This document shows, piece after piece, positions 1 through 43,804 of a stretch of 43,804 bases of DNA. Source of the stretch: Bacteroidota bacterium (lineage in GTDB: Bacteria; Bacteroidota; Bacteroidia; Flavobacteriales_E; Vicingaceae); contig JACPDX010000049.1 in assembly GCA_016183805.1 (NCBI GenBank), forward strand, positions 1-43,804. Direction: 5' to 3'. The translations under genes and the position numbers were made by a program. Position 1 is the first letter of the stretch; every line of letters starts with the position of its first letter. The notes beneath the pieces were generated by a model. The model searched no databases. It saw nothing but the letters and a program-made list of their open reading frames with translations, and was not told the DNA's origin.

Positions 1-286
1 CAATGAGTAGTTTTCCAATACCTTTTTTTTGGTAAATTTTATCCACTACCAAACCACCAATCTCTACAAAAGATTCCGACTCCACTCTTAACGAATAAAA
101 TCCATGAATCCAACCGATAACTTTAGCATCGTTAACGGCAACAAAAACACAGTTGTCGGTATGGTTTAGAATTTCAGTCAAACGTTGCCTGGTTTTTTCA
201 CGAGTTGTTTCGTAACCTAATTGGCACGACAATTCGGTAATATATTCGACATCATTTATCCTTGCTATTCTTGTAGATGTACTCAT
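1..286 (-). CDS. GNAT-family N-acetyltransferase (3' part cut off by window edge)
   Basis: Reading from the ATG whose complement lies at 284-286 gives 95 complete codons running off the left end. Residues 86-91 (QKKGIG) form the acetyl-CoA pyrophosphate-binding motif A of GNAT enzymes, preceded by the usual hydrophobic strand GGLVVD (78-83). The acceptor substrate cannot be told. The start lies 7 nt after the stop of the small membrane-protein gene on the same strand, so the two are probably co-transcribed. The C-terminal third is missing only because the window ends. Confidence 0.85.
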   Translation of the reverse strand, partial: MSTSTRIARINDVEYITELSCQLGYETTREKTRQRLTEILNHTDNCVFVAVNDAKVIGWIHGFYSLRVESESFVEIGGLVVDKIYQKKGIGKLLI

Positions 287-293
287 GGTGTGA

Positions 294-674
294 TTATTTT
301 CTCTTATTTATTACATATATCAATGCCGAAGAAATAATACACATTACTATAGCACTAATGATAAGTGAATTTTCTTTTTGTGAAATTCCAATAATGAGGT
401 CGCCAATAAACATGACTAAAAAGAAAATATATGCAATGGTGAGCATAGGAATTGATTTTTTAAATGTTGCAACCCCAAAAATAAAACCAAGGGCAAATTG
501 TCGGGCAGCCCACATGTAAACTACGTAGTCAACGCCTTTTGCGTTAAGGTCAACTGTTTCTAAAACCGATTGCGGTGAAAAGCATAACGATACACTTACC
601 ATAAGTTCCATTAATGCAAAAAGCCCTGATACGATAAGTATCCATTTTGGTAACGATTTTTTTGTTTCTGTCAT
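294..674 (-). CDS. Small four-helix membrane protein of unknown function
   Basis: 126 residues with four likely membrane helices at about 11-32, 49-70, 75-96 and 103-122 and short polar loops. There is no signal peptide and no catalytic motif I can name. It resembles small integral-membrane hypothetical proteins common in Bacteroidota. It sits just upstream of the acetyltransferase gene and probably shares its mRNA. A TAnnTTTG box at 705-712 lies upstream on the same strand. The gene assignment is secure; the function is unknown. Confidence 0.75.
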   Translation of the reverse strand: MTETKKSLPKWILIVSGLFALMELMVSVSLCFSPQSVLETVDLNAKGVDYVVYMWAARQFALGFIFGVATFKKSIPMLTIAYIFFLVMFIGDLIIGISQKENSLIISAIVMCIISSALIYVINKRK

Positions 675-704
675 TAATTTGAGTTTTTATCCAATTCATC
701 TAAA

Positions 705-712
705 CAAAAATA
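705..712 (-). promoter_or_regulatory. Candidate -7 promoter box (TATTTTTG)
   Basis: On the minus strand this reads TATTTTTG, matching the Bacteroidota -7 consensus TAnnTTTG, about 30 nt before the start codon of the small membrane protein. I see no clear -33 TTTG at 19-21 nt spacing, so the call is tentative. Confidence 0.35.
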
Positions 713-816
713 CATTTTTTTATAAGTATTTAAATTCGACCTAGCAGCCCAGCCTACCCGGAAGTAACGAACAGGTGGATGATGTGTGTATTATCGGTGT
801 GAGAGTATGATATAAT

Positions 817-2094
817 TCAATAAACAAAATTGAACCTTTCGTTATAAAATAAGTACGATTGCCCATCAATGGTAATGGTTTGGCTTTTTTGAACTTTTTG
901 TAAATTTAACACATCCGATTTAGTGGTATGTATAGAACCTTTTGTTATTCTAGCTAAATCTAAATACTCGATATTTATTCTTGCTTTTGCACCACAAATG
1001 ATAATTCGAACGGGTTTTTTAATTTCTTCTAAAAACTGGTAATCACGCATACTTTCGTAATTATCGGCAATCAAAATAACTTCGTCAGCCTCAGAAAACT
1101 CGTGCAAACCAAACAATATGGCTTCCACATCATTTTCTAAACCTTCGCCACCACCCGAGCCTTTTTTCATGCATAAAGCCGCTTTTTGCATCACAGCTTC
1201 CAATCCATTGTTTGCACAACCATAAATCCCTTCGGTTTTAAGCGGTTTTTTTTGTCGAGCTTCTTTTTTGTCTCCATCATTAAAAAACACAAAAAATTTG
1301 GCGTTGTTGTTTTCTGTTTGCTCCTTTAACCAAACAAAAACCTGAGCAATGTAAGGCGACATACTTCCTGTAACATCAGTAACTACAATAAAGTTCTTCC
1401 AAGAGGTATTTCTAGCAAAAGCGTTAATTACCGTCGAATCTTTGTAAAGCGATTGGTCGTAAAAAAAATCGGGTGGAGGAATCTGTTCTTCTTCATTTAT
1501 TTTCCAAATCGTATCGTGTACATAGCCAATCCTATCGTCCCACCGAGTTTTTAAATCAAACGTTAATTTATCCGGAACAGCATCGTTTTTACTCTTTTTA
1601 AGAAGCTGATTCACTACTTTTTCTAAATATTCCGTTTCCTGATCAAGTGTATTTGATGAAGAATTTGGTCGAAAAGTGATGATAAACCCATGAAACATGG
1701 GGTTACATTCCTCTCGTGAATTTCCATTGGTTTGACTGATTAAATCAAATTCCCACAAAGGGTTTTCAAACAAATTGGGGAGCACTTTTTTAAGCTCAAC
1801 TAATCTGTTGTAGTTAAGCATTTTTTGGTCGAAAGTTGGTGAAGTACGATATTTAGTATAAACTAATTCTATTTTAACCACTACTTGTTCTTCATCCTTC
1901 AGTTGACGGATTTGTTCGGGGTTTAAGATTAACTCATCCGCAAAAGGCATTGCAATAGCCAGCTGATTTGATTTTAGTTGATTTACATTTACCACATCAA
2001 CTTCCTGAATTGGAGCATCAACCAACTGCCGAAACTGATTAGCTAATATGGTCTGGGTAGAAAAAAGGAAAATCAAAAAACTAAAAAACCTCAT
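817..2094 (-). CDS. Secreted von Willebrand factor A domain protein
   Basis: 425 residues. A signal peptide covers about residues 1-18. Residues 235-400 form a vWA-like domain: VVTDVTGSM at 237-245 is a MIDAS metal site of the DxTxS type (D240, T242, S244), and LIADNY (341-346) supplies the second acidic ligand D344. The N-terminal 230 residues match nothing I recognise. vWA domains usually bind protein partners through a metal ion; no partner is evident here. The gene is divergent from rsmA, with a 71-nt gap holding both promoters and an 18-nt palindrome. It appears monocistronic. Confidence 0.8.
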   Translation of the reverse strand: MRFFSFLIFLFSTQTILANQFRQLVDAPIQEVDVVNVNQLKSNQLAIAMPFADELILNPEQIRQLKDEEQVVVKIELVYTKYRTSPTFDQKMLNYNRLVELKKVLPNLFENPLWEFDLISQTNGNSREECNPMFHGFIITFRPNSSSNTLDQETEYLEKVVNQLLKKSKNDAVPDKLTFDLKTRWDDRIGYVHDTIWKINEEEQIPPPDFFYDQSLYKDSTVINAFARNTSWKNFIVVTDVTGSMSPYIAQVFVWLKEQTENNNAKFFVFFNDGDKKEARQKKPLKTEGIYGCANNGLEAVMQKAALCMKKGSGGGEGLENDVEAILFGLHEFSEADEVILIADNYESMRDYQFLEEIKKPVRIIICGAKARINIEYLDLARITKGSIHTTKSDVLNLQKVQKSQTITIDGQSYLFYNERFNFVY

Positions 2095-2127
2095 CGTAAA
2101 GCTTTTCGTTACTTTATATAAACAACG

Positions 2128-2135
2128 CGAAAGTA
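2128..2135 (-). promoter_or_regulatory. Candidate -7 box for the vWA gene (TACTTTCG)
   Basis: The minus strand reads TACTTTCG, a one-base variant of TAnnTTTG. It is 33 nt upstream of the vWA start. The matching -33 position would fall inside the 18-nt palindrome at 2149-2166, back to back with the rsmA box. Confidence 0.4.
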
Positions 2136-2140
2136 TTAAT

Positions 2141-2148
2141 TATATTTG
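2141..2148 (+). promoter_or_regulatory. Candidate -7 box for rsmA (TATATTTG)
   Basis: TATATTTG is an exact TAnnTTTG match ending 17 nt before the rsmA ATG. Transcription would start at about 2152-2155, inside the palindrome, leaving a leader of roughly a dozen nucleotides. No good -33 element is seen. Confidence 0.45.
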
Positions 2149-2166
2149 TCCCGATAGCTATCGGGA
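2149..2166. repeat. Perfect 18-nt palindrome abutting the rsmA start
   Basis: TCCCGATAGCTATCGGGA is its own reverse complement. It is GC-rich in an AT-rich gap, lies between two divergent promoters, and its last A is the first base of the rsmA ATG. From memory, this word is frequent in Bacteroidota intergenic DNA, which suggests a dispersed repeat, but it could also be an operator. Confidence 0.8.
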
Positions 2167-3023
2167 TGAAATTCAAAAAACACAATAGAAACCAAAATTT
2201 AGAGAAAACTTCTTCCTTTAAACGAAGTGATGAAAGAACTAAAGGTGATGTTAAAGCAAAAAAACATTTAGGACAACATTTTTTAACCGATTTAGGTATT
2301 GCCAAACAAATTGTAGATGCACTTACATTACATGAAGGATATAAACATGTTTTGGAAATTGGGCCCGGAATGGGTGTGTTAACCCAATTTTTAAAAGACA
2401 ACACTCGTTTTACTACTCATGCTATTGATGTTGATTTTGATTCGATTACTTATTTAAAAAAACATTTCCCTACGCTAGAGAAAGACATTATTTATGGCGA
2501 TTTTCTGCAAATGGATTTAGGATTGATTACCAACAACCAACCATTTGCTGTTATCGGGAATTTTCCTTACAACATTTCTACTGAGATATTATTTAAAGTA
2601 CTCGACAACAAAAATCAAATACCGGAAGTGGTGGGCATGTTTCAGAAAGAAGTTGCTGAACGAATTGCAGCAAAACCGGGCAGTAAAACTTATGGCATTA
2701 CCAGTGTGCTTTTACAAGCGTTTTACACCATTGAATATCTTTTTACGGTAAACGAAAATGTGTTTAATCCTCCTCCAAAAGTAAAATCGGGAGTAATTCG
2801 TTTAACCAGAAACAAAATACAAACGTTAAACTGTAGTGAGTCGTTTTTTAAAACTGTAGTAAAAACTGCTTTTAACCAACGAAGAAAAATGTTGAGCAAT
2901 TCGCTTAAACCATATTTAAGTGATGCCATTAAAACTCACGAAGTTGTTAATCTTCGCCCCGAACAACTTTCTGTGGAGCAGTTTGTTGAACTAACAAACC
3001 TATTGGAAGAGGCAAAGAGTTAA
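2166..3023 (+). CDS. rsmA: 16S rRNA dimethyladenosine transferase (RsmA/KsgA)
   Basis: Uses S-adenosylmethionine to dimethylate two adjacent adenines near the 3' end of 16S rRNA, a late step in small-subunit maturation. Family marks are KHLGQHFL (33-40), the SAM-binding LEIGPGMG (63-70) and the catalytic GNFPYN (131-136). At 285 residues it is about 25 longer than usual: KHLGQHFL normally lies near residue 10, and here a basic, low-complexity 30-residue extension precedes it. No in-frame Met lies between 2166 and the motif, and no in-frame upstream ATG was seen, so 2166 is the best start. Confidence 0.95.
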
Positions 3024-3055
3024 CTTTTGTTTTACGTCTCTTTAGTATAAATTAG

Positions 3056-3063
3056 TAACTTCG
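3056..3063 (+). promoter_or_regulatory. Candidate -7 box for mgtE (TAACTTCG)
   Basis: TAACTTCG is a TAnnTTCG variant of the -7 consensus, 23 nt before the mgtE start. The 63-nt rsmA-mgtE gap is too short for a known magnesium riboswitch. It only holds a weak hairpin, TTCTA-N5-TAGAA, at 3069-3083. Confidence 0.35.
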
Positions 3064-3086
3064 CAGCGTTCTAGATTTTAGAAATC

Positions 3087-4457
3087 ATGCAATTCGAATT
3101 AACCAAACCATTTTTAGACGAACTCAATCTTGCTGTTGAAAGCAAGAATGAGGCTGCTGTTTTGGCTTTAATCGAACACCTGCGACCTGTAGATATTGCA
3201 GAAATTATTAATGAACAAAGCCTTAAAGAGGCTATTGCGTTTTATCAGTTTTTAACTGAAGAACAAGCTGCCGATGTGCTGATTGAATTGGATGAAGATG
3301 TTCGGGAACGCTTTTTAAACTCGTTGTCGTCAAAACAAATTGCCAAGCAGTTTATTGACAACATGGATTCGGATGATGCTGCCGATTTACTTGCCAAACT
3401 TCCTGTAGAAAAGAAGAACGAAGTCATCTCTCATATCCAAGACATTGAGCAAGCCAGCGATATTATTGACTTGTTAAACTATCCTGAAGATACTGCGGGT
3501 GGTTTGATGGCAAAGGAGTTAGTAAAAGTGGATATTAATTGGGATATAAAAACATGTATAAATGAGCTTCGCCGACAAACTCAGGAGGTAGAAAACGTTT
3601 ATACCGTTTATGTGGTGGACGATAGAAATGTGTTGCAAGGAATTATTTCGTTGAAACGATTATTACTTACTCCCGATAATAAAAAAGTTAGAGACATCTA
3701 CAACGATAAAGTAATCGCTGTAAAAGCTGATTTGAATGATGAGGAAGTAGGTCAGATTATGGAAAAATACGACCTCGTGGTTGTTCCTGTAATTGATGAA
3801 ATAGGAAGACTTTTAGGACGAATTACCATTGATGACATTGTAGATGTAATTAAGGAAGAAGCAGAAAAGGATTACCAATTGGCTTCGGGTATCTCCGAAA
3901 ATGTTGAATATTCGGATAACATGTGGTTGCAAACCAGAGCTCGATTGCCTTGGTTGTTGGTAGGTTTAATGGGTGGTATCATCAGTTCAAAGATTATTGG
4001 AACTTACGAGTCACAAATTCAAATAAATCCGGAAATGGCATTTTTTATTCCGCTTATTGCTGCAATGGGTGGTAATGTTGGAGTACAATCGTCGGCATTA
4101 GTGGTGAAAGGATTAGCAAATAAATCGTTGGGACTAAATGGAATTTGGCACAAAATTTTAAAAGAAATTTTAATAGGATTAACCAATGGGTTGGTTTGTT
4201 CGGGGTTAATTTTATTGTACAATGTTTTATTCCCTGACACAGGCGGCATTAATTGGGCTATTTCTATAACCGTTAGTATTGCCTTGTTGTCTGTAATATT
4301 TTTTGCAGGAATTTTTGGAACAGTAATTCCGCTTATGCTTCATAAGTATAAAGTCGATCCTGCATTAGCTACAGGTCCTTTTATTACCACCACCAATGAT
4401 ATCTTTGGTACCTTTTTGTACTTCTATATTGGGCATTTGTTGTATGCCGTTTTTTAA
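3087..4457 (+). CDS. mgtE: Magnesium transporter MgtE
   Basis: 456 residues, normal for the family. It has a cytosolic MgtE N-domain (about 1-125), a pair of CBS domains (about 130-255) that gate the channel according to cytosolic Mg2+, and a five-helix pore domain (about 280-456). The pore region keeps the family signature AAMGGNVGVQ and the C-terminal TTTNDIFG segment that lines the ion path. It imports Mg2+ across the inner membrane. Its last 10 codons and stop are duplicated about 3.5 kb downstream at 7965-7999, implying that something was inserted at its 3' end while the reading frame was preserved. Confidence 0.95.
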   Translation: MQFELTKPFLDELNLAVESKNEAAVLALIEHLRPVDIAEIINEQSLKEAIAFYQFLTEEQAADVLIELDEDVRERFLNSLSSKQIAKQFIDNMDSDDAADLLAKLPVEKKNEVISHIQDIEQASDIIDLLNYPEDTAGGLMAKELVKVDINWDIKTCINELRRQTQEVENVYTVYVVDDRNVLQGIISLKRLLLTPDNKKVRDIYNDKVIAVKADLNDEEVGQIMEKYDLVVVPVIDEIGRLLGRITIDDIVDVIKEEAEKDYQLASGISENVEYSDNMWLQTRARLPWLLVGLMGGIISSKIIGTYESQIQINPEMAFFIPLIAAMGGNVGVQSSALVVKGLANKSLGLNGIWHKILKEILIGLTNGLVCSGLILLYNVLFPDTGGINWAISITVSIALLSVIFFAGIFGTVIPLMLHKYKVDPALATGPFITTTNDIFGTFLYFYIGHLLYAVF

Positions 4458-4459
4458 AT
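4425..4459. repeat. 35-bp direct repeat, copy 1 (3' end of mgtE)
   Basis: Matches 7965-7999 at 34 of 35 positions; the one difference is c4448 versus g7988. It covers the codons for the final YIGHLLYAVF of MgtE plus its stop. Copy 2 lies 3540 bp downstream, and the two copies bracket the two-component system and the exported protein gene. Confidence 0.95.
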
Positions 4460-4461
4460 TT

Positions 4462-5154
4462 TCATAAATCGTTTTCCCATAAACGAAATCCATTTCCATG
4501 AACATTAATAATTTCGACAGAGGAGTCTTCTTTTAGATATTTTCTCAACTTAGCAATAAAAACATCCATACTTCTAGTAGCAAAATAGCTGTTGTCGTTC
4601 CATATTTCATTTAAGGCAAGGTCTCGGGGAACCACCTCGTTTTTATTCTGACAAAGCAACTCCAACAATTTTGCTTCTTTAGGCGAAAGTTTTTGAACTC
4701 CTTTTGTAGAAATTAATTCACGCGTTATGGCATTAAACTCAAACATTCCAAATACAAATTTTTTAGTTTGATTTTTTAACTTAGTACTGCGGTTAATTAT
4801 TGCATTTATTTTTAGTAACAAGACTTCAGTATCAAAAGGTTTAGTAATGTACTCATCGGCACCCAGTTGATATCCTTTAACAATATCGTGCTTTTGGGTT
4901 TTTGCGGTTAAAAATATGATAGGGGTTTGATTATTTATTTTTTTGATATCGCCCGCTAAACTAAAACCATCCATCTCGGGCATCATCACATCAAAAATAC
5001 ACAAGTCGAAATGTACTTTTCTAAAGGCGTTTAAACCTAATTTCCCATTCTGGCATAAGGTTACCAAATAATTACTCAGCTCCAGATAATTTTTAAGCAC
5101 TAACCCAAAATTTTCTTCATCCTCAACCAATAAAATTGAATATTTATTCTTCAT
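4462..5154 (-). CDS. OmpR-family response regulator
   Basis: 230 residues. The receiver domain (about 5-120) has the acidic pocket E11/D12, phosphoacceptor D55, T83 and K105. The C-terminal winged-helix DNA-binding domain (about 130-230) is of the OmpR/PhoB type. It is the cognate regulator of the kinase immediately upstream: the kinase stop and this ATG are 1 nt apart. Likely targets include the divergent gene at 6888, whose upstream region carries repeated TTAAC words at helical spacing. It resembles the Bacteroidota RprY group. Confidence 0.92.
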   Translation of the reverse strand: MKNKYSILLVEDEENFGLVLKNYLELSNYLVTLCQNGKLGLNAFRKVHFDLCIFDVMMPEMDGFSLAGDIKKINNQTPIIFLTAKTQKHDIVKGYQLGADEYITKPFDTEVLLLKINAIINRSTKLKNQTKKFVFGMFEFNAITRELISTKGVQKLSPKEAKLLELLCQNKNEVVPRDLALNEIWNDNSYFATRSMDVFIAKLRKYLKEDSSVEIINVHGNGFRLWENDL

Positions 5155-5155
5155 A

Positions 5156-6727
5156 TTAAGCTGGTAGTAAAATAGTAACTGTTGTTCCCTGATTAAGCTT
5201 ACTAGTTAAATTAATTTCGCCTGAATGAGCCTCGATAATGGCTTTAACATAACTTAATCCAATCCCAAATCCTTTTATTTTATGTATGTTTCCCGTTTGT
5301 TCTCGGTAAAACTTGTCAAACACCTTTTGTTGCGTTTCATTACTCATTCCTATTCCATTATCTTCTACAATAAATTCAAGGCAATTGCCATTTTGACGGG
5401 CAAATAAATTTATTTTTGGGGCTTCGTTCGAATATTTTATAGCATTGTCGATGAGATTACATAATGCATTTTGCAGATGAGTTTCGTCGGCATTTATATT
5501 CAAATGATTATCTATTTTGTTTATTGTTAAACAAGCACCAGCTGAATCAAGCTGCAGTTTCATACGTTCTTTTATTTTATTTACTAATTCAACTACATTC
5601 ACATTTTGTTTTTGAAGTACCAATTCATTTTTTTCTGCTAAAGAAGTGTTTAATACATTTTCAACCTGTTTGTTCATCCGTTTATTTTCGGTTCGAATGA
5701 TATCGGCATAATAATTTATTTTTTCTTTGTTATCAATAATTTTAGGATGTGTAATGGAATCTATTGCCAACGAAATGGTCGATATTGGTGTTTTAAATTC
5801 ATGGGTCATGTTATTAATAAAATCGTTTTTTATGTCCGATAACTTTTTCTGTTTAATCATATAATACAAGGTGCTTACAAATATGAACAAAATGATGAGT
5901 GTAAACAAAAAAGAACAAACCAGCATCAACCACATTGATTTTAATACATAATTTCTTTTGTTAGAAAAACTAATGGCCAGTTGTATAGGTAAGTTAAAAA
6001 TATTGTGTTTAAATAAATTTACCTTGTAGGCTTTGGCAGCATCCAAAAAATTGGCAGAGGAAAACTTAGACAGTATGGAATCGTGATGTAAAACAGCATA
6101 AGAAAATGGAAGTGAAATACCATTTGCCTCTAAATTAACTTGGATGATAGAATCCATATCATTGTTCTTTAGTAAATGATTAACAGGGTCGTTTATGCTT
6201 TTAAATTCGTTAATCATTTTAACCATGATGTTTCCAAACCGATTGGAGAACATCGAGTTTTCATTCTCTTGCAATAACAACGAATCAAATTGAACAATGT
6301 GCTTTACTTTTTTCAATTTGTTATTAAAATCTATCGTTTGAACATCGCCATTGATACTAATTTTCATTTCAACATCTTCATCATTATCAGAAGTAAAATC
6401 AAAACTAAAACTACTTGTTGAATCCTTAGAATCAGCAACAACACTTTTACTAACCCATTTTTTTATTTGTTGCTTTTTGGGACGAATAGAATCTGTTTGA
6501 ATAATAATGTTTGAGGTAGATTTTGCAAGTTGATTGTGTATAAAGTTAATGGATTCTTCCTCTTCCAAATCGGAAATCACATTATTTAAAGCTTCTGTTA
6601 CTAATTGATCAAATTGAGCCTCTTTTACCAGAATTCCATTATAAATCCAGTAAATCTGTACCCAAACAATACCCACCAATGAGAAACTCATTAATGCGAC
6701 TAATAAATATAATGTCCGCTTTTTCAA
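5156..6727 (-). CDS. Sensor histidine kinase
   Basis: 523 residues with membrane helices at about 7-27 and 264-287 enclosing a 235-residue periplasmic sensor of no recognisable family. The HisKA domain has NNMTHEFKTP with H309. The ATPase domain has the N box (N424, N428), G1 DNGIG (457-461), the F box FDKFYR (470-475) and G2 GFGIGL (487-492), so it should be active. It resembles the RprX group. The periplasmic stretch 107-134 is acidic and contains MKISING, slightly like residues 97-103 of the divergently encoded exported protein; this is weak. It is transcribed first in the kinase-regulator operon. Confidence 0.92.
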   Translation of the reverse strand: MKKRTLYLLVALMSFSLVGIVWVQIYWIYNGILVKEAQFDQLVTEALNNVISDLEEEESINFIHNQLAKSTSNIIIQTDSIRPKKQQIKKWVSKSVVADSKDSTSSFSFDFTSDNDEDVEMKISINGDVQTIDFNNKLKKVKHIVQFDSLLLQENENSMFSNRFGNIMVKMINEFKSINDPVNHLLKNNDMDSIIQVNLEANGISLPFSYAVLHHDSILSKFSSANFLDAAKAYKVNLFKHNIFNLPIQLAISFSNKRNYVLKSMWLMLVCSFLFTLIILFIFVSTLYYMIKQKKLSDIKNDFINNMTHEFKTPISTISLAIDSITHPKIIDNKEKINYYADIIRTENKRMNKQVENVLNTSLAEKNELVLQKQNVNVVELVNKIKERMKLQLDSAGACLTINKIDNHLNINADETHLQNALCNLIDNAIKYSNEAPKINLFARQNGNCLEFIVEDNGIGMSNETQQKVFDKFYREQTGNIHKIKGFGIGLSYVKAIIEAHSGEINLTSKLNQGTTVTILLPA

Positions 6728-6753
6728 CTGTTCTTGTATTATTTAAAACAAAT

Positions 6754-6820
6754 TTAACGTTTCAAAGTACTCGATTTCAAACTTTAACTTTTCCTTAACT
6801 TTCTTTATGAGTTTGTTAAC
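6754..6820. promoter_or_regulatory. Possible response-regulator operator: TTAAC array
   Basis: TTAAC occurs at 6754, 6784, 6795 and 6816. The start-to-start distances of 30, 11 and 21 keep all four on about the same face of the helix. The central pair, within TTTAACTTTTCCTTAACTTT, is an 11-bp tandem direct repeat, the usual geometry for OmpR-family dimers. It lies between the divergent kinase operon and the exported protein gene. Regulation by the adjacent regulator is inferred, not shown. Confidence 0.45.
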
Positions 6821-6842
6821 TATGCTTGTATGATAAGCCTTG

Positions 6843-6850
6843 TAGATTTG
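6843..6850 (+). promoter_or_regulatory. Candidate -7 box (TAGATTTG)
   Basis: An exact TAnnTTTG match 37 nt before the start of the exported protein gene and downstream of the TTAAC array. No TTTG occurs at the ideal 19-21 nt spacing, which fits a promoter needing an activator. Confidence 0.4.
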
Positions 6851-6887
6851 TAGTGTAATTTAAAGTTAAACCTAAAAAATTAAAGTC

Positions 6888-7904
6888 ATGAAAAATTTAA
6901 AAACAATATTAATTCCAGTTGGGTTATTTGCTATAATCGGAATAGGTTATGCGTTTGCCAAACCTCTTGATAAAGATGGTGATAAAAAATGCAAAATCAA
7001 AATAATTAAAAATATAAATGGCGTAGAAACAGTTGTTGATTCAACTTTTGATTGCCCTGAAGATATGAGTTGGGTACAAACTTTTCATGATGAAATGGAC
7101 GGTGATTCTATTCATAAAATGATAAAGGTAATGATGGTAGATGGCGATTCCGGAGAATTTAATTTCAATTTCGATATGAAAATGATTATTAACGGAAAGG
7201 AGATGGAGATTGAAATGGAGAAATTACAAGAACACCTAAAAAATTTACATCAACAATTGGGTGATTTGCATGATGAGAACAAAACTATTGAAATAGTAAT
7301 GGAAAATAATGACGACGGAAAAGAGCCTCATTCTATTAAAATTATTAAAAGTATTGATGATGAAGGGAATATTACCATGAAAAAAATAGTAGATGGTAAG
7401 GAAGTGAAAATAAAAGATAATGACCTACAAAAAATGCACGGTAATCATAAGATGATGTTTGTTTCTGAAGAAGGAGATGTAACTACCATGGATGGAAATG
7501 AAGCCATGACGATTGACGTGAAAGTAGAAATGGAAAACGGTAAAGAATCGAAACATATTGTAATTATTTCAAAAATTAGTGCAGAAAATAAAAATGAAAT
7601 GGCAAAAAAGATTCCTGCTATTAAAAAAGATTTGGATAAAAAAGAATTAGCCATAAGCAATTTGAAATTTAGCCCAAACCCGAATGAAGGAAAATTTGAT
7701 GTGAGTTTTAAATTAACCGAAAAAACTCCGGTAAGTGTAAAAATATTTGATATGCAGGGTAAAGAAGTTTATAACGAGAGCATTAATGATTTCTCGGGAG
7801 AATACAACAATAATCTAGATATTACCAACAGTGGAGAAGGGATTTACATCCTACAAATTACCCAAAACGAAAAAGTAAGTACAAGTAAAATAGTAATAAA
7901 GTAG
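6888..7904 (+). CDS. Exported protein with T9SS C-terminal sorting domain, function unknown
   Basis: 338 residues. A signal peptide lies at about 1-24. The middle part is highly charged and rich in Met, Asp and Lys, with loosely repeated short strands (a charged segment followed by a D/N-G turn) and one predicted coiled coil (105-130). Residues 259-338 are a type A T9SS sorting domain: FSPNPNEGKF at the start, KIFDMQGKEV in the centre and a final TSKIVIK strand. It should therefore cross the outer membrane by T9SS. It is divergent from the kinase operon and is a plausible target or sensed partner of it. A terminator follows at 7931. Confidence 0.85.
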   Translation: MKNLKTILIPVGLFAIIGIGYAFAKPLDKDGDKKCKIKIIKNINGVETVVDSTFDCPEDMSWVQTFHDEMDGDSIHKMIKVMMVDGDSGEFNFNFDMKMIINGKEMEIEMEKLQEHLKNLHQQLGDLHDENKTIEIVMENNDDGKEPHSIKIIKSIDDEGNITMKKIVDGKEVKIKDNDLQKMHGNHKMMFVSEEGDVTTMDGNEAMTIDVKVEMENGKESKHIVIISKISAENKNEMAKKIPAIKKDLDKKELAISNLKFSPNPNEGKFDVSFKLTEKTPVSVKIFDMQGKEVYNESINDFSGEYNNNLDITNSGEGIYILQITQNEKVSTSKIVIK

Positions 7905-7930
7905 TTTAGTAGTTAGTTGTTCAAAAAAAT

Positions 7931-7958
7931 CCTTCGTAAAATTTACGAGGGGTTTTTT
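7931..7958 (+). terminator. Intrinsic terminator after the exported protein gene
   Basis: Arms CCTTCGTAAA and TTTACGAGGG (7931-7940 and 7942-7951, one G-T pair) form a hairpin followed by six T residues. It lies 26 nt after the stop codon. Confidence 0.75.
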
Positions 7959-7964
7959 GTTATT

Positions 7965-7999
7965 TATATTGGGCATTTGTTGTATGCGGTTTTTTAAAT
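7965..7999. repeat. 35-bp direct repeat, copy 2
   Basis: Copy of 4425-4459. In the mgtE frame it still reads the last 10 codons YIGHLLYAVF plus TAA; the single change is Ala GCC to GCG, which is silent. Its end overlaps the stop codon of the converging deiminase gene (7994-7996), so before the insertion mgtE and that gene probably converged with overlapping stops. Confidence 0.95.
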
Positions 8000-8818
8000 A
8001 GTATTCCAAGAAATACAGTTTAATAATCCTCCACCCAAAGCCAATTCTTGACAGTTGATTTTTACAACTGTTTTAAAAAATCGCTCAAATTGTTCGGTAG
8101 CTAAATGGTTTTGCTCTTGGTTGTTAAATTGTGGCAAAAAGATGGTTTCTCCAACCTGTAAATAATTGATGTAAACACCAAAAGCAGGAGCAACATCGTA
8201 TTTGTTTTTTTGTATCCATTCTTCATCAGGAAAATAAGGAATTAGATTAATCTCTAATTGGTTTTGTTCCAAAATACTAAACAACTTTTTTTGAAATCTT
8301 TTTGGAGTTTTAGTTTTAGAGTAATCATTTACCAAGATGGTATTTTTATTGAGAAACCGAACCATTCCATCAGCATGACCAATAACATCAGCATCTTCAG
8401 TAGGAATAATAATGAGTTGTGCTTTTAATAGTTTCTCTAATTGATTCATCAATTTCACATTTCCGATACTTACGTTATTATCGAGAAAGACCCTATCAGT
8501 TAAAATAACTTTGTTGCCGAACCTTACCACATTACCACCATCAATAATACAATTAGCGTATGAATACGGAATTTTATTTTCATTACAAACCAATTTATTA
8601 TCGGTTCTAATCTCTGGCATTCCTTTTAAATAAGAGGGATGATAACGAAATAATACATGTTGTTCTTCCTCAACAGGAATTGGCATATAATCTCTACACC
8701 AAATGTCTTTAGTGTTGGATAAATAACTAAAGTTTATTTTTTGCTCCGTTAAACCATTTTCTAACTCAATGGTTAGTTTTGGGAATTGATGTTTTAATAG
8801 TGACGAGAAATAGATCAT
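7994..8818 (-). CDS. Agmatine / peptidyl-arginine deiminase family protein
   Basis: 274 residues of the Porphyromonas-type deiminase family, whose members hydrolyse guanidino groups (agmatine to N-carbamoylputrescine, or arginine to citrulline). Expected catalytic features are present: WCRD (40-43), DGGN (93-96), GHADG with H148 (147-151), and the nucleophile C268 in GGGLLNCISW. It is shorter than typical agmatine deiminases (about 350-370). The N-terminal part before WCRD is reduced, so the substrate is uncertain. The start overlaps the upstream gene by 4 nt (ATGA), indicating translational coupling. No signal peptide, so probably cytosolic. Confidence 0.85.
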   Translation of the reverse strand: MIYFSSLLKHQFPKLTIELENGLTEQKINFSYLSNTKDIWCRDYMPIPVEEEQHVLFRYHPSYLKGMPEIRTDNKLVCNENKIPYSYANCIIDGGNVVRFGNKVILTDRVFLDNNVSIGNVKLMNQLEKLLKAQLIIIPTEDADVIGHADGMVRFLNKNTILVNDYSKTKTPKRFQKKLFSILEQNQLEINLIPYFPDEEWIQKNKYDVAPAFGVYINYLQVGETIFLPQFNNQEQNHLATEQFERFFKTVVKINCQELALGGGLLNCISWNTI

Positions 8819-9564
8819 TTGAGTTTAACTTTGTCTTTTATTTGAGCCAATACGAATCTATATTTTAGATTTCGAAAGTCCTCATCTCCAGTTGTCCCTA
8901 GACCAACTCTTTGCATTGGAATGATTTCGTCCTGCTTTAATTTATCTTCGATTGGAATTAATTTAAGAAAATCTCTACTTTGAGAAATATTCTCATACTG
9001 ATTTAATAAGTGGTTTTTAAGTTTCAATGGACCAATAATTGGCTTGATTTCATCTTCTAAGGGAATAATACTTCTAATTAAAATACCACCAAAACGATTA
9101 TTATTTTTATCTCCAAAAGTTAAATCAATACCTGAATAATGAAAATACCAACATCCCATCTTGATTTGGTGTTTAGCTGAGTCATTTGGTTTGTCTTTTA
9201 TAATTTTAGAATGTATAAAATCATCTTCATGTTTCTCTTTTTCATGAAGATAAAACTCAATTTCTGCTAGTCTAAAATCTTTACGGTTTGCTCTTATTAC
9301 AAAATTGTTCATTAACTTATCTGCAATCTCTGCGAATTTTTTGGTCATATCTTTTTCTGCCTCAAACTCATTAAATAAATCTTCAATTTTTTTCATTTCT
9401 CTTTGTTTTAAATTATTTTTAATTGGGTAGATGTCATCATTTAAACCTTCATCCAAAGAAAAATTTTCTTTTTGTTTAGATAGTTCTAACTTCTTTAATT
9501 TTTCTAATTCTTCATCACCGTAAACCGTTCTGAAGAAATCTTCATCATGTTTTTTGTTGTTCAT
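8815..9564 (-). CDS. Uncharacterised protein, possibly related to methylpurine-DNA glycosylase
   Basis: 249 residues; not firmly recognised. The first 95 residues are charged and helical. Residues 98-187 run EIEFYL (101-106), H112/D115/H118, WYFHYSGID (139-147), GGILIRSI (159-166) and GPLKLKNHLL (178-187). This order echoes alkyladenine/3-methyladenine DNA glycosylases (ETEAYL with the catalytic Glu, a downstream His, a YVYxxYGMY strand, a VLLRALEP strand and GPxKLxxAL). That is a comparison from memory, so the relationship is a hypothesis. It is translationally coupled to the deiminase gene. Confidence 0.6.
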   Translation of the reverse strand: MNNKKHDEDFFRTVYGDEELEKLKKLELSKQKENFSLDEGLNDDIYPIKNNLKQREMKKIEDLFNEFEAEKDMTKKFAEIADKLMNNFVIRANRKDFRLAEIEFYLHEKEKHEDDFIHSKIIKDKPNDSAKHQIKMGCWYFHYSGIDLTFGDKNNNRFGGILIRSIIPLEDEIKPIIGPLKLKNHLLNQYENISQSRDFLKLIPIEDKLKQDEIIPMQRVGLGTTGDEDFRNLKYRFVLAQIKDKVKLK

Positions 9565-9730
9565 CTTTACAAAGTTTAAAAGTTAACAAGGTAAAGCTAA
9601 TCGCTATCATTTAATAAATTGCCATATTTTATTGGTTTGTTTTGAAAAGTTCGATATTCAATATTTATATAATTATTATAAAAATATTGTATTTTTTATA
9701 ACCTGTTTTCTCAAAAATGCAATTGCCTAA

Positions 9731-9767
9731 AAATGAAAAAAGCCGAGTGATTCGGCTTTTTTCATTT
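9731..9767. terminator. Bidirectional intrinsic terminator
   Basis: A perfect 16-bp stem (9731-9746 with 9752-9767) around a 5-nt loop, with a GC core (GCCGA/TCGGC) flanked by A6 and T6 tracts. It closes the minus-strand GNAT-LysE-Gpx operon. The 9565-9730 stretch beside it is AT-rich and I see no other element there. Confidence 0.9.
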
Positions 9768-9769
9768 TA

Positions 9770-10315
9770 TCATTTTCCTTCAATCCATTTTATAATTTCC
9801 TCATCATCTGGGAGCATTTTGGGAGAAATTACTTTTATCAAATAACCGTTTTCGTCTAATAGATATTTTTGAAAATTCCATGCTACTTCTGAATCTTCTA
9901 AACCATTTTTAACCTTTTGAGTTAAAAACTGATACACTTCATGCATATCATCACCTTTAACCGATATTTTGCTCATCATTGGAAAAGTAACACCAAAATT
10001 CTTTTTACAGAACTCAGCAATTTGTTTGTTGCTTCCTGGCTCCTGTGCTCCAAAGTTGTTGGCAGGAAACCCTACAATTACAAAATTTTTGTCTTTAAAT
10101 TTTTCATAAACTGCTTGTAATTGTTCATATTGTGGGGTTAAACCACACTCCGAAGCGGTGTTTACCACCATTACTTTTTTACCTTTTAGTGTGTTGAAAT
10201 CAAACTCGCTACCATAAAGGTCGGTTACTTTAAATTGATGAATGCTTTGTTTCATGTCTTGAGCGTTTAAAAAAGTTGGGGTAAATAATAGCAATGCAAT
10301 AATTAAGTTCTTCAT
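9770..10315 (-). CDS. Glutathione peroxidase family thiol peroxidase, exported
   Basis: 181 residues with a signal peptide (about 1-18), so it acts in the periplasm or envelope. It has the Cys-type active site ASECG with C57, plus Q92 and W146/N147 completing the tetrad. C103 in EFCKKNFGV is at the position of the resolving Cys of thioredoxin-dependent members, so thioredoxin is the more likely reductant than glutathione. It reduces hydrogen peroxide and organic peroxides. Last gene of an operon, 12 nt after the LysE gene, and followed directly by a strong terminator. Confidence 0.93.
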   Translation of the reverse strand: MKNLIIALLLFTPTFLNAQDMKQSIHQFKVTDLYGSEFDFNTLKGKKVMVVNTASECGLTPQYEQLQAVYEKFKDKNFVIVGFPANNFGAQEPGSNKQIAEFCKKNFGVTFPMMSKISVKGDDMHEVYQFLTQKVKNGLEDSEVAWNFQKYLLDENGYLIKVISPKMLPDDEEIIKWIEGK

Positions 10316-10327
10316 TTTTTTCGGTTT

Positions 10328-10948
10328 TTAGGTAAATGCAATTTTAATGGCAATGGCAATTAAAAGTATCCCAAAGATAATATTAAAAACTTTTTGATAA
10401 CGGTTAAATAATACTCTAATCTTGGATTGTGTAAAAAACACTGCAACCAAACTAAACCAAATGGCAGTATTTATCATCATCAATATGCCTAATGTTAGGG
10501 CAATCAATGTGGGTACATTTGGTCCGATAACAAAAGTAAACAGACTTAAAAAAAACAAGGTGGCTTTTGGATTTAACACATTGGTTAAAAATCCCATTCG
10601 AATGGCTTTTAATGCACTAATGTCAGCTAAATGATGTTGTTTTCCAATGTCGATGTTTAAGCTTTTTGAAATAATAGACATTACGCCGATGTAGATTAAA
10701 TAAGCTACTCCTAAAAATTTGATGATATTAAAAATTAAGGGCGACGATTGAATAAGGAATGCCAAACCAAAAACGCAATACAACACATGAACTCCAATAC
10801 CGATTCCGAAACCAATGGCGGTATAAATTCCTGTTTTGCGTGAATAAGTTAACGAGTTCCTTAAAGCCATAATAAAATCCGGACCAGGACTCATTACTGC
10901 CATTAAGTGAATCAATAAAACGGAACCAAAAAGGGGTAAGTATTCCAT
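10328..10948 (-). CDS. LysE/RhtB family amino-acid exporter
   Basis: 206 residues, mostly membrane helices (six predicted). The N-terminal family signature is MSPGPDFIMALRNSL around residues 19-33, followed by the conserved GIGIGVHVLY helix and the NPKATLFF motif. It exports amino acids or related metabolites through the inner membrane; the substrate cannot be told. Its ATG directly abuts the stop of the upstream acetyltransferase gene (10949-10951), so it is in the same operon. Confidence 0.92.
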   Translation of the reverse strand: MEYLPLFGSVLLIHLMAVMSPGPDFIMALRNSLTYSRKTGIYTAIGFGIGIGVHVLYCVFGLAFLIQSSPLIFNIIKFLGVAYLIYIGVMSIISKSLNIDIGKQHHLADISALKAIRMGFLTNVLNPKATLFFLSLFTFVIGPNVPTLIALTLGILMMINTAIWFSLVAVFFTQSKIRVLFNRYQKVFNIIFGILLIAIAIKIAFT

Positions 10949-11440
10949 CTATATTTCCTTTTGATAAGAAATTACATCCAATGCTCTTCCGAATTTTATA
11001 CCAATGTTTTTTAAATGTCCGCATTTAAAATAACCACAACGTTCAAATAGTTTTAAACTACCTGAGTTTTCGGAAGTGATAACACCAACCAAGTTTTTTA
11101 TGCCGTGTTCTTTGGCTATTTTTTCCATAAAATCGAGTACCTGAACTCCAATTTTTTTGCCTGTAAAATCGTGTTTGATGTATAATGTAATCTCAGCAGA
11201 AATATCGTAAGCTTCTTTTTTTCTAAACTGCCCAATGTAGCAAAAACCAATAGTTTTGTTGTCGGCTAATATCACAAATGATTTGTAAACCGGATGATTT
11301 AACGAGAGTGTTTGCTCTATTTCTTGTTCAGAAACTTGTTCTAAATGAAAGGTCGCGGTGGAGTTTTTTACATAATAATTATAAATAGCCGTTACCTCAG
11401 CCAAATCGTTTTTTTCGATGGGTTTGAAAGTGATGTTCAT
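10949..11440 (-). CDS. GNAT acetyltransferase, phosphinothricin-acetyltransferase-like
   Basis: 163 residues covering one GNAT domain. The start FKPIEKNDLAEVTAIYNYYV, the middle AEITLYIKHDFTGKKIGVQV (acetyl-CoA motif A) and the late SLKLFERCGYFKCG match the PAT/MnaT subgroup that acetylates small amines or amino acids such as methionine derivatives. It is first in an operon with LysE and Gpx and has the best promoter in the window (11445-11475). Only 4 nt separate the -7 box from the ATG, so the mRNA is probably leaderless. Confidence 0.9.
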   Translation of the reverse strand: MNITFKPIEKNDLAEVTAIYNYYVKNSTATFHLEQVSEQEIEQTLSLNHPVYKSFVILADNKTIGFCYIGQFRKKEAYDISAEITLYIKHDFTGKKIGVQVLDFMEKIAKEHGIKNLVGVITSENSGSLKLFERCGYFKCGHLKNIGIKFGRALDVISYQKEI

Positions 11441-11444
11441 GCTT

Positions 11445-11475
11445 CAAATGTAGCTGTTTTAGAATAAAATGTCAA
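11445..11475 (-). promoter_or_regulatory. Promoter of the GNAT-LysE-Gpx operon
   Basis: On the minus strand: GTTG, a 20-nt spacer, then TACATTTG (complement of 11445-11452), four bases and the ATG at 11440. This fits the Bacteroidota -33/-7 consensus TTTG-N19-21-TAnnTTTG well. It places the start point at or next to the start codon. Confidence 0.7.
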
Positions 11476-11510
11476 CTTTTATGTGGTATCGTTATAATTT
11501 TGACATACAT

Positions 11511-13478
11511 TTAGTTTTTAGCTTCTTTCTCAATAATCCAGTAAAGGAAAGGGTTACCTTTTCGTTCAGAAATTTTAAAGTTATCGATTAAAAATTCTTG
11601 ATTTTCTTTATTCCAAATAAAAACTTTTAAAACAGCATTTTTTTTGTTTAAATTCATATCCTGCAATTTAATGGAATGAATTATAGGATTCCATACGTCG
11701 CTATTTAACCTAAAGGCATTAAAGGATGTTGCTCTCCAGTCTATTGTTTCTCCATTTGCTTCAATAACAGACACAAGTAAGGCATTTCTTAAATTTTTGA
11801 TAGGTTTAACATCCAATGAAATGTCAATAAAATTGTTGGTATTGGTTATCTTATATAAAGTATCTTGAAAACTTATTCCCCATTCGGTTTTACTATTAAA
11901 TTGATAAGAATGATTACCATTTTCTGTCGAATCAATCAATAATCTATCATTACTCGGGTTTTCCCAATTTAGAAATCCCTTTTCGAAAGTATTTAAAGAA
12001 ATAAAGCTATTAACAATAGTGTCTTCTTGAGGTGTTTTTGAAAATAACACCGTATTTCCTCCATAATAATTTTCTACATGTTTTATATATGGAAAATAAT
12101 TTTTAATAATAGCATAAATCTCTGGTGGTGAGCTTGCTAAATAGCCATAAAATACATAGTTGCCTTTAAAACGATATAGTTGTTCTTGAAAATCAATATA
12201 ATTATTTAAAGTTAAAGCATCGACAGAAACAAAAGGCAAAACACCATTCATTTTTTTCTGTTTTAAATAGTATTGAAAAATTCCGTAAGGCGTTGTTGTT
12301 GTATCTTCAGCATTATAGTTAAATAGTATTAAGCAGTCGTTCTTATCATAATTTTTATAATTTATAACAGCATCTTCAATAATTTTTTCATAAGGCGAAT
12401 TGTAAAAAATTTGGTAATGTTTTCGTTCAAAAACTAGCGAATAAATAGTTACCCCTAATACCAATAAAAAAGCTACTATTTTATAGCTGTAAGATTGATT
12501 TTTAACCCACCCAAAAATAGCAAATAATAAAAACGGAAACGCAAAAATTAGTACAGAGAATTGAAGAACAGGAGCGATGTATAGAGAATAGAGATATCCA
12601 ATTAGTGTGGGAATTACAAACCAAGCCAATGAAATAAAGATTTTAATTGAAGCATTACTTTTTTTTACCCCAATGATACCCCAAAAAAGTAAAAGCAATA
12701 ACGTGATGATAACTAAAAATGAAAAATTAAACCAATAATAAAGGTAATTTATTAAGAAATCAAAATCAGGCACACTAATCCACTCCAACCCTTTGTAGCC
12801 TAATTGTGTAAAAAAAATGGAAAGATTGGGTAAGTATAGTATGATTAGAAATGTATTGGCTAATACATACCTAATAAGAGTATCTTTTTTAATAAAAAAT
12901 AAACCTGTTAATCCTATAATGGCAACTTGCAACAAAGAAAAATGATGATTATAAGCCGAAAGAGTTCCAAATAGCACATATAAAATAAGTTGAATATTTT
13001 TTTTTGAAGAGTGAAATACTAATTTATTCCAATAAAAAGTGAAGGCAAGAACAAAAAACAAACCTGAAACATAAGGTCGAGCAATTTGACTATAAAAAAT
13101 AGGATATTGCAACACAGCTATGAGTAGCGATACAATAATTGCAGAGCTTACGCCATACCATTCTTTAGAAATTTTCCAAGTAAAATATACTGCAAAAACT
13201 CCCATTACAATAAAAGGAAACTTAATCCAAGGCTCAGAAATTCCCACAAATTTTATCCAATAAAATAGAAAAACTTGAATAGCAGGTGGGTGCCCCTCAA
13301 TTTTTACACCTAAATTTATTAATTCTGAAAAGGATGAAAAATTGGTTCTAAAAATAGCACTAAACTCATCGTGCATAAAAGGAATTTCAGAAATATTCCA
13401 AAATCTAAGAATTATTGAAACAATTATTATGAAAGTAAAAAATAAAGAATCGTTATGCTTTTTTACAAATGCTAACAT
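11511..13478 (-). CDS. GT-C fold glycosyltransferase (GT39/PMT-like), membrane
   Basis: 655 residues. The first 370 contain about ten membrane helices. The catalytic acidic pair of GT-C enzymes lies in the first extracytoplasmic loop (MHDEF, D37 and E38), followed by GHPPAIQVF, typical of the dolichyl/undecaprenyl-phosphate mannosyltransferase superfamily. It would transfer a sugar from a lipid-phosphate carrier to an outer-surface acceptor. Residues from about 480 form a soluble beta-rich domain resembling a carbohydrate-binding jelly roll (weak). Probably single-gene; the tRNA gene is 42 nt upstream on the same strand. Confidence 0.82.
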   Translation of the reverse strand: MLAFVKKHNDSLFFTFIIIVSIILRFWNISEIPFMHDEFSAIFRTNFSSFSELINLGVKIEGHPPAIQVFLFYWIKFVGISEPWIKFPFIVMGVFAVYFTWKISKEWYGVSSAIIVSLLIAVLQYPIFYSQIARPYVSGLFFVLAFTFYWNKLVFHSSKKNIQLILYVLFGTLSAYNHHFSLLQVAIIGLTGLFFIKKDTLIRYVLANTFLIILYLPNLSIFFTQLGYKGLEWISVPDFDFLINYLYYWFNFSFLVIITLLLLLFWGIIGVKKSNASIKIFISLAWFVIPTLIGYLYSLYIAPVLQFSVLIFAFPFLLFAIFGWVKNQSYSYKIVAFLLVLGVTIYSLVFERKHYQIFYNSPYEKIIEDAVINYKNYDKNDCLILFNYNAEDTTTTPYGIFQYYLKQKKMNGVLPFVSVDALTLNNYIDFQEQLYRFKGNYVFYGYLASSPPEIYAIIKNYFPYIKHVENYYGGNTVLFSKTPQEDTIVNSFISLNTFEKGFLNWENPSNDRLLIDSTENGNHSYQFNSKTEWGISFQDTLYKITNTNNFIDISLDVKPIKNLRNALLVSVIEANGETIDWRATSFNAFRLNSDVWNPIIHSIKLQDMNLNKKNAVLKVFIWNKENQEFLIDNFKISERKGNPFLYWIIEKEAKN

Positions 13479-13520
13479 TTTAATCTAAAAATTAAAGTAA
13501 GTTAGTGTATAATGGAAAAG

Positions 13521-13594
13521 TGACCTCGAAGGGATTCGAACCCCCAACCATCAGAGCCGAAATCTGATATTCTATCCAGTTGAACTACGAGGCC
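13521..13594 (-). tRNA. tRNA-Arg (anticodon TCG)
   Basis: 74 nt on the minus strand without the encoded CCA. The acceptor stem is GGCCTCG with CGAGGTC and discriminator A. The anticodon arm is TCAGA-TTTCGGC-TCTGA, giving anticodon TCG (reads CGA and CGN). The T arm contains GGTTCGAATCC. No integrase, att-like duplication or partial tRNA copy was seen near it. Confidence 0.95.
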
Positions 13595-13662
13595 ATTTTA
13601 TTTTCGACAAATATATCATATTTTTACACAATAAAGGCAACCTTTTTAGAGTTTAGAGCATC

Positions 13663-15948
13663 ATGAAAATAATATCACATTTTCTTATCAGTTTACTGTT
13701 TTTTACTATTGACCTAAGAGCACAGGAAATTCCAATTGGCACTTGGCAAGATCATTTATCCTATAATAACAGTGTTTCTGTTACTTATGGAAATGATGTT
13801 GTTTATTGTGCTTCAGAATCAGCAATTTTTAGTTATGATACCAAAGAAAAAACCATTGAACGTTTAAATTTAATTACCGGATTATCCGATATTGAAATAA
13901 CCCAAATAAGATTTAACACCTATAACAACAAATTAATTGTAGCCTATAAAAATGGAAATATTGATATTATCGACCAAAATAAAAAAGTAACCAACTTGTC
14001 TTTTATTAAAATTAACAGTAGTATAACAGGCGGAAAATCAGTTAATCATATTTTTCTAAACAATCATTTGGCCTATCTCTCTACTGGTTTTGGTATTGTA
14101 GTATTGAATACCGACAAAAATGAAGTTGCAGATACTTATTTTTATGGAACGTTAGGTGCAGCTAAAAATACGAATGCAGTAACTTTTGATAATGTAAACA
14201 TATATGCTGCTACTGATGATGGTGTTTATTTTGCGGATAAAAACAGTACAAATTTAGCTGATTACAACCAATGGAGTAAATTAACAGATTTACCAACTGA
14301 TAAATATTCTAACATTGTTTATTATTCTGGAGCCTTGGTGGTGTGTAAAGACTCTCCAAATTGGAATTCAGATTCGGTATTTTATTACAATGGAACTATT
14401 TGGCAAAAAATATTATCCTATGGACTAAACATCAATAAACTAGAAGTTTTTAATAATAATTTAATTGTTGCAGGAAGTGGGTTGACTATACTTGATAATA
14501 ATTTTAACGTTATTGATAATATTTATATTCATGGTAATAATTTTGGTATAGATGCTAAAGGGGTACATCAAGACGCAAGTGGTAATTACTGGATAGCAGA
14601 TGCAAAAAATGGTCTTTTACGACAACTGGATAATTGGAATGTTGAGCAAATACTTCCAAACGGACCTAATACACCAAGTGCTTTTGCAATTGATGTTCAA
14701 GATGGAAATGTTTGGATGACTTCTGGAGGATATGGGAATTGGCGAAATTATGCCCCTTATAACTATCGGGTTAAAGGAGAATGGCTAACTGTTCCGACAA
14801 CTGTAAATGACCCTCAAAGTGGACAATCTATCTATAGTTTTGTTTCGGTGGTCATTAATCCTGACAATATAAATCAAGTTTTTATAGGGACATGGGGTAC
14901 AGGTTTGTTAGAATTCAATAGCAACGTATTAACTCAAGTTTTTAATGCCCAGAACTCAGTACTAGATAGTACTTTTTTTGGAACAACATGTGTTTCGGGA
15001 ATAGCTTTCGATAAAAACAAAAATTTATGGGCAGTAAGTTCATATAGCGATAACATCCTATCTGTAAAAACACCATCAAACAGTTGGTATAATTATAGTT
15101 TTGCTGGATATAAAAATGATATAGCGGAATACAAAACACTTATAGTTGACAAAAATAATTATATATGGATTCAAGATCAGAAAAATCTTAAAACCTATGT
15201 TTTTGATTATAATGGCACTTTAGACATTAAAACTGACGATAGAGTATTTAGAAATTTGTCATTTGGAAGTGCAGAAATAATAACGTTTATAGAGGATTTG
15301 GATGGTGAAATTTGGTTTGGAACTAGTCAGGGTGTTGGTGTAATTTATAATCCTTCTAATGTATTTTCTGGTAACGAACAAATACAATCTGTTTATATTC
15401 AGCAAGATGGGCAAACGCAGTTGTTGCTAGAAACAGAACGTGTGAAATGTATTGCTATAGATGGTGCAAACAGGAAATGGTTAGGAACCGAAAACTCGGG
15501 CGTGTTTTTAATGAGTGAAGATGGTGGAGAAGAAATACTGCATTTTACCACCAAAAATAGCCCGTTATTTTCCGATAATATTTTTGACATTAAAATTGAC
15601 GGTAAAACAGGAGAAGTTTATATTGCTACCGAAAAAGGATTATTATCCTATAAAGGTACAGCAACTGATGCTCAAGAAGATTTTAGTAATGTGTTTGTTT
15701 ACCCCAATCCAGTTCGAGAAAATTACCACGGAGTTATTGCTATTCGAGGTTTAGTTGAAGATACCGATGTAAGAATTACAGATATTAGTGGAAATTTAGT
15801 CTCACAAACTAAATCTTTGGGCGGACAAGCCATTTGGGATGGTAAAGATTTACACGGGAATAGAGTTCAAACCGGGGTTTACATGGTTTTTAATGCCAGC
15901 CAAGATGGAGAACTTAGTCAGGCAGCTAAAATTTTATTTATCCACTAA
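13663..15948 (+). CDS. porZ: Type IX secretion system protein PorZ
   Basis: 761 residues with a signal peptide (about 1-20). It starts with the family's IPIGTWQDHLSYNNS, followed by two beta-propeller halves containing repeats such as GNYWIADAKNGLLR and GEIWFGTSQGVGV. Residues from about 677 form a T9SS sorting domain (VYPNPV, RITDISGNL, AAKILFIH). In Porphyromonas, PorZ belongs to the cell-surface attachment complex with PorU, PorV and PorQ, which removes cargo sorting domains and anchors cargo to anionic LPS. Its stop overlaps the recO start (TAATG); as I recall, porZ-recO adjacency is conserved in Bacteroidota. Confidence 0.9.
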   Translation: MKIISHFLISLLFFTIDLRAQEIPIGTWQDHLSYNNSVSVTYGNDVVYCASESAIFSYDTKEKTIERLNLITGLSDIEITQIRFNTYNNKLIVAYKNGNIDIIDQNKKVTNLSFIKINSSITGGKSVNHIFLNNHLAYLSTGFGIVVLNTDKNEVADTYFYGTLGAAKNTNAVTFDNVNIYAATDDGVYFADKNSTNLADYNQWSKLTDLPTDKYSNIVYYSGALVVCKDSPNWNSDSVFYYNGTIWQKILSYGLNINKLEVFNNNLIVAGSGLTILDNNFNVIDNIYIHGNNFGIDAKGVHQDASGNYWIADAKNGLLRQLDNWNVEQILPNGPNTPSAFAIDVQDGNVWMTSGGYGNWRNYAPYNYRVKGEWLTVPTTVNDPQSGQSIYSFVSVVINPDNINQVFIGTWGTGLLEFNSNVLTQVFNAQNSVLDSTFFGTTCVSGIAFDKNKNLWAVSSYSDNILSVKTPSNSWYNYSFAGYKNDIAEYKTLIVDKNNYIWIQDQKNLKTYVFDYNGTLDIKTDDRVFRNLSFGSAEIITFIEDLDGEIWFGTSQGVGVIYNPSNVFSGNEQIQSVYIQQDGQTQLLLETERVKCIAIDGANRKWLGTENSGVFLMSEDGGEEILHFTTKNSPLFSDNIFDIKIDGKTGEVYIATEKGLLSYKGTATDAQEDFSNVFVYPNPVRENYHGVIAIRGLVEDTDVRITDISGNLVSQTKSLGGQAIWDGKDLHGNRVQTGVYMVFNASQDGELSQAAKILFIH

Positions 15949-16673
15949 TGTTGCATGTAACAAAAGGAATTGTTTTACACTATTTTAAGTATTCCGATAA
16001 CAGTGTAATCATTAAAATATTTACCGAACATTTTGGCATACAATCCTATATTTTAAAAGGGATACATTCAAAAAAAAATAAGGCTCAAAAAGCTTATTTA
16101 CAACCGTTATCCATCATCGAAATAGAATCGTCACAAAAAGAAAACAAAAATTTACAGGCATTAAAATCTATAAAAATAGAATTTCCTTACCAAAGCATAC
16201 CTTTTAATGTTTACAAGAGTGCCATAGCTTTTTTTATTGCCGAATTTTTGAGTAAAACGATTAAGGAAGAAGAAACCAACAGCCATCTTTTCGATTTTAT
16301 AATATCGTCGTTGTTGATTTTAGATGAATTGAAAGACTCTTTTTCTAATTTTCATTTAGTGTTCATGGCTCAGTTAACGGAACATTTTGGGTTTCAACCT
16401 CAACTTGAAACCTATAAACCTAATTATTATTTTAATTTACAAGAAGGAAATTTTGTGGTTTTTCAGCCGAACCACCCTTTTTACATCAATCAAACAAATG
16501 CTACATTATTTTACCACGTGTTTAATGTAGATATGCAACAGTTAAGTTCCTTAAATTTTACAAATAGTCAGCGAAAAGAAATGTTGGCAGCTTTAATTGA
16601 TTATTATTCTTTACATGTAAATAACCTTTCCAATTTAAAGTCGAAAGAAGTTTTAGAAGAATTTTTTTTATAA
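15948..16673 (+). CDS. recO: DNA repair protein RecO
   Basis: 241 residues, typical length. The N-terminal OB fold starts LHVTKGIVLHYFKYSDNSVI and includes the family's residues before LKGIHSKK. The rest is the helical domain. RecO loads RecA onto SSB-coated single-stranded DNA with RecR, in gap repair. The zinc-finger cysteines found in some RecO proteins are absent, as is usual in Bacteroidota. The ATG overlaps the porZ stop by 1 nt, implying coupled translation. Confidence 0.92.
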   Translation: MLHVTKGIVLHYFKYSDNSVIIKIFTEHFGIQSYILKGIHSKKNKAQKAYLQPLSIIEIESSQKENKNLQALKSIKIEFPYQSIPFNVYKSAIAFFIAEFLSKTIKEEETNSHLFDFIISSLLILDELKDSFSNFHLVFMAQLTEHFGFQPQLETYKPNYYFNLQEGNFVVFQPNHPFYINQTNATLFYHVFNVDMQQLSSLNFTNSQRKEMLAALIDYYSLHVNNLSNLKSKEVLEEFFL

Positions 16674-16708
16674 ATTACTAATTTTTTCAGAAATATATTA
16701 TTTATCAT

Positions 16709-16716
16709 TACCTTCG
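16709..16716 (+). promoter_or_regulatory. Candidate -7 box (TACCTTCG)
   Basis: A TAnnTTCG variant, 39 nt before the TTG start of the large surface protein gene and 36 nt after the recO stop, implying a separate transcript for the surface protein and its partner. Confidence 0.35.
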
Positions 16717-16755
16717 CAAAACACTTGCTCAATAACATGATTAAAGAACAATAAT

Positions 16756-19700
16756 TTGAAAAAAACAATCATTATTTCTATAATTTTTTTGTGTTTTCAT
16801 AGCGTTTTAAACGCACAGGATTTTTCTATAAATCAAGAAGGAACCCATACGTCGTGTGCGATAAATTTTTTTGATAGTGATTCTTTAGGCTTATATCAAA
16901 ATAACGAATCTTACACCATTACTTTTTGTTCTGATGGATCGGGACAAAGTAATATTATAAACCTAGGTTTTGATCAGCTGTTTAAAATTGATCCTTCAGA
17001 TACTTTATTTGTTTTCGATGGAAACTCAATAACATCTCCATTAATAGGAGCATATAACAATAATAATGCCCCTACCGGTGTTTCCTCAACTACAACCAAT
17101 ACTTCGGGTTGTTTAACTTTTCATTTTGTTTCTGATGGGGCAAATGTAGATAGTGGTTGGGTGGCCAGTAGTAACTGTGTTAAAATATGCCAACCTATTA
17201 TTCCTGTAATTACTACCACACCTGCTATGGTTTCTTATAGTCTGGATTCTAATTATACCAATATTTGCCCGGGTGATTCTGTATTTTTTTCTGGATCAGC
17301 TAACTATCCAGATAATGGAGTCAATAGTATAAATTACTCACAAAGTGATGCTACTTCCACTTTCGAATGGAATTTTGGAGAAGGAACCGAGATAACAGCA
17401 CAGACAGGAGGTGTTGTTTATGATAATGAAGGAGGTTATGTCATTTTGTTAAAAGTTACTGATGCCAATAATTGTCTGCAACAAATCATTCATAAGGTTA
17501 AAACAGGAATAATACCTGATTTTTCAAGTATTTTTGCTCTGCCCGACACCTCTTGTTTTGGAGACACTGTGCAACTTAATGGGGGGTTTAATTCATCTTC
17601 TGGCAATCTTATAGGAGTTAGTGCTAATAGTGGAGTCTTTAATGTAGGAGGTATTGTCGCCGGACAAACATTTTTACCTGATGATAATGGAACCAATCCT
17701 TATACAACATCTGTTGGAATTTCAGGCTTTTCAGGAGTAACAATTAATTCCGTTAATGATATTCAGGAGATATGTTTAAATATGGAACATTCTTATAATG
17801 GGGATTTAAGTATTGTTTTAGAGTGCCCTAATGGGCAATCAATGGAATTGTTTTATGGGTCAGGTGGTGCTATTATGGGTGAACCAGTTGCAGAAGGCCT
17901 ACCTATAGACAATAATACAGCTAATACTGCACCTGGGATAGGGTATGATTATTGTTTTAATCCAACAGCCACAAATGGAGTACCTTGGAATAATACTATA
18001 TTATTATCTACTTATACCGACGTTCAAGGACATGTTTCTACCAATGTGAATCAAATTCCCGCGGGTGACTATGAAGCTTCGGGTAATTGGACTGATTTGC
18101 TTGGATGCCCTGTTGATGGTAATTGGACAATCATAGTCACAGATAATGTCTCTGCTGATAATGGGTATATTTTCGAGTGGGGAATCACTTTAAACCCCGC
18201 TATTAATCCTAATGCCGAGTTATATAATGTTGCAATAGTGGATGGACAATGGTTGACAACAACAGATTTAATAGCTTCGTATGACACCATGTCGGTTGTT
18301 CTTCCTCAAGGAGAAGGAGATCACCAATATGTATTTCAAGTTACCGATGAATATGGTTGTAGTTTTGACACCACTATCAATGTGAATGTATTACCGGAAA
18401 TAATTGCCATAGCTAGTCCTGATACTAATTTGTGTCAGGGACAACAAGTTACATTTGATGTTGGTGGAGCTACTTCAAATTGTAATTATACAGTAGAGTT
18501 ATTTGATTCTTGGGGAGATGGATGGGATGGAGGAGGATATGTTAACGTGTTTATAAATGGAACTTTATTTTTATCCAATCAAACAGTTGCAGATTGCAAC
18601 GGAAATACAACCTCGGGATGTGACGCATCGTTTACTGTCAATATAACCAGTGGAGATATAATTACTTTTGATTATGTGGGAGGAAATTCTCCTACTGAAA
18701 ATACAATAACAGTTTTTGATGGAGATGGCAATCAAGTATTCTTTGCTGATAGTCCAGTAGATGGGATTTTAGGCCCTATAAATGCTGATTGTGCAGGAGG
18801 ATTAGCTTTCTCTTGGTGGCCGGCAACCGATTTGTCAGACCCAACTATTCCAAATCCAATTTTTAGTGGTTCAACAACTAGTACTTATGCTGTTCAAGTA
18901 TCTTTAAATAACCATCCTGAGTGTTCGGTAACATCAGATTCGATAACGATAATAGTGACAAACAATGTTTTACCAACCATTACCGGAGATTCTGCTATTT
19001 GTTTTGGCAGTTCCTCTACCTATACCATAAACGGGGCGGATTCCATTTTATGGGCAAATGGTTCTAATGATTCCACCATAACTTTTACACCACAAAACGA
19101 TAGTTTATTGGTGGTCACTGCATTAACTGCATGCGGAACTATTTCCTGGAATAAACATGTGGTGGTTTATCCTAAAATTGATTTAACCGCTACGCCTGAT
19201 ACTGTAATATGTGAAGGGCAAGCCGTATCACTCAATTTAAATGGAGTGTTAAATGAATGTACATATTTACTCACGTTGATTGACTCAGCTGGAAACGGAT
19301 GGGGTAATTTTGAAGGGGTAGATGTTAAAATTAATGGAGTTTTATATGAGACAGGAGTTACTGTGCTGGATTGTAACGTAACTACATGCCAATACTCTAT
19401 GGTTATCCCTGTAAATAATGGAGATGTTTTGTCTTTAGAATATACATCCGGAGCTAGTGATGTTGAAAATTCTATCATACTTTTTGATGCTTCGAATGCA
19501 CCAATTTATAATATAACAAATCCAATTGCCGGGGTGTTAGGAACATTTACTGCAAACTGTAGTAATGCTTATAATATTTCATGGTCTCCATCCATTCAAT
19601 TGTCAGACCCAACAGTTATTAATCCTATTTTTAGTGCGGTTTCTAGCCAAACTTATCAATCAACAGTTTATTTGTTAGCAAATCCGAATTGTATTAATAC

Positions 19701-20448
19701 GTCGAATTCAATTAATGTAGAGGTTAGGAGTATCGATATTCCTGTAATTATTGGAGATACCAGTATTTGCAATGGAGAAACAATTACATTGAGTATTAAT
19801 GCAGATTCTGTTCTTTGGTGGGGCGACACAACTAATGTGAATACCTCATTCACATTTACACCGCAAAGTGATAGTTTAGTTACAGTAACAGCATCAACTT
19901 TTTGTATTGAAGATACTGTTGTTACACATTTTGTAGAAGTGAATCCGCTACCGACAATAATAACAATACCTGATACTACTTTAACTATACAACAAACCAT
20001 TACATTAACAACTGTTGGAGGTGTAAGTTATTATTGGACCCCTGATTTGTATCTTAGTTGTAATGACTGTTCTGATCCAATTGCTTCACCAATAGAAAGT
20101 ACATCTTATAATGTAGTAGTTACAGATTCAAATGGTTGCGTATCAAGTAAGTCAATCAACATCGAAGTTTTAATACCGGACTTATTTATTCCAACAGGGT
20201 TCTCTCCAAACAATGATGGTGTTAATGATATCATAGTTGTTCGTAGCTTGAGCATTGCCTCAATGAGTATACAAATTTTTGATAGATGGGGAGGATTGGT
20301 GTTTGAATCGGATAAACAAGAAAGAGGTTGGGATGGAACAGCAAATGGGGAAAAATTAGACGCAGGGGTATATGTGTATAAATTTGAGGCAAGATTAGTA
20401 AGTGGAGAAAAGGTAGAACAGGCAGGAAATATAACCTTATTTAGGTAA
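16756..20448 (+). CDS. Large T9SS-exported surface protein with gliding-motility-type C-terminus
   Basis: 1230 residues. The start is TTG: a stop (16738-16740) lies in frame just upstream and there is no ATG before the signal peptide (1-20). In order: a CUB-like domain (25-142), a PKD-like domain (170-250), a proprotein-convertase P-like domain (about 320-480), then a roughly 255-residue module present twice in tandem (about 553-806 and 810-1066), and the gliding-motility-associated C-terminal domain (TGFSPNNDGVNDII at 1147-1160 to the end). Such C-termini direct export by T9SS with a PorP/SprF-type partner, which is the next gene, 2 nt away. Probably an adhesin or binding protein. Confidence 0.9.
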   Translation: MKKTIIISIIFLCFHSVLNAQDFSINQEGTHTSCAINFFDSDSLGLYQNNESYTITFCSDGSGQSNIINLGFDQLFKIDPSDTLFVFDGNSITSPLIGAYNNNNAPTGVSSTTTNTSGCLTFHFVSDGANVDSGWVASSNCVKICQPIIPVITTTPAMVSYSLDSNYTNICPGDSVFFSGSANYPDNGVNSINYSQSDATSTFEWNFGEGTEITAQTGGVVYDNEGGYVILLKVTDANNCLQQIIHKVKTGIIPDFSSIFALPDTSCFGDTVQLNGGFNSSSGNLIGVSANSGVFNVGGIVAGQTFLPDDNGTNPYTTSVGISGFSGVTINSVNDIQEICLNMEHSYNGDLSIVLECPNGQSMELFYGSGGAIMGEPVAEGLPIDNNTANTAPGIGYDYCFNPTATNGVPWNNTILLSTYTDVQGHVSTNVNQIPAGDYEASGNWTDLLGCPVDGNWTIIVTDNVSADNGYIFEWGITLNPAINPNAELYNVAIVDGQWLTTTDLIASYDTMSVVLPQGEGDHQYVFQVTDEYGCSFDTTINVNVLPEIIAIASPDTNLCQGQQVTFDVGGATSNCNYTVELFDSWGDGWDGGGYVNVFINGTLFLSNQTVADCNGNTTSGCDASFTVNITSGDIITFDYVGGNSPTENTITVFDGDGNQVFFADSPVDGILGPINADCAGGLAFSWWPATDLSDPTIPNPIFSGSTTSTYAVQVSLNNHPECSVTSDSITIIVTNNVLPTITGDSAICFGSSSTYTINGADSILWANGSNDSTITFTPQNDSLLVVTALTACGTISWNKHVVVYPKIDLTATPDTVICEGQAVSLNLNGVLNECTYLLTLIDSAGNGWGNFEGVDVKINGVLYETGVTVLDCNVTTCQYSMVIPVNNGDVLSLEYTSGASDVENSIILFDASNAPIYNITNPIAGVLGTFTANCSNAYNISWSPSIQLSDPTVINPIFSAVSSQTYQSTVYLLANPNCINTSNSINVEVRSIDIPVIIGDTSICNGETITLSINADSVLWWGDTTNVNTSFTFTPQSDSLVTVTASTFCIEDTVVTHFVEVNPLPTIITIPDTTLTIQQTITLTTVGGVSYYWTPDLYLSCNDCSDPIASPIESTSYNVVVTDSNGCVSSKSINIEVLIPDLFIPTGFSPNNDGVNDIIVVRSLSIASMSIQIFDRWGGLVFESDKQERGWDGTANGEKLDAGVYVYKFEARLVSGEKVEQAGNITLFR

Positions 20449-20450
20449 AA

Positions 20451-21527
20451 ATGAAGACGCGTTTATTGTTTGTGATAATTAATTTAATTGGTTTTGGACA
20501 AATTTTATTTGCTCAGGATGTAAGATTTTCACAATTTGATGCCACACCTTTAGCAATTAACCCTGGATTAGCTGGTATGGGAAATGGATATAGTCGTGCA
20601 AATGTTAACTATAGATCTCAATGGAGCAGTATTAAAAATTCGTTTTCAACTGCAGCAGTTTCTGTTGATTTTCCAATTTTTTCAGAAAAAATGAATTGGA
20701 AAAAAGGATATCTTGGAACAGGGCTATCTTTTTATACGGACAAAGCAGGAGATGGCAAATTAGGAACAAATGAAATAAATTTTGTAATAAGTTCTGTTTT
20801 ATTTGTTAGTGAAAAAAGTAAAATATCTCTCGGGATTATGGGTAGCTATATTCAAAAATCAGTAAACCCTGATAATATTAAATGGGACAGCCAATACAAT
20901 GGTTTCGAATATGATGCAGCCTTGCCTAATGGAGAGAATTTTGCTGCAATATCAGCCCACACCTTAGACATGTCTACCGGATTAAGCTATCGTTATTATG
21001 AAGGAAGTAAGAATGTAGATAATGATGACCAAAAATTGGTGGAATTAGGAATAGCATCCTTTCGATTGTTGGAACCTAAATATGAATTTTTATTGGATGG
21101 AGAAAATAAAATTAGCCGAAGATATGTTGCACACGCAAGATACTTATCCTCAATAAGTAATTCAAAAATTGTGTTGGGAGCTACAGCAATTTTCATGAAA
21201 CAAAATGTATCTAAAGAAATTACCTTTGGACCTGAACTCAGATACTCTTTATCTACAAATACAAAATATACTGGTTATCTTAAAGATTCTTATGTGGGTG
21301 TACAGCTACTATACCGATATAAAGACGCAATAATTCCAGTGTTGTTCCTTAAAACAGGGAATTTCAGGTTTAGTGGTTCATATGATTACAATCTTTCGGA
21401 CTTAAATTCGGCTTCAAAAGGTGTTGGAGGATTTGAACTTTCTATCCAATTTAACGATTTTGAAGGACAATTATTTAATCAAGGTTCTAAATCAGTGACA
21501 TTTAAAGGTAGCAAGGGTTCTTTCTAA
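20451..21527 (+). CDS. PorP/SprF-family outer-membrane protein
   Basis: 358 residues with a signal peptide (about 1-21). It has the family start VRFSQFDATPLAINPGLAG followed by amphipathic beta strands expected of an outer-membrane barrel. PorP/SprF proteins pair with individual T9SS cargo bearing gliding-type C-termini and are needed for their export or surface attachment. It starts 2 nt after the stop of the large surface protein gene, so it is its likely dedicated partner. Confidence 0.92.
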   Translation: MKTRLLFVIINLIGFGQILFAQDVRFSQFDATPLAINPGLAGMGNGYSRANVNYRSQWSSIKNSFSTAAVSVDFPIFSEKMNWKKGYLGTGLSFYTDKAGDGKLGTNEINFVISSVLFVSEKSKISLGIMGSYIQKSVNPDNIKWDSQYNGFEYDAALPNGENFAAISAHTLDMSTGLSYRYYEGSKNVDNDDQKLVELGIASFRLLEPKYEFLLDGENKISRRYVAHARYLSSISNSKIVLGATAIFMKQNVSKEITFGPELRYSLSTNTKYTGYLKDSYVGVQLLYRYKDAIIPVLFLKTGNFRFSGSYDYNLSDLNSASKGVGGFELSIQFNDFEGQLFNQGSKSVTFKGSKGSF

Positions 21528-21596
21528 ATCACCCTTTTCAACAGTTTTCTTTTTACAAATAATTTCAATTAATTTATTCTTTCTTATACAATGGCT

Positions 21597-21604
21597 TACA
21601 TTTG
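21597..21604 (+). promoter_or_regulatory. Candidate -7 box (TACATTTG)
   Basis: An exact TAnnTTTG match 18 nt before the ATG of the broken enoyl-CoA hydratase gene. It shows that 21623 is the original start rather than the in-frame TTG at 21602, which lies inside the box. Confidence 0.5.
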
Positions 21605-21622
21605 TATTCAAAAAAAACTTCC

Positions 21623-22283
21623 ATGAATTACAACAATATTTTAATCGAACACAAAGAAAAAATAGCGGTTTTAACGATAAACAGACCTAATCAATTAAAT
21701 GCATTAAACAAGCAAACCATTGCGGAACTAAGTACTGCTTTTAAGACTTTAGAAGCAGATAAGAATGTAAGGGTGATTATTTTAACAGGCTCTGGTGATA
21801 AAGCTTTTGTTGCAGGTGCAGATATTAAAGAGTTTTTTGAATATGATGTTACTCAAGGAAAGGAACTAAGTGCTCACGGACACCAAATTTTATTTGATGT
21901 AGTAGAAAATTTAGCTACACCAGTTATTGCTGCCGTTAATGGTTTTGCTACAACGATTGGCTCAATTGGTTGGAAAAGGAAGAGCTTTGGAAATGATAAT
22001 GACTGCTAAAATGATTACTGCCCCGGAAGCATTATTTTTAGGATTGGTAAACCATGTAACTACTCCTGATGAGTTAATGACTACTGGTTATAAATTAGCT
22101 GAGAAAATAGCAAGTAATTCTTCTACAGCTATAGCAAGTGCTATTCGCTCAATAAATGCAGGATATAAGGATGGTGTAAATGGTTATCAAACAGAAATTG
22201 ATGAATTTGGAAAATGTTTCGGCACAGTCGATTTCAATGAAGGAACAGCGGCATTTATGGAAAAACGTAAACCTAGTTTTTAA
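21623..22283 (+). pseudogene. Enoyl-CoA hydratase/isomerase with out-of-frame internal deletion
   Basis: The first 109 codons (to VIAAVNGFA, about 21949) give a good crotonase N-terminus with AFVAGADIKEF. Coding then continues in the next frame from QRLAQLVGKGRALEMIM, about 110 codons to the stop at 22281. Together these make about 219 residues against the usual 260. The missing 40 residues are the conserved block between GFA and GGTQRL, including the oxyanion-hole glycines and the catalytic Glu. Neither half could work. The original enzyme would hydrate enoyl-CoA in fatty-acid oxidation. The lesion could also be an assembly error. The stop overlaps that of the converging gene. Confidence 0.85.
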
Positions 22284-23617
22284 CGTCTAATAATTAGTTT
22301 TGTAGTTGTTACAGAATTTTTGTCATTTAATCTAACAAAATAAATTCCTTGGGCAAACAAACTACAGTCAATTTTCGATAATTTATCGTTTAAAGACTTT
22401 CTATAAATTTCCTTTCCATAAGAATCAAAAATAGTTATAATACTATTTTTATTAATAGTATTAACATTAATGATACTTGATGTTGGGTTTGGAAAGATAG
22501 ACACCCTATTTTCATATTTATAATCTTCTATTGAGACATACAACTCTTTATTTTTGTAGAGTTCTAAGACACTATCTTGAAAGTAGGCGACGCTATCTGA
22601 AACTGCAAATAATTGTATCAAAGAATAGTTAGACCCACTAATTTCATTGGTCCAAGTTTGGCCCCCATCTATAGTTTTACTCAAAAACCCTTGATTTCCA
22701 CCGACATAACCAAGGCTATCATTATAAAATGAGAAACAGGTTAAGTCAGTTGAGGGAGTTGATAATATACTCCAAGTGTTACCTCCATCTGCTGACTTTA
22801 CTAAACTACCATCACTGAGTAAGATATAGCCGATTAATTCTGAAGTAAAATTATAACTTACAATTGAATTCACTGAGTCAACATAGATTTCATTCCATGT
22901 TTGACCATAATCGATTGTTTTTAACAAAATATTTTTTGGATTCATCGATTTATCGACACAATTAAAAAAAACCAAACTATCGTTTAAGCTTTTTAACACA
23001 CTTGTATTAGCATATCCGCCTTGATGATTATAATTAGTCAAATAATTACAATAATTAGTTGCGTTGCTAATGTCACTTCGTCCAATAATTAATGTATCGT
23101 TATAATATGGCCAAACTTGATTGAAAGAATAGATGTAATTATCAGTTAAACAATTACCTAAAAGTTTGGGAGGAGTGTAATAAGAATAGCATTTATTACC
23201 ACTGTTTATAGTTTGAAAATCATCATTGGTGAATTTATTATTATAAGGGGGGGGAGGAATATCTGGAGATAGTTTCGTTTCTGTCCATGAAATTAATGAA
23301 TCGTTTTTTGCAGAAAACGATATTAATAATCCGTCGAGAGTAAGCTGTCTATTAGAAGAAAAATCATCAAAAGTTTCAAATAAATAATCCACTGAAAATG
23401 CTCCAGAACCAGGGCCGCTATAATAATGTAAAGAAACAAAGATGTGCCCATCGCTTACAGGTGTTAAATAATTTGGAAATGTAAGAGTGTAGTAACTCCC
23501 TCCAGGAGGTGGAATAAAGTTAGAAATATATAGTTTGGTGATTTTGTTCCATTGTCCATAACTCACAGAGAAAATGAGGCATAACACAACTAAAAAAATA
23601 AATTTCTGATTTTTCAT
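22280..23617 (-). CDS. T9SS-exported protein with YCF48/BNR-like propeller repeats
   Basis: 445 residues from the ATG at 23617, which directly precedes the signal peptide (MKNQKFIFLVVLCLIFSVSYGQ region). An ATG 9 nt upstream lies inside the -7 box, so it is not the start. Repeats of the type DYGQTWNEIYV, DGGNTWSIL and DGGQTWTNE are BNR/YCF48-like propeller blades. The last 75 residues are a T9SS sorting domain (SIFPNPTSS, ITIFDSYGKEIYR, TTKLIIRR). Ligand or enzymatic role unknown. Its stop overlaps the stop of the enoyl-CoA hydratase remnant in a shared TTAA. Confidence 0.85.
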   Translation of the reverse strand: MKNQKFIFLVVLCLIFSVSYGQWNKITKLYISNFIPPPGGSYYTLTFPNYLTPVSDGHIFVSLHYYSGPGSGAFSVDYLFETFDDFSSNRQLTLDGLLISFSAKNDSLISWTETKLSPDIPPPPYNNKFTNDDFQTINSGNKCYSYYTPPKLLGNCLTDNYIYSFNQVWPYYNDTLIIGRSDISNATNYCNYLTNYNHQGGYANTSVLKSLNDSLVFFNCVDKSMNPKNILLKTIDYGQTWNEIYVDSVNSIVSYNFTSELIGYILLSDGSLVKSADGGNTWSILSTPSTDLTCFSFYNDSLGYVGGNQGFLSKTIDGGQTWTNEISGSNYSLIQLFAVSDSVAYFQDSVLELYKNKELYVSIEDYKYENRVSIFPNPTSSIINVNTINKNSIITIFDSYGKEIYRKSLNDKLSKIDCSLFAQGIYFVRLNDKNSVTTTKLIIRR

Positions 23618-23623
23618 AATACT

Positions 23624-23631
23624 CAAAAGTA
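23624..23631 (-). promoter_or_regulatory. -7 box of the T9SS cargo gene (TACTTTTG)
   Basis: The minus strand reads TACTTTTG, an exact consensus match, ending 6 nt before the ATG at 23617. It overlaps the alternative upstream ATG (23626) and therefore fixes the start. Confidence 0.5.
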
Positions 23632-23724
23632 CTTATAATTTATAAAGGTAAATAATAGCAATAATTTTTTTGTATGAAATATGTGAAATGGTAATAAAAT
23701 TTGGTTATTTTACCTACTTTAAAG

Positions 23725-25215
23725 ATGAGCAGCCCACTTAAAAAATTAGCCTCACAAACAGCCATTTATGGTATAACCAGTATTGTTGGACGTTTGCTCA
23801 ATTGGTTTTTAGTGCCTGTTTATATTGGAATGGCAAAATTTACGCCCGACCAATACGGTATTATTACCGAAATGTATTCGTATGTGGCATTTTTAGTAGT
23901 GTTTTTAACTTACGGAATGGAAACCGCTTTTTTTCGTTTTTCCACACTTCAAGAACACGATAGCAAAAAAGTATATTCCACCATTATCTATTCGTTGTTT
24001 ACCACTTCATTGTTGTTTATTTTATTTGCTTTTCTGTTCGATCAGTCTATTGCTAATTGGCTAAAATATCCAAACAACAAAGAATTTGTTACTTGGTTTG
24101 CAATAATTGTCGGTTTAGATGCAGTTTCTTCCATTCCAATGGCAAAACTTCGTGCTGACAATAGACCCATGAAATTTGCTTTCATCAACTTTGCTAACAT
24201 TGGAGTAAACATTGGGCTAAATCTGTTCTTTTTAGCGTATTGTTTGCCCATGTATAAATCAGGACACACCAACTGGTTGATAGAAACTTTTTATAATCCG
24301 GAAATTGGTGTTGGTTATGTCTTTATTGCAAACCTCATTGCAAGTGTTGTTAAATTTATTCTATTGTTGCCTGATATGTTGGTGGCTCGATTTTCTATAG
24401 AAATAGAACTACTTAAAAAAATGTTTGTGTATGCTTTGCCGTTATTAATATTCGGGTTAGCCGGTATTGTTAACGAAACCATCGACAGAATAATGTTGAA
24501 ACGAATGTTGTTTGAAACCAAAGGAGAACTGGCAACCATGACTCAAATAGGTATTTATGGAGCTAGTTATAAAGTATCGATAATTATCACCCTTTTTATA
24601 CAAGCGTTCCGTTATGCTGCCGAGCCCTTCTTTTTTGCTCAGGAAAAAGAAAAAGATGCTAAAGAAACCTATGCTAAAATCATGACCTATTTTGTGATTA
24701 TTTGTGCAACTATTTTTTTAGGGGTGATGTTGTACATTGATATCGTAAAATATTTTATTCCAAACGAAGCATATTGGGAAGGACTTCAGGTAGTTCCTAT
24801 TTTGCTTTTAGCCAACATTAGTTTAGGCATTTACTACAACCAATCGATTTGGTATAAATTGGGAGGAAAAACAAAATTTGGAGCCTATATCGGAATCTTT
24901 GGAGCAGCACTTACTATTTTGTTAAATTACTTATGGATACCAATTTTTGGATATGTTGGCTCAGCGTGGGTAACCTTGATTTGCTACACTTCTATGTGTG
25001 TAATTTCATTTGTTTTAGGACATAAATATTATCCAATAAAGTACAATTTCTACAAAATAGGCTTGTATTTAGGGGTGGTTTTGGTGATTTATTTTGCAAC
25101 AACACAGTTTTCAATAACTAGTTTTTACATCAAACACATTATTCATACTGGTTTGATTTTAGGATTTTTAGGTTTTGTTTATTGGAATGAAAGAATAAAA
25201 AAAGTGGTAATTTAG
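23725..25215 (+). CDS. Oligosaccharide flippase / polysaccharide biosynthesis protein
   Basis: 496 residues from the ATG at 23725, preferred over an in-frame TTG at 23701 because the family begins SPLKKLASQTAIYGI. About 14 membrane helices arranged as in Wzx/MATE (MOP superfamily) flippases, which turn lipid-linked saccharides or other lipid precursors over to the outer leaflet of the inner membrane. Charged residues in the first helices (R17-type region SIVGRLLNW) fit. It leads a set of co-directional envelope genes with dut 61 nt downstream. Confidence 0.9.
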   Translation: MSSPLKKLASQTAIYGITSIVGRLLNWFLVPVYIGMAKFTPDQYGIITEMYSYVAFLVVFLTYGMETAFFRFSTLQEHDSKKVYSTIIYSLFTTSLLFILFAFLFDQSIANWLKYPNNKEFVTWFAIIVGLDAVSSIPMAKLRADNRPMKFAFINFANIGVNIGLNLFFLAYCLPMYKSGHTNWLIETFYNPEIGVGYVFIANLIASVVKFILLLPDMLVARFSIEIELLKKMFVYALPLLIFGLAGIVNETIDRIMLKRMLFETKGELATMTQIGIYGASYKVSIIITLFIQAFRYAAEPFFFAQEKEKDAKETYAKIMTYFVIICATIFLGVMLYIDIVKYFIPNEAYWEGLQVVPILLLANISLGIYYNQSIWYKLGGKTKFGAYIGIFGAALTILLNYLWIPIFGYVGSAWVTLICYTSMCVISFVLGHKYYPIKYNFYKIGLYLGVVLVIYFATTQFSITSFYIKHIIHTGLILGFLGFVYWNERIKKVVI

Positions 25216-25276
25216 TCGCTTAGTAAAAAGTTTCTAAAGTAGATAGTTAGACTTTACAAACTTCAAACCTCATCGT

Positions 25277-25711
25277 ATGAAAATAAAAATTATAAACAAG
25301 TCAAAACACGAGCTTCCACAATATGCAACAGAAGCTTCTGCAGGGTTAGATTTAAGAGCAAATATCGACTCACCTTTAACTTTAAACTCATTAGAAAGAG
25401 TGCTTGTAAAAACCGGATTATTTATTGAATTACCTATTGGATATGAAGCTCAAGTAAGACCAAGAAGTGGACTTGCATTTAAAAATGGAGTAACCGTTTT
25501 AAATACACCGGGAACCATAGATGCTGATTATAGAGGAGAAATTGGAGTGATTTTAGTAAACTTGTCAAATACTCCTTTTGTAATTGAAGATGGAGAACGA
25601 GTTGCTCAATTAGTAATAGCGAAACACGAACAAGCCGAATGGGTTTTAGTTGAAGAATTAGCCGAAACAGAACGAGGTGCAGGAGGTTTTGGAAGTACTG
25701 GGAAGAAATAA
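25277..25711 (+). CDS. dut: dUTP diphosphatase
   Basis: 144 residues, with all five motifs of trimeric dUTPases: [35 protein letters not shown] (catalytic Asp), [10 protein letters not shown] and the C-terminal [10 protein letters not shown] that closes over the nucleotide. It hydrolyses dUTP to dUMP and pyrophosphate, preventing uracil incorporation and supplying dTMP synthesis. It lies between the flippase and nucleotidyltransferase genes, a co-directional order found in other Bacteroidota, as far as I recall. Confidence 0.97.
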
Positions 25712-25712
25712 T

Positions 25713-25797
25713 TAATCAATTTATCAATGAGTTAATGTAACAATGAAAAATAATTAATTGGTACATTTTTAAATTATTGAATTATTACATTAAGTTT
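25713..25797. repeat. AT-rich imperfect inverted repeat between dut and the nucleotidyltransferase gene
   Basis: The stretch holds near-repeated words (CAATTTATCAATG, TTAATGTAACAATG) on the left and a complementary-looking right side (TTAAATTATTGAATTATTACATT region), able to form an imperfect hairpin such as AATGTAACAAT with ATTATTACATT. No gene or terminator is visible. Confidence 0.5.
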
Positions 25798-26799
25798 ATG
25801 AAAATAATAGTTCCAATGGCAGGAAGAGGTTCAAGACTAAGACCTCACACGCTAACCATACCGAAACCATTGTTGCCTGTTGGCGGAAAACCAATAGTTC
25901 AACGTTTGGTGGAAGACATTACCAAAGTTTGTGGTGAACCGGTAGATGAAATTGCTTTTATCATAGGCGATTTTGGTGCTGAGGTGGAGAAAAACTTAGT
26001 GGCTGTTGCCGAAAGTTTAGGAGCAAAAGGCAGTATTTATTACCAAGAAGAAGCTTTAGGAACGGCTCACGCTATTTTGTGTGCTAAAGATAGTTTAAAA
26101 GGTAAAGTAGTGGTTGCTTTTGCCGATACGCTTTTTAAAGCAGATTTTAAATTGAATAGCGATGCAGAAGGAATTATTTGGGTAAATCAAATCGAAGACC
26201 CAAGAGCTTTTGGAGTAGTAAAATTGGATGAAAATAATGTAATAACCGACTTTGTTGAGAAGCCGGAGCATTTTGTTTCCGATTTGGCAATCATTGGTAT
26301 TTATTATTTTAAAGATGGAGAATACCTAAAAGATGAATTACAATATTTAATCGACAACAACATTACAGAAAAAGGTGAGTTTCAGCTAACCAATGCTTTG
26401 GAAAACATGAAACAAAAAGGCACTAAATTTGTGCCGGGTAAAGTGGATGAATGGTTGGATTGCGGTAATTATAAAGCAACAGTTTATACTAATCAACGGG
26501 TTTTAGAGTTTATTAAAAACGAGTTGAAAATTGACAGTTCGGTAGTTTGCGAAAATAGTGTTATTATTCAACCTTGTTTTATTGGAAAAAATGTTAAACT
26601 AAAAAATGCTGTGGTTGGACCTTATGTTTCTGTCGGGGAGAATACTGAAATAGCTCATTCAATAGTTGAAAATTCTATTATTCAATCCAATAGCAAAATT
26701 AAAAAATCAAACATTACTGATTCTATGATTGGAAACCATACTAAAATTCATCAAAAACAGGCAGAAGTTAGCATTGGCGATTATACCGAATTGAATTAG
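25798..26799 (+). CDS. Sugar-1-phosphate nucleotidyltransferase
   Basis: 333 residues from the ATG at 25798, preferred over the in-frame TTG 21 nt upstream because MKIIVPMAGRGSRLRP is the family start. The N-terminal Rossmann-like nucleotidyltransferase domain has GRGSRLRPHTLTIPKPL (nucleotide-binding signature and catalytic Lys) and a later WLDCGNY. The C-terminal third is a left-handed beta helix of hexapeptide repeats. It would form an NDP-sugar, most likely dTDP- or UDP-glucose type, for envelope polysaccharide. Separated from dut by a repeat-rich gap. Confidence 0.9.
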   Translation: MKIIVPMAGRGSRLRPHTLTIPKPLLPVGGKPIVQRLVEDITKVCGEPVDEIAFIIGDFGAEVEKNLVAVAESLGAKGSIYYQEEALGTAHAILCAKDSLKGKVVVAFADTLFKADFKLNSDAEGIIWVNQIEDPRAFGVVKLDENNVITDFVEKPEHFVSDLAIIGIYYFKDGEYLKDELQYLIDNNITEKGEFQLTNALENMKQKGTKFVPGKVDEWLDCGNYKATVYTNQRVLEFIKNELKIDSSVVCENSVIIQPCFIGKNVKLKNAVVGPYVSVGENTEIAHSIVENSIIQSNSKIKKSNITDSMIGNHTKIHQKQAEVSIGDYTELN

Positions 26800-26862
26800 T
26801 TCTCAGTATTCAATGCCAGTCTTCAAACCTCAAACCAAAAACCAGTTACTAGAAACTAAAAA

Positions 26863-28605
26863 ATGAAATTACACACCTTAATCATCATCTCCATTTGTTT
26901 TATCCTTTTTGGGTGTGGCTCTTCAAAAAATATTGAGAAAACTTCCACTGTAAAATCAACTAAAAAAATTGGGTTATCCGACCAAGATAAAATGAAATAC
27001 GATTACATGTTCTTTAATGCAAATAAAGAGCGTATGATTGGAAATTATCAACTATCGGCAGGATTGTTTTTACAATGTGTTGAGCTAGATCCGACAAAAC
27101 CAACGGCGTATTATGAGTTGGCTAATATTTTTGATTTAACCAATCAAACTGCTGAAGCTCTTGAGTATGCACAAAAGGCGGTAAGCCTTGATGGAGACAG
27201 TTATTGGTACCGGTTTTTATATGCACATCTTTTGCAAAAAAGCAATAAAATTGAAGAAGCGGTAAAACAGTATCAAATTTTAATTCAAAAAAACCCGCAC
27301 AATGTTGAGTTATTATACAATTTAGCAGGAACCCAATTGTATTCCGGAAAGTATGAAGAGGCTTTAAAAACATATAACAAGCTCGAAACTGAAATTGGGG
27401 TTAATGAAGAAATATCATTACAAAAACAAAAAATATACATTAAACTAAATAACATTGATAAAGCAGCAGAAGAAATCCAAAAGTTAATCAATGCTTTTCC
27501 GGAAGAAACAAAATACCAAGGTTATTTGGCCGACATGTATTTGGCAAACAACATGCCTGATAAAGCCTTTGAAATTTACCAAAAAATACTGGAAAAAGAC
27601 CCCAACGATGCTTTCTCACATTTAGCACTTTATGAATATTACAGAAACAAAGGCGAAACAGAAAAATCACTTTTGGAATTAAAGCTTGTTTTCCAAAACA
27701 AAGATTTTAGCATCGATACTAAAATGCAGATTTTATTATCTTATTATAGTGATTCGGAAACAAACCCGGCGTTAAAAAATGATGCTTATGAGTTAAGCAG
27801 ATTACTTATCGATACACATCCTGATGATGCAAAATCATATACTATTTATGCCGATTTTTTATATCGTGATAAGAAAAATGATGGGGCAAAAGAAAATTAT
27901 TTAAAAGCTATTGAATTGGATAGTTCCAAATTTTCCATTTGGAGTCAGGTGGTTTTTATTGAATCAGAAATGCAGGATTTTGATGGAATGTTAACACACA
28001 GTAAAATGGCGTTGGATTTATTTCCAAACCAAGCCTTATTTTACTTTTTTTATGGTGTGGCAAACATTCAGAAAAAAAATTTCCAAGAAGCTGCTGATTA
28101 TTTAACCATTGGTAAAGATTTTGTTGTTAAAAACCCACCACTTTTAGCCCAATTTTTTGCCAATTTAGGTGATAGTTATTACCGATTAAACGATTACAAA
28201 AAATCAGATGAATATTATGAAAAAGCTTTAGAAATTGAACCTAATAATATCTATGTATTAAACAATTACAGCTACTATTTATCGCTAAGAAACGAAAACT
28301 TGGAAAGAGCTGAAAAATTGTCGGCAAAAGCAAACGATATTGAGCCGAACCAACCTAATTATGAAGATACGTATGCTTGGATTTTATACAAACAAGGTAA
28401 ATACATTGCAGCGAAAGAATGGTTGGAAAAAGCTATTGAGAACGGAGGTAAAACCAATGCTGTTATTGTTGAACATTTAGGTGATGTGCATGCAAAACTA
28501 GGCAACATTGATAAAGCGGTAGAGCTTTGGATGCAGGCAAAAACATTAGGCGAAGCATCAGAGTTATTAGATAAAAAAATTACAGATAAACAACTTTATG
28601 AATAG
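26863..28605 (+). CDS. TPR-repeat lipoprotein
   Basis: 580 residues. A lipoprotein signal peptide ends LFGC with C18 as the lipid-modified residue. The rest is an all-helical array of tetratricopeptide repeats, for example around AYYELANIFDLTNQTAEALEY and a well-conserved pair at ANLGDSYYRLNDYKKSDEYYEKALEIEPNN and following. It probably scaffolds an envelope complex; the closest functional clue is its neighbours. The stop overlaps the next gene by 8 nt. A 63-nt gap upstream contains CTTCAAACCTCA (26821-26832), also found at 25261-25272. Confidence 0.9.
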   Translation: MKLHTLIIISICFILFGCGSSKNIEKTSTVKSTKKIGLSDQDKMKYDYMFFNANKERMIGNYQLSAGLFLQCVELDPTKPTAYYELANIFDLTNQTAEALEYAQKAVSLDGDSYWYRFLYAHLLQKSNKIEEAVKQYQILIQKNPHNVELLYNLAGTQLYSGKYEEALKTYNKLETEIGVNEEISLQKQKIYIKLNNIDKAAEEIQKLINAFPEETKYQGYLADMYLANNMPDKAFEIYQKILEKDPNDAFSHLALYEYYRNKGETEKSLLELKLVFQNKDFSIDTKMQILLSYYSDSETNPALKNDAYELSRLLIDTHPDDAKSYTIYADFLYRDKKNDGAKENYLKAIELDSSKFSIWSQVVFIESEMQDFDGMLTHSKMALDLFPNQALFYFFYGVANIQKKNFQEAADYLTIGKDFVVKNPPLLAQFFANLGDSYYRLNDYKKSDEYYEKALEIEPNNIYVLNNYSYYLSLRNENLERAEKLSAKANDIEPNQPNYEDTYAWILYKQGKYIAAKEWLEKAIENGGKTNAVIVEHLGDVHAKLGNIDKAVELWMQAKTLGEASELLDKKITDKQLYE

Positions 28606-29506
28606 TCGATTAAATAATTTTTTATGGTTATTTTCTCTGCTTTTCTTGTTTTTTTCATGTAAAGCACCAAAAGAGGTTGTTAAAGAAAAAGTAAAACTAG
28701 AACATTTTTCTACAAAAGAATTACTGGAAAGATTAGAGTTGAACGAGTTTAAGTTCGAAACCCTATCAACAAAGGCGGATATCACTTTTACCGATGAAAA
28801 AGAAACCTCATTTAAAGCAAATCTTAGAATAAGAAAAGACAGTGCCATCTGGATGTCGATAACCCCGGCTTTGGGTATTGAAATGGCCAGGGTTTTAATT
28901 ACAAAAGACAGCGTGTTGTTTATGGATAGAATTCATAATAAATATTTTGTTGGCGATTTCGCTTTTATCAACAAAACGTTTGATGTTGATATGGATTATA
29001 GTATGCTCGAAGCGTTATTGGTGGGTAATAGCATGGAGTTTGAAAAAGATGATAAAATACGAACATCAATAGATAGAAAAAAAGATTTTTATTTTATAGG
29101 TACAGAACGTAAAAGAAAAGTAAAAAGAGACATTAAAAAAGATATTAAAAAGGAAAAAGAAGTCATTAAAAATCAATCTCAAATATTGTGGATATACCCG
29201 GAAAACTTTAAAATAGCCGAGTTGATGTTGATTGATCCGGAAAAAAACCAATCGCTAAAAGGATTATTTACCAATCATAAACCTGTGAAGGACCCTTCGA
29301 TGGAGTCTGCCCTGAACGAAGTCCAAGAAATTGGAACTGACTCTACCGAACAATTAGTTGATAAACAACTGTTCCCTTTTAATTTAAGTTTTAACATAGA
29401 GTCAAAGAAAAACCTTAAAATTGAGGTGGAATATAATAAAGTAACACTTAATAAAGAGCTGAATCTTTCGTTCAAAATTCCTGAAAAGTATGAGCAAATA
29501 CAATAA
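28598..29506 (+). CDS. DUF4292-like lipoprotein
   Basis: 302 residues. The lipobox FFSC places the modified Cys at residue 21. The segment after it (FETLSTKADITF, ANLRIRKDSAIWMSITPALGIEMARVLITKDSVLFMDR) is typical of the Bacteroidota DUF4292 family, which has a LolA/LolB-like half-barrel expected to carry lipid or lipoproteins. Exact role unknown. It overlaps the TPR gene by 8 nt and the EnvC-like gene by 17 nt, so the three form a tight operon. Residues about 231-250 come from a GC-richer stretch (29293-29326) that may be a repeat inserted in frame. Confidence 0.88.
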   Translation: MNSRLNNFLWLFSLLFLFFSCKAPKEVVKEKVKLEHFSTKELLERLELNEFKFETLSTKADITFTDEKETSFKANLRIRKDSAIWMSITPALGIEMARVLITKDSVLFMDRIHNKYFVGDFAFINKTFDVDMDYSMLEALLVGNSMEFEKDDKIRTSIDRKKDFYFIGTERKRKVKRDIKKDIKKEKEVIKNQSQILWIYPENFKIAELMLIDPEKNQSLKGLFTNHKPVKDPSMESALNEVQEIGTDSTEQLVDKQLFPFNLSFNIESKKNLKIEVEYNKVTLNKELNLSFKIPEKYEQIQ

Positions 29507-30737
29507 AATATACTTATTGTTTCTGTTGCCGATGTTGTGTATTGCAACTTCGGGAAGTTTATTTGCTCAAAATAAAAAAGATTTGGAAGCTAAAAAGGCA
29601 GCTCTCCAAAAAGAAATTTCGTTAACCAATAAGCTCCTTAACGAAACCAAAAAAAACAAAGAACTTACCATCGACGAGTTACTTAAACTAAAAAGTAAAA
29701 TCAATGCCCGGATGGAATTAATTTCTGCCATTAATCAAGAAATTAAATTGGTGAATAAACAAATTTCTACCAATCAAAACGGAATTACATCCCTTCAAAA
29801 AGAGTTGGAAAAGTTAAAGCAAGAGTATGCTAAAATGATTTATTATGCCTTTAAAAACAAAAGTACGTACAATAAAATCATGTTTGTTTTTTCGTCGAAC
29901 AGTTTTAATCAAGCTTACAAACGACTAAAATACATTCAACAATATTCGGAATACCGTAAAAAACAAGCCGAATCAATTGTTAAAACCCAACAAGAATTAA
30001 AATCAAAAATTGCTGAGTTAGAAAAAGATAAACAGGAGAAAACAGCACTTTTATCATTAGAATATCAGGAAAAACAGAAACTTGCAGTAGAGCAAACCGA
30101 ACAAGAATCCACCGTAAAAAAACTTCAATCAAAAGAACAGGAGTTATTGTCTAATTTGAGAAAAAAACAAGAGGCGGAACGTAAACTCCAAAAAGCCATA
30201 GAGCGTATTATTGAAGAAGAAATTCGTAAAGCCAGAGAAGCTGCGGCAAAAGCCAATAAAGACCCAAAAAGTAGCACAACTACCACTAGTTTTCCAATGA
30301 CCCCTGAAGCACTTAAGCTTTCCAACTCTTTTGCCTCAAACAAAGGTAAATTACCTTGGCCTGTACTCGAAGGAGTTATTACCGACAGATTTGGACAGCA
30401 TCCTCACCCTGTTTTGTCCGGAATTGAAGTAAACAACAATGGTATTGATATCAGCACAGTAAAAGGAGCTATTGCCCGGGCGATTTTTGATGGAGAAGTA
30501 AGTTCGGTTGCCATTATTCCGGGTGGTGGAAAAGTGGTAATGATTCGACATGGTGAGTATTTGAGTGTATATTCTTACTTTAATGATGTTTACGTTAAAA
30601 AAGGAGACAAAATAACCACTAAACAGCATTTAGGAACTTTGATTAGTGAACCGGACAAAGCTAAAACCAATGTTCATTTAGAAATTTGGAAAGGCATGAC
30701 CAAGTTAAATCCGGAATATTGGATTTTTAGAAAATAA
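29490..30737 (+). CDS. EnvC-like murein hydrolase activator (degenerate M23 domain)
   Basis: 415 residues: signal peptide (about 1-26), a long coiled coil (about 28-250) and a C-terminal LytM/M23 domain (about 300-415). Zinc ligands are incomplete: the first His is N316 (in NNNGID, D320 kept), and the HxH motif is N394-V-H396. The domain is therefore probably non-catalytic, as in E. coli EnvC and NlpD, which activate N-acetylmuramyl-L-alanine amidases at the division site. The coiled coil plus LytM layout is the EnvC layout. Last gene of the TPR-DUF4292 operon; a 61-nt hairpin repeat begins 9 nt after its stop. Confidence 0.92.
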   Translation: MSKYNKIYLLFLLPMLCIATSGSLFAQNKKDLEAKKAALQKEISLTNKLLNETKKNKELTIDELLKLKSKINARMELISAINQEIKLVNKQISTNQNGITSLQKELEKLKQEYAKMIYYAFKNKSTYNKIMFVFSSNSFNQAYKRLKYIQQYSEYRKKQAESIVKTQQELKSKIAELEKDKQEKTALLSLEYQEKQKLAVEQTEQESTVKKLQSKEQELLSNLRKKQEAERKLQKAIERIIEEEIRKAREAAAKANKDPKSSTTTTSFPMTPEALKLSNSFASNKGKLPWPVLEGVITDRFGQHPHPVLSGIEVNNNGIDISTVKGAIARAIFDGEVSSVAIIPGGGKVVMIRHGEYLSVYSYFNDVYVKKGDKITTKQHLGTLISEPDKAKTNVHLEIWKGMTKLNPEYWIFRK

Positions 30738-30746
30738 CTTTTTGGC

Positions 30747-30807
30747 TCTCGCAGATTTCGCAGAAGTACGCAGATTAGATTTGCGAGAATTAGCGAAATC
30801 TGCGAGA
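30747..30807. repeat. 61-nt hairpin repeat, copy 1
   Basis: Perfect 15-bp arms TCTCGCAGATTTCGC (30747-30761) and its complement (30793-30807) around a 31-nt centre. It matches 34321-34381 at 55 of 61 positions. It lies 9 nt after the stop of the EnvC-like gene and ends 17 nt before the GSCFA start. Confidence 0.95.
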
Positions 30808-30824
30808 AATAATTTAATCAAATA

Positions 30825-31814
30825 ATGAATTTTTTCCTCCATACACCTGCCCATAAATCTAATATTAACATCGCCCACCAAGAGGCTATTTTACTTTTAG
30901 GTTCGTGTTTTACCGAAAACATTGGCGAAAAACTGATGAACTCGAAGTTTAAAGTAAACAGCAATCCGTTTGGCATTATTTACAACCCCATTTCAATAGC
31001 TAATTCGTTAACCCGAATCAAAAAAAAGCAACTTTATACCGAACAGGAAATTTCATCGCAACAAGGTAAGTATTTTAGTTTCGACCACCACGGCAGTTTT
31101 TCATCGTTTAATCAGCAACAATGTTTAGAGAAAATAAACAATGAAATAATTGGTGCCCACCAACATTTGTTAGAAACCAAAACCATCGTAGTTACTTTAG
31201 GAACGGCATGGGTGTATGAAACCATAGAAAACAATAAGTTGGTTGCCAATTGCCATAAACTTCCATCAAAAAATTTTACAAAAAGATTACTCTCTGTTGA
31301 TGAAATATTACACGCATGGATTCCGATTATTGAACAATTAAAAAACACCTGCCCGACGGCAAGGCGGGTCAACTTTATATTTACAGTTAGCCCAGTTAGG
31401 CACATTAACGATGGTTTACACGAAAACAACATCAGCAAATCGGTATTGCATTTAGCCATTCACCAATTGATGAGTAACCACAACAACTGCCATTATTTTG
31501 GAGCTTACGAAATGGTTATCGACGAATTGCGAGATTATCGTTTCTATAAAGAAGACATGATACATCCATCTAATCAAGCAATAGATTATGTTTGGGATAA
31601 GTTTGCCGACACGTATTTTAACGAGCAAACTACCCTGTTAAACCAACGCGTCGAAAAACTACAACAGGCAGCTAATCATCGCCCTTTTAATTTTGAAAGT
31701 GAATCTCACCAAAAATTTGTAAAAGAACAAATCCATCAAATGGAACTGATCTGTACAGAATTTCCGTTTTTGAACTTTGAAGAGGAGATTTGTCAGATAC
31801 AACAGTTGCAATGA
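30825..31814 (+). CDS. GSCFA-domain protein
   Basis: 329 residues. The family name motif LLLGSCFTENIG lies at about 23-34, with VTLGTAWVYE and IFTVSPVRHINDG further on, then DELRDYRFYKEDMIHPS. The fold is of the SGNH/GDSL hydrolase type: the Ser of GSC as nucleophile and the D-x-x-H of EDMIHPS as the other catalytic residues. The substrate is unknown; acyl or acetyl esters of envelope glycans are a guess. No signal peptide. A GC-rich palindromic patch (31348-31368) encodes part of NTCPTARRV in frame. Confidence 0.9.
   Translation: MNFFLHTPAHKSNINIAHQEAILLLGSCFTENIGEKLMNSKFKVNSNPFGIIYNPISIANSLTRIKKKQLYTEQEISSQQGKYFSFDHHGSFSSFNQQQCLEKINNEIIGAHQHLLETKTIVVTLGTAWVYETIENNKLVANCHKLPSKNFTKRLLSVDEILHAWIPIIEQLKNTCPTARRVNFIFTVSPVRHINDGLHENNISKSVLHLAIHQLMSNHNNCHYFGAYEMVIDELRDYRFYKEDMIHPSNQAIDYVWDKFADTYFNEQTTLLNQRVEKLQQAANHRPFNFESESHQKFVKEQIHQMELICTEFPFLNFEEEICQIQQLQ
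31348..31368. repeat. GC-rich palindromic word inside the GSCFA gene
   Basis: A 21-nt stretch beginning CCTGCCCGACGG and ending GGCGGG, far richer in GC than its surroundings and partly self-complementary (CCTGCC with GGCGGG). It resembles short dispersed palindromes of Bacteroidota (from memory) and keeps the reading frame open. Confidence 0.45.
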
Positions 31815-31829
31815 GTATTTTATTTTGTT

Positions 31830-31940
31830 CTTAAAAATTACTGTTGAGGAACGAAATGGTAATTTTTAAAGCTAAGCCATCAGAAGTGAAACGAGAAATT
31901 TGCTAACGGTTTGGCTAAACTGCGTTTTAATGCAGTTTAG
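31830..31940. repeat. Two-hairpin element on the left of the cassette
   Basis: Hairpin 1: CTTAAAAATTAC (31830-31841) with GTAATTTTTAAAG (31859-31871). Hairpin 2: CTAAACTGC (31915-31923) with GCAGTTTAG (31932-31940), a perfect 9-bp stem. Between them is the sequence around AAGTGAAACGAGAAATTTGC, with no ORF. It lies outside the left 11-bp inverted repeat. Confidence 0.75.
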
Positions 31941-31944
31941 GTTT

Positions 31945-32782
31945 TGTTGTGGGTATTTTACTATTCTTCTTTATTTTCAAACTTTTCATTGAAAAAATCT
32001 TTGTAGAGGCCATTCCCTTTAAAGGTCAGAACATAATAGTTCCCTGATTCGGTATCCCACTTTTCTTCGGCAATATCATTAATTAAGTAGTATTCTTTTA
32101 GCTCTTCAGAAGTGCCTTTTGGGAATTGAAAATCGTTTCTAATTGAAGTTGCAATTTTTTCAAATGGTTCAAACACCTTTTTATTAGTCTTGAAAGTTTT
32201 ATATTCACTAGAACCGTAGGAACTACCACTATTACTTTTCCTTACTCTATTGGTTTTAATGGGATCTTCTTTCGGTTCAAGTTCTGCAAGTCTAAGTTCA
32301 AGTTCTTCAATTTGAGATTTAAGAATTTTTTCTTCAAGATTCCTTTTTTCAAGAATTTTTTCAAATTCCATTTCTTTATCTCTAAGTTCTTGCCTGATAC
32401 TAACAGATTGTTCAATTGTCAGAACTTGAGTTTTTTCAATTTCATTTTTTTGATCGATTCTCCATTTCTTGAACTTGATAGTAATCCAGTATGCCCCATT
32501 AGAGACAAATGGAATTATTGTTAGAAGTAAAAAAGTAGAAATCAAAGGGAAAGTGACAAGAAAATGAATGTCATTATAATTGCTAGCTATATAATCAATT
32601 TTGTTTTCCTCAATTGTAGATTCACTGATAAAAAGAGTTAAATATATAATTTTCCAATTCCAAATAAGCCAAGAGACAATTAACGTCCCAAATAATGGGC
32701 TTGTCACTCTTTCAAAAAGAATTGCATTTGTCGATTTTCTAATTTCTGTGAACATTTGTTTTTTTATTAATTACCCACAACA
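31945..32782. mobile_element. Putative single-gene cassette bounded by an 11-bp inverted repeat
   Basis: TGTTGTGGGTA (31945-31955) and its exact complement TACCCACAACA (32772-32782) bracket one gene (31961-32755) closely: 5 nt from the stop and 16 nt from the start. Hairpin-forming sequence lies just outside both ends. No transposase or integrase is present, so movement would need help in trans. Mobility is an inference. Confidence 0.5.
31961..32755 (-). CDS. Two-helix membrane protein with coiled coil, function unknown (cassette gene)
   Basis: 264 residues. Two membrane segments (about 21-43 and 64-92) follow a short N-terminus containing LFERVTSPLFGTLIVSW. A cytosolic coiled coil runs about 100-160 (EKILEKRNLEEKILKSQIEE region), then a low-complexity linker, then a small C-terminal domain of about 65 residues. 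No enzymatic motif is visible. It is opposite in strand to its neighbours and bounded by an inverted repeat, which suggests an accessory role such as defence or stress, but nothing in the sequence proves that. Confidence 0.75.
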   Translation of the reverse strand: MFTEIRKSTNAILFERVTSPLFGTLIVSWLIWNWKIIYLTLFISESTIEENKIDYIASNYNDIHFLVTFPLISTFLLLTIIPFVSNGAYWITIKFKKWRIDQKNEIEKTQVLTIEQSVSIRQELRDKEMEFEKILEKRNLEEKILKSQIEELELRLAELEPKEDPIKTNRVRKSNSGSSYGSSEYKTFKTNKKVFEPFEKIATSIRNDFQFPKGTSEELKEYYLINDIAEEKWDTESGNYYVLTFKGNGLYKDFFNEKFENKEE

Positions 32783-32784
32783 TC

Positions 32785-32812
32785 CGAATAAGTACACCGG
32801 TGTACTTATCCG
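32785..32812. repeat. 28-nt palindrome on the right of the cassette
   Basis: A perfect 22-nt palindrome (32788-32809) centred on ACACCGGTGT, extendable to 28 nt with one mismatched pair. It lies 2 nt outside the right inverted repeat and upstream of the cassette gene, so it could be an operator, a recombination site or a hairpin. Confidence 0.85.
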
Positions 32813-32930
32813 CACTATACATCAAACTTAATAAAATTAAAGAGGAACGAGGTATGATGGTTAATAAGTTGAATGCAACTAATTGATTAACAATAAAATA
32901 AATTTGAAATATAGAGTTTATGGGTAATTT

Positions 32931-32962
32931 TAACCGTAGATTAAACGTTTAATCTACGGTTA
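32931..32962. repeat. Perfect 32-bp palindrome upstream of rseP
   Basis: The sequence reads TAACCGTAGATTAAAC followed by its exact reverse complement, with no loop. It lies in the divergent gap between the cassette gene and rseP, 46 nt before the rseP -7 box. It has no U-tract of terminator type. Confidence 0.95.
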
Positions 32963-33007
32963 TTTAAACCATCCATTTAATTCAATCATCTATTCAAACA
33001 AAAAAAG

Positions 33008-33015
33008 TAACTTTG
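33008..33015 (+). promoter_or_regulatory. Candidate -7 box for rseP (TAACTTTG)
   Basis: An exact TAnnTTTG match, 16 nt before the rseP ATG at 33032. No clear -33 element. Confidence 0.45.
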
Positions 33016-33031
33016 CAAAAAAAAATATTAG

Positions 33032-34313
33032 ATGGATTACGTAATACAAGCAGGACAATTATTATTAAGCATATCAATTTTAGTGGTGTTGCACGAAGGG
33101 GGTCATTTTCTTGCAGCAAAACTTTTTAAAACCAGGGTAGAGAGAAACCGAATACGGTATCGGCTGGTTGCCTTTGGGTGGTTATGTAAAAATTGCCGGA
33201 ATGATTGACGAAAGCATGGACAAAGAACAAATGAAATTACCACCACAACCTTGGGAGTTTCGTTCGAAACCCACTTGGCAAAGGTTAATTATTATGTTGG
33301 GCGGAATTATCGTAAACGTTTTAGTTGGATTTTTAATCTACAGTTTTGTGTTAATGGGTTACGGCGAAAAATATTTGCCGGCCAGCGAATTAAAAAATGG
33401 TGTTTGGTGTGTAAATGATGTGGTTACCGAGCATATTGGTTTAAAAACTGGCGATAAAATTTTAACCATCAACGGAGTTGAACCGGCTACTTTCGAAGAC
33501 ATGCAAGAGCAAATTTTTTATGCAACTAAACTTGATGTAGAAAGAAACGGAGAAACTATTACACTCGAAATACCTACCGATTTAATCGGAAAATTGATTG
33601 AAGGCTCAAGATGCCCCATGTTTTTACCTCGAATTCCTTTTACCGTTGGAGGCATTAAAGACGGTTATGTTGCTGGAAATTCAGATTTAAAATTAAAAGA
33701 CCAGATTGTAGGTGTAAATAATCAAGAAATTAAATATTACGATCAATTTAAGGACGTTTTTACTTCTTTTGCAAATCAAAATGTGGAGTTAAATGTTGTA
33801 AGAGATGGGCAAAAAATGAATATTCCTATCCTTGTTCCAGACTCAGCAATTTTAGGGGTTTCACCTTACCAATATTCGGTTTTAGAATTAGAAAAAGAAG
33901 GAGTTTATAAAACAAAAACAGTTACGTATTCCTTTTTTGCAGCTTTCCCAAGAGGCGTTGAAGTGGCTACCGAAAAATTGGTAAACTACTACAAACAATT
34001 CAAACTGATGTTAAACCCTGAAACAGGTGCTTACAAAGGCATGGGAGGTTTTGCAACCATCAGTAAATTGTTTGGCAGTGAATGGGTTTGGCAAAATTTC
34101 TGGGAAAAAACAGCTTGGATTTCTTTGATTCTAGCCTTTATGAATTTATTACCAATCCCTGCACTAGATGGTGGACACGTGATGTTTTTAATGTACGAAA
34201 TGATTACCCGTAGAAAACCCAACGAAAAAGCCATGGAATATGCCCAAATTGCGGGTATGATTTTATTATTGGGCTTTATGTTGTATGCCAATACCGATTT
34301 CTTGAGGTTTTAA
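33032..34313 (+). pseudogene. rseP: RseP-type site-2 (RIP) metalloprotease with out-of-frame internal deletion
   Basis: Codons from 33032 give the proper N-terminus to KLFKTRVE (33142), including the zinc motif HEGGH (HExxH; usually HELGH). The family then resumes in another frame at ETEYGIGWLPLGGYVKIAG (from 33144) and runs intact to 34313, with a PDZ region, LNLLPIPALDGGH-type second zinc motif (NLLPIPALDGGH) and C-terminal helices. Roughly 17-20 residues after RVE are missing. The total, about 426 codons, is short of the usual 440-450. RseP cleaves membrane proteins within the bilayer and is often essential, so an assembly error must be considered. A hairpin repeat follows 7 nt after the stop. 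Confidence 0.85.
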
Positions 34314-34320
34314 AAGTTTT

Positions 34321-34381
34321 TCTCGCAGATTTCGCTGATGTACGCAGAAACTATTTGCGAGAATTAGCGAAATCTGCGAGA
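34321..34381. repeat. 61-nt hairpin repeat, copy 2
   Basis: Same 15-bp arms as 30747-30807 (34321-34335 and 34367-34381) and a 31-nt centre differing at six positions. It lies 7 nt after the rseP stop. The 34382-34493 remainder of the gap is AT-rich with only a weak promoter candidate. Confidence 0.95.
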
Positions 34382-34493
34382 ACTAATTTAACATCATTCG
34401 TATTAACCCTCCAATGTTCAAAACACTTTTTTGAACTTATTTGTTGAGCTATTATAATGAATAGTTTTACTTGTAAGAACTAAAAATACGAAC

Positions 34494-35294
34494 ATGCGAA
34501 ATTTATTCTTCCTTTTATTAATTACCCTTTCATTCAACGTTTTTTCACAAGAAACTACTGCCGGAGAAGTTTCCAATAACAACAATTCCAACAAGGGTAG
34601 TGTTTTAATAATTCCTTTTGAACCAAAACTGTATATTTCGGATATTGACAATCAAATAGCCGTAAAAAATGAAATGAATTTTCAGGACATTAAAGCAAAA
34701 TTCAGAGCGGCTTTAGATCAAAACATTTTTATCACCTTAAAAAATTATTTTACACCTCTTTCGTTTTACACCTTAAACGAAGAAGAAGCAAGAACAGAAC
34801 TGTCGTACATCTATAATTCTATCGGATATAAATACGAAGTATTGGAAGTTGAAGCAGAAGAGGAAACAAAAGGGAAAAAATTTGCAAACAAATTTAAAAA
34901 GAAAGAAAACAACGACGAATATGTTGAAGCAAGTGTTCAAAACGGACAAGTAGTAAGCCAGGTTGATAACAGAGAAAAGTACATGAAAACAGTACTTTCT
35001 AACGACCAACTCCTAACGAATTTAAACAAAAAATACCAAGCTGAATATTATATTTTTATTAATGAACTGGATATAAAAAGAGGTGGAGATGCACAATATA
35101 CCAACAATACTAAAGCTCAAGACCGATCGATAAAAGTTCATTACACTATTTTTAACAATAAAGAAGAAGTGAGTTCGGGAGCTATTATTACTACGTTTGA
35201 TGAAAATGAAAACGACATCAATAAAATTATAAAATCGCAATTTGGTATAATTGCAGAGAAAATAGTAAGTAAAATAATTCCCATCGAAAAATAA
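34494..35294 (+). CDS. Exported protein of unknown function
   Basis: 266 residues with a signal peptide (about 1-19, ending SLSFNVFSQ-type). No known domain recognised. The mature part is charged and mixed alpha/beta: IIPFEPKLYISDIDNQIA near the start, a Lys/Glu-rich stretch around 120-140 (KFANKFKKKEN), and YYIFINELDIKRGG later. The mix of buried strands and IIPF suggests a soluble periplasmic domain. It is followed 15 nt later by the polysaccharide deacetylase gene, probably in the same transcript. Confidence 0.75.
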   Translation: MRNLFFLLLITLSFNVFSQETTAGEVSNNNNSNKGSVLIIPFEPKLYISDIDNQIAVKNEMNFQDIKAKFRAALDQNIFITLKNYFTPLSFYTLNEEEARTELSYIYNSIGYKYEVLEVEAEEETKGKKFANKFKKKENNDEYVEASVQNGQVVSQVDNREKYMKTVLSNDQLLTNLNKKYQAEYYIFINELDIKRGGDAQYTNNTKAQDRSIKVHYTIFNNKEEVSSGAIITTFDENENDINKIIKSQFGIIAEKIVSKIIPIEK

Positions 35295-35309
35295 ATCGGT
35301 AAATAGGTT

Positions 35310-35921
35310 ATGTACGTAGTAAAAACGCCTAAGATTTTAAAAAAAACCTATCCGAAATGTATTTGGGATATACCATCAGTTGAAAAAAACATTTATTTAA
35401 CTTTTGATGACGGCCCAACTCCAAAAGTAACTGATTGGGTATTGGATGAATTGACTAAATATAAAGCAAAAGCTACTTTTTTTTGTATCGGAAAAAATGC
35501 GGTTGAAAATCCAGAATTATTTGCTAGAATTACAGACGAAAAACACACGATTGGCAATCACACTTTTTCTCATTCAAATGGCTGGAAAACTAAAGAATAT
35601 ACCTATCTAAAAGATGTGATTAAATGCCAACAAGTAGTAAAAACTAAACTTTTTAGACCACCCTACGGGAAATTAACAAGGGTGCAAACGAATTCGATAC
35701 ATAAAAAATTTAAAATCGTGATGTGGGATGTGTTGAGTGCCGACTTTGATACCACTATTACTCCTGAAAAATGTTTACAAAATGTACTTAAAAATACATC
35801 TAAAGGCTCAATAGTAGTTTTTCACGATAGTAAAAAAGCAGAAAAAAATCTAAAATTTGTTTTGCCAAAAATGCTAAAACATTTTTCAGAATTGGGGTTT
35901 GAGTTTAAAGCAATAAATTGA
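35310..35921 (+). CDS. Polysaccharide deacetylase (NodB/CE4)
   Basis: 203 residues covering one NodB domain. Motif 1 is TFDDGP (D33 base, D34 zinc), motif 2 is GNHTFSH (H84 and H88 zinc ligands), motif 3 is RPPYG (116-120) and a late FHDS (171-174) supplies a further His. All catalytic residues are present. It removes N- or O-acetyl groups from peptidoglycan or an exopolysaccharide. No signal peptide is evident, which is common for short CE4 members in this phylum. Its stop is 2 nt from that of the converging purN gene. Confidence 0.93.
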   Translation: MYVVKTPKILKKTYPKCIWDIPSVEKNIYLTFDDGPTPKVTDWVLDELTKYKAKATFFCIGKNAVENPELFARITDEKHTIGNHTFSHSNGWKTKEYTYLKDVIKCQQVVKTKLFRPPYGKLTRVQTNSIHKKFKIVMWDVLSADFDTTITPEKCLQNVLKNTSKGSIVVFHDSKKAEKNLKFVLPKMLKHFSELGFEFKAIN

Positions 35922-35923
35922 AG

Positions 35924-36478
35924 TTAAACCAGTAATTTTTCAATCACTTTAGGAAAATGTTCATATTCTAATACATGAATTTTTTTAGCTAAATCTTCAG
36001 GTTTATCAGTTAGTAAAATGTTACATTTTGCTTGAAAAATAATTTTCCCCTCATCGTAGTTTTCATTTACCAAATGAATGGTAATACCCGATTCTTTTTC
36101 ATGATTGGCAATCACTGATTGGTGTACTTTATCACCAAACATTCCTTTTCCGCCATATTTTGGTAATAAAGCAGGGTGAATATTGATGATTTTATGTAAG
36201 TTTTCGGGTATTTTTAGCAAAAAACCAGCCAAAACAATCAAATTTATGTCGTTTTGAAGCAAATATTGTAAAATTTCATCAGTTTTTGAAAATTGCTCTT
36301 TATTAAAAACAAGCGATTTTATGCCCAACTTTTTAGCTCTTTCTAACACAAAAGCATTCGGGTTATTGGTAAGAATCAGTGATATGTTTACCTCGCTGTT
36401 CTCCTTAAAATAGTTGTAAATATTTTCAGCATTAGAACCACTACCTGAAGCAAATATGGCTATTCTTTTTATCGACAT
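35924..36478 (-). CDS. purN: Phosphoribosylglycinamide formyltransferase
   Basis: 184 residues. It has GSGSN (12-16) that binds the phosphate, VLAGFLLKIP, the catalytic NIHPALLPKYGG (Asn and His) and ENYDEGKI carrying the catalytic Asp. It transfers a formyl group from 10-formyltetrahydrofolate to GAR, step 3 of purine synthesis. The G-M-F-G-D-K-V-H loop also fits. Divergent from the flavoprotein gene with a 38-nt gap. Confidence 0.95.
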   Translation of the reverse strand: MSIKRIAIFASGSGSNAENIYNYFKENSEVNISLILTNNPNAFVLERAKKLGIKSLVFNKEQFSKTDEILQYLLQNDINLIVLAGFLLKIPENLHKIINIHPALLPKYGGKGMFGDKVHQSVIANHEKESGITIHLVNENYDEGKIIFQAKCNILLTDKPEDLAKKIHVLEYEHFPKVIEKLLV

Positions 36479-36502
36479 TAATTATTAATTTTCCTTAAAA
36501 TT

Positions 36503-36510
36503 CAAAAGTA
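36503..36510 (-). promoter_or_regulatory. Candidate -7 box for purN (TACTTTTG)
   Basis: The minus strand reads TACTTTTG, 24 nt before the purN ATG. No good -33 is seen. It nearly touches the start of the divergent gene at 36517. Confidence 0.4.
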
Positions 36511-36516
36511 ACCAAT

Positions 36517-37179
36517 ATGCAAGATAAATTTATACCATATCATAAAAAAGAGCTTAGTAACAACGAACAATTGCGTAAAAGTGAAGAATTCTATTTGTGG
36601 TTAAACGAACGACGATCGGTAAGAGATTTTTCAGATAAACCTGTTGACATCAAGGTAATTGAAAATTGTATAAATGCAGCATCAACAGCTCCTTCGGGTG
36701 CAAACAAGCAACCTTGGACTTTTTGTGTGGTGTCAAACCCGGAAACAAAACGACAAATTAGAGAGGCTGCAGAAAAGGAAGAATACGAAAGTTATACTAA
36801 CCGAATGAGTGAAAGGTGGTTGAAAGATTTAGAACAGTTCGAAACCAATTGGGAAAAACCCTTTTTGGAAATAGCTCCATACCTGATTATTGTTTTTAAA
36901 CGGGTATATGAGATTGAAAAGGGTGAAAAAATAAACAATTATTACGTTAACGAATCGGTTGGTTTGGCAACAGGAGTTTTGTTAACTGCCATACATCAAG
37001 CAGGTTTAGTTGCCTTAACTCACACTCCTAGTCCAATGAATTTTTTAACAAAAGTGTTAAATAGGCCCGAAAATGAACGCCCTTTCTTGCTAATTCCTGT
37101 CGGATTTCCTTCAGATAATGCCAAAGTTCCCAATATCCATCGTAAAAAACTCAATGAAGTAATGATTAAGTACGAATAA
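36517..37179 (+). CDS. Nitroreductase-family flavoprotein, iodotyrosine-deiodinase type
   Basis: 220 residues. RRSVRDF (32-38) and TAPSGANKQPW (57-67) are the FMN-binding marks of the family. Unlike ordinary nitroreductases, it keeps the active-site lid residues that bind the amino-acid part of halotyrosines in mammalian deiodinase: E89, Y93 and K114, with the same spacings (4 and 21) as Glu157, Tyr161 and Lys182 of the human enzyme. NYYVNESVGLATG and LLIPVGFPSDNAKVP also follow that enzyme. It should reductively dehalogenate iodo- or bromotyrosine with FMN; the electron donor is unknown. Related bacterial enzymes have been described in Bacteroidota. Confidence 0.88.
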   Translation: MQDKFIPYHKKELSNNEQLRKSEEFYLWLNERRSVRDFSDKPVDIKVIENCINAASTAPSGANKQPWTFCVVSNPETKRQIREAAEKEEYESYTNRMSERWLKDLEQFETNWEKPFLEIAPYLIIVFKRVYEIEKGEKINNYYVNESVGLATGVLLTAIHQAGLVALTHTPSPMNFLTKVLNRPENERPFLLIPVGFPSDNAKVPNIHRKKLNEVMIKYE

Positions 37180-37190
37180 TCGTAAAAATA

Positions 37191-37222
37191 TTTGATTATA
37201 TTGATAGAAATAATTTTCTTTG
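37191..37222 (+). promoter_or_regulatory. Promoter of acpP
   Basis: TTTG (37191-37194), a 20-nt spacer and TTTCTTTG (37215-37222). The -33 is exact and the -7 has one mismatch to TAnnTTTG. The ATG is 41 nt further on, after an A-rich leader favourable for translation in this phylum. Confidence 0.6.
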
Positions 37223-37263
37223 CAGACTGAAAAATTAAAAACAAACCATTAAAACAAAATAAC

Positions 37264-37500
37264 ATGTCAGATATTAAAGGAAGAGTAGTATCAATTATTG
37301 TTGACAAATTAGGTGTTGACGAAAAAGAAGTAACAGCTGAAGCAAGTTTCACAAACGATTTAGGAGCCGATTCTCTTGATACTGTAGAATTAATCATGGA
37401 ATTCGAAAAAGAATTTAATATTGCAATTCCAGACGATCAGGCAGAAAAAATTGCAACTGTTGGAGATGCTGTTAAATACATCGAAAGCAACGCAAAGTAA
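37264..37500 (+). CDS. acpP: Acyl carrier protein
   Basis: 78 residues, acidic four-helix protein. The phosphopantetheine attachment site is S37 in [10 protein letters not shown]. It carries growing acyl chains in type II fatty-acid synthesis. Next to fabF, 83 nt downstream, and rnc: a standard bacterial order. Confidence 0.98.
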
Positions 37501-37583
37501 AAATCTTTACAATTTAATTGAAATTGCTTTGGATAAAATTCAAAGCTTTTTCTGTTTATATTCACATTGTTAATTGCTCTTAA

Positions 37584-38837
37584 ATGGAATTAAAAAGGGT
37601 TGTAGTTACAGGTATAGGTGCCATTACTCCGTTAGGAAAAACATTTCCTGAAACATGGGAAAATCTTAAAAAAGGTGTTAGCGGATGTGCGAACATCACA
37701 CGATTTGATGCTTCAAAATTTAAAACGCAATTTGCTTGCGAAGTAAAAGACTATAATGTTGAAGATTATTTTGACAGAAAAGAAGGTCGTAAAATTGATC
37801 CTTATACACAATTTGCATTAATCGCCGCAAAAGAAGCCGTTAAAGATGCCAGCCTTGATGTTTCAGCCTTAAATCTAGATAGAATCGGTGTTATTTGGGG
37901 TTCAGGTATTGGTGGATTAAAAACTTTTCAAGATGAAGTAACCGGTTTTGCATTAGGTGACGGGACACCTCGTTTCAATCCATTTTTTATTCCAAAAATG
38001 ATTGCAGATATAGCTTCAGGAATGATTTCTATGGAATTTGGATTTAGAGGTCCGAACTTTACTACTGTTGCTGCGTGTGCTTCTTCAACCAATGCATTAA
38101 TTGATGCGTTTAACTACATTAGATTAGGCAAAGCCGATGTTTTTGTTTCGGGTGGTTCTGAAGCATCAATTGCTGAAGCAGGAATGGGTGGTTTCAACGC
38201 CATGCACGCACTTTCAACAAGAAACGATTCTCCGGAAACAGCTTCTCGTCCGTTTGATAAAGATAGAGATGGCTTTATTATGGGTGAAGGTGGAGTTTCT
38301 ATTATTTTAGAAGAATACGAACACGCCATAAAAAGAGGTGCTAAAATTTATGCCGAAGTAGTTGGTGGAGGAATGTCAGCTGATGCTCATCACATAACAG
38401 CTCCACACCCTGAAGGTTTAGGAGCAAAAAACGTAATGATAGCTGCTTTAGACGATGCAGGTTTAAAACCGGAAGATATTGATTACATCAATGTTCATGG
38501 AACTTCTACTCCACTTGGCGACATTGCAGAATCTCAAGCTATTTTAAGCGTTTTTGGTGATCATGCTTTTAACTTGAACATCAGTTCAACAAAATCAATG
38601 ACTGGTCATTTACTTGGTGCTGCAGGAGCAATGGAAGCAATGGCAACATTAATGGCTGTTAAAGAAGATATTGTTCCTCCAACCATCAATCATTTTACTG
38701 ACGACGAAGCTTTTGACCCGCGCTTGAACTTTACATTCAACAAAGCTCAAAAACGTGAAGTTAGAGCTGCTTTAAGTAATACCTTTGGTTTTGGTGGTCA
38801 TAATGCTTCTGTTATCTTTAAGAAATATAAAGCATAA
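37584..38837 (+). CDS. fabF: Beta-ketoacyl-ACP synthase II
   Basis: 417 residues, full length. The catalytic triad is C165 (VAACASSTN), H305 (NVHGTSTP) and H342 (MTGHLLGAAG), with K337 in SSTKSM. It condenses malonyl-ACP with acyl-ACP to extend fatty acids. It follows acpP closely and probably shares its promoter. Confidence 0.97.
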   Translation: MELKRVVVTGIGAITPLGKTFPETWENLKKGVSGCANITRFDASKFKTQFACEVKDYNVEDYFDRKEGRKIDPYTQFALIAAKEAVKDASLDVSALNLDRIGVIWGSGIGGLKTFQDEVTGFALGDGTPRFNPFFIPKMIADIASGMISMEFGFRGPNFTTVAACASSTNALIDAFNYIRLGKADVFVSGGSEASIAEAGMGGFNAMHALSTRNDSPETASRPFDKDRDGFIMGEGGVSIILEEYEHAIKRGAKIYAEVVGGGMSADAHHITAPHPEGLGAKNVMIAALDDAGLKPEDIDYINVHGTSTPLGDIAESQAILSVFGDHAFNLNISSTKSMTGHLLGAAGAMEAMATLMAVKEDIVPPTINHFTDDEAFDPRLNFTFNKAQKREVRAALSNTFGFGGHNASVIFKKYKA

Positions 38838-38840
38838 TTA

Positions 38841-38858
38841 GTCCGTCAACTGACCGAC
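38841..38858. repeat. Imperfect 18-nt palindrome between fabF and rnc
   Basis: GTCCGTCAACTGACCGAC: arms GTC-GTCA and TGAC-GAC pair with few mismatches. It makes up most of the 30-nt gap and is GC-rich. Same style as the palindrome at rsmA. Confidence 0.5.
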
Positions 38859-38867
38859 GAAGAAATA

Positions 38868-39560
38868 ATGGTATTACGACTTTTTAAAAAAAAATCCGAA
38901 TATGCGTTCAAACTTGAACGCATATTAGGTTTTAAACCTGACCGTCTTTCGCTGTATGAACAAGCATTTACTCATAAATCGATGCTTCTAAACACCAATA
39001 AACCAGCTTACGAAAGCAACGAACGATTAGAGTTTTTGGGAGATGTTATTCTTGGTGCAGTAGTTTCAGTATATATTTTTAAAAAATTTCCTTTTAAAGA
39101 TGAAGGCTTTTTAACACAACTTCGCTCGAAATTGGTCAGTCGACATTTTTTAAACAATTTGGCTTATAAAATTGGTATCGACACTTTTATTCAATCAAAT
39201 TTGGATAGAGAATCGAAAACCGTAATGGGTGATGCTTTAGAAGCATTAATAGGTGCTATTTATTTAGACAAAGGTTACAAAAAAACAGAAACTTTTATTT
39301 TAAAACAATTATTTGAAGCCCATGTGGTAGTTGAAGATGTGTTGGGAAAAGAAACTGATTTTAAAAGCAGAACCATTGAATGGGTTCAAAAAGGCAAACA
39401 TAAAATGGAATTTGAAACCGAAGAACTTGGAGAGGTGAATAAAAAATTTTATAAAACCAAGTTGTTTATTGATAATCAATTGGTTGGTATTGGCGAAGCT
39501 GCCAATAAAAAAACCTCAGAACAAATTGCATGTGAACAGTTTGTGAGTGAAAAAGTGTAG
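38868..39560 (+). CDS. rnc: Ribonuclease III
   Basis: 230 residues. The RNase III signature NERLEFLGDVILGAVVS (about 46-62) and the second acidic motif GDALEALIGAIYLD supply the metal-binding Glu/Asp residues. The double-stranded RNA-binding domain fills about 160-230 (TIEWVQKGKH ... ANKKTSEQIACEQ). It processes rRNA precursors and cuts double-stranded RNA. It ends the acpP-fabF-rnc run. Confidence 0.95.
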   Translation: MVLRLFKKKSEYAFKLERILGFKPDRLSLYEQAFTHKSMLLNTNKPAYESNERLEFLGDVILGAVVSVYIFKKFPFKDEGFLTQLRSKLVSRHFLNNLAYKIGIDTFIQSNLDRESKTVMGDALEALIGAIYLDKGYKKTETFILKQLFEAHVVVEDVLGKETDFKSRTIEWVQKGKHKMEFETEELGEVNKKFYKTKLFIDNQLVGIGEAANKKTSEQIACEQFVSEKV

Positions 39561-39566
39561 TTTTAT

Positions 39567-39611
39567 CAGTTCACAGTCTTCCAACTTCGGTCTTCCAACT
39601 TCCAACTTTTT
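39567..39611. repeat. Short tandem word repeat (CTTCCAACTTC) between rnc and plsC
   Basis: The word CTTCCAACTT occurs twice, plus a third partial TTCCAACTT, in the convergent gap. No stem-loop terminator is visible. Confidence 0.6.
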
Positions 39612-39615
39612 GTCT

Positions 39616-40365
39616 TTAGTTGCGATGATGTTTTTCTAATTCTTCACTAATAATGTCAAAAACTTTGTCGCGCAAAAGCACCAAATCTGCTTCAGTTAAT
39701 CCAATGGTTGGAATAGGCTCATGAATAATAGCTTTTGCCATTCCAGGACCGGCTTTTCCTGAAAACATTCCTTTCATTTCTAATCTTCTATAATTACTAA
39801 TAAAAGTGATGGGAAGAATAGGTAATTGCTTTTCGATAGCCAATTTAAAAGCTCCGTTTTTAAAACTTCCCATTTTCGGGCAGCTTCTTGGTATTGTACC
39901 CTCGGGAAACAAAACCACACTATGTCCTTTATCCAGCTCTAATGAACACCTGTCCATTGCACGTTTACCCGAAGAATTACTTTTACGGTCAACAGGGATG
40001 TTCATTTTTTTAAAAAAAATATTAAATAACGGAATGTTTGCCAACTCCATTTTTCCCATAAAAACAAAATACTGAGTAAAGGTTTGATATAAAATTACAA
40101 TATCAAGATAAGAAGAATGGTTAGGCGTAATTACATACGCCTGCCCCTTTTTAATGTAATGTTTATTTTTCACAGACGTAAAAATTCCTGATAAATACAT
40201 GAGCAAACCTGTATGAAAACGCAACAAATGAAATCCTTTATTAAAATGCTTTTCAGTCAATAAAAATATAGCGTATAAAGGATAAAGGATAATCAACAAG
40301 ATCAAAAACCATGTGAAAACATAAATTTTCCAAAGTCCTCCAAATATTTCTCTTGTTTTTTTCAT
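39616..40365 (-). CDS. plsC: 1-acyl-sn-glycerol-3-phosphate acyltransferase (PlsC family)
   Basis: 249 residues with a membrane helix at about 12-37. The acyltransferase motif NHSSYLD gives H83 and D88, and FPEGTIPRS (153-161) binds the phosphate. It acylates lysophosphatidate to phosphatidate at the inner membrane. Substrate assignment follows the family; some Bacteroidota paralogues act on other lipids. Convergent with rnc. Confidence 0.9.
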   Translation of the reverse strand: MKKTREIFGGLWKIYVFTWFLILLIILYPLYAIFLLTEKHFNKGFHLLRFHTGLLMYLSGIFTSVKNKHYIKKGQAYVITPNHSSYLDIVILYQTFTQYFVFMGKMELANIPLFNIFFKKMNIPVDRKSNSSGKRAMDRCSLELDKGHSVVLFPEGTIPRSCPKMGSFKNGAFKLAIEKQLPILPITFISNYRRLEMKGMFSGKAGPGMAKAIIHEPIPTIGLTEADLVLLRDKVFDIISEELEKHHRN

Positions 40366-40379
40366 GATTTTTATAGTGG

Positions 40380-40387
40380 CAAAGGTA
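40380..40387 (-). promoter_or_regulatory. Candidate -7 box for plsC (TACCTTTG)
   Basis: The minus strand reads TACCTTTG, an exact TAnnTTTG match, 14 nt before the plsC ATG. A TTTG lies 24 nt further upstream, slightly too far for the consensus. Confidence 0.45.
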
Positions 40388-40422
40388 TAAAAAAGAGGTT
40401 ATAATTTATGTCAAATAGTTTA

Positions 40423-40512
40423 GACACTAATTTCACTAATTAAACTCAAAAAATTCGTGTAATTCGTGTTATAAAGGTCTAGTTGTTGAATTAATTTCGT
40501 GTAATTCGTGTC
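40423..40512. repeat. Imperfect inverted repeat with TTCGTGTAATTCGTGT words
   Basis: GACACTAATTTCACTAATT (40423-40441) pairs imperfectly with AATTTCGTGTAATTCGTGTC (40493-40512). A second copy of the word AATTCGTGTAATTCGTGT lies in between (40452-40469). It fills the gap between plsC and trpS, directly upstream of the trpS promoter. Confidence 0.75.
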
Positions 40513-40520
40513 AAAAAAAT

Positions 40521-40528
40521 TACTTTTG
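40521..40528 (+). promoter_or_regulatory. -7 box of trpS (TACTTTTG), nearly leaderless
   Basis: An exact TAnnTTTG match with only CTAC between it and the trpS ATG. The start point should fall at or beside the A of ATG. It follows directly after the inverted repeat. Confidence 0.5.
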
Positions 40529-40532
40529 CTAC

Positions 40533-41501
40533 ATGGCACGAATATTAACAGGAGTACAAAGTACAGGAACTCCACACTTAGGAAATTTATTGGGAGCAAT
40601 TTTGCCTGCAATAGAAATGGCAAACAACCCGAAAAATGAAGCATTCTTGTTTATTGCAGACATGCATTCGTTAACCCAAATTAAAGACGCTAAAACGTTA
40701 CGTGAAAACACCAACAATACGGCCGCAGTTTGGTTGGCTTGTGGATTGAATCCGGCTACTACAGTTTTTTACCGCCAGTCGGATGTAGCAGAAGTAACGG
40801 AACTTTCGTGGTATTTGAGTTGTTTTTACCCTTACCAACGATTAACGTTAGCTCATTCGTTTAAAGATAAATCTGATCGGTTAGAAGATGTAAATGCTGG
40901 TTTGTTTTCATACCCTATGTTGATGGCAGCTGATATTTTGTTGTATGATGCTGAATTTGTACCTGTAGGAAAAGACCAGTTGCAACATTTGGAAATGGCT
41001 CGTGATGTTGCCAATCGGTTTAACCATCAAATGGGAGAAACACTGGTTCCACCTGAAGCTATAATACAAAAAGATACCATGTTAGTTCCCGGTACCGATG
41101 GTGATAAAATGAGCAAATCAAAAAACAACACCATCAATATTTTTTTATCGGATAAAGAATTGAAGAAGCAAATTATGAGCATACAAACCGATAGCACTCC
41201 TCTTGAAGCTCCTAAAAACCCTGATACGTGTAATGTTTTTAAATTATATAAGCTGGTTGCAACTTCCACTCAAACCGAAGAACTAAGAAAAAAATATTTA
41301 GCTGGAAATTTTGGTTACGGACATGCAAAGCAAGCTTTATTTGAATTGATTGGCGAACGTTTTGTTAAAGAGCGTGAAAAATTTAACTATTACACCCAAA
41401 ACTTACCCGAACTGGAAAAAGAACTTCAACTTGGAGCTGAAAAAGCTCGAAAAGTAGCTCAACCAGTTTTACAACGAGTGAGAGCAAAATTGGGGTATTA
41501 A
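40533..41501 (+). CDS. trpS: Tryptophanyl-tRNA synthetase
   Basis: 322 residues, class I synthetase of usual bacterial length. The HIGH-type motif is HLGN (15-18, in TGTPHLGNLLGA) and the KMSKS motif is at 192-196. GLNPATTVFYRQSD and DILLYDAEFVPVGKDQLQH form the tryptophan and ATP pocket. It charges tRNA-Trp. Single gene with its own promoter and a strong terminator. Confidence 0.97.
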   Translation: MARILTGVQSTGTPHLGNLLGAILPAIEMANNPKNEAFLFIADMHSLTQIKDAKTLRENTNNTAAVWLACGLNPATTVFYRQSDVAEVTELSWYLSCFYPYQRLTLAHSFKDKSDRLEDVNAGLFSYPMLMAADILLYDAEFVPVGKDQLQHLEMARDVANRFNHQMGETLVPPEAIIQKDTMLVPGTDGDKMSKSKNNTINIFLSDKELKKQIMSIQTDSTPLEAPKNPDTCNVFKLYKLVATSTQTEELRKKYLAGNFGYGHAKQALFELIGERFVKEREKFNYYTQNLPELEKELQLGAEKARKVAQPVLQRVRAKLGY

Positions 41502-41521
41502 TTGATTGAATCAACTATTTA

Positions 41522-41554
41522 AAAGCAAATCTTCTTAAAGAAGATTTGCTTTTA
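41522..41554. terminator. Bidirectional terminator between trpS and asd
   Basis: AAAAGCAAATCTTC (41522-41535) pairs perfectly with GAAGATTTGCTTTT (41541-41554) around a 5-nt loop. A T-rich run follows on the plus strand, and an A tract serves the minus strand. Confidence 0.9.
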
Positions 41555-41562
41555 TTTTTTTT

Positions 41563-42552
41563 CTAAACCAATTTGTTTTTTACCAAGTACTCGGCAATTT
41601 GAACTGCGTTGGTAGCAGCTCCTTTACGTAAGTTATCGGCAACAATCCATAAATTTAATGTGTTTGGGTTCGATTCATCTCTACGAATACGACCGACAAA
41701 AACGTCGTCTTTATCAGCAGCATAAATAGGCATTGGATAAGTATTAGTATCTGGATTATCTTGCAAAGTTACACCAGGTGTCTCATGTAAAATTTTACGA
41801 ATATCAGCCAAATCAAAATCATTTTCGAATTCAATATTCACCGTTTCTGAATGGCCTCCAACCACTGGAACACGAACAGCCGTAGCAGTTATTCTTAAAC
41901 TGTCGTCGCCCATAATTTTTTTAGGCTCGTTAACCAATTTCATTTCTTCTTTGGTATAACCATTTTCGGTAAACACATCGCACTGTGGCAAACAGTTTTT
42001 ATCGATTGGATAAGGGTAAGCCATTTCTCCTTTAATGCCTGCTTGTTCGTTCTTCAATTGCTCAACTGCTTTTACGCCAGTCCCTGTAATGGATTGATAG
42101 GTAGAAACAATCACTCGTTTTATTTTATATTTTTTGTGCAAGGGGTTCAAAACCATCACCATTTGAATAGTTGAGCAATTTGGATTTGCAATAATTTTAT
42201 CGGCAGTAGTTAATACATGAGCATTAATTTCAGGAACTACCAACTTGTTGTTTGGGTTCATTCGCCATGCCGATGAATTGTCGATTACAGTTGTTCCTGC
42301 TTCAGCAAATTTTGGAGCCCATTCTAACGAAGTTCCACCTCCGGCAGAAAAAATAGCGATTTCGGGCTTTAGTTCAACTGCTGTTTGCATACCAACAATT
42401 TTGTAATTTTTCCCTTGATAGGTTACTTCCTTACCAATCGATTTTTCTGAGGCAACAGGAATTAATTCCGTTATCGGAAAATTTCGTTCGGCCAATACTT
42501 TTAGCATTACATTTCCAACCATTCCGGTAGCACCTACAACTGCAACTTTCAT
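41563..42552 (-). CDS. asd: Aspartate-semialdehyde dehydrogenase
   Basis: 329 residues. It has NADP-binding GATGMVGNVM (7-16), the catalytic C126 in ANPNCSTIQ and substrate-binding GGHSETV with H234. It reduces aspartyl phosphate to the semialdehyde, leading to lysine, diaminopimelate, threonine and methionine. Convergent with trpS, sharing the terminator. Confidence 0.97.
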   Translation of the reverse strand: MKVAVVGATGMVGNVMLKVLAERNFPITELIPVASEKSIGKEVTYQGKNYKIVGMQTAVELKPEIAIFSAGGGTSLEWAPKFAEAGTTVIDNSSAWRMNPNNKLVVPEINAHVLTTADKIIANPNCSTIQMVMVLNPLHKKYKIKRVIVSTYQSITGTGVKAVEQLKNEQAGIKGEMAYPYPIDKNCLPQCDVFTENGYTKEEMKLVNEPKKIMGDDSLRITATAVRVPVVGGHSETVNIEFENDFDLADIRKILHETPGVTLQDNPDTNTYPMPIYAADKDDVFVGRIRRDESNPNTLNLWIVADNLRKGAATNAVQIAEYLVKNKLV

Positions 42553-42577
42553 ATCTAAATTGAATTTAAATTTTCAG

Positions 42578-42585
42578 CAAAAGTA
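42578..42585 (-). promoter_or_regulatory. Candidate -7 box for asd (TACTTTTG)
   Basis: The minus strand reads TACTTTTG, 25 nt before the asd ATG. A TTTG lies 17 nt further upstream, slightly closer than the ideal 19-21. Confidence 0.45.
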
Positions 42586-42703
42586 AACTAAAAATCAGCC
42601 ATCAAAATAAAATTTTACTCAAATAGATGCTGTTTTTACTTTTTTAACGTCATTCCGTGCTTGAAACAGAATCTTTAACTTATTACACAAATGCTAAAAC
42701 AAC

Positions 42704-42824
42704 TTAACCACATAGAAACATAGTTGAAAATAACGAAACAATTTAAAAAAGTATCATATAGTTAAGACTATTGTATGCTATCTTAATCTCAGTGTAATAA
42801 AAACTATGTGTCTATGTGGTTTAA
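42704..42824. repeat. 121-nt inverted repeat upstream of tatD
   Basis: The left arm begins TTAACCACATAGAAACATAG (42704-42725) and the right arm ends TCTATGTGGTTTAA (42802-42824); they pair over 22 bp with one mismatch and one bulge. A nested TTAAGA/TCTTAA pair lies at 42762-42786. It ends 19 nt before the tatD -7 box. Confidence 0.85.
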
Positions 42825-42843
42825 AGTAGAACAGTGTTTTTAG

Positions 42844-42851
42844 TACTTTTG
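42844..42851 (+). promoter_or_regulatory. -7 box of tatD (TACTTTTG)
   Basis: An exact consensus match ending 6 nt before the ATG at 42858. It excludes the in-frame GTG at 42834 as start, because that codon would lie upstream of the promoter. Confidence 0.5.
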
Positions 42852-42857
42852 CCCATC

Positions 42858-43628
42858 ATGATTTTAACCGATACACATACCCATTTATACAGTGAACAGT
42901 TTAATGAAGACCGAACAGCAATGGTTCAGCGAGCCATAAATAATGGAATAACCAGGCTTTTTTTACCAAACATTGATAGTTCCTCCATTGAAGGAATGTT
43001 GGCTTTGCAACAGCAATTTCCTGAAAATTGTTTTGCTATGATGGGATTACACCCAACATCGGTAAAAGAGAATTATTTGGATGAACTCAAAATTATAGAA
43101 CAACACTTAAATCAACAAAAATTTTGTGCCATTGGCGAAATTGGTATTGATTTGTATTGGGATAAATCCTTTTTAAAACATCAGCAAGACGCTTTTCGCA
43201 CACAAATTAATTGGGCAAAAAAACTAAAAGTGCCTTTTGTTATTCATTGCAGGGATTCGTTTAATGAGATTTTTGAAATTTTAGACGAGCTAAACGATGA
43301 AAACATGAAAGGTATTTTTCATTGTTTTACGGGAAATATAGAACAAGCAACTAAAGTAATTGAATATGGTGGTTTTAAATTGGGAATTGGTGGGGTGGTT
43401 ACATTTAAAAACTCAGGGTTGGAAGGGGTGCTGAAACAAGTTGATATTAAACACCTTGTGCTAGAAACTGATTCACCCTATTTGGCTCCCGTTCCTTATC
43501 GTGGGAAACGAAACGAAAGCAGTTATTTATTAAACATTGCCGAAAAGCTTTCGGATATTTATCAGCTACCTACTCAAAAAATAGCTGAAATTACTACTCG
43601 AAATTCTGTTGAAGTATTTGGTTTTTAA
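42858..43628 (+). CDS. tatD: TatD-family metal-dependent hydrolase
   Basis: 256 residues, beta-alpha barrel. Metal ligands are H7 and H9 (DTHTHL), the Glu of IGEIGID, the His of HCRDSF and HCFTG, and the Asp of ETDSPYLAP; all are present. Family members are 3'-5' DNA/RNA exonucleases or D-aminoacyl-tRNA deacylases. Start chosen at 42858, since MILTDTHTHL is the family's N-terminus and the promoter lies just upstream. The gene is 15 nt before the asparaginase gene. Confidence 0.93.
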   Translation: MILTDTHTHLYSEQFNEDRTAMVQRAINNGITRLFLPNIDSSSIEGMLALQQQFPENCFAMMGLHPTSVKENYLDELKIIEQHLNQQKFCAIGEIGIDLYWDKSFLKHQQDAFRTQINWAKKLKVPFVIHCRDSFNEIFEILDELNDENMKGIFHCFTGNIEQATKVIEYGGFKLGIGGVVTFKNSGLEGVLKQVDIKHLVLETDSPYLAPVPYRGKRNESSYLLNIAEKLSDIYQLPTQKIAEITTRNSVEVFGF

Positions 43629-43638
43629 ACTACTTTTG
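43608..43638 (+). promoter_or_regulatory. Promoter of the asparaginase gene
   Basis: GTTG (43608-43611), a 19-nt spacer and TACTTTTG (43631-43638), then 5 nt to the ATG. The element begins inside the tatD coding sequence and the -7 box lies just after its stop. It predicts a nearly leaderless mRNA. Confidence 0.5.
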
Positions 43639-43643
43639 TTCGT

Positions 43644-43804
43644 ATGAGTTCAATCTTAATTATATATACTGGCGGAACCATAGGAATGGTAAAGGACGAA
43701 AAAACGGGCATATTAAAGTCGTTTGACTTTGATTCGTTGTTAAAGGAAATTCCTGAAATAAAACGTTTTGCACACCAAATTAGCATCAAATCATTTGATG
43801 TACC
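43644..43804 (+). CDS. ansA: Type I L-asparaginase, N-terminal part (cut by window edge)
   Basis: 53 codons to the window end. The N-terminus SSILIIYTGGTIGMVKDEKTG contains TGGTIGM with the catalytic Thr (T12) of asparaginases. The following SFDFDSLLKEIPEIKRF matches cytosolic type I enzymes, and no signal peptide is present. It hydrolyses asparagine to aspartate and ammonia. The C-terminal 85 percent is not visible. Confidence 0.85.
   Translation, partial: MSSILIIYTGGTIGMVKDEKTGILKSFDFDSLLKEIPEIKRFAHQISIKSFDV

Follow-up and report, generated by a model that had tools for sequence, protein, structure and literature searches.

A three-gene signalling module lying between mgtE and a converging deiminase gene is best explained by a one-off insertion that duplicated the gene end there, a reading to which we assign a probability of about 0.62. 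The window, i.e., the whole stretch of DNA analysed, comprises 43,804 nt of contig JACPDX010000049.1 (GCA_016183805.1) from a draft genome (G000; 109 contigs, 3.47 Mb). The observations behind this reading are an empty mgtE–deiminase junction in a relative (G001), a fixed site of the same trio in another genus of the family (g13), a 35-bp duplication and conserved half-sites in the control region, and from these we infer the mode of insertion. The observation underlying an earlier note on this DNA is confirmed, and its interpretation overall is partly supported.

The direct repeat occupies 4425–4459 (copy 1) and 7965–7999 (copy 2) of the forward strand at a spacing of 3540, and re-measurement reproduced the 34/35 identity first reported. 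Read in the mgtE frame, copy 1 comprises the last 10 codons of the gene (YIGHLLYAVF), the stop codon and two bases; the sole difference between the copies, GCC in copy 1 vs. GCG in copy 2 and in G001, encodes Ala either way. The BLAST alignment of the copies is longer, with 47 columns at 91.5% identity (4413–4459 and 7954–7999). Copy 2 forms the gene end adjoining the deiminase gene, and the last codon and stop of the deiminase (7994–7999) fall within it, as had been described. When the window was shuffled 100 times with dinucleotides preserved, no shuffle contained a direct repeat of 20 identical bases, and ~2e-4 pairs of 23-mers would be expected by chance. The actual window holds 15 exact direct 20-mers in total, part of them from other repeats (e.g., 30747 and 34321), and its positions 460–690 recur in part on contig C15 at 95%. 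A 156-base query of the whole genome (109 contigs, 3.47 Mb; E ≤ 0.001) found the gene end in two places only, with no third copy. Copy 1 contains a terminator-like hairpin on the forward strand (4432–4458; GGCAT/ATGCC stem at 4432–4448, then a T run), which is a consensus match only. The terminator search gave this hairpin for copy 1 and none for copy 2; read from the sequence, the GCG of copy 2 removes the outermost pair. That the arrangement is an assembly artefact is highly improbable: the assembly is a draft of 109 contigs, but the copies are not identical, a single contig spans both junctions, the three genes are undamaged and keep the conserved control region, and a false join at a common word would still require a gene end beside the trio.

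The gene whose 3′ end is duplicated, mgtE (3087–4457, forward strand), encodes a divalent cation transporter (PF01769, PF03448, CBS; 89% identity in G001). Its stop lies 4 nt from that of an OmpR-type response regulator gene on the reverse strand (4462–5154; PF00072, PF00486; 67–71% identity to seven g13 trio regulators), which is followed on the same strand by a sensor histidine kinase gene (5156–6727; HisKA/HATPase, PF00512 and PF02518; 55–59% to six g13 kinases). A divergent control region (6728–6887) separates these from the third gene (6888–7904, forward strand), encoding a 338-residue protein whose T9SS type A sorting tail at residues 262–338 (TIGR04183, 53.1 bits vs. a cutoff of 23; PF18962) predicts export by T9SS. 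An intrinsic terminator 3′ of this gene (7924–7958, forward strand; 16-pair stem, then a T run) marks the right end of the unit. Beyond it, on the reverse strand, lie the PAD_porph-family deiminase gene converging on mgtE (7994–8818; PF04371; 79% in G001, where it also adjoins mgtE) and a gene for a 249-aa protein with no Pfam match (8815–9564; 39% to the G001 protein), which adjoins the deiminase gene both here and in G001. No integrase is encoded by the three ORFs (≥80 aa) that lie between the repeat copies, as noted previously, and the unit has no transposase; the flanking repeats are direct rather than terminal inverted, unlike those of a transposon or insertion sequence. The GC content of the trio genes (0.30–0.32) is inside the 0.28–0.37 range of 13 compared genes.

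The control region contains TTAAC half-sites at 6754, 6784, 6795, and 6816 (offsets −30, 0, +11, and +32), and these four offsets are identical in 10/10 trio loci. The 25-mer box at 6783–6807 occurs once in the window at ≤3 mismatches and in 0/100 shuffles, and TAGATTTG is present at 6843–6850, ahead of the exported-protein gene. The unit appears to be a self-contained circuit, in which the regulator would bind the tandem TTAAC box and control both its own operon and the exported-protein gene, and the exported protein could modulate the kinase in turn, in the manner of CpxP on CpxA. The kinase region between two hydrophobic segments, spotted by eye, is taken as the putative sensor. Its predicted structure has a mean pLDDT of 51; that of the exported protein has a mean of 47 and is confident in the C-terminal sorting domain only. 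An hhalign comparison of the two aligned a single stretch of 26 columns (P 5e-4, with a probability of 31%), which is a lead only. A further reading, which we consider quite unlikely, makes the trio a portable sensing circuit. The T9SS-exported protein would then consist of beta-hairpin modules related to the sensor insert of the kinase, so that the protein at the surface and the sensor either read one ligand or compete for it, and the autonomy of the circuit (its own box, promoters, and terminator) would let it work wherever it lands.

In G001, which belongs to the same genus, mgtE and the deiminase gene converge with a 4-nt stop overlap and the trio is absent. This is the empty junction that the earlier note had predicted for relatives, and it agrees with the proposal that the two genes formerly converged with overlapping stops; it was found in this genome only. 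The exported-protein gene is absent from all three other members of the genus that were compared, G001, G002, and G003 (listed completeness 100, 99, and 100). Copy 1 matches the G001 junction at 30/35 positions and copy 2 at 31/35. Flanking copy 1, 52/60 upstream positions match G001 vs. 13–24/60 downstream over seven offsets; flanking copy 2, 54/60 match downstream (at an offset of 3) vs. 23/60 upstream. The synteny of G000 and G001 breaks once more at about 9724–9772; this break and the partial copy of 460–690 on contig C15 are further rearrangements of this genome and count in favor of an insertion. Among 17 other genomes, inspection by eye recognized a 2-hydroxyacid dehydrogenase gene 3′ of mgtE in 13, and Pfam was used to check it in one (G002).

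Because the G001 junction is empty, either the trio arrived at this place or, with lower probability, G001 lost it precisely. As G002 and G003 have no deiminase, G001 supplies the sole known empty site, and such a loss keeps some probability. In the case of loss, the insertion would be older than the split from G001, and recombination between the copies would have restored the junction exactly. We regard this as improbable. Trio loss does occur elsewhere, in that 5/14 g13 genomes (listed completeness 82–97) lack the exported-protein gene, two of which (G060 and G068) retain eroded trio ends at the g13 site. Against it, the copies differ from each other at 1/35 positions and from G001 at 4–5/35, a contrast that is not significant (Fisher p 0.36); if the expected number of changes is assumed to be 5 or 4, the probability of at most one is 0.04 or 0.09, which is suggestive only.

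The same trio is present in nine genomes of g13, all at one place, before the 3-hydroxyanthranilate dioxygenase (HAAO) gene. Homologs of the exported protein occur in 9/45 other family genomes, all of them g13, and a pattern-based scan of named genomes returned the same nine and one weak N-terminal match; the signalling module is family-restricted. A 341-aa gene at the g13 site has no Pfam or NCBIfam match and is, we assume, a tryptophan dioxygenase, and an amidohydrolase with Amidohydro_2 as its only match is presumably ACMSD. The g13-type site (the 341-aa gene, then HAAO) is also present in G000, G001, and G002, unoccupied by the trio. In all seven g13 trios with both flanks, no exact common word longer than 11 nt was found within 400 nt on either side, a search by exact words that diverged repeats would escape and from which two further loci without a left flank were excluded. 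By this search, 7/7 testable loci lack the copied insertion-site gene end that the earlier note proposed to look for around the trio in other genomes. Words of 6–8 nt common to the window and g13 flanks would probably arise in AT-rich DNA in any case.

The single g13 site, the lack of a flanking word above 11 nt and the lack of an integrase leave a self-mobile cassette unsupported, and we reject it as the main reading. The "mobile sensory cassette" of the earlier note likewise finds no support in nine g13 trios at one place, 7/7 without flank repeats, or in a genome where the search found the gene end just twice. Its simplest reading, that a 3540-bp unit entered and rebuilt the gene end as integrative elements do, is probable as to entry, given the G001 junction; integrase-type rebuilding survives as a rival only. 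Under that rival, site-specific integration at the 3′ end of mgtE would have left the 35 bp as the core common to attL and attR, with the integrase acting in trans or later lost, which we judge fairly unlikely. The length of the repeat and its inclusion of the gene end fit such an event, as do the unoccupied site in a relative (one genome, G001) and four PF00589 matches in the genome, one of them (C66) in a 409-aa frame. However, the unit has no integrase, only 2 bases separate copy 1 from the regulator stop codon and therefore leave little room for arm sites, the genome has no third site copy, and 7/7 testable g13 trios lack such repeats. A Xer/dif-type cassette received no support, with 46 genome matches to a dif-like pattern (≤1 mismatch; possibly not the dif of this host) vs. 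80 for the reversed control, and none on the contig of the window. Literature searches for gene-end attachment sites and for illegitimate recombination with target duplication found nothing matching.

In 8/9 g13 loci the trio and a GNAT gene stand in the relative order seen in the window, and GPx adjoins in 2/9. This shared GNAT/GPx order counts against a simple insertion beside mgtE, which does not account for it. It would be expected, as a sign of earlier linkage, if the trio had been at mgtE first and the incoming piece were the deiminase and 249-aa genes with the tail of a donor mgtE, and the deiminase is indeed rare, matching in 3/46 family genomes, one match being weak and broken. Such an entry is nevertheless unlikely. 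The mgtE and deiminase genes overlap directly in the nearest relative, G001; copy 2 is nearer to copy 1 (34/35) than to G001 (31/35), so the donor would have to be closer than G001; and GPx-LysE-GNAT is apart from mgtE, on a separate contig in G001 and about 59 kb away on one contig in G002.

Distance ratios suggest that the trio was transferred between genera, the alternative being relocation within the lineage. The ratio of G000–g13 to within-g13 distances, based on five genomes (four for c12), is 1.01–1.03 for the three trio genes vs. 2.62 for MgtE, 2.39 for the amidohydrolase, and 1.89 for c12. It is also low for GNAT (0.82), c0 (1.00), and SDR (1.27), and transfer is for this reason suggested at most. 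The kinase–regulator tree gave no phylogenetic proof of transfer, as it places the window trio at a poorly resolved branching near the base (ultrafast bootstrap 45 and 49, SH-aLRT 72 and 89). The HAAO–amidohydrolase tree mixes genera, with G062 and G066 grouping with the genus of the window at 100/100.

In the preferred reading of a one-off insertion, the module (regulator, kinase, divergent T9SS-tailed protein, control region, and terminator) would have entered between mgtE and the deiminase gene in the G000 lineage, probably once this lineage and G001 had separated, through a recombination event that used little or no homology. Candidate routes are template switching, homology-facilitated illegitimate recombination (HFIR), and a single crossing-over of a small circle. 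The event would have duplicated the shared gene end, leaving the 35-bp repeat as its trace and both neighbors whole. As mgtE and the deiminase gene share their stop region in G001, only an insertion duplicating that region spares both genes; selection on two overlapping genes explains the restored gene end without an integrase, and the insertion looks ordinary in kind. With an unoccupied site at hand, the locus shows a route by which an operon comes to lie between overlapping gene ends with neither broken. The locus also reveals a small signalling module whose control site is unusually constant and whose partner bears a surface-export tail, a candidate for feedback of the CpxP type in a T9SS setting.

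The trio resembles CpxRA–CpxP in combining a kinase–regulator operon with a divergently transcribed exported protein, and its conserved tandem half-sites, a predicted box in the divergent region, match that layout. CpxP is described as strongly induced and as inhibiting CpxA in E. coli and Vibrio in the relevant part of PMC6737893. Unlike CpxP, the exported partner here has a T9SS sorting tail, and it gave no CpxP/Spy-type Pfam match at E ≤ 0.001. Another likeness is with PorA of Porphyromonas gingivalis, a surface protein that bears a CTD and lies upstream of the two-component system PorXY in signalling; in the part of PMC7712824 concerned with it, PorA is not presented as a divergent neighbor of the kinase, unlike the exported protein of the trio. 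In that account PorX contains a PglZ domain and exerts its effect via SigP, whereas the trio regulator is OmpR-type with a predicted DNA-binding domain. The best NCBIfam match of this regulator is RprY, of the RprX/RprY system of Bacteroidota, at 272.4 bits vs. a curated cutoff of 370, and by this sequence measure it is a relative of RprY rather than a member. With integrative elements at the 3′ ends of protein genes the locus shares a direct repeat containing the gene end and an intact gene; unlike them, the unit is without an integrase, and the same trio has no repeats around it in 7/7 testable loci. HFIR and single crossing-over of circularized DNA are routes for small DNA into the chromosome, with most HFIR joints at 3–10 bp of microhomology, according to the portion of PMC3240628 dealing with them. 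HFIR as described there generally deletes host DNA of similar size, whereas here the comparison with G001 shows a duplication of 35 bp and no sign of loss; integration of a circle, we infer, leaves direct repeats.

The two copies of the 35-bp repeat lie 3540 bp apart and are identical at 34 of 35 positions, with a single silent GCC/GCG difference, as had been claimed in an earlier note on this DNA. Copy 1 (4425-4459) follows the MgtE reading frame and covers its final ten codons and the stop, and copy 2 (7965-7999) takes in the end of the PAD_porph-family deiminase gene (its final codon and stop), confirming the proposed overlap. An exact direct 20-mer repeat occurred in none of 100 dinucleotide shuffles, indicating that the repeat is not due to chance, and a search of the source genome (G000) located the mgtE gene end at two places only. 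A short terminator-like hairpin (GGCAT/ATGCC stem and T run, 4432-4458) overlaps the last mgtE codons in copy 1, where the silent GCC gives one extra stem pair compared with the GCG of copy 2 and of G001, another member of the genus.

A search for MgtE in 60 relatives gave matches in 56, four of them weak and confined to the CBS part (G004, G005, G016, and G042). In G001, where MgtE matches at 89%, mgtE (locus L033, 9372-10736, minus strand) and the deiminase gene (8539-9375, plus strand) overlap by 4 nt with no gene between them, so that the empty junction with converging, overlapping stops anticipated in the earlier note does exist. Upstream of copy 1, 52 of 60 bases match G001, and downstream there is no match; 54 of 60 match downstream of copy 2 (offset 3), and only 23 of 60 upstream. 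The segment between the copies, which encodes an OmpR-type response regulator, a histidine kinase, and an exported protein, is therefore additional to what G001 has at this junction. Neither G001 nor two further members of the genus (G002 and G003) have the exported-protein gene. A deiminase match is present in 3/46 family genomes and lies at mgtE only in G000 and G001; since G002 and G003 have no deiminase gene, G001 provides the single empty site. On that one site, the proposed insertion of the 3540-bp trio between mgtE and the deiminase gene is well supported. The copies differ from each other at 1/35 positions and from G001 at 4-5/35, a contrast that is not significant but points to an insertion after the split from G001.

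A simple insertion would damage mgtE or the deiminase gene, because the stop region is common to both in G001, while one that duplicates this region would leave both genes whole. On these grounds, the insertion probably took place with no dedicated recombinase, and the repeat would be the result favoured by selection. Alternatively, an integrase acting in trans could have made both the insertion and the repeat, since the repeats at the borders of known elements measure 12-54 bp and in some cases include exact gene ends (PMC4701971). Against this, the unit contains no integrase gene, and its left edge, where no more than 4 nt separate the regulator and mgtE stops, leaves little room for arm sites; the right edge is a terminator 3′ of the exported-protein gene.

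The exported-protein gene has matches in 10/46 family genomes, namely G000 and 9 of the 14 genomes of g13, another genus of the Vicingaceae. A pattern-based scan of 84,980 genomes returned ten loci: the nine in g13 and, in a Marinilabiliales genome, a weak match limited to the first 52 residues. HAAO, the 3-hydroxyanthranilate dioxygenase gene, follows the exported-protein gene in all nine g13 loci (ORF called in eight; in L122 the sequence shows its start). On the seven contigs that are long enough, the kinase and regulator genes accompany the exported-protein gene in the same divergent order. The regulator gene converges on a ~341-aa gene in L114, L115, and L117, with gaps of 4, 0, and 2 nt, respectively. 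At this place G000, G001, and G002 carry the 341-aa gene and HAAO, and the trio is missing. In two further g13 genomes, G060 (L162) and G068 (L161), the trio is reduced to the C-terminal ends of the regulator and exported protein, which lie next to each other between an SDR gene and HAAO; internal deletion has thus removed it from some genomes. Three more g13 genomes have no exported-protein gene: G065 and G034 carry HAAO but show no remnant of the trio within 1.5 kb, and no match to HAAO was obtained in G064. In the seven g13 loci where both flanks are available, no exact repeat longer than 11 nt brackets the trio. The trio is therefore a stable unit, which has a single home site and was seen once at another place, and the suggestion of a mobile sensory cassette is not supported, given these unflanked trios, the nine occurrences at one place, and the lack of an integrase gene.

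The order from trio to GNAT gene in the window recurs in 8/9 g13 loci, two of which also share GPx; this conservation counts against a simple insertion. For the trio proteins, ratios of window-to-g13 over within-g13 distances are 1.01-1.03, compared with 2.6 for MgtE and 0.82 to 2.39 for other reference genes, and the tree gives no resolved placement of the window trio. The trio may have arrived by transfer between genera or by relocation. In an HAAO-amidohydrolase tree, the g13 genomes G062 and G066 group with the window's genus (100/100), a sign of exchange between genera at that locus.

Synteny with G001 breaks a second time at ~9724-9772, between the upstream region of a 249-aa gene and the GPx terminator hairpin (9730-9768); in G001 a separate contig carries GPx-LysE-GNAT. 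Window 460-690, the 5′ part of a 126-aa gene (294-674, minus strand), has a 95% identical partial copy on another G000 contig, C15 (L147 13519-13748), ~2 kb from the amidohydrolase gene. A further repeat, dispersed and in part palindromic, is ~70 bp long and occurs at 30747-30817 and 34321-34391 (90% identical to each other) and on C15 (L147 about 15248-15314; 81-85%).

In 10/10 trio loci, the TTAAC half-site occurs four times in the divergent region between the kinase and exported-protein genes, with offsets of -30, 0, +11, and +32. Among 191 loci compared, 53 have a match to the box TTTAACnTTTCCTTAACTTTC, each of the 53 covering a trio by origin. L115 of G062 has an additional ORF of 111 aa (9510-9845) between the box and the exported-protein gene, and the two begin alike (MKNLKT). 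OmpR/PhoB-type regulators bind 11-nt tandem sites, and TAGATTTG, 5′ of the exported-protein gene, fits the Bacteroidota -7 element, TAnnTTTG. From these motifs, the regulator probably controls both arms, its own operon and the exported protein. The latter ends in a C-terminal T9SS sorting tail and shows weak hairpin similarity to the kinase sensor, which is only a lead; the structure models are poor. Among working systems, cpxRA/cpxP and PorA-PorXY are the nearest models for the trio.
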